Source: a virus. From it: a stretch of DNA of 20,052 nucleotides. The DNA is taken from IMG/VR virus record IMGVR_UViG_3300048930_000306, positions 1 to 20,052 of that record; one strand, given 5' to 3'. Under the pieces are notes generated by a model. That model was not told where the DNA came from, made no database searches, and was given only the letters and a program-made list of their open reading frames with translations. Position numbers and translations under genes: made by a program. This document shows positions 1 through 20,052 of the stretch, one piece after another (within the stretch, counting starts at the first letter, position 1; every line of letters starts with the position of its first letter).

Positions 1-369
1 ATCTTCCGGGGTCAAGTCCTGCATCATCATCGAGTAGAGAATCTGGCCAGAGATGCTGCTGAAATCGCTGGACGTAATCGCCCCAGCGGCTTCATGCAAA
101 ATGTTGGTTGGACCCAATCGCGGGTCAAACAGCCGCACCAACTCCCGTCCATCTTTCACGAGCGACTCAAAGAGTTCGCGAATCGAGATGTCGGAACGGC
201 TGATCTCGCCTTTGTCGAGGGCGCTGACGAAACCTTCCCACCAGTTACGGTGTTTGGTGCTCGTGACCGTGACGTAGCGGCCATGGCTCAGCCGCATGGA
301 TTCGGCATACTTGGGGCTAGCTTCCCGCTTCAACAGCTCCAAGTCGCGGGCAATTTTGCTGAGTTGCAT
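1..369 (-). CDS. Major capsid protein, N-terminal part (cut by left edge)
   Basis: I translated 123 codons from the ATG at 369 to the window edge; the frame stays open and the C-terminus is missing. The start follows an AGGAG ribosome site about 9 bases upstream. The visible part contains FESLVKDGRELVRLFDP (about residues 66-82), then EAAGAITSSDFSSISGQILY (about 92-111). This pattern (DGRE, then EA-GA, then a serine/threonine-rich stretch and GQI-Y) resembles the N-terminus of a group of phage major capsid proteins known to me. Its position after portal, minor head protein, protease/scaffold and a beta-rich protein is where a major capsid gene is expected. The family call is from recall plus synteny, without a search. 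A capsid-associated structural protein is the alternative. Confidence 0.72.
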   Translation of the reverse strand, partial: MQLSKIARDLELLKREASPKYAESMRLSHGRYVTVTSTKHRNWWEGFVSALDKGEISRSDISIRELFESLVKDGRELVRLFDPRLGPTNILHEAAGAITSSDFSSISGQILYSMMMQDLTPED

Positions 370-414
370 GATCTATCTACTCCTAAAAATGAATTGAGCG
401 ATTCCCGCGGTTGG

Positions 415-1122
415 TTAGCGAACTTGCGCGGCGTAAGCCGTGTTGACGTAGGCGATAAAGTCGGCGGCATCATTGCTTTTGGTAATGACCCCGAAGTCCA
501 TTTCCGTTGCGGTTCCGAGCGTGATCGTGTGCATGATCACAGTGCCCGCAGAGTTCTTGAGCAACACGCCGTCGACCTTGGCCCGCACTTCAAACACGGT
601 GCTACTGCGTGGCGTGACTTCGATTTCGAGCACCTGGGGCGAGCCTGTCAGTGCCGAAGTGGTCGAAACACTGGCCGAAGCCGTGCCGTTGATTTCGGTG
701 TGCAAAGCCCAGACGGAAGTGTCGGGCAGCTTGTAGAGCAAGATCGCATCGGTCGCGGTCACAGCCCCGGTCGTGTCGGCCAGCGTTGTGGCAGCCAAGG
801 CATCGGCCCAACCGACGGCAATCATGCCGTCGTCGGTATCAACATCCGAGCCATCGACCTCGACGATTGCCTTCATGGCTTTGCTGGCCGTGAGCTTGAA
901 CAGTTCATTGGTCGTGGCAAGGACCGCGGCGTCATTAGCGGCGGTACAAAACAGTCGCATCCGTCCGCCACCCGACGATCCCTCGTGGGTCACGGTGCCG
1001 GTCCCCGCGACAGCAGCGGTCCACAGATCGCCGGTCACGTAGTAAGGGAACGTGTCGAGAATCTCGATTTGGTCGAGGGCTACAGTCAGTGCGTCGGGGA
1101 CTCGTAGTGCTTTGCTACCCAT
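415..1122 (-). CDS. Beta-rich structural protein, probable capsid decoration/accessory protein (235 aa)
   Basis: This 235-aa protein sits between the prohead protease/scaffold and the probable capsid gene, the usual place for a head-decoration or head-stabilising protein. An AAGGA ribosome site lies about 8 bases before the ATG at 1122. It has no signal peptide, membrane segment or cysteine pair (a single Cys near residue 59). Composition is rich in Ala, Thr, Val, Ser and Asp, with alternating hydrophobic stretches that suggest an all-beta, jelly-roll-like fold. The phrases VLEIEVTPRSSTVFEVRAKVDG and DFIAYVNTAYAAQ look like strands. I recognise no specific family. The role is inferred from position; it could also be a second capsid-surface or fibre protein. 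Confidence 0.6.
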   Translation of the reverse strand: MGSKALRVPDALTVALDQIEILDTFPYYVTGDLWTAAVAGTGTVTHEGSSGGGRMRLFCTAANDAAVLATTNELFKLTASKAMKAIVEVDGSDVDTDDGMIAVGWADALAATTLADTTGAVTATDAILLYKLPDTSVWALHTEINGTASASVSTTSALTGSPQVLEIEVTPRSSTVFEVRAKVDGVLLKNSAGTVIMHTITLGTATEMDFGVITKSNDAADFIAYVNTAYAAQVR

Positions 1123-1167
1123 GGTTATTTGTCCTTCGTTTTAGCGAGCGTGTCGCAAATGGTTTGT

Positions 1168-2238
1168 TTAGCGATAGCGGCGAGCAAAGCTGCCCGGTTG
1201 GGAAAAATCAAAATCAGCGTCACCCTCGGATTCCATGAGCGGCGGACTGTAGATCGGTCGTTCGCCACCCTCCTGAACGGGCCACGATTCAAGTAAAGCC
1301 TCGCGGTCGGCTTCGGCGGTGTTCGCCAATGCCTTCACGCGAATCTCGGTTGCCTCGCGGCCTGATTCCAAAAGCAAAGCCTTGGCTTTGAGCTGCGCGT
1401 TTTCGGATTCGAGCGCGGCCATCTTTTCTTTTTCCATGGGGTCTTCCTCGGGAGCGGGAGGATCGGCGGCGGGCGGTGCAGCCGGGGGGACGGCAGGCGC
1501 GGCGGCTTTGCCTTTGGCAAGCACGGTCATCAAGCCTTGAATGATTGCGGTGAGCGAATCGACAAGCTGCTGAGTAATCCCGGTATCACCAACGGGTGCG
1601 GGGTCTTCGCCCATATCGAACGCGCCGAGTTCGTAACCGCTCTCGGCCAGAGCTGCTGCGCTTTCCAGCAACACCTTGCGGGTCGTGCCTTCGGGCAGGG
1701 ATTCAGCGATTTGCTTGACGGTTTGTTTCTTTTTGGTTTTCATGGTCGACTCAAAAAATCCGTTGGTGGTCGCGGGGTCGCAAACTAAATCAACCGAGAA
1801 AACTTCGCGGATGGATTCGATGATTTCGGTGTCGCCGTCGATCTTCGATTCCCCATCGGCAACGTGGGAAAACCCCACGGCGTTAGGGAACTTTTCGGCG
1901 GCTTCAAGAATGCCCTCGAAATACTCGCCGGACTTGCGTAGGTGGGCGTCGGCAAAGATGCCCTTGCCTTCGACGTAGCGAGCGTTCTTGAACACGCCGC
2001 CCCAGGTTTCAAAACGTCGGTCTTCACCCATTTCCTTGCGGCCAGGGTGATTGAGGTGCATCTTGGTCTCCTCGTAGAGCCCGACGGCTTTCCTCATGGC
2101 TTCCGCTTTGTAGCGTCGGCCATTGCGGCTGTTTTCGCCCAAGAGCTTCACGCCGTAGATAACACCGCTCTCGCGGTCGATGCGCGGGCTGGCGTCGAGG
2201 TATTCGAGATACGTCGTTTCTTCAAAACGCTTGACCAT
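1168..2238 (-). CDS. Prohead maturation protease fused to scaffold
   Basis: The 356-aa protein has two parts. Residues about 1-165 match the pattern of T4 gp21-like/U9-S78-type prohead proteases: GENSRNGRRY (35-44), HLNHP with candidate catalytic His61 or His64, AVGFSH with candidate Ser124, and the SVDLVCDPATTNGFFES block (148-164). Residues about 166-356 look like scaffold: a lysine-rich start, a long Ala/Pro linker (about 245-265), a likely coiled coil (about 268-310) and an acidic tail ending FARRYR. It probably shapes the procapsid inside the head and then cleaves scaffold and perhaps capsid protein. Met166 (position 1743) could be an internal start for scaffold alone. The ATG at 2238 has only a weak, close AAGG upstream. 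Family from recalled motifs; catalytic residues are inferred. Confidence 0.8.
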   Translation of the reverse strand: MVKRFEETTYLEYLDASPRIDRESGVIYGVKLLGENSRNGRRYKAEAMRKAVGLYEETKMHLNHPGRKEMGEDRRFETWGGVFKNARYVEGKGIFADAHLRKSGEYFEGILEAAEKFPNAVGFSHVADGESKIDGDTEIIESIREVFSVDLVCDPATTNGFFESTMKTKKKQTVKQIAESLPEGTTRKVLLESAAALAESGYELGAFDMGEDPAPVGDTGITQQLVDSLTAIIQGLMTVLAKGKAAAPAVPPAAPPAADPPAPEEDPMEKEKMAALESENAQLKAKALLLESGREATEIRVKALANTAEADREALLESWPVQEGGERPIYSPPLMESEGDADFDFSQPGSFARRYR

Positions 2239-2283
2239 GCCTTAACGATAGGGCAATCATGGTCGTTTTCAGTCGTTGCTCTG

Positions 2284-2314
2284 GGGACTATCCCGCTAGG
2301 TACGGGACTATCCC
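2284..2314. repeat. Tandem 11-bp near-palindromes, 20-bp period
   Basis: The 11-mer GGGACTATCCC occurs twice, at 2284-2294 and 2304-2314, separated by 9 bases. Each copy is a GGGA/TCCC palindrome with a 3-base centre. The period of 20 bp is close to two helical turns. They lie in the 103-base gap before the protease/scaffold gene, with the nearer copy about 46 bases upstream of its start. This fits a dimeric regulator binding two sites on one DNA face, or two small RNA hairpins in a leader. I see no convincing promoter next to them. Confidence 0.6.
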
Positions 2315-2341
2315 GGCTGGGTAAGAGTTGTGGTATCCCAA

Positions 2342-2542
2342 TCACTCCACCCGATCCCGAGTCTTGTGACGAAACTTGCACTTAGGATTAGGACATTCAT
2401 AGCCCGCCAAGAGTGGGTCTGTTTTCGATGGATTGTCGCGATTCATCTTAAGATCGCAGTACGGGCAATAGGGGTAGCTCCGCACAAGGTATTTCACTAC
2501 CCGCAACAATACTTTCGGCTTCCGTTCCACGACTACACTCAC
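2342..2542 (-). CDS. Zinc-ribbon miniprotein (66 aa)
   Basis: This small protein has a basic N-terminus (residues 1-22) and a zinc-ribbon pattern: CPYC (26-29), a loop of about 20 residues, then CPNPKC (50-55). Its ATG at 2542 overlaps the stop of the Mu F-like gene as ATGA, so translation is coupled to head morphogenesis genes. It ends with a basic tail (HKTRDRVE). Function is unknown; binding zinc and possibly nucleic acid or another protein is an inference from the Cys pattern. Small zinc-binding proteins are common in phage genomes, but one inside the head module is less usual. Confidence 0.72.
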   Translation of the reverse strand: MSVVVERKPKVLLRVVKYLVRSYPYCPYCDLKMNRDNPSKTDPLLAGYECPNPKCKFRHKTRDRVE

Positions 2543-3255
2543 GCTGCTGCGCCTCCTGCGTTGGCTTTGTTGGCGTACTCAATTATGCACCGGCAATTCA
2601 CATGCGCCGGCGGCCCATCCGGGAACTGCTTCTCCCATTCCGGCCTTTCGGTACGGTGAAGCGGCTGGCAAATCGAACACACCTTGCCATCTCCCTCGGT
2701 GACCCATTGGTCTTCAAGCGACTTGCCGACGGTAATTGCCGTGCCTGCTTCTCCGCCTGCGGACTGCGCCCCGGTGGTCTCGGTCACTGCGACCGATTCC
2801 GCTCGGTCAGGTCCAAAGATTCGCGTTAGATCATCTTCGATTTCATTCCTTACAAGTGGCGTTTCCAACTCCGCCGCCCGACGTAGTTTGTCGGTCAGTG
2901 TGCCAAAGCGGTCCCGCGTCGTCGCCATGTAGCTAGCCGCCAATTCACTCGAACGTCGTCCGGCGTAAAACTCCGCTTGCCGATTGAGTAACTGCGAGGC
3001 GGTGCTATTCAGACCCTCTCCCGCAATATCACCGGAGGCGTGATAGTTTCCGCTCGCGAGAAACAACAGATACAACGCGACGGCTGATTGCTCGCGGGTT
3101 TCTTGTTCAACTTGCTGCCAGAACGACTCAGGGACGTTGGTGGGGTCGGGTGGATTGCCCAGCAGTTCGCGCAGTTCGGCACGGTGACGACTCGACAAGC
3201 GAGCGAGCCGCCTTGCGAAACTGGCCTCAAATTCCATTCGGTTAGGGAGTTCCAT
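2539..3255 (-). CDS. Mu F / SPP1 gp7-like minor head (head morphogenesis) protein
   Basis: This 238-aa protein carries hallmarks of the phage Mu F-like/SPP1 gp7 head morphogenesis family: the RAESVAVTETTGAQSAG segment (151-167), then KVCSICQPLH (191-200) and PPAHVNCRC (215-223), giving a C-x2-C ... H-x-N-C-x-C arrangement. The N-terminal two thirds is helical. Members are minor capsid proteins that bind portal and assist head assembly, and sometimes travel with the DNA. Placement directly after portal (with one small gene between) is the standard order. The ATG at 3255 overlaps the upstream gene by 14 bases; Met7 (3237) is an alternative that would leave a 4-base gap. It couples to the zinc-ribbon gene by ATGA. 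Confidence 0.85.
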   Translation of the reverse strand: MELPNRMEFEASFARRLARLSSRHRAELRELLGNPPDPTNVPESFWQQVEQETREQSAVALYLLFLASGNYHASGDIAGEGLNSTASQLLNRQAEFYAGRRSSELAASYMATTRDRFGTLTDKLRRAAELETPLVRNEIEDDLTRIFGPDRAESVAVTETTGAQSAGGEAGTAITVGKSLEDQWVTEGDGKVCSICQPLHRTERPEWEKQFPDGPPAHVNCRCIIEYANKANAGGAAA

Positions 3256-3439
3256 AGGTTAAAACAACCTGCTTTTCTTCACACACTTCCGTGCGAATGC
3301 GGACTAATTCGCTCGACCGCGATACATGAACGGCCTCAACAAAGGGATAGCGTTCCCCGTCCCTTACTGGCCTGCCAGCAATGATCTCGTAATTGTCGGG
3401 AACGTCTCTTATTGCTTCTCGTAATTCACCAACTGTCAT
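3242..3439 (-). CDS. Small hypothetical phage protein between portal and minor head gene (65 aa)
   Basis: I chose the ATG at 3439, one base after the portal stop; an in-frame GTG at 3448 overlapping the portal end is an alternative. The protein starts MTVGELREAIRDVPDNYEI, a pattern I recognise as common in small phage and bacterial proteins of unknown function (MTVGEL followed by a short helix, then beta strands). There is one cysteine and no membrane segment. It overlaps the downstream minor head gene by 14 bases. No function is assignable; its location suggests expression with head genes, but it need not be in the virion. Confidence 0.65.
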   Translation of the reverse strand: MTVGELREAIRDVPDNYEIIAGRPVRDGERYPFVEAVHVSRSSELVRIRTEVCEEKQVVLTYGTP

Positions 3440-3440
3440 T

Positions 3441-5099
3441 TCAATCACCGCTCTCCCGCATCGACTCCAAAATCGCCTTGGCTTCGTCGGTACTTTTCGC
3501 ACTCTCCAGTGCCGCACTCAAAGCCGCCACGCGGGTGTTCTGTGCCATCGTCGGCCCGCCGATCATCGCTGGCTCGCTAGCCGTCTTCGGTTCCCGTTCC
3601 CTCTCGTGCCGCTCTTCGTCGTAATCAAGGCCCAGCTCACCCGCCCAGGTCCGCTTACTCTTGACACCGTTACGATTGAGAATCTCATTCTCGCGGGCTT
3701 GCTTTTCTGAATCTTGGCTCGCCACATCGGGCAGCGTGACCTTGACCTGAATCAACGATTTGAGTTGCTTCATCGTCAGATTGCGGAAGCCGCTTTGACG
3801 CAAGCGAATCGCCAGGACTTTCCAGACAAGGCTTTCGACCATCATGCTGAAACTGCCTTGCTCAGCTTGGCGTGAACGCACAAACGATTCGTAAGCCATC
3901 GTGGCGGAATTGAGGTTGCTGTTGGAGGCATCGCCCGAAATCATAAATTCGGGAATGTTCTTATGGACGGCGATCATGCGGGCCACGAACTGCGCGACCT
4001 CCACGTAAACCGCACTCCGCAACTGACCCAGGGGTCCGACGGTCGCTTCCATGCCGCTGGGAATGTCTTTGACGGTCCCCGGCGAAGTGTGCTCGACGCT
4101 ACGATTGACGGCACCACTCTCGGTCGGGCGTTGATAGTTCGCCGAGGCATTGGCGGCCACCATGTTTTGAATCGAACTGCTAGTCGTGCCCGGTGCGTGC
4201 TGGCGAATCATCACGATGGCCGCCAGGATCGCCGCCCCCACCGCTGTATTCCGCTTGATTTTGTAAAGCATCTCCAGGTCATCAATGATCGGTTCATAGG
4301 AACCCCACCCGCGGCGAGCTTCCCGTCCGACGTTGATCTTGTAATGCTCCGCGCGTGAGGCGGGTAAGTAATCCCACTGCTCTCCCTCGTGATCGAATAC
4401 CGCGTGATAGCCAATCGGGCGCGTTACGTCATCACGGCGTAGCGTGTGGTTGTGATGAGTATGAACGCCCAGCCACCAGTGATTGAGCTTGTGGGCGCAA
4501 CCGAGGTGCCGCTCTAGTTCGCGTTTGTTCGCCGGTTCCAAGATGGCGTCGGGGTCGGTAAGTTCACACCGCACGTTCTCATCTTCGGGATAGAGAGTCG
4601 GTAGAACTTCCCCCTCAGTAAATGACTTGCGGTGCATCTCTTGATCGAGGCAGCCCACGAAATTGTTGTATTCAAGAAACGCATCAACTTCGGCTTGCGC
4701 AGCCTTAGCGAGTTCGCCAGCGTTCTTATTCTTGGGCGAGACTTCGACCGTACAGCCCTTGCCGATAACGTATTCGGTCAGTCGATCGCGCAGACCGATT
4801 GCGACGGGGAACATCGCTTCCATATTGCGGGCACGGGCGCGCATCCGGCGCAAGTCGTTGTTGTTTTCGTAAAGCGGACGATAGCGATCTTCGGTACGGT
4901 CGCGAATATCGGTGAAGAAATAGGGGGGCTTGTAATTGCCACCGCCGAAATCCTCGTAGGTGGGATATTGATTCCAGGGGACGCGCACCGGCAGCGGTGA
5001 TTCGAGCATGCGCAGCACGGCCTCGGCATGGGCCTCTTCGACCTTGGCTTGCATTTCTTCGAGGCGTTGCTTGGCGGGTTGTTGTTTGGCTTTGCTCAT
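3441..5099 (-). CDS. Portal protein (lambda-type)
   Basis: The 552-aa product has a usual portal length. Portal-like features are the NNDLRRMRARARNMEAMFPVA segment (79-99), the following VIGKGCTVEV strand, a central helical and wing region, and near residue 380 the stretch beginning HKNIPEFMISGD with SNLNSATMAYESF. This resembles lambda-family portals, where IPEYM-SGD-S-ANF-SA is typical. The protein forms the dodecameric ring at the special vertex through which DNA is packaged and ejected. The N-terminus is a charged coiled coil (about 5-35). ATG at 5099 overlaps the terminase stop as ATGA. The family is assigned from recalled motifs and the terL-portal-minor head order. Confidence 0.88.
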   Translation of the reverse strand: MSKAKQQPAKQRLEEMQAKVEEAHAEAVLRMLESPLPVRVPWNQYPTYEDFGGGNYKPPYFFTDIRDRTEDRYRPLYENNNDLRRMRARARNMEAMFPVAIGLRDRLTEYVIGKGCTVEVSPKNKNAGELAKAAQAEVDAFLEYNNFVGCLDQEMHRKSFTEGEVLPTLYPEDENVRCELTDPDAILEPANKRELERHLGCAHKLNHWWLGVHTHHNHTLRRDDVTRPIGYHAVFDHEGEQWDYLPASRAEHYKINVGREARRGWGSYEPIIDDLEMLYKIKRNTAVGAAILAAIVMIRQHAPGTTSSSIQNMVAANASANYQRPTESGAVNRSVEHTSPGTVKDIPSGMEATVGPLGQLRSAVYVEVAQFVARMIAVHKNIPEFMISGDASNSNLNSATMAYESFVRSRQAEQGSFSMMVESLVWKVLAIRLRQSGFRNLTMKQLKSLIQVKVTLPDVASQDSEKQARENEILNRNGVKSKRTWAGELGLDYDEERHEREREPKTASEPAMIGGPTMAQNTRVAALSAALESAKSTDEAKAILESMRESGD

Positions 5100-6514
5100 G
5101 TCGTCAATAACTCCTCTTCGGGTTGCTCGGCATAACCGCCCAGCATCTCTTCACAGAATCGAATCCCCATCTCCAGCGCATCCGGCCCGTCGTCGTGGAC
5201 CTGCGGAATTCCAAATTGCATCAACTGTTGCAGCAATAGTTCGCAGCCGGGCGTGCGTAAGAGCTTGATACGCCCCGCTCCCAGCAATGGACCCAGACAG
5301 CGAATCCGCACACGCTTATCGAGGTGGTTGTTGATACCGTAGGTGGTTCGCATGGAGATCCGCCGCGTCGACTGCATGGCTTGCTCGAATATCGGGCGCA
5401 GCATTTCTTGGAACTGATTAGTCTCGCAGCAGAAGAAATCGGGGTCGACCAATTCCATCCACTCCACGCCCTCGCTAACGATCCGGTCGATGGGCCTGCG
5501 GGCAATGTTCGCGTCGACGTAGTACGTCCCGTTGTGGCCTTTACAGACCGCCACAAACGCCGAGAAATCGGACTTGTTGCTCTTTCCCTTACTGGGATCG
5601 AGGGCGACAACCGTAATGAGCCGATCCACCGGCCATTCCGTGCACCAGATACTCTGAAAGTATTCCGGTGGCCACTCCGCCCCCTCGCTATCGACGATAT
5701 TCCAGTTGCCCCACAGAAGTCGTTGTTGTTCAACGTGCGGTAAGGCGAGAAGATTCGCCCGATAGCCGGGGTCTTTTGAAGTGAGGGCGGGGTTGTCGTC
5801 TAGTTTCGCGGCGATGAACGTCAGCGACTTGGGTTGGGATTCCGGGTAATCCTCTAACAACTCTTCACGGCTATTCGCCCAAATCAATTGTCCGCCGATA
5901 CGAATAAACCACCGCAACACCCCGGAACGCTCAGCAATCGGGTAGCCGGTCGAGGGTTCAATCCACCAGGAAATCAAACGAGCGACCCACGAACCCGCGT
6001 CGGGGTTGCAGGTGCAGCGCACATAGGGCGGGATGCCGCACGTTGAGCGGTTGCGGCTGAGCATGTACCAGAATTGACCTTCGGTGAAGCGTGTCAGCTC
6101 ATCGAAGCAAATCAGCGGACATTGTGCGCCCTGGTACTTGTGTTTGTCTTGTTCGTGCTCCAGGTGATCAAACTTCACCACGTTGTCGGCGTTTTGACCG
6201 TCACACGGGAATCGCCAGGCCAGATCGCCGATCCTCGCTTCTGCTCCCACCCGCGGATATATCTTTTCCGCCTCGGTCCACAGTCCGCCGACGTTCATCA
6301 CTTCCTTGGTGGTGCGGCGCAGAATGAGAGCGCTAAACCCTTTCACGCCCAGATTGCGAAGTGGTTCAAGCAGCAGCGCGTAGGACTTCCCGCCACCTGC
6401 CGCGCCGCCAAAGATGGCGATGTCGGCGCTGGTCGACAGGAATTGCTCCTGCGGTCCCGGTTGCGGTGCGATCCGCTCAATGTTGGCTGCTACCATTTCC
6501 GTTGGCGTGTCCAT
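5096..6514 (-). CDS. terL: Terminase large subunit
   Basis: The 472-aa protein has the two-domain layout of phage packaging motors. The ATPase half has a Walker A loop FGGAAGGGKS (35-44), Walker B LICFDE (134-139, Asp138 and Glu139) and a coupling-type motif CTCNPD (167-172). The RNase H-like nuclease half has Asp306 in VVALDPSKG, Glu364 in CCETNQF and Asp441-Asp445 in HDDGPDALEM, the expected metal-binding acidic residues. It pumps DNA into the prohead and cuts concatemers. The start at 6514 overlaps TerS by 38 bases; Met7 (6496) is possible. It couples to portal by ATGA. All key residues look intact. Confidence 0.95.
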   Translation of the reverse strand: MDTPTEMVAANIERIAPQPGPQEQFLSTSADIAIFGGAAGGGKSYALLLEPLRNLGVKGFSALILRRTTKEVMNVGGLWTEAEKIYPRVGAEARIGDLAWRFPCDGQNADNVVKFDHLEHEQDKHKYQGAQCPLICFDELTRFTEGQFWYMLSRNRSTCGIPPYVRCTCNPDAGSWVARLISWWIEPSTGYPIAERSGVLRWFIRIGGQLIWANSREELLEDYPESQPKSLTFIAAKLDDNPALTSKDPGYRANLLALPHVEQQRLLWGNWNIVDSEGAEWPPEYFQSIWCTEWPVDRLITVVALDPSKGKSNKSDFSAFVAVCKGHNGTYYVDANIARRPIDRIVSEGVEWMELVDPDFFCCETNQFQEMLRPIFEQAMQSTRRISMRTTYGINNHLDKRVRIRCLGPLLGAGRIKLLRTPGCELLLQQLMQFGIPQVHDDGPDALEMGIRFCEEMLGGYAEQPEEELLTT

Positions 6515-6902
6515 TCAGTTTGGGAATGATTTCGGGGTCGATGGTTGTGCGGTTGTTGTGTGGTAAGTAAACCTGAACGGCGACGGACTGACTGACCTCG
6601 TGTTTGTCGGCCACTTCTTTGTCGAGCATCTTATGCCGCTCGGCTTGGTCGAGCTTCGCAGCGGAAAGCAGCACATCCCACAAGCGTTTGACGGCGCGGG
6701 AGTCTTTGGCGTCAAGATTCAGGCCCAGCAGTTCGCCCGTCTTTTCGAGATACTCCTGAATCTTTTCTTGGCTCAAACATCCCAGCGAAAGCATCTTGGC
6801 GATATCCATGCAGTCGCGGCGCAAGTGACGTATCCCACCCGCCTGTTGCTGAGTGTGCGACAGCAGCTTGCTCGGATCGCTATGCCCGTTCGTTTCACTC
6901 AT
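6477..6902 (-). CDS. terS: Probable terminase small subunit
   Basis: This 141-aa mostly helical protein lies immediately upstream of terL and overlaps it, the classic position for the DNA-recognition subunit. The region RHLRRDCMDIAKMLSLGCLS (25-44) may be a helix-turn-helix-like part, followed by helices (45-95) fit for oligomerisation and a flexible Asn/Gly/His-rich C-terminus. The ATG at 6902 overlaps the upstream stop as ATGA. Sequence of small subunits is poorly conserved, so this call rests mainly on synteny, size and helicity. An unrelated regulator is the alternative. Confidence 0.7.
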   Translation of the reverse strand: MSETNGHSDPSKLLSHTQQQAGGIRHLRRDCMDIAKMLSLGCLSQEKIQEYLEKTGELLGLNLDAKDSRAVKRLWDVLLSAAKLDQAERHKMLDKEVADKHEVSQSVAVQVYLPHNNRTTIDPEIIPKLNGHANGNGSSQH

Positions 6903-7909
6903 TCCGGTTCCGCCTGCACTTCCACTTCGCCATAAACGGTCTTAGGTCCGCTCGCGTTCTGCGCGGTGACTTCGGTCTTAATCCAATGCGTCTCACCAGC
7001 TACAGCATCCGCCGCCACTTCAAACTCCACCTTGGGGACAGTCGCATCGTGGCCAATCGCAGGATCGGCTAACGTAATGTCGTCGGTTGCGGTCACAAGC
7101 TCGGGGTCGCCCTGTGCAGAGATAACTTTGCCTTGGGGGAGGATGGCGCGTACGTCGCAATTCCAGCCCGCCCGCCAGGTATCGCCGGGATGGACGATGA
7201 GCTTATTAGTGGAACGCCAAGTCCCGTCGCCGCTGCGGCGGAGGTTCCAAACGTGGTCCACGGGGTCTAGGTCGCGCGTGTCGCGTGTTCCCGCTCCCGC
7301 CGCTTCTGCCGCCGTCTCCGCCGCTTCCGCCGCCGCCTTAGCCGCAGCAATATCAGCGCTTAAGTTCGCACCCACAGGCTCACCAAGGAAAGACAACACC
7401 GTATCTCCACCAGTGAAGTTGCCGAGTTTCTCAGAGGCAGCATTCGCAGCTGTGGCAGCGAGATTGAGATTCGTGCTATTCGCGTCCATGTCCGCACGGG
7501 TGGCGGCTGCGATGGCTGCTGACGTCGGCGGTTGTGCCGTCAGCACTACGCCCACTCGCCAGGTCTTGTCCGTCGCGCCTGTCACACCTCCTACAGTGCC
7601 AACGACATGAGCGCGGTAGCTTTTGCCGACCTCGAAGCCATTGGCGGCCGAGAGCGTGATCGGCACTTCGTAAGAGCCATCGGAGTTGTCCTCGTCAACC
7701 AGAGTCATCGAGCCGCTCAGGCCCATGTACGTGCCGTCCTCGAAGATTCGGTACGTCGGAGCCGAGTCCGCATCAACGGCCGTCCCCGTGGCTGGGTCGT
7801 GCGTCGTCGCTGGGATACGAAGCACCGAGTCGATAGCTCGCGTTCCCAGGTCGCCAGCCACACAAGGCGCGACCAATACCAACCACACTAAGAACGAGAA
7901 GATTCTCAT
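6899..7909 (-). CDS. Sec-signal, fibre-like beta-rich protein with Ala-rich coiled coil (336 aa)
   Basis: The N-terminus is a clear Sec signal peptide: MR, then a hydrophobic run FSFLVWLVLVAP, with a likely cut after CVAG (about residue 19). Residues about 25-120 (RIPATTHDPATGTAVDADSA, then a YRIFEDG strand region) resemble a beta-sandwich module I recall from phage tail or fibre proteins that describe time- or value-like fields. Residues about 130-210 are Ala-rich with heptad character (AAAKAAAEAAETAAEAAGAG), likely a trimeric coiled coil. The C-terminal third is beta-rich. Fibre-like build plus a position next to packaging genes suggest a receptor-binding or surface protein, but an export signal is atypical for virion parts. 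It couples to TerS by ATGA. Confidence 0.65.
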   Translation of the reverse strand: MRIFSFLVWLVLVAPCVAGDLGTRAIDSVLRIPATTHDPATGTAVDADSAPTYRIFEDGTYMGLSGSMTLVDEDNSDGSYEVPITLSAANGFEVGKSYRAHVVGTVGGVTGATDKTWRVGVVLTAQPPTSAAIAAATRADMDANSTNLNLAATAANAASEKLGNFTGGDTVLSFLGEPVGANLSADIAAAKAAAEAAETAAEAAGAGTRDTRDLDPVDHVWNLRRSGDGTWRSTNKLIVHPGDTWRAGWNCDVRAILPQGKVISAQGDPELVTATDDITLADPAIGHDATVPKVEFEVAADAVAGETHWIKTEVTAQNASGPKTVYGEVEVQAEPE

Positions 7910-9924
7910 CGCACGACCCCCGCGAAAATCGAGTTGCGCCCGTCAATGGCTTCGTAGCTTTCGGGGCTTACATACATGTTGGTGTTGTAGTTGGAGAAGC
8001 TCGCGTACGTGCCTCCCCAGAATGTCACGAATGTTTTGCCGTTGACGTTCCAAGCGTACGGCCGGGCGTTGACTTGGTAGGTCAAAAACTCTGAAAGCCA
8101 ATCGGTGATCGTCCAGGTGCTGTCGATCTTCTCGACCGCATGCACGCGGAAATCACTCGCCCCGAATTCACGCGAGACATAGACCTTATCGATGTCGTTC
8201 GGGTCTTGAGTGACTCCGCCGCTGTAGTGCTGCTGGACGGCATAGAGATAGTCCGCGGTGCCGGTCGTGCCAGCATCACAAATCTTTTCCGTGGTCCAGA
8301 CCCCTTCGACCAAGCGGGCTTGATGATACTCAGCCGCCGTGGTGGCGTGGCTTGGAAAGACGGCGAACACTGCGGTCAAAGTCCCCTTCACCCGCTTGTA
8401 ATCCCAGATCCAACACTCGCTCGTCGTGCCGTCGTAAACCAAAGTCAGGTCGCTTAACGAGAGTGGCAAATCACTCGCATCACCGATCAGCGTGCCGTCG
8501 GACTTGTAGATGGTGAGCGCGCCCGTAAGAGGGTCGATCAGCACATAGCCCGCGTACAGGCTGTTGATGGCCTCGTCAGGCTGTCCGGTGGTGCAAATAA
8601 AATCGAACCGCGTACCGCTGGTTCTCCACCAGCGAAAGTACGGCCGGGTGTTACCCGTCGAAACAAACTCCGTAAAGGTACTCCACGTGGCCCCGTCGTC
8701 GGTGCTGGTAAAGAATCCTTGCGGGTAGTGCGTGCCCGCTCCCACGTTGTAACGGCAGAAGTGATAGATCGTGTCCTGGTAATCGGCCTGCATCACCTGT
8801 GCGTAGGCAATTTGCAGATTGTCCTCGATCTTAACGGCCGCTTCCCAAGCCGACGCATCTTCTTTGTTGGTTGAGCGTGCCGCCCAGCAGTCACCGTTGT
8901 GGTGTGAAAAGACGGCCAACAGGTAGCCACTCTTGAGGCGGATGATCGATGGGTCATCGTGATCGTCAGTCTCGCCGACGGCCTGATTGATCGTGCCAAC
9001 GACTATCTCGCCCGTGTCCAAGTCGAGTTCGGCGATCTTGGGCATCTCGCCCGTGCGTGGAAAGCCGCCGAACCAGAGCTTCCGCAGCGAGCTCGCCATC
9101 ACGGGCGAATTGAACCAGGTGCGAACGCCGTCGACCATTCCCAGCATCCAAGGATTGGTGAACGTGAGGCTTTGCAGATCGGCATAGGTTCGTGAGTTTC
9201 CGCTGTTGTTGAGCCCTTTGATTTCCGCCGGACTCAATACTCGCCGCCAGATACCCACATCCTTGACCGCGATATCGGAGAAGAGAGACGGCGTGGGATT
9301 AGCGAGCGCCCCCAAAAACAGAGACGCAGTGCCGTCCATCGGCGAGGTCGACTGTGTTGTGCGATTTGGTGCCCCGTCGTCGACTTGGATCGCCAACACC
9401 GAATCGAGGTGATCGTACCAGACGGTGATGTTGTACCAGACGCCGATGGTCGGGGCGCCGAAGTTATCGGCGACGAGCGTGGTTCCCGAGCCACCGCTGG
9501 GACTGCCGATACTCACGGAGAAGCGGTCAGTCGTGTTGCTCCAGAAGATGGCGTATTCACGTTGAGCTGTGGCCGTGGTCCGCCACTTGTTGAGGATATA
9601 CATCTGCGAAGCGGGCTTGCTCAGCAGCATCAACTTGATTCGCAGCGTGAAGCTTGTGTTATATAAGCTCAGGTCGGCATTATCGGCGATGGAGGCGTAA
9701 GCCTGATCGGCGATTAAGATCGATCGCCCGCCCTGATAACTGGCGAGTGTGTCGCCCGAAGAGAGTGCGAGGCTATTGCCGCGACCGGTCGCATCGGCCA
9801 CGACGGCGCTCGCATCCGTTTCGTTGCAGGGCCAATAGGCCACCAGACCATCGGTGAGCGACGGTGCAGCAAAGCACGGCGAGCCGCCCAACAACAGCCC
9901 CAAAATCAATAACAGCCGTTTCAT
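7906..9924 (-). CDS. Secreted LamG + BNR_4-like beta-propeller protein
   Basis: I chose Met at 9924 (672 aa), giving ATGA overlap with the upstream gene and a signal peptide MKRLLLILGLLLGG with likely cleavage after CFAA (about 20). Residues about 22-250 look like a LamG/concanavalin-type lectin domain (GLVAYWPCNE at the start, DVGIWRRVLSPAEI near the end). Residues about 265-660 look like a BNR_4-family propeller: DDHDDPSI (320-327), a perfect Asp-box STDDGATW (407-414), NTRPYFRWW (425-433). This fold is shared by sialidase-like proteins and PL24/PL25-type polysaccharide lyases. A role in binding or degrading a surface polysaccharide is inferred; catalytic residues cannot be fixed from sequence alone. 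Confidence 0.72.
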   Translation of the reverse strand: MKRLLLILGLLLGGSPCFAAPSLTDGLVAYWPCNETDASAVVADATGRGNSLALSSGDTLASYQGGRSILIADQAYASIADNADLSLYNTSFTLRIKLMLLSKPASQMYILNKWRTTATAQREYAIFWSNTTDRFSVSIGSPSGGSGTTLVADNFGAPTIGVWYNITVWYDHLDSVLAIQVDDGAPNRTTQSTSPMDGTASLFLGALANPTPSLFSDIAVKDVGIWRRVLSPAEIKGLNNSGNSRTYADLQSLTFTNPWMLGMVDGVRTWFNSPVMASSLRKLWFGGFPRTGEMPKIAELDLDTGEIVVGTINQAVGETDDHDDPSIIRLKSGYLLAVFSHHNGDCWAARSTNKEDASAWEAAVKIEDNLQIAYAQVMQADYQDTIYHFCRYNVGAGTHYPQGFFTSTDDGATWSTFTEFVSTGNTRPYFRWWRTSGTRFDFICTTGQPDEAINSLYAGYVLIDPLTGALTIYKSDGTLIGDASDLPLSLSDLTLVYDGTTSECWIWDYKRVKGTLTAVFAVFPSHATTAAEYHQARLVEGVWTTEKICDAGTTGTADYLYAVQQHYSGGVTQDPNDIDKVYVSREFGASDFRVHAVEKIDSTWTITDWLSEFLTYQVNARPYAWNVNGKTFVTFWGGTYASFSNYNTNMYVSPESYEAIDGRNSIFAGVVR

Positions 9925-10754
9925 TCGACCCCCTCGATCGGCACTTTCAGCAGATTGATGCACGGCACAAAGGCACGTCCGCGAGCCGCGGCGACTTCCG
10001 CCGTGATGTTTTTCCCCGGTAAAAGTTCCAGCACCAAAGGATGCAAAGCGACATCACGCAACGGATCGGCGGCATTCTTGCCCGTGGCCCAGCCATTGCG
10101 GCCTTGCCTGTTGAGCCAAAATTCTGTTTGCAGCACGACCGGCAAATTCCAAAACGGCCTACAGTCGTCACGAGCGAACGTGTGAGGCTCAATGGCCGAA
10201 CCAATGCCGTAGTTCGCCAGGTTTTTCATCAGCATCCGAACGTGATGCGTCGGTTCCGTCTCGGCGTCGAACACAACCATATCGGGGCGAGCCTTATAGA
10301 CCGGCCACCATTCCGCCTGCACGCGATTGACCCAAGCACGATCCGTCTCGCCCGGCTTTTTGGGGAACCACTTGGAGCCGCCCAGATACCACGCTTCCCA
10401 CTTGGTGCGTTTCTTTGAGGCTTCGATGAGTGCGTCCCAATCAGCACGAGCCTGATAGTTCGCGTTGCGTGGTTCGGCTTTCGCTCGCCGCGACATGATG
10501 GAGAACTGGTCAAGCTCCATCGGGAAGCCGTCATGTCCCGCTGGGTTGTGGAGCATGATGAAATCGAACTGCTCGGCCTCTTCGTAGACCTTGCCCCACG
10601 GCTTAGCGGCGGTCACGTACCAGGGACCGTAGTCTCCACCGCCATCGTTATAAACGGCCACGAAACGACCCGGCGTAGGGGGCTCGGCAGCCGGTAGACT
10701 TCCGCATAGGCAGAGTACAAAAAGGGCGGTGAGAATGTATTTTGATGGTTTCAT
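9921..10754 (-). CDS. Secreted protein of unknown function, possible TIM-barrel (277 aa)
   Basis: It has a strong signal peptide (KYILTALFVLCLCGSLPAAE, cleavage probably after PAA near residue 23). The mature part is Trp-rich with alternating strand-like and helical stretches: FDFIMLHNP (63-71), KWEAWYLGG, DMVVFDAETEPTHH with several acidic and His residues, GIGSAIEPHTF, and a C-terminal AFVPCINLLK. This rhythm recalls TIM-barrel hydrolases that act on glycans, with E/D residues at strand ends, but I cannot name a family. Overlap with both neighbours is ATGA (10751-10754 and 9921-9924), placing it in one translational chain with the lectin/propeller protein. A carbohydrate-active role is only an inference. 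Confidence 0.65.
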   Translation of the reverse strand: MKPSKYILTALFVLCLCGSLPAAEPPTPGRFVAVYNDGGGDYGPWYVTAAKPWGKVYEEAEQFDFIMLHNPAGHDGFPMELDQFSIMSRRAKAEPRNANYQARADWDALIEASKKRTKWEAWYLGGSKWFPKKPGETDRAWVNRVQAEWWPVYKARPDMVVFDAETEPTHHVRMLMKNLANYGIGSAIEPHTFARDDCRPFWNLPVVLQTEFWLNRQGRNGWATGKNAADPLRDVALHPLVLELLPGKNITAEVAAARGRAFVPCINLLKVPIEGVE

Positions 10755-11131
10755 GCTCCACTCCCTTGCGGTGCTGGTGGTCGAGCTGTGGTTGCATTAG
10801 GTAGATTCTGCCCGCCTTTGCAGACGCGGCCCTCAGTAATTGGCACCGCAATTCGTGGCGTCTGGTTGCGAATATGTGTTCTGTCGCAACTAAGGGGGGC
10901 TTCGATGTGTGGCTGTAATGTGAATCCAACGAAACGAGATTTGGTCTCATGCGGTTTGACTTCACATGACTCCACCCAGACATCGTTCCGAGTGTTACCA
11001 TCCCACCAAATCACGCGATATGTGATGTGGCCGTTGCCTGTTAGCGAGACGCCAATGACGGTCGCTTCCTTGCCGTCGCCGCCAAGATCAACAACCGAAC
11101 CGGGCTCGAAAACTTTGAATTGTTTTTCCAT
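10751..11131 (-). CDS. Small phage protein with SH3-like strand region (126 aa)
   Basis: I chose the ATG at 11131, which overlaps the upstream stop as TGATG; an in-frame start 15 bases upstream is possible. The N-terminal 65 residues (FEPGSVVDLGGDGKEATVIG, then YRVIWWDGNTRNDVWVESCEV) resemble a small beta-barrel module seen in many phage proteins, in which a YxVxWWDG segment is followed by a Trp-containing strand. The C-terminal half is irregular, Pro/Ala/Gln-rich and probably disordered. No signal peptide. Function unknown. It couples to the secreted 277-aa protein by ATGA. Confidence 0.68.
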   Translation of the reverse strand: MEKQFKVFEPGSVVDLGGDGKEATVIGVSLTGNGHITYRVIWWDGNTRNDVWVESCEVKPHETKSRFVGFTLQPHIEAPLSCDRTHIRNQTPRIAVPITEGRVCKGGQNLPNATTARPPAPQGSGA

Positions 11132-11235
11132 CACAGCCACCCCCAATCCTTAAAAATCTCCGCCCACTTCACGACCGCAAAGCAGCCGCACTTGAGGTAA
11201 ATGTGGTTCCGGTGGGTTAGGAGGAAGTTAAGCAT
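11131..11235 (-). CDS. Very small hydrophobic/aromatic protein (34 aa), candidate
   Basis: The frame from ATG 11235 to the stop at 11131 fits exactly between two genes, with TGATG overlaps on both sides, which supports translation by re-initiation. The product is hydrophobic and aromatic, with CGC in the middle and the ending KDWGWL. It could be a peripheral membrane peptide near the lysis genes, or simply a linking frame. No recognised family. Confidence 0.5.
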   Translation of the reverse strand: MLNFLLTHRNHIYLKCGCFAVVKWAEIFKDWGWL

Positions 11236-11552
11236 CAATAGCCCCGCGCCTCGCGTAGCTTTTGCTCGTAACCGTCCGCAACCGCATGGCGATCCTGCCA
11301 GACTTTCCAGGCCGCATAGATGATTTTGGCTAACGTCGCGATGGCAAATATCCACAACTCCATCGAGCTAAACTTCTTGCCGTCATCAAGCGAGTGGTTG
11401 CGCAGTTGCTTGTTCACGTAACGCCGCATTCTTTTTTCTTGCGAACCGCGCAAACGTGTCCCCTTGATCATGCCGCACTGGTCCTCGATTTCGAGAAACT
11501 GCATGGCGTAACCGTGGGCTACTTCGCGCAGGAGTTGTTCGCGGTCGGTCAC
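11235..11552 (-). CDS. Small membrane protein with one TM helix (105 aa)
   Basis: Residues 1-60 are charged and helical (MTDREQLLREVAHGY at the start, then a basic stretch RLRGSQEKRMRRYVNKQLRN). A single hydrophobic helix follows (ELWIFAIATLAKIIYAAW, about 65-82), then a charged tail of about 22 residues. The ATG at 11552 overlaps the upstream gene as ATGA. It sits in a run of three small membrane proteins downstream of a holin-like gene, so a lysis-regulating or membrane-adapter role is plausible. There is no family match that I recognise. Confidence 0.68.
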   Translation of the reverse strand: MTDREQLLREVAHGYAMQFLEIEDQCGMIKGTRLRGSQEKRMRRYVNKQLRNHSLDDGKKFSSMELWIFAIATLAKIIYAAWKVWQDRHAVADGYEQKLREARGY

Positions 11553-11746
11553 TGCTTGTCCTCAATTCCCAAATACGCCTTGATAGTGGCGACTTCTTCG
11601 TTAAGCGTGGTTAGCTTTTCCTTAGTCTGCTTGCTTGTCTTGGGCTTCTGGTTTTCCCTCACCATCCCTACCAGCAGCGCCACACAAGCGACCATCGCCA
11701 GCAACACGACAATCGCTCCGTAACGGTGAAGATAAGTCGGCTTCAC
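11549..11746 (-). CDS. TM + coiled-coil miniprotein (65 aa), spanin- or antiholin-like
   Basis: I chose the GTG at 11746: it overlaps the holin-like stop as GTGA and has a strong GGAGG site 7 bases upstream, inside the holin-like gene. A longer upstream frame would run through that gene and is unlikely. The product has one TM helix near the N-terminus (YGAIVVLLAMVACVALLVGM, about 9-28) followed by a Lys/Thr/Glu-rich segment with coiled-coil character (KLTTLNEEVATIKAYLG). This is the layout of inner-membrane spanins (Rz-like) but shorter than most, so an antiholin or other lysis partner is equally possible. It couples to the next gene by ATGA. Confidence 0.68.
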   Translation of the reverse strand: MKPTYLHRYGAIVVLLAMVACVALLVGMVRENQKPKTSKQTKEKLTTLNEEVATIKAYLGIEDKQ

Positions 11747-12087
11747 TTCTCTTCCTCCAGCCAGCTTGGCTTGTACTTTTTGACGTACTGCGCGAACGAT
11801 GCCGACGCACCAAAGCCAGCCGGTACGGCCAACAATATCGCCTTGAGCGGCTCGGCTCCCGTGGTTACGTAGCTCGCGAAACCAAGGAACGCACTGCACC
11901 CGAGGTCGCCCAGCACGAATTTCCAGGTCGGTTTGCGACTGTCGAATGTCAGGCACTGGTAAATTCCTCCGCCCGCTATTCCAAAGCAGGCCATGATGAA
12001 GGCGATTTGGTGTTCGGGATTGGCTAAAAAAACCACCGTTGTGAGCGCACCGATGATGCGAAGTTTGATGTATCCAAGCATCGTCAT
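11743..12087 (-). CDS. Holin-like membrane protein (114 aa)
   Basis: The protein has three or four hydrophobic segments (about 8-22, 27-46, 58-74 and 80-100) and a short charged C-terminus (KKYKPSWLEEEK), the size and shape of many phage holins. It begins the chain of small membrane proteins and follows a 221-base gap, so it may head a lysis cassette. Upstream bases give no strong ribosome site; Met3 (12081) is an alternative start. Holins share little sequence, so the assignment rests on topology, charge pattern and context. Another small phage membrane protein is possible. Confidence 0.6.
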   Translation of the reverse strand: MTMLGYIKLRIIGALTTVVFLANPEHQIAFIMACFGIAGGGIYQCLTFDSRKPTWKFVLGDLGCSAFLGFASYVTTGAEPLKAILLAVPAGFGASASFAQYVKKYKPSWLEEEK

Positions 12088-12151
12088 CGTCGGGCCATCC
12101 GTGGTGTCGTCTCGTGAATTAAAAGGCGGCTGATATAGGGGTGATTTTTGG

Positions 12152-12262
12152 CTACTGTGGAGTGTCGCTCATCAACTTCCCGTTTCTCCACTGCCTCCGC
12201 ATGGCATTAAGGTAATCAGGTCGACGTATCCGCTCCCTTTTCCCACCACTTAAATCATCCAC
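12152..12262 (-). CDS. Candidate small basic protein in the intergenic gap (36 aa, GTG start)
   Basis: This frame runs from GTG at 12262 to TAG at 12152. The product is strongly basic and protein-like (KRERIRRPDYLNAMRRQWRN in its middle). The gap 12088-12308 otherwise holds no obvious gene. No clear ribosome site precedes the GTG, and an upstream TGA closes the frame soon before it, so the start is uncertain. It could be a small DNA- or RNA-binding protein, a remnant of a longer gene, or chance. Confidence 0.35.
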   Translation of the reverse strand: MDDLSGGKRERIRRPDYLNAMRRQWRNGKLMSDTPQ

Positions 12263-12308
12263 ACGGCACGAGTCCGCTTTTCGTCAGCCGCCCTGGGGGT
12301 GGAGTGAC

Positions 12309-12668
12309 TTAGTGACAACGCCAACACGCGAACAAACCACGGCCAGCGGCGCGTCGCGCTTGCCTGCGCTCAATGCCGATGATCGCCTTGCCGACTTTCA
12401 GCGCGCCCTTGCCGACGCGCTTCACGCCGATACCAACAGCCTTCGCGGCTTTCAAAGGAACGCGCACGGGAGCGGTCAAGACGGGGTGGTTCGCGCCGAA
12501 GGTTGTCGCGTAGGTGCGGCTGCTGACAATCGAGTGTTGCGGGGCGGACTTGGCGGACTCGACAGACGCGGCGGAGCATTGGTCGCCAACACAAGCCGGG
12601 GGCTGGGCAATCGCACTTGCGCCCATGATCAGCAACACAACAATGGCTAGTAAATACTCAAGTTTCAT
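12309..12668 (-). CDS. Secreted cationic amphipathic protein (119 aa)
   Basis: I chose Met at 12668, which has AAAGGA 6 bases upstream. Residues 1-22 form a Sec signal peptide (MKLEYLLAIVVLLIMGASAI, then AQ-P). The mature N-terminus contains a Cys pair (ACVGDQC). Residues about 75-112 are Gly/Lys/Arg-rich with periodic hydrophobics (KAAKAVGIGVKRVGKGALKV, then GKAIIGI and RRQARRAAGR), compatible with a cationic amphipathic helix. It ends CWRCH. Such peptides can act on membranes; phage disruptins are one known class. Alternatively it is a structural or host-derived secreted protein. It overlaps the upstream zinc-ribbon gene by 11 bases and is followed by a 221-base gap. Confidence 0.65.
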   Translation of the reverse strand: MKLEYLLAIVVLLIMGASAIAQPPACVGDQCSAASVESAKSAPQHSIVSSRTYATTFGANHPVLTAPVRVPLKAAKAVGIGVKRVGKGALKVGKAIIGIERRQARRAAGRGLFACWRCH

Positions 12669-12831
12669 TTTCAATCCTTTCAATGATTTCTGTGTCATGT
12701 GAACCACAAGACGGGCACTCTAATAAACTTTCGTCCATCTCGAATGGGTAAACATTTGCCCATTCATAGGTGCAGATACAGCACCACACCTTACTGGCCA
12801 GCCATCCTTTTGTTTCAGTTTCGCTCAGCAT
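12658..12831 (-). CDS. Zinc-ribbon miniprotein (57 aa)
   Basis: I chose the ATG at 12831. The pattern is WCCICTYEW (about 15-23), a spacer of some 16 residues, then CPSCG, giving two CxxC knuckles of a zinc ribbon, followed by an acidic tail (DTEIIERIENET). It overlaps the preceding gene by 17 bases and the following secreted protein by 11. Function unknown; the knuckles suggest zinc binding and possibly protein or nucleic-acid contacts. Confidence 0.65.
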   Translation of the reverse strand: MLSETETKGWLASKVWCCICTYEWANVYPFEMDESLLECPSCGSHDTEIIERIENET

Positions 12832-13018
12832 CTTTCCGTACCTGCCGCCGCAAAATATCAAAGGTGAAATCAACTATTTCCAATAAGTCTGGGACGGGGG
12901 CCTTTACGCCAACATCTAATATCACGCTTCGCAGCCATGTCACTGACTCTTCATCGCCGCATCGGGCTTTGTGTAAAACGCCTTCTGCGTATGCAAGCTG
13001 CTCAGCATTGAAACTCAA
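12815..13018 (-). CDS. Small helical protein (67 aa, TTG start)
   Basis: I chose TTG at 13018, two bases after the upstream stop, because GGAG sits 7 bases before it; the ATG at 13051 would overlap the glutaredoxin-like gene by 32 bases. The product is acidic/hydrophobic and helical (FNAEQLAYAEGVLHKARCGD, then DLLEIVDFTFDILRRQVRK). No signal peptide or known motif. It lies between the glutaredoxin-like protein and a zinc ribbon. Function unknown. Confidence 0.6.
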   Translation of the reverse strand: MSFNAEQLAYAEGVLHKARCGDEESVTWLRSVILDVGVKAPVPDLLEIVDFTFDILRRQVRKDAERN

Positions 13019-13019
13019 T

Positions 13020-13718
13020 TCACTTCTCCAAAAGGGTTTGCAATCGTGCATAATCGGCAGGCTCGCCGTTAATCAGTCCATGCGGATAAGCCTGACCTGG
13101 GTGTTTCTTGATCTCGTTGTTGCCGTGAATCACGTAAGAATGTTTCACGCCTGCCTTGGTTAGCTCTTTAGTGAGCCACTTGCAGGCGGGGCAATTCGCC
13201 GTGGCGTAGACCACGACGTTGAGTGGTTCGGTGGTAGCAGCGGGCGGAGCGATCTCTTTAATTGCCGTATCGGCCACCGGCTCATCACCGGGAGATGCGT
13301 CTGCGCTGTCGCTCGCCGCTGCTTTGGGTTTGCAATGCTTCTTGACCGACTCGATTGCGGTCCACATGGTTACTGCGTCGTAAAGCGACCAATCCTTGTT
13401 GCGCTGCCAGAATTCATCAATCTCGGCTTTGTAGGTCGCATAGAGGCCTTGGATTTCTGCGTCAGGTATTGGCGGCAGTCCATCAACGTATTCCTCACTT
13501 GCGCAGGGAGCTTGCGCGGAGACTTCCGGCTCTTGCGCGGGAAGTTCACTGGTCACAATCACATAAGCCGCCGCGTAGGCGTAGGGAATCTTGAGATCCC
13601 GCTCGCCCGTGGAGCAAGAAACGGTTCCGCATCCATCCATCACAAAAAACGTAACGACTAGCAGAATGAAAGCCAGCGACCAAACGCAACAACAGCCGCA
13701 AAGATTCTTTGGGGTCAT
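13020..13718 (-). CDS. Membrane-anchored glutaredoxin/thioredoxin-like protein (232 aa)
   Basis: The N-terminus has a Cys cluster (CGCCC, 7-11), then a TM helix (about 12-27) followed by DGCGTVSC; the lipobox is not canonical, so an uncleaved anchor is more likely than a lipoprotein. Residues 40-160 form an acidic, Ala/Pro-rich linker with a helix-rich centre (about 85-130). The C-terminal domain (165-232) is glutaredoxin-like: VVVYATANCPACKW with the CPAC active site (176-179) and a candidate cis-proline at Pro212 in YPHGLINGEP. If exported, it would act as a thiol-disulfide enzyme outside the cytoplasmic membrane. It overlaps the papain-like protease gene as ATGA. Confidence 0.78.
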   Translation of the reverse strand: MTPKNLCGCCCVWSLAFILLVVTFFVMDGCGTVSCSTGERDLKIPYAYAAAYVIVTSELPAQEPEVSAQAPCASEEYVDGLPPIPDAEIQGLYATYKAEIDEFWQRNKDWSLYDAVTMWTAIESVKKHCKPKAAASDSADASPGDEPVADTAIKEIAPPAATTEPLNVVVYATANCPACKWLTKELTKAGVKHSYVIHGNNEIKKHPGQAYPHGLINGEPADYARLQTLLEK

Positions 13719-14473
13719 ACGCCAAGCCCCCCTTCGCTCCAGTCCATTTCGCGGACCTGGGGTTCTGAGAGGTCAGACAAGCCAAAGGCTACCGTGCCGT
13801 CGATTCCGAGATAGCGTTCAACCTTTTCTTCGCTCCATTCCGTCCAGCCATCGCCGTCCCAATCTTCGCCCCACGAGTTGGCCACCGGCAATTTGCCATC
13901 AACCAATGATCCAATGCTTGTGACGCAATGCCACGCACGGCGATTGAATTCCCATGGCACGCCCCAAATGATGCCACCCATGCCCGACTTCTGGAAATCA
14001 AACACCTTGTCCACGGTGTCGAGGCGGTAGCTGTTGAGAATGAGGCGCTGCTTAGCATCCTCGTAGAAGTCAGGCGACCATTCCGTGCGGAAGCGGTTTT
14101 TGTAGGGGTAGAGTGATTCGAGCGGCAGGCCGATTGTCTTGGCGACTTTGACAGCACCGAAGATCGAAGCGCCAGCGGATTCCGAAGGGCGACTGCCGCC
14201 CGCCTTTTGGGATTCGACCCAGGCAAACATACGGTTGAGCTGTACAACGGTTTTGCCGCGACTAGCCAAGTAGATGCAATACTCGGCGTCGGTCGTTAGG
14301 CCGTGGCCCACGCAGCTAGGCCGGGGATTCTGGTTCTCGACCTGCATCCAGGTTCTGGGATGGGGAAGCTCGATTCCCGGCCCGCTTCCGCAGACTGGCG
14401 AATACTCCATCGACTCCGCTTTCAGGCGGTCAAGTTGCTCTAAGGCTGGATCGTAACCACGGAAATCGCTCAT
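13715..14473 (-). CDS. Papain-like (C1A-type) cysteine protease with EF-hand-like loop
   Basis: I chose Met at 14473 (252 aa), which overlaps the upstream stop as ATGA. All papain-family elements are visible: oxyanion Gln48 exactly six residues before nucleophile Cys54 in QNPRPSCVGHG, His182 in RRAWHCV, and Asn199 in VANSWGEDWDGDGWTEWSE. No signal peptide or long pro-region is present, only about 45 residues before the active site. Residues 204-215 (DWDGDGWTEWSE) match the 12-position EF-hand loop and directly follow the catalytic Asn. It probably cleaves protein substrates, in lysis, head maturation or host takeover. Its membrane-protein neighbours point to the envelope. It is coupled to the glutaredoxin-like gene. 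Confidence 0.88.
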   Translation of the reverse strand: MSDFRGYDPALEQLDRLKAESMEYSPVCGSGPGIELPHPRTWMQVENQNPRPSCVGHGLTTDAEYCIYLASRGKTVVQLNRMFAWVESQKAGGSRPSESAGASIFGAVKVAKTIGLPLESLYPYKNRFRTEWSPDFYEDAKQRLILNSYRLDTVDKVFDFQKSGMGGIIWGVPWEFNRRAWHCVTSIGSLVDGKLPVANSWGEDWDGDGWTEWSEEKVERYLGIDGTVAFGLSDLSEPQVREMDWSEGGLGV

Positions 14474-14964
14474 TGACTCAGCCCCTTGATTACGTCGCTG
14501 TAGAATCCATGCCACTTCGCATAATCGACCGGCACGATGTCGTGCTTGCCGTTACCGTCCGTGTCGGTCGTGATGCCACGCTTGAGCAGTTCGGCTTGCA
14601 TCAACGCGCTCAAGAATGGCTTGTCGCCGATGGGCTTTTCTTTGCCGAACGCCAGACGATTGCCCCGCTTGGCAATCTCGGCCAATTGCTCTGTGTCGAG
14701 TTGAACCTTTTCCTTTTCGAGTTCGACAACCAGTCCGTCGAGGCCCGCGTACATGTCGACCAGCGTACAAGCATCCTCACTAGTCCCGCCGTTCTCTTTC
14801 CACGCCTTAGCGATCTCATCCGCAAACGTACTGACCACGGGGGCTGGCTGGGGGTTGACGACAACGCTCGGTTGTCTCGTGAGATTCCAAGTCGCAATCG
14901 ACCCAGGAACTCCCAGGCAAAGAACTGCCGCAATTGCCCAAACTAGGTGCGCGCTAATTTTCAT
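14470..14964 (-). CDS. Membrane-anchored or exported protein with dockerin/EF-hand-like loop (164 aa)
   Basis: Residues 1-25 form a signal peptide or anchor (ISAHLVWAIAAVLCLGVPGS), followed by a Pro/Val-rich linker (to about 45) and a mainly helical domain. Near the C-terminus DTDGNGKHDIV (about 134-144) matches the first nine positions of an EF-hand/dockerin calcium loop (D-x-D-x-N-G-x-x-D). Start overlaps the upstream stop as TAATG; the end overlaps the papain-like protease as ATGA. Sharing a predicted calcium loop with its coupled neighbour is notable. No family recognised; it could be a partner, inhibitor or membrane tether for the protease. Confidence 0.65.
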   Translation of the reverse strand: MKISAHLVWAIAAVLCLGVPGSIATWNLTRQPSVVVNPQPAPVVSTFADEIAKAWKENGGTSEDACTLVDMYAGLDGLVVELEKEKVQLDTEQLAEIAKRGNRLAFGKEKPIGDKPFLSALMQAELLKRGITTDTDGNGKHDIVPVDYAKWHGFYSDVIKGLSQ

Positions 14965-15212
14965 TACGATTCGTCAGCGACGACCTCAAACTTGCCAGCT
15001 TCACGGTCAATCACGTCAGCTACGGCTTGCGGCAGGTCTTCCGAGCCACCAGTTTCGTCAGCACCGAAGATCGGGCGGAACTTCTCACGGAACGCCTTGA
15101 TTGATGCAACGATTTCGTTGTCTTTGGTGGTGCCAGTCAGATTGGCCACTGTTTCAGCCACAGCAATCACACTATCGATAGCGGCCAGGATTTGAGTCAG
15201 GTCGATTTTCAT
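14964..15212 (-). CDS. Small helical protein at the head of the second transcription block (82 aa)
   Basis: ATG at 15212 follows AGAGG with 8 bases spacing. An in-frame GTG at 15269, which overlaps a preceding open frame as GTGA and has GGTGGG 8 bases upstream, would add a basic hydrophobic N-terminus (NRFKKLLLFLKLKRE) and make 101 aa. The core is helical (IDLTQILAAIDSVIAVAETV) with an acidic C-terminal half. The longer form would look membrane-active. No family recognised. It overlaps the next gene as TAATG. Confidence 0.65.
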   Translation of the reverse strand: MKIDLTQILAAIDSVIAVAETVANLTGTTKDNEIVASIKAFREKFRPIFGADETGGSEDLPQAVADVIDREAGKFEVVADES

Positions 15213-15265
15213 CTTCGTTACCTCTCGTTTAAGTTTGAGAAACAGCAGAAGTTTCTTGAATCGGT

Positions 15266-15442
15266 TCACGTTTGAAACCCACCCCTCATGCACAGCAGCC
15301 AAAAGACCACGGCATAAAAGGCGGCGTAAAAATACTCTCTCGTTCGCATAGGAAGCGGTTCGCGGAGTCGAGGCAATCCGTAATAGGTACTTTGTCCTTT
15401 TCCAGTTAGCTCTCGAAAAACTTCGTTAACAGTGATTGGGCA
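15266..15442 (-). CDS. Candidate protein in the leader, start codon unclear (up to 58 codons)
   Basis: Between TGA at 15443-15445 and TGA at 15266 the frame stays open for 58 codons and reads like protein: NEVFRELTGKGQSTYYGLPR, then a TM-like stretch YFYAAFYAVVFWLLCM. The first ATG, at 15349, would give only a 27-aa membrane peptide; a TTG lies further upstream. No good ribosome site precedes either. The end overlaps a GTG of the next gene as GTGA. It could be a real gene with a rare start, a remnant of a longer gene, or chance. Confidence 0.4.
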   Translation of the reverse strand, partial: CPITVNEVFRELTGKGQSTYYGLPRLREPLPMRTREYFYAAFYAVVFWLLCMRGGFQT

Positions 15443-15483
15443 TCATTTGTTAAAATCGCGGGGTAAAACGCCCTCGGCTCCGC

Positions 15484-15497
15484 GGATCGCCTCCTTT
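15484..15497 (-). promoter_or_regulatory. Extended Shine-Dalgarno sequence without a usual start codon
   Basis: The minus strand reads AAAGGAGGCGATCC here, which matches the full complement of the bacterial 16S rRNA 3' tail (AAAGGAGGTGATCC) at 13 of 14 positions. No ATG, GTG or TTG occurs 4-12 bases downstream. Seen from the plus strand it resembles a 16S 3' end. It lies in the leader just after the terminator of the right block, so a ribosome-binding control element is possible. Confidence 0.5.
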
Positions 15498-15536
15498 CGA
15501 ATTGGTTTGTGGTGGTTCCCCATTCCCCAACGGCGC

Positions 15537-15590
15537 AATAAAAAAACGGCGTCGGTCGGCCCTCGCAGTGAGAACCAATCGACGCCGTTT
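15537..15590 (-). terminator. Rho-independent terminator closing the right gene block
   Basis: An 11-bp perfect stem pairs 15580-15590 with 15544-15554 (AAACGGCGTCG and its complement), with a further weak extension and a loop of about 25 bases. On the minus strand it is followed by a run of seven T (15546-15540, the first three also in the stem). It lies about 40 bases beyond the end of the 62-aa gene. It should end transcription from the right and make the genes to the left dependent on another promoter. The whole stretch 15213-15629 holds this terminator, the extended Shine-Dalgarno and an open frame; I could not fix a promoter with confidence. Confidence 0.8.
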
Positions 15591-15629
15591 AGGCGACCCG
15601 GAACCGGGATTCAAGTTGTGCGTGTAATT

Positions 15630-15818
15630 CTAATCCTTTTTGCGGCGGTTCGTCAATCTTTTCAATTTGGGTAGTTTTTCATGGGGTAGCAACTCCCGCA
15701 CGAGAACGACACCGTTGCCGCCATACTTGGGAGATTCCACTAAAACCGCCACGCCAAGTTCTGGAAAGGTGCGTTCGCGGTCCCATTCTAAAGTTCTGGC
15801 GAATTGTCTGGCTTCCAT
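15630..15818 (-). CDS. Small basic hypothetical protein, last gene of the right block (62 aa)
   Basis: ATG at 15818 has GGGAG about 6 bases upstream. The protein begins with a charged helix (MEARQFARTLEWDRERT), has a beta-like centre (VAVLVESPKYGGNGVVLVRE) and a strongly basic tail (KRLTNRRKKD). The basic tail hints at nucleic acid binding, but no family is recognised. It is the last gene before the terminator. Confidence 0.65.
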   Translation of the reverse strand: MEARQFARTLEWDRERTFPELGVAVLVESPKYGGNGVVLVRELLPHEKLPKLKRLTNRRKKD

Positions 15819-15845
15819 GCTATCTCCCGTCCTGGGGTTTGGGGG

Positions 15846-16046
15846 TTAATCTTTTACCAATCGCAAATACAGTACTCCGCAAATAATGGATGCGTAAGCG
15901 TACAGATACCAAGCCCAGCGAAAGCGGCGGAACTCACCACTGGTCATGTCAGAATGAAACCAGTGGTAGTCGAACCACAGCCAGCAAACTATGATCATCC
16001 CGGCGATGATCGCAGACATGACGACTTTCCTTACGTCAATTTCCAT
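15846..16046 (-). CDS. Small membrane protein with two TM helices (66 aa)
   Basis: I chose ATG at 16046 with a GGGAGGGG site upstream; a longer frame starting at 16130 would swallow the better-supported 27-aa frame. It begins MEIDVRKV, then a TM helix (VMSAIIAGMIIVCWLWFDYH, about 9-28), a polar loop with FRRFRW, and a second TM (WYLYAYASIICGVLYLRL). Short loops and aromatic content fit a two-TM hairpin. Function unknown; small phage membrane proteins can block superinfection or act in lysis. Confidence 0.65.
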   Translation of the reverse strand: MEIDVRKVVMSAIIAGMIIVCWLWFDYHWFHSDMTSGEFRRFRWAWYLYAYASIICGVLYLRLVKD

Positions 16047-16050
16047 ACCC

Positions 16051-16134
16051 CTACCCCTCCCCTTTCTCATTTGTTTCCGGCTCTGGGTCCGGCTCTTGGT
16101 TGTCGCCGTAGTAACCGGCGTAGATGTCATCCAT
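16051..16134 (-). CDS. Tiny acidic protein (27 aa), candidate
   Basis: ATG at 16134 follows GGGAG with about 8 bases spacing (overlapping the end of the upstream gene), and its stop at 16051 lies 4 bases before the next start. The product is acidic and Pro/Glu-rich (DDIYAGYYGDNQEPDPEPE). Exact fit between neighbours and a good ribosome site support it. Function unknown. Confidence 0.5.
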   Translation of the reverse strand: MDDIYAGYYGDNQEPDPEPETNEKGEG

Positions 16135-16146
16135 TGAAACGCTCCC

Positions 16147-16329
16147 TTACTTCAAGTGAATCCAGGCTTTGACAATGCCCGTGTAAATCATGGCGACTTC
16201 AAACCAGCACAGGCAGGATAGTACGTATCTGCCTTTCCACCAGGAATCTACCCCCATGCCTGTCGCGCCTAAAATCATTGCCAAGCCGCCAATGGTTATT
16301 ACGGCCTTAAGGAAAAGCGGGTCTATCAT
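16147..16329 (-). CDS. Small two-TM membrane protein (60 aa)
   Basis: Two hydrophobic segments are visible: FLKAVITIGGLAMILGATGM (about 6-25) and YVLSCLCWFEVAMIYTGIV (about 35-53), joined by a short loop with DSWWKGR. The ribosome site is weak (AAAGAAAG). It starts a group of three tiny genes, two of them membrane proteins. No family recognised; an inner-membrane accessory role is inferred from topology only. Confidence 0.62.
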   Translation of the reverse strand: MIDPLFLKAVITIGGLAMILGATGMGVDSWWKGRYVLSCLCWFEVAMIYTGIVKAWIHLK

Positions 16330-16368
16330 CTTTCTTTGCTCTGCTGTGGGGGTGGGGTTAAACCTGAC

Positions 16369-16803
16369 TCAATTCCTGTTTGGCGAAGGAAGGGCCAGCA
16401 TTGATTCTGGCATCTTTCCCGTAAGGAAAGATTGCTCGATTTGCGGCTTGAGCCACTCACCGCAAGTCTGGCCATTGGGCATGATCGTGTACGACATAAA
16501 CTCGTCGTCGATTTCACAGATGCCACTTTCGACGGCTTCTAGTTTGCCCTTAATGCACAGCAGCAAAGCTCGCCACCTCTGCCGCCCGCTTTGTTCCCAG
16601 GCGGCGTTAGACCTATGCTCATCTCGGTTGGTGAGTTGAAGCTGAAACTTTACAATCCGCTTTGAAAGCCGAAACTGAACCATCACCCGATTCTGACTGT
16701 CATCGCTGGCCGACATGAATTGGTCGGCTCCATATTTTTTTACTAAGGTTTCAATTTCAAGCCGCGTCTTTTCAACGGGTACTTTAGTCTTCTCGAATGC
16801 CAT
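16369..16803 (-). CDS. Conserved-looking phage hypothetical protein next to RuvC (144 aa)
   Basis: I chose Met at 16803, giving the N-terminus MAFEKTKVPVEKTR; alternatives at 16809 and 16869 exist, the latter overlapping the resolvase gene. The layout (VPVEKT-type start, KKYGADQF, a strand region FRLSKRIVKFQLQL, then RQRWRALLLCIKGKLEAVES and a C-terminal helix EWLKPQIEQSFLTGKMP) resembles a phage protein I have seen near replication or recombination genes in several phages, without known function. The RWRAL-KLEAVE block is its clearest signature. No signal or membrane part. Its place beside the resolvase suggests a DNA-metabolism role. Confidence 0.7.
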   Translation of the reverse strand: MAFEKTKVPVEKTRLEIETLVKKYGADQFMSASDDSQNRVMVQFRLSKRIVKFQLQLTNRDEHRSNAAWEQSGRQRWRALLLCIKGKLEAVESGICEIDDEFMSYTIMPNGQTCGEWLKPQIEQSFLTGKMPESMLALPSPNRN

Positions 16804-16838
16804 CCCCATCACTCGCTTTCTGCGGTCGACCCGCACGG

Positions 16839-17273
16839 TTAAAACAAACTGCTGTGATTTTGTTGACAATACTTGGCCAGCAACAGCGCGTCCGCGTTCG
16901 CATGAGTAATCTTAGTCGCCGGGAATAACTGCTCCGCCTTTCGCTTGCTGACGTTTTTGTCACCTTTGGTTCGGCAACCGAGAGCCGCCTGCCACTTTTG
17001 AGGCGAGACTTCAACGTAAGGAATGTTCGCTCCAGCCAATATTCCCAGCAGCGTGCCATATCCTTTACCAAATGTAAAAGCACTCACGACACCCATCTGT
17101 GGAGAACTGGATACCTTTTCCAGCACGGCACAAGCATTGGTGATTTCCGTCAGTGCGTTTCTAATGTCTCGCTCAGTTAAGTCGCCAAGTTTTTTTGTAA
17201 ACGAACACGCACCGTCCGCGTCAATCCACGCGATTGTTCCACTTTTGCCGGGGTCAATTCCGATGTATCTCAT
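16839..17273 (-). CDS. RuvC-like Holliday junction resolvase
   Basis: The 144-aa protein shows RuvC-type RNase H-fold motifs: YIGIDPGKSG with Asp7, VLEKV with Glu52, EVSPQKWQAALG (88-99), and HANADALLLAKY with His124 and Asp128 near the C-terminus. Size and the KGDKNVSKRKAEQLFP stretch (103-118) match phage RuvC-like nucleases, which resolve branched DNA before packaging or during recombination. The start at 17273 overlaps the preceding 28-aa frame as ATGA. The fourth acidic residue seen in bacterial RuvC is not obvious, which is common in phage versions. Confidence 0.88.
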   Translation of the reverse strand: MRYIGIDPGKSGTIAWIDADGACSFTKKLGDLTERDIRNALTEITNACAVLEKVSSSPQMGVVSAFTFGKGYGTLLGILAGANIPYVEVSPQKWQAALGCRTKGDKNVSKRKAEQLFPATKITHANADALLLAKYCQQNHSSLF

Positions 17274-17356
17274 GGTTTCTCCGGGGCTTTGGGTGAATCT
17301 TTCTCATGTAGTATTAGTTCGCCGGTCTGGGGGTCGAAGTCAGTCAGCGTGGCCAA
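17270..17356 (-). CDS. Tiny protein coupled to the resolvase (28 aa, TTG start), candidate
   Basis: The gap before the resolvase contains a frame from TTG 17356 ending in TGA that overlaps the resolvase start as ATGA. The product reads TLTDFDPQTGELILHEKD followed by a Pro/Lys-rich tail, a coding-like composition. No strong ribosome site precedes the TTG, and it overlaps the previous gene by 17 bases. It may be real or a re-initiation leader. Confidence 0.4.
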   Translation of the reverse strand: MATLTDFDPQTGELILHEKDSPKAPEKP

Positions 17357-17540
17357 TTACGCTAGGGTCCGCCGCAATCTCTTCGGCCACGCTCTGGTAG
17401 TAGCCCGCAATCATCTCACGGGAAAACGATATTCCCATTAAAGCACGCTCGAACATCGCAAATGCTTCTGTTATTGTTCGGTCGTCTCCGGGCTCGCTGA
17501 TTGTGCATTCGCAGTCATCAGTTTGAATTGTTATACGCAT
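17340..17540 (-). CDS. Small hypothetical protein (66 aa)
   Basis: ATG at 17540 overlaps the upstream stop as TGATG and is preceded by GGGGGA at 6 bases; a GTG three bases upstream is also possible. The N-terminus looks beta (MRITIQTDDCECTI), followed by a helical region (ITEAFAMFERALMGI, then EMIAGYYQSVAEEI). No recognised family. It belongs to the run of small accessory genes. Confidence 0.68.
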   Translation of the reverse strand: MRITIQTDDCECTISEPGDDRTITEAFAMFERALMGISFSREMIAGYYQSVAEEIAADPSVIGHAD

Positions 17541-17656
17541 CACACTTCCCCCTTATCTTTGAGTAGTGCTGCAAGGTCAGTTGAGAGTTGCCTGAGTACG
17601 TGGATTAAGTCGGCCAATTGATTGAGGCTCTCCGCCCATTCTTTCGCGTCAGCCAT
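17540..17656 (-). CDS. Tiny helical protein (38 aa)
   Basis: I chose ATG at 17656, which has GGAGG 7 bases upstream and overlaps the preceding gene by 8 bases. The product is one amphipathic helix (AKEWAESLNQLADLIHVLRQ) with an acidic/basic tail. It ends at the TGATG junction with the next gene. Function unknown; possibly an oligomerising or regulatory peptide. Confidence 0.58.
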   Translation of the reverse strand: MADAKEWAESLNQLADLIHVLRQLSTDLAALLKDKGEV

Positions 17657-17888
17657 TGTGAGCCTCCAGGAGAGCGGTGAGGCGGTCAATGAATTCGTTT
17701 GCGTCGTTGAAGCGATCTTTTGTGCATCGCCGCGCCATGTCATTTACAGCGAATCCAGTGGCGTCCTTGTCGGCTAATGCGCTGTTCGCTTTTAGATGCC
17801 AGGCGATTGCTTCTTCCTTGCGCCACCGACGCCTTATTTTTATATCGTCTCTCAGCTTCTCAACTTCCGCGCGTGGTATGTCAGCCAT
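17649..17888 (-). CDS. Small helical basic protein (79 aa)
   Basis: ATG at 17888 follows AGGA at 7 bases. The protein is helical and charged: EKLRDDIKIRRRWRKEEAIA at the N-terminus, then NDMARRCTKDRFNDANEFID and a leucine-rich end. The basic first helix could contact nucleic acid. No family recognised. Confidence 0.68.
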   Translation of the reverse strand: MADIPRAEVEKLRDDIKIRRRWRKEEAIAWHLKANSALADKDATGFAVNDMARRCTKDRFNDANEFIDRLTALLEAHNG

Positions 17889-17891
17889 TGG

Positions 17892-18302
17892 TCAGTCCTG
17901 GGGGGTTGCTTGAAAGTTATCTTCGTAATCGCGGATGCACTCAGACCGACCCTCTGGCGTACCCATCCACATAGATCTAATGCAATTTTCGTAGCGATCC
18001 TCCAATTCCTTCACCCTTGCTTCCAGGGCGTCACGCTCTTGCTTCGATTTGCGACATTGTTCACGTAGCGTCCAAGTATCCGGCACGTAGCCATTCACGC
18101 TTACATCCACGCCGAGCAGTTCCAGCGATTCCTTAACGTGCTGGCAGGCCGTTTCCCAGAAGCCTTTGAACTGGTCTTTCTCCTGCTCGGCTGTGGCGAG
18201 CTTGGTTGTGAGGGTGGTGAGTTGGTTGCGGAGACAATCTTTGCTGCCGTCTGGCTCGTGAAACATGCTCATTTCCACTCCACACTTCGGGCACTCACTC
18301 AT
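17892..18302 (-). CDS. Coiled-coil protein with N-terminal zinc knuckle (136 aa)
   Basis: The N-terminus MSECPKCGVEMSMFHEPDG with a following KDCLRNQL resembles a small zinc site (C-x2-C ... H ... C) often seen at the start of phage proteins that continue as coiled coils. Here residues 24-50 (LTTLTTKLATAEQEKDQFKG) and 84-108 are heptad-like. ATG at 18302 has AAAGGAG 6 bases upstream and overlaps the previous gene by 8 bases. Function unknown. Confidence 0.7.
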   Translation of the reverse strand: MSECPKCGVEMSMFHEPDGSKDCLRNQLTTLTTKLATAEQEKDQFKGFWETACQHVKESLELLGVDVSVNGYVPDTWTLREQCRKSKQERDALEARVKELEDRYENCIRSMWMGTPEGRSECIRDYEDNFQATPQD

Positions 18303-18825
18303 GCTCGGCTCCTTTCAGCAGCGCGGCGATTTCGGGAATGTTGAGAATGTCGCCAGCCACTTCTTTGCGATTGGCAATTGCGCCGCTGCCATAATGATCT
18401 TCTAAAACTTTTTGCACCTTCTCCCGTAGCGTCTTTTCCTTCGGGAGAGCGGGGAGCCATGACGCTGGAAGGTTATGGATTGAAGCAATTGCTCGGTCGT
18501 AGCCAAATCCGCCTTGCTTGTCGCGGAAAAATAGCGTGCATTCACTGCTTGTTGTACCAACACGAACATCGCCGCTTTTCAGCACCAAGAAATAATCTGT
18601 AGATGGCTTTAATTCAGTGACCGCTTCTCCCAGCACCGGCTCTTGGTGAGCGGTGAGAAGTTGCCAGTCGTCGCCGTGTATCTCGCTCGGCTTCCAGACG
18701 TGAAAGCCGCCAATTGGCAGTGCGAAATGCAGTCCCACGCCATCGAACACACCAACATTGCCGTCGATTGTGCGTTGAACGGCATCGCGTTCCTTTAGGT
18801 TCATGTCTTTGAGTTTCATGGTCAT
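18295..18825 (-). CDS. Hypothetical protein (176 aa)
   Basis: The protein has a mixed alpha/beta look: strands around YFLVLKSGDVRVGTTSSECT and FFRDKQGGFGYDRA, and helices at the C-terminus (LREKVQKVLEDHYG). Two start codons (18825 and 18819) both have GGAAGG-type sites upstream. I recognise no family. It overlaps the zinc/coiled-coil gene by 8 bases, placing it in the same small-gene run. Confidence 0.68.
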   Translation of the reverse strand: MTMKLKDMNLKERDAVQRTIDGNVGVFDGVGLHFALPIGGFHVWKPSEIHGDDWQLLTAHQEPVLGEAVTELKPSTDYFLVLKSGDVRVGTTSSECTLFFRDKQGGFGYDRAIASIHNLPASWLPALPKEKTLREKVQKVLEDHYGSGAIANRKEVAGDILNIPEIAALLKGAEHE

Positions 18826-18864
18826 TCCTTCCTTCCCGCCGCGTCGTATGCGGCGAATAAAATG

Positions 18865-19062
18865 TTAGGTGAATAGGGTGGGTTGTATCTCGGCTAAACA
18901 CTGCTTGCAGCCCATGTGCTTTTCGCCGGTTGTGGCGTCAATCTCCGCATGACAGCCTGGGCAAAACACTTGATCGTCACAGGCACCCATTGTGTCGAAG
19001 TCATCAAGCAAGTCGCCAGAGAAACCACAAGCTCTGCATGTCAGTGGGTAATTGTCGCTCAC
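18865..19062 (-). CDS. Zinc-ribbon miniprotein with three CxxC pairs (65 aa, GTG start)
   Basis: GTG at 19062 follows AAGGAG at 7 bases. Three CxxC pairs are visible: CRAC (9-12), CPGC (34-37) and CKQC (52-55), separated by acidic stretches (GDLLDDFDTMGACDD), plus a single Cys and two His. This can bind one or two zinc ions. A role in protein or nucleic acid contacts is inferred from this pattern only. Confidence 0.7.
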   Translation of the reverse strand: MSDNYPLTCRACGFSGDLLDDFDTMGACDDQVFCPGCHAEIDATTGEKHMGCKQCLAEIQPTLFT

Positions 19063-19101
19063 CTTTTCTCTCCTTGCTCTTGTAGTCGCGCACGTGGGGG
19101 A

Positions 19102-19794
19102 TTATTTGATTTCCACTTCCACATTAAACGCAAACTTCCACGGGTTAGCGGACCAGGGGTGGCGCTTGCCGTGCTGGGCGTCCCAGGCGTTTTCCATCCA
19201 TTGCAGTTCCGTGAGTCCTTCACAGATTCCATAGCAAACCCGCCACGGCCTGCCGCCACAAGCGTTGCTCAGTGGGTCGTCGATTGCACCGCGTCCCCAT
19301 TGTCCGCATTTGTCGTAGCATTCTTCACACTCAGGGCAGCCTTCAAGTTCGGCTTGCCATTTCGTCGTCTCTTGCACCTGCATCGCCTTGCAGTCTTTGA
19401 TCGTGAGGAAGATACGGGCGGCCCACTCGGGCATGTGGATGGGGGAGCGCCACTTGGCAATGCAACTACCACCATCGGCTTGGTACATCACGCAATCACG
19501 ACTAGGCTCCCACATGTCCCACGCTTCTTTGACGAACAGGCGCTCGCCGGGAGCGTAGGGAGCTGGTCCGAGAAACTTAATCCAACCGCTTGTGTCGTCT
19601 TTGTATTGCGAGTTCCGCCGTGCCCACAATCCTGTTGGTGCGGGCGGACCTGGAATCGGAACTGTGTCGCCAGACCAAAAGAACACTTCGTCAGCATCGG
19701 CGGGAATCTCGTACTTCACCGGCACACAGAACCGCGTTCTCCGGCCAGCTATAAAGGCTCGCACTTGCTCGGCGGTTTGGATGAGGGATTTCAT
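19102..19794 (-). CDS. Phage ASCH/PUA-like protein with Cys-rich insertion (230 aa)
   Basis: I chose Met at 19794, which overlaps the upstream stop as ATGA. The order of motifs matches a phage family with an ASCH/PUA-like fold: an N-terminal AEQVRAFIAGRRTRF (8-22, where many relatives have GRKTQTRRP), YAPGERLFVKEAW (80-92), KWRSPIHMPEWAARI (114-128) and a C-terminal NPWKFAFNVEVEI. The fold suggests binding of RNA or modified nucleotides; function of these phage versions is unsettled. Unusual here is a Cys-rich insertion between about 150 and 192 with CPECEEC and further Cys at 163, 179, 187 and 191. Confidence 0.72.
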   Translation of the reverse strand: MKSLIQTAEQVRAFIAGRRTRFCVPVKYEIPADADEVFFWSGDTVPIPGPPAPTGLWARRNSQYKDDTSGWIKFLGPAPYAPGERLFVKEAWDMWEPSRDCVMYQADGGSCIAKWRSPIHMPEWAARIFLTIKDCKAMQVQETTKWQAELEGCPECEECYDKCGQWGRGAIDDPLSNACGGRPWRVCYGICEGLTELQWMENAWDAQHGKRHPWSANPWKFAFNVEVEIK

Positions 19795-20024
19795 TGCTGT
19801 GATTGCTCTTTCTCCGCACACTCGCGGCACAAAGGTAAACCATCGGGGATGCAGACCACCAGTGCGCCACAGCGGCACGGGCTGAGGTCGTATCCGGCTG
19901 TGTCTATTTCTTCACCGATATTGACGAGCGCGCTGGTGGCGTCTGCTATTTCTGCAAAGCCGGCAGACCGGTGAGCATCCACAGCCGCGTCGAGCTTCGC
20001 TTGTAGTTCTTCGATGTCGGGCAT
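19791..20024 (-). CDS. Small zinc-binding helical protein (77 aa)
   Basis: The N-terminal 45 residues are helical (MPDIEELQAKLDAAVDAHRS), and the C-terminus holds four Cys in CRCGALVVC and LCREC that look like a zinc ribbon. The ATG at 20024 is preceded by a run of eight C on the coding strand with no recognisable ribosome site, so an upstream start outside the window cannot be excluded (a stop in one frame is seen at 20040-20042). It couples to the ASCH-like gene as ATGA. Confidence 0.6.
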   Translation of the reverse strand: MPDIEELQAKLDAAVDAHRSAGFAEIADATSALVNIGEEIDTAGYDLSPCRCGALVVCIPDGLPLCRECAEKEQSQQ

Positions 20025-20052
20025 GGGGGGGGCTTTCTGTTAGCGAGAATCG

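Follow-up and report, generated by a model that had tools for sequence, protein, structure and literature searches.

Three consecutive genes with predicted Sec signal peptides beside the terminase genes of an uncultivated phage: a putative exported fibre-type cassette

Tailed phages are assumed to build their fibres in the cytoplasm. One phage protein known to leave it is Lom of lambda, exported to the outer membrane and encoded amid the tail genes (PMC12309495); another, Lys44 of phage fOg44, is a Sec-exported endolysin, phages using the Sec pathway late in infection (PMC6116005). No description of signal-bearing tailed-phage fibres was found in the open-access literature, to which our search was confined. 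Here, we analysed three consecutive genes of an uncultivated phage (A277, B672, and C336) which, as the best explanation of their sequences, probably form a fibre-type cassette whose products exit the cytoplasm via Sec and act outside it.

Gene order, likely host, and predicted signal peptides

The window, i.e., the whole stretch of DNA analysed, is an IMG/VR record of 20,052 bases whose likely genes lie on the minus strand (Table 1). In the order of transcription, a C1-like peptidase candidate is followed by a glutaredoxin-like gene, several small genes, A277, B672, C336, TerS, TerL, and the genes for the portal, a minor head protein, and a protease. ATGA overlaps link A277 to B672, B672 to C336, C336 to TerS, and TerL to the portal gene; thus, the trio is part of one coupled run with the packaging genes. 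An alternative GTG start upstream of B672 would give a product of 685 aa. The G+C content of the trio (0.578-0.612) was similar to that of the head genes (0.545-0.597).

Among cultured phages, the nearest full-length relatives of the window TerL share 42-43% identity with it, whereas the portal matched none. A DNA pattern for the portal recovered the Planctomycetota MAG SZAS-6, which encodes relatives of the window's TerL, portal, minor head protein, and protease, and a portal homolog was present in 26 of the 392 Planctomycetota genomes sampled. This kinship of the head module makes a member of Planctomycetota the most likely host. Separately, the BLAST match between the window TerL and that of one related prophage (L002) was confined to residues 272-469 (42%), the N-terminal parts being unlike, as if terminase halves had been swapped.

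The original prediction held that three ATGA-linked genes (277, 672, and 336 aa) starting with signal peptides lie just before TerS/TerL, and proposed signal peptide prediction as a check. The overlaps and the prediction agree with it, since a rule-based caller gave a Sec signal and a cleavage site on all three proteins. The predicted signals and cuts are MKPSKYILTALFVLCLCGSLPA^AEPP for A277, MKRLLLILGLLLGGSPCFA^APSL for B672, and MRIFSFLVWLVLVAPCVAG^DLGT for C336, where a cut at CVA^GD is equally possible; each begins with positive charge and has a hydrophobic core as well as a small-x-small site. Of the 1101 genes in the fetched loci that encode 200 aa or more, 41 (3.7%) scored 10.5 or higher, and the caller flagged no TerL or portal protein among those identified in the prophage loci. 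From this background, the chance of three consecutive signal-bearing genes is ~5e-5 per position, so that a chance origin of the run seems unlikely. That chance or wrong gene starts explain the whole pattern could be argued from a predictor which is rule-based only, but the starts are coupled and the arrangement is seen in other phages too, and we regard this explanation as very improbable.

Signal-like N-termini are also seen on two further products encoded upstream of the trio in the window (132 and 164 aa), so that at least five genes of the record may be exported. Upstream of the terminase, Planctomycetota prophages with the window's head module often pair a papain-like peptidase candidate with an exported thioredoxin- or glutaredoxin-like protein, and in one of them (L047) a signal-bearing trypsin-thioredoxin fusion occupies this site. 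Pfam matches back up the Thioredoxin_7 assignment in L045 and the Trypsin assignment in L047, while the peptidase is below the Pfam cut-off and was read from motifs. Such a pair might serve the lysis of a disulfide-rich protein envelope. An apparent ABC-type ATPase-acetyltransferase fusion, recognised by eye, is another gene conserved in several of the Planctomycetota prophages, again upstream of the terminase.

Table 1. Coordinates of the features discussed, in the window and in other phage loci.
Feature	Sequence	Coordinates	Strand	Remarks
Papain-like (C1-type) peptidase candidate	window	13715-14515	minus	Pfam E 0.21 only; gene type recurs here in related prophages; neighbour, outside trio
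Glutaredoxin-like protein, N-terminal membrane segment or signal	window	13020-13718	minus	Pfam Glutaredoxin E 0.019, CPAC motif; neighbour, outside trio
A277	window	9921-10754	minus	277 aa; predicted Sec signal, residues 1-22 (about 10689-10754); orphan
B672	window	7906-9924	minus	672 aa from ATG; predicted Sec signal, residues 1-19; Laminin_G_3, residues 74-236; BNR_4 sialidase-like propeller, residues 313-500
C336	window	6899-7909	minus	336 aa; Sec signal predicted at residues 1-19, then an Ig/BppU-N-like domain (about 20-122), long helices (130-205), and a C-terminal part of low confidence
Ig/BppU-N-like domain of C336	window	7544-7852	minus	homologous to N-terminus of signal-less phage proteins
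Probable TerS	window	6477-6902	minus	assigned by position and ATGA coupling to C336; best PHROG match not significant
TerL	window	5096-6514	minus	tblastn against 1483 phage records
Portal, Planctomycetota prophage type	window	3441-5099	minus	related portals in Planctomycetota prophages
Gene with signal-like N-terminus	window	12309-12707		132 aa
Gene with signal-like N-terminus	window	14470-14964		164 aa
Peptidase/thioredoxin-type pair	window	13020-14515		
Peptidase/thioredoxin-type pair	L043	9220-10385		
Peptidase/thioredoxin-type pair	L045	8680-9876 and 10361-10885		
Peptidase/thioredoxin-type pair	L046	9915-12163	minus	
Peptidase/thioredoxin-type pair	L047	13436-15413	minus	
Peptidase/thioredoxin-type pair	L048	7407-8686		
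ABC-type ATPase-acetyltransferase candidate	L045	5429-6697		
ABC-type ATPase-acetyltransferase candidate	L046	14002-15078	minus	
ABC-type ATPase-acetyltransferase candidate	L051	9769-11424		
ABC-type ATPase-acetyltransferase candidate	L052	7490-9067		
TerL	L002	9335-10609		
Tandem Ig genes	L116 (G399)	8270-9537		first signal-bearing, second signal-less

Domains of the three proteins and their relatives

Two of the three proteins had been expected to be fibre- or glycan-like, and this was borne out by Laminin_G_3 and BNR_4 domains in B672 and by an Ig/BppU-N-like domain with predicted long helices in C336. A277 is an orphan, with no family, fold, or relative in Pfam, PHROG, cultured phages, PDB sequences, or Planctomycetota genomes; its structure predicted from the single sequence had a pLDDT of 33, and a glycoside-hydrolase-like barrel, suggested by strand-like motifs only, was dropped. 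In B672, Pfam matched Laminin_G_3 (E 7.5e-9) and BNR_4 (E 2.9e-12), the latter above the curated cut-off (47 bits vs. 27.3), and a profile of the BNR_4 part gave weak, piecemeal matches to sialidases; comparison of A277 and B672 with PDB sequences yielded nothing useful. Among 246 Planctomycetota genomes, 14 encode chromosomal relatives of B672, some of which match the LamG part only, and a signal peptide was called in 11 of the 15 relatives. The mature protein would contain six cysteines.

The Ig domain of C336 was predicted as an Ig-type sandwich (pLDDT about 96) with long helices after it. In a viral structure library it matched proteins with a BppU N-terminal domain, minor tail proteins, and one tail fibre protein; its PDB matches were for the most part generic Ig folds but included some phage connector and baseplate chains. 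Peptide-pattern searches of viral contigs with A277, B672, and C336, and searches of cultured phages, returned no relative. A loosely specified degenerate DNA pattern for the C336 peptide LSAANGFExGKxxY matched 26 viral contigs, and alignment of the Ig domain extended the family to 80 environmental phage loci; C336 matched L128 over residues 21-163 (phmmer E 2.8e-33), and the Ig profile matched C336 with E 1.9e-43. Domains of the YLGSWKIDDLLTF type are present in many environmental phage contigs (L078-L103, L104-L180). The consensus Ig domain had no match at E 1e-3 among 50,697 phage records, and its profile found one weak match, with a stop inside (G370), in 392 Planctomycetota genomes. By its homologous N-terminal domain and predicted fold, C336 fits a phage BppU-N-like Ig fibre family, and its relatives so recovered place it in a phage family rather than a host family.

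The kinship of the BNR_4 part of B672 with Planctomycetota chromosomal proteins, most of them signal-bearing, would also be in keeping with lysogenic-conversion genes taken from the host together with their signals and expressed in the lysogen, not in the lytic cycle. However, the ATGA coupling runs into TerS/TerL, the composition of the trio is like that of the head genes, and C336 comes from a phage family barely represented in the Planctomycetota genomes, so we give this origin a low probability. Whether the same trio recurs in related phages was also raised with the original prediction, and here the answer was negative, since A277 and C336 occurred in none of the 392 Planctomycetota genomes and none of the three in cultured phages. 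The recurring unit is a type of cassette, not the trio itself.

Signal-bearing and signal-less homologs in other phages

The majority of the 80 homologs start right at the Ig domain (e.g., M-S-Y-LGSWKIDDLLTF), and six carry a clear signal peptide ending exactly at the domain start, where the initiator methionine would be. The junctions are AHA^AYLGSWKIDD (L104), ASA^GYYGSWKIND (L109), ARG^AYLGSWSIDD (L132), ASA^QYLGSWNIDD (L091), CFA^EYEGTYEID (L179), and AYA^TCENGSWKV (L180), compared with CVA^GDLGTRAIDS in C336 of the window. Consequently, removal of the signal would leave the exported form with the same N-terminus as the signal-less form. Misread starts were ruled out for the signal-less homologs, as no nearby upstream in-frame start yields a signal peptide. 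The family evidence rests wholly on uncultivated phages, and the proportion of six in 80 is not an estimate of frequency, the loci having been found through motif patterns and many contigs being fragments. The G+C content of the signal-bearing loci ranged from 0.40 to 0.65, which, as an indirect sign of host range, suggests several host groups. In a tree of 69 Ig domains, the seven signal-bearing rows need seven changes, i.e., they are unclustered, with weak support, the well supported branches forcing only two; the signal appears to have been gained several times in front of the Ig domain.

The signal-less homologs examined belong to the head-tail block. In L112 the gene has that of the major head protein on one side and that of the tape measure on the other, and in L113 and L136 it is a few kilobases from one or other of these. 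With a narrow set of TerL queries, a terminase was recognised near few signal-less copies (four loci), from which we draw no conclusion. The location in the head-tail block is what would be expected if C336 and its neighbours were ordinary virion fibres assembled in the cytoplasm, with a hydrophobic N-terminal extension and signals unused or uncleaved. Such a reading is improbable, since the extensions have all three parts of a signal peptide and are found again in six or more other loci, as well as on neighbours from different families. A single Ig copy is present in the window and in each of the six signal-bearing records, most of which are fragments, and a secreted duplicate beside a normal copy was therefore unsupported in these seven. 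As an exception, L116 has tandem Ig genes, only the first signal-bearing, beside a signal-bearing 624-aa beta-helix protein, an arrangement that would fit two different locations.

Signal peptides were also concentrated around the signal-bearing copies. Among neighbours within three genes, 12 of 28 carried a signal around signal-bearing copies vs. six of 306 around signal-less ones (counts within a locus are not independent), and, with the window added, a signal-bearing neighbour was present in 5/7 vs. 5/65 loci (Fisher P = 3e-4); the caller found none in L104 and L091, two of the seven, and in L091 the signal-bearing Ig gene lies 15 bp from TerL. In G397, TerL is followed by a small gene, a 296-aa gene, six signal-bearing genes in a row (277, 1116, 146, 159, 566, and 631 aa, of which the third is Ig, the fifth LamG, and the sixth beta-helix), an endolysin-like gene, portal, and major head protein, and two lower-scoring starts were the only other calls in that record. 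Four signal-bearing genes come after a 2158-aa gene in G394; one of them matches fn3 weakly and another contains Golvesin_C. The partner genes of these runs carry LamG, beta-helix, fn3, and Golvesin_C domains. In lambda-like phages, lom and side tail fibre genes are located downstream of J, the central tail fibre gene; in G398, a 2090-aa homolog of J has a set of signal-bearing genes downstream of it, among them one of 980 aa (LamG/beta-helix) and one of 584 aa (Ig).

Among the related Planctomycetota prophages, that of G195 (L047) encodes a 1598-aa fibre-like protein with a LamG-like start recognised by eye, a cadherin domain, and a signal peptide after an internal start codon; a 158-aa signal-bearing protein comes after it, and the pair stands directly before the portal. 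At the corresponding place, SZAS-6 has a 376-aa fibre-type protein without a signal, and the fibre-like proteins of L002 (379 and 976 aa) are both signal-less; thus, both kinds are present in one phage group.

Putative route of export and comparison with known systems

Export of the trio proteins appears likely from their sequences. They would be made, presumably late, from the coupled run with the packaging genes and translocated by Sec, with cleavage of their predicted signals, and the mature proteins would bind or process surface glycans, as suggested by the LamG, sialidase-like propeller, and BppU-like Ig domains. The cut in C336 would fall where its signal-less structural homologs begin, leaving the docking-type N-terminal domain intact. 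The site of action may be the envelope, the matrix, or virions joined once the inner membrane breaks at lysis. The original alternatives were surface export and a different assembly route. Export is well supported by prediction and comparison, because signal-less homologs exist, the signal sits exactly at the domain start, and signal-bearing copies cluster with signal-bearing fibre-type genes; the suggested superinfection block, biofilm loosening, and release aid look indistinguishable from virion docking by sequence.

If only the free branch of this explanation applied, the products would never enter the virion and would be Lom-like morons among structural genes, acting at the surface or outside the cell, where binding or trimming host glycans would block superinfection, keep progeny off debris, or loosen the matrix. 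The propeller of B672, with its secreted host-type relatives, Lom, and the late use of Sec for endolysins would favour this reading, which is possible, if somewhat short of an even chance, but C336 retains the docking-type domain, is cut exactly at the N-terminus of the structural homologs, and is of a type found as the sole Ig copy in signal-bearing records. These same features, together with the structural location of the signal-less homologs, would favour docking on virions after export, although we consider it rather unlikely. A doubtful extension is assembly in two compartments, where heads and tails would form in the cytoplasm and receptor-binding fibres would be exported by Sec, matured outside, and docked at lysis, the switch being a signal added several times before a docking domain. 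As a speculation, an oxidising compartment might suit disulfide proteins, given the cysteines of B672 and the exported thioredoxin-like genes nearby in related prophages.

The recurrence of a secretion signal precisely where a fibre domain begins, and across runs of neighbouring fibre-type genes, suggests a second compartment for fibre maturation or widespread secreted phage adhesins, and either would alter the annotation and choice of receptor-binding proteins from uncultivated phages.

In brief, the trio resembles Lom in being exported, here by prediction, and encoded among structural genes; however, Lom is an outer membrane beta-barrel, whereas the trio is a run of genes with fibre-type domains shared with signal-less structural homologs. 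Like the Sec-exported endolysins, these are phage proteins with a predicted cleavable Sec signal, presumably produced in the lytic cycle, and signal-bearing and signal-less relatives exist in both cases, but endolysins are lysis enzymes and the trio is of fibre type. B672 is similar to BNR_4/sialidase-like propeller proteins with LamG, meeting the Pfam cut-offs for both domains, and differs in being phage-encoded, coupled to the terminase, and weakly linked to solved sialidases. Finally, C336 shares with BppU-type baseplate upper proteins and minor tail proteins an N-terminal Ig-like domain, by fold match, and the helices after it; as a putative difference from these relatives, which were compared by fold, it has a predicted Sec signal ahead of the domain.

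Follow-up and report, generated by a model that had tools for sequence, protein, structure and literature searches.

A papain-type protease and an anchored glutaredoxin-like protein as a possible envelope-attack module of Planctomycetota phages

Gene content and organization

The stretch of DNA analysed here (the window) is the entire 20,052-bp IMG/VR record IMGVR_UViG_3300048930_000306, a linear fragment. It carries a gene for a papain-type cysteine protease (P0001) next to one for a membrane-anchored protein with a glutaredoxin-like domain (P0002), together with putative lysis genes and a head module (Table 1). The gene pair had been pointed out in a sequence-only reading of this DNA, and that observation held up overall. 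The ATGA overlap between P0001 and P0002 is real and measures 4 nt, but it argues only weakly for functional coupling because overlaps of 4 nt occur at 10 of the 21 junctions in the operon-like stretch around the two genes, and it was dropped as an argument for a link between them. The region of the window that contains P0001 is rich in genes for signal-peptide proteins.

Table 1. Genes of the window referred to in the text
Gene	Coordinates	Strand	Features
P0009	1168..2238	-	Head maturation protease of a planctomycete head-module family; fills the capsid-protease role; host evidence
P0012	3441..5099	-	Portal protein
P0011	5096..6514	-	Terminase large subunit; downstream landmark
P0008	11549..11746	-	65 aa; one TM and a charged helix; putative spanin or holin-accessory candidate
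P0003	11743..12087	-	114 aa; hydrophobic; putative holin candidate
P0002	13020..13718	-	One strong TM near the N-terminus (residues 9-27); a long linker leads to a glutaredoxin/thioredoxin-like domain at the C-terminus, which bears CPAC; overlaps P0001 by ATGA
P0001	13715..14473	-	Papain-type (C1A) cysteine protease of 252 aa, read from the ATG at 14473 to the stop at 13715; no signal peptide, TM or other hydrophobic segment; catalytic Gln48, Cys54, His182, Asn199
P0007	14470..14964	-	164 aa; signal/TM segment at N-terminus; function unknown; ATGA overlap with P0001
P0010	14964..15302	-	Small protein; phrog_9685 match (E 2e-5); function unknown; start uncertain

The head protease P0009 matches phrog_15531 (E 1.3e-14) and is grouped with the portal and capsid genes. 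Members of Planctomycetota account for 79 of the 80 best genome matches to its family, which supports the planctomycete host proposed earlier. A scan based on the portal protein re-found two contigs and nothing further.

The protease and its partner

P0001 is a C1A papain-type protease, belonging to a family of protein endopeptidases whose activity it is predicted to share. As the sequence-only reading had stated, the protein is complete and lacks a signal peptide. Its active site is intact, and in an alignment of 19 phage homologues Gln48, Cys54 and His182 are invariant while Asn199 is more than 90% conserved. A profile of the family aligns with the solved C1 protease 3ois (xylellain) with an E-value of 1.5e-29 over about 200 residues, and it matches cathepsins as well. 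The Gln/Cys/His/Asn active site is common to P0001 and 3ois, a C1A enzyme of the bacterial branch. Unlike 3ois, however, P0001 is phage-encoded, has no leader peptide and has a shorter stretch from the central strand to the catalytic His. On its own P0001 scores 12.3 bits against PF00112, under the Pfam gathering score of 20.7; we attribute the shortfall to divergence, given that the cut-off is reached by closer relatives, including the C1 protein of L178, a close relative of P0001. Identity to other phage members of the family is just 18-26%, and scans for close relatives in viral contigs and genome contigs returned none. The nearest relatives are encoded in two planctomycete genomes, G359 and G321, with 30% identity (E 8e-24; tree support 97/89).

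The earlier description of P0002 as a membrane-anchored, glutaredoxin-like protein with a CPAC motif stands as to the anchor and the motif, while its glutaredoxin fold scores weakly. The C-terminal CPAC domain is matched by PF00462 (E 0.019), phrog_22 (E 0.009) and TIGR02196 (E 0.002), all under the curated cut-offs where such cut-offs exist. We call the protein glutaredoxin-like rather than a glutaredoxin because its PF00462 score of 15.6 bits falls below the cut-off of 22.9. The CxxC motif sits past strand 1 and ahead of helix 1 (VVVYATANCPACKWL), and the AlphaFold model of the domain has a pLDDT of 49. A close-relative scan of viral contigs found none for P0002, and phmmer found no match to its glutaredoxin-like domain in phage loci bearing a C1 gene. 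Homology to the thioredoxins of the Blastopirellula type described below is marginal, at 6.5 bits compared with a best score of 4.4 in 300 shuffles.

Recurrence of the pair in planctomycetes

Conservation of the protease-redox pair in related phages was borne out: a protease and an exported or membrane-anchored thioredoxin-fold protein are encoded together upstream of terminase in six or more additional phage-type loci of planctomycetes, which represent two further lineages. In G359 and G321 each C1 gene is followed by a gene for an exported CVPC thioredoxin and then by an ATPase gene. The thioredoxin copy that was tested matches PF00085 (E 1.6e-5), and terminase lies downstream in G321, the copy tested. 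In prophages of Blastopirellula marina DSM 3645 and three other planctomycete genomes, a C1 protease with an N-terminal TM is followed by an exported CPYC or CPHC thioredoxin and then by terminase; the thioredoxins that were tested match PF13899 at E 1e-7 to 6e-7. The window shares with the planctomycete loci (L131, L171-L173, L177/L178 and B. marina) the order C1 followed by an exported CxxC thioredoxin, with terminase downstream where tested, and a host in Planctomycetota. It differs in that P0001 lacks the TM of the Blastopirellula-type protease and in that P0002 has a short glutaredoxin-like domain whereas the redox proteins of the prophages are clear thioredoxins. C1 genes were called in 13 planctomycete regions; an adjacent CxxC thioredoxin was present in all five that contain phage genes and in none of the other eight (Fisher 0.0008), the five phage-type regions amounting to about three lineages.

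Phage relatives outside this group show a different picture. In Thermoanaerobacterium phage THSA-485A the C1 peptidase adjoins a GH25 enzyme in the lysis cassette, and in Alicyclobacillus phage MMB025 the annotated 'endolysin' consists of a C1 domain fused to a glycosidase and PG_binding_1. Both place the protease family of P0001 in or beside lysis genes, but they differ from the window in having an adjacent or fused peptidoglycan hydrolase, no thioredoxin partner annotated nearby and Firmicute hosts. In locus L016 the C1 gene is near M15, TM-protein and GH24 genes. Away from any lysis cassette, it lies among tRNAs in Streptomyces phage Shady and beside tail-like genes in other phages. No glutaredoxin homologue was found near C1 in most other phages. 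Because many C1 phage relatives lack a thioredoxin neighbour, the redox pairing is a planctomycete trait and not a trait of the C1 family.

In 21 of 30 other related planctomycete elements, a Trypsin_2-type protease is encoded upstream of terminase in place of C1, and 13 of the 30 have a YiiX-like gene. Related elements encode a YiiX/NlpC-P60-like hydrolase beside their protease. That an exported trypsin-like protease and such a hydrolase fill the region upstream of terminase in many of these elements suggests that a non-homologous enzyme has taken over the role of the protease.

Lysis-gene candidates

As in the holin-endolysin-spanin cassettes of tailed phages, small membrane proteins are encoded downstream of the pair and upstream of terminase. 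The window differs from these cassettes in having no recognisable peptidoglycan hydrolase and in its weak holin and spanin assignments. P0003, earlier called holin-like, is indeed small and hydrophobic and is treated here as a putative holin, the sole holin match being to a PHROG with an E-value of 0.27. P0008 has a weak Rz-like match (E 0.04). A further secreted protein, P0005, resembled a possible TIM-barrel hydrolase, a likeness that its AlphaFold model (pLDDT 33) leaves unsupported, and no claim is made for it as a lysin.

In agreement with the sequence-only reading, no lysozyme, amidase or peptidoglycan peptidase was recognised among the 35 proteins of the window with Pfam and PHROG (Pfam only for the last 15). 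This is weak evidence because the record is a 20,052-bp linear fragment. Nor were known peptidoglycan hydrolases present among the proteins sampled from the prophage locus of Blastopirellula and from related elements. Searches of 29 records with PF00959 and PF01510 gave two GH24 records and Amidase_2 in none; these two models miss many lysins, such as the GH25 enzyme beside C1 in THSA-485A, and were not used as evidence of absence. Several probable lysins of C1-bearing phages have no Pfam match, and divergent lysins can thus escape Pfam.

Possible roles of the protease and redox proteins

We favor, with a probability of roughly one half, the view that phages of Planctomycetota use the pair as a conserved module for attack on the envelope, one which would combine proteolysis of the envelope with a thiol-redox partner. 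The module probably acts at lysis, we infer, alongside a peptidoglycan hydrolase. Soluble P0001 would accumulate in the cytoplasm during the late phase of infection. Since it has no export signal a holin would be needed, and P0001 would reach the periplasm once the candidate holin P0003 opened the inner membrane. There it may digest the protein layer of the envelope, and the planctomycete envelope protein has been described as cysteine-rich and disulfide-stabilised (PMC3035269), in line with the cystine-rich envelope invoked earlier. The glutaredoxin-like domain of anchored P0002, facing the periplasm, could reduce disulfides in the substrate, keep the protease cysteine reduced, or both. Cutting of the peptidoglycan itself is probably still left to a peptidoglycan hydrolase that is encoded outside the fragment or belongs to a type not recognised here. 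Points against the envelope-attack model are the lack of an export signal in P0001, the infirm assignment of P0003 as a holin, the low-scoring glutaredoxin fold of P0002 and its marginal likeness to the prophage thioredoxins, the many C1 phage relatives that have no thioredoxin neighbour, and the location of C1 outside a lysis cassette in some phages.

The sequence-only reading had gone further and placed the pair in place of an endolysin, with proteolysis and disulfide reduction opening the cell and the phage making no peptidoglycan hydrolase. The nature of the envelope and the lack of known hydrolases in the window and in the sampled proteins are consistent with this proposal, which is nevertheless not supported and is unlikely: the record is fragmentary, planctomycete sacculi contain lysozyme-sensitive peptidoglycan (PMC4432640), C1 homologues elsewhere adjoin or are fused to peptidoglycan hydrolases, related elements encode YiiX/NlpC-P60-like enzymes, and some probable lysins go unseen by Pfam. 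Its general form, that planctomycete phages open their hosts with secreted or holin-released C1 or trypsin proteases and an anchored thiol reductase that unlocks a disulfide-stabilised envelope, dispensing with a classical endolysin, is equally doubtful. Alternatively, P0001 could itself be the endolysin and cut peptidoglycan peptides, with the glutaredoxin-like protein keeping Cys54 reduced in the periplasm. Papain-fold enzymes (CHAP, NlpC/P60 and amidases) are common endolysins (PMC10318531), and C1 is encoded in lysis cassettes and also forms a fused domain within a protein annotated as an endolysin. The match of its family to classical C1A protein endopeptidases and the separate peptidoglycan-active domains already present in THSA-485A and MMB025 make this quite improbable.

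A role away from lysis has also been weighed. P0001 might be packaged or injected to open the envelope at entry, or act inside the cell in host takeover, with the glutaredoxin as a virion or metabolic accessory; the tail-like or tRNA neighbours of C1 in some phages and the many signal-peptide proteins around the pair would fit such a role. The planctomycete pairs, however, are upstream of terminase and distant from tail genes, and the Blastopirellula C1 and thioredoxin have TM or signal segments, in keeping with export by an infected host, so that this too appears quite unlikely. Mere coincidence of a general phage protease with an unrelated redox gene would agree with the frequency of 4-nt overlaps and with the missing glutaredoxin homologue in most other phages, yet it is very unlikely given that C1-thioredoxin neighbours recur in planctomycete phage-type loci, the nearest relatives of P0001 included. 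Least probable, and already largely refuted, is a role in prohead or capsid processing, the usual function of phage proteases close to structural genes as a matter of general knowledge. Action on capsid proteins had been named earlier as a finding that would speak against a lysis role, but head maturation falls to the dedicated P0009 beside the portal and capsid genes, P0001 is about 12 kb from it, and C1 is missing from most related head modules; a prohead-protease role for P0001 was rejected since P0009 already fills it.

Phage lysis of planctomycetes appears to be unstudied, a search of a limited set of papers for planctomycete-phage phrases having given nothing relevant. The conserved protease-thioredoxin pair, which is present in the cultured B. 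marina DSM 3645 among others, offers a concrete genetic handle on phage exit, and also one on the long-disputed question of how much protein and disulfides really contribute to the envelope of planctomycetes.

The protease and its redox partner

The window is the complete IMG/VR record, a linear fragment of 20,052 bp. Its principal genes are encoded on the minus strand, in the order RuvC-like resolvase, P0010, P0007, P0001 (the C1 protease), P0002 (the Grx-like protein), small genes, P0003/P0008 (candidates for a holin and a spanin or holin accessory), several signal-peptide proteins, terminase, portal, Mu-F-like protein and head maturation protease. The portal and head protease had no match in the phage collection.

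P0001 alone is poorly recognized by PF00112 (12.3 bits). A phage C1 protease family, built by iteration from a distant match in huge phage LR756511, comprises 26 loci from one viral scan as well as cultured phages. An alignment of 19 members has Gln48, Cys54 and His182 without exception and Asn199 at more than 90% conservation. A five-member profile retrieves numerous cathepsins as well as 3ois, a bacterial C1 protease of known structure (E 1.5e-29). These results confirm the papain-like protease of the sequence-only reading, and by sequence the C1A active site of P0001 is intact. Hydropathy revealed no hydrophobic segment in the protein.

The sequence-only reading had described P0002 as a membrane-anchored glutaredoxin-like protein that is ATGA-coupled to the protease. 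The sequence has a strong N-terminal TM segment and a C-terminal domain with CPAC, and so shows a TM-anchored CxxC domain. This domain is probably Grx-like, as it is matched by PF00462 (E 0.019), phrog_22 (E 0.009) and TIGR02196 (E 0.002), all under curated cut-offs where such exist; its AlphaFold model is of low confidence (pLDDT 49). The ATGA overlap is real but not distinctive, since 4-nt overlaps occur at 10 of the 21 junctions.

Features with coordinates in the window and in compared loci
Record	Feature	Position	Remarks
Window	Terminase	5096-6514	~43% identity to terminases of Rhizobium phages and Methanoculleus viruses
Window	At least four proteins (P0016, P0006, P0005, P0004) starting with signal-peptide-like segments	6899-12707	Atypical of tailed-phage regions; LamG and BNR_4 domains in P0006
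Window	P0005, signal-peptide protein	9921-10754	TIM-barrel hydrolase likeness by eye; no family match; AlphaFold pLDDT 33
Blastopirellula marina DSM 3645 (L131)	C1 protease with N-terminal TM	3604-4773	
L131	TM peptide		Between C1 and thioredoxin
L131	Exported CPYC thioredoxin	5159-5728	PF13899 E 5.5e-7
L131	Terminase	6665-7963	Portal and head protease also present, same family as in the window
Alicyclobacillus phage MMB025 (L039, PV686781.1)	'Endolysin'	5881-8142	Natural fusion: C1 papain protease, Ig-like, Rv2525c-like glycosidase (PF08924 E 1e-28), PG_binding_1
L004 (head-module relative G001)	Secreted Trypsin_2 protease with coiled-coil and TM	11971-13602	Far upstream of terminase

Conservation of the pair in planctomycete elements

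A profile of the head-protease family matched genome contigs 135 times, and 79 of the best 80 matches are Planctomycetota by title, the sole exception being a 'Nealsonbacteria' MAG. The evidence for a planctomycete host, which the sequence-only reading had left uncertain, is strong but indirect, because the window head protease is just about 31-47% identical to these matches over best segments.

A search of 392 planctomycete genomes for C1 proteases led to the retrieval of 15 regions; genes in retrieved loci were called with a simple script and TM segments by hydropathy. Three further prophages (L171, L172, L173) share the order C1, thioredoxin, terminase with L131. In two other genomes (L177, L178), C1 is followed by an exported thioredoxin with CVPC (PF00085 E 1.6e-5 in L178) and also by an ATPase, and in one of them (G321) a terminase follows (PF03354 E 1.4e-10, phrog_9 E 2.8e-28). 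P0001 is closest to this C1 pair (30% identity over 230 residues, E 8e-24) and groups with it in the tree (support 97/89). By motif scan, an adjacent CxxC thioredoxin occurs in 5/5 C1 regions with phage genes versus 0/8 without, where the Fisher value of 0.0008 is illustrative because the five regions represent about three lineages. By sequence, the association of C1 with thioredoxin and terminase is conserved in planctomycete elements. In phage C1 neighbourhoods in general, by contrast, no homologue of the window Grx domain was detectable.

L059 and huge phages (contigs L009, L010 and L011) show a related variant, in which a signal-peptide protein encoded upstream overlaps the start of C1; its C-terminal domain looks thioredoxin-like by eye, without Pfam support or CxxC. 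Two distinct C1 genes occur in the LR756511, G012 and G013 records. Membrane-anchored CPPC proteins are also present in head-module relatives L043, L047 and L050.

Proposed role in lysis

We give roughly even odds (0.5) to an envelope-proteolysis module with a redox partner in a planctomycete phage. P0001 and P0002 would be expressed late, P0001 would be released in a holin-dependent manner, and the Grx-like domain would face the periplasm. Proteolysis would target a disulfide-rich envelope protein, with P0002 reducing either this substrate or the protease; the PG hydrolase would be encoded elsewhere. Open-access literature searched for planctomycete-phage phrases yielded nothing relevant.

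That proteolysis and disulfide reduction act in place of an endolysin, as originally suggested, is not supported and seems unlikely. An older description of SDS-resistant envelope protein, cysteine-rich and disulfide-stabilised (Liesack et al., cited in PMC3035269), agrees with the suggestion. So does the fact that no known PG hydrolase turned up in the window or in the neighbouring genes sampled from planctomycete elements; but this absence is weak, given a fragmentary record and several probable lysins of relatives that Pfam misses. Against replacement, a GH25 lysozyme directly precedes C1 in cultured phage THSA-485A, a glycosidase is fused to C1 in MMB025, and an M15 peptidase, a TM protein and a GH24 lysozyme lie upstream of C1 in L016/L017; moreover, planctomycete peptidoglycan is lysozyme-sensitive (PMC4432640). 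We consider it unlikely that the C1 enzyme is itself the endolysin, and a role in entry or takeover is equally improbable.

Proteases upstream of the terminase

Thirty related loci extend far enough upstream for comparison, although a few of them duplicate a single contig. A Trypsin_2-type protease is encoded ahead of the terminase in 21 of these, and Pfam confirms the family in L056, L105 and L004. A YiiX/NlpC-P60-like hydrolase, assigned from its His and Cys motifs by eye while Pfam gave no match, adjoins it in 13 of the 30. In L073, L105, L126 and about 18 other loci, the exported Trypsin_2 protease and often the YiiX/NlpC-P60-like hydrolase are accompanied by ParB-like and ATPase genes. 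As a rule, then, these elements place a protease gene ahead of the terminase, and two unrelated families supply it. The breadth of Trypsin_2-bearing planctomycete clusters suggests a domesticated or gene-transfer-agent-like cluster, and the related planctomycete elements may be prophages or clusters of this kind.
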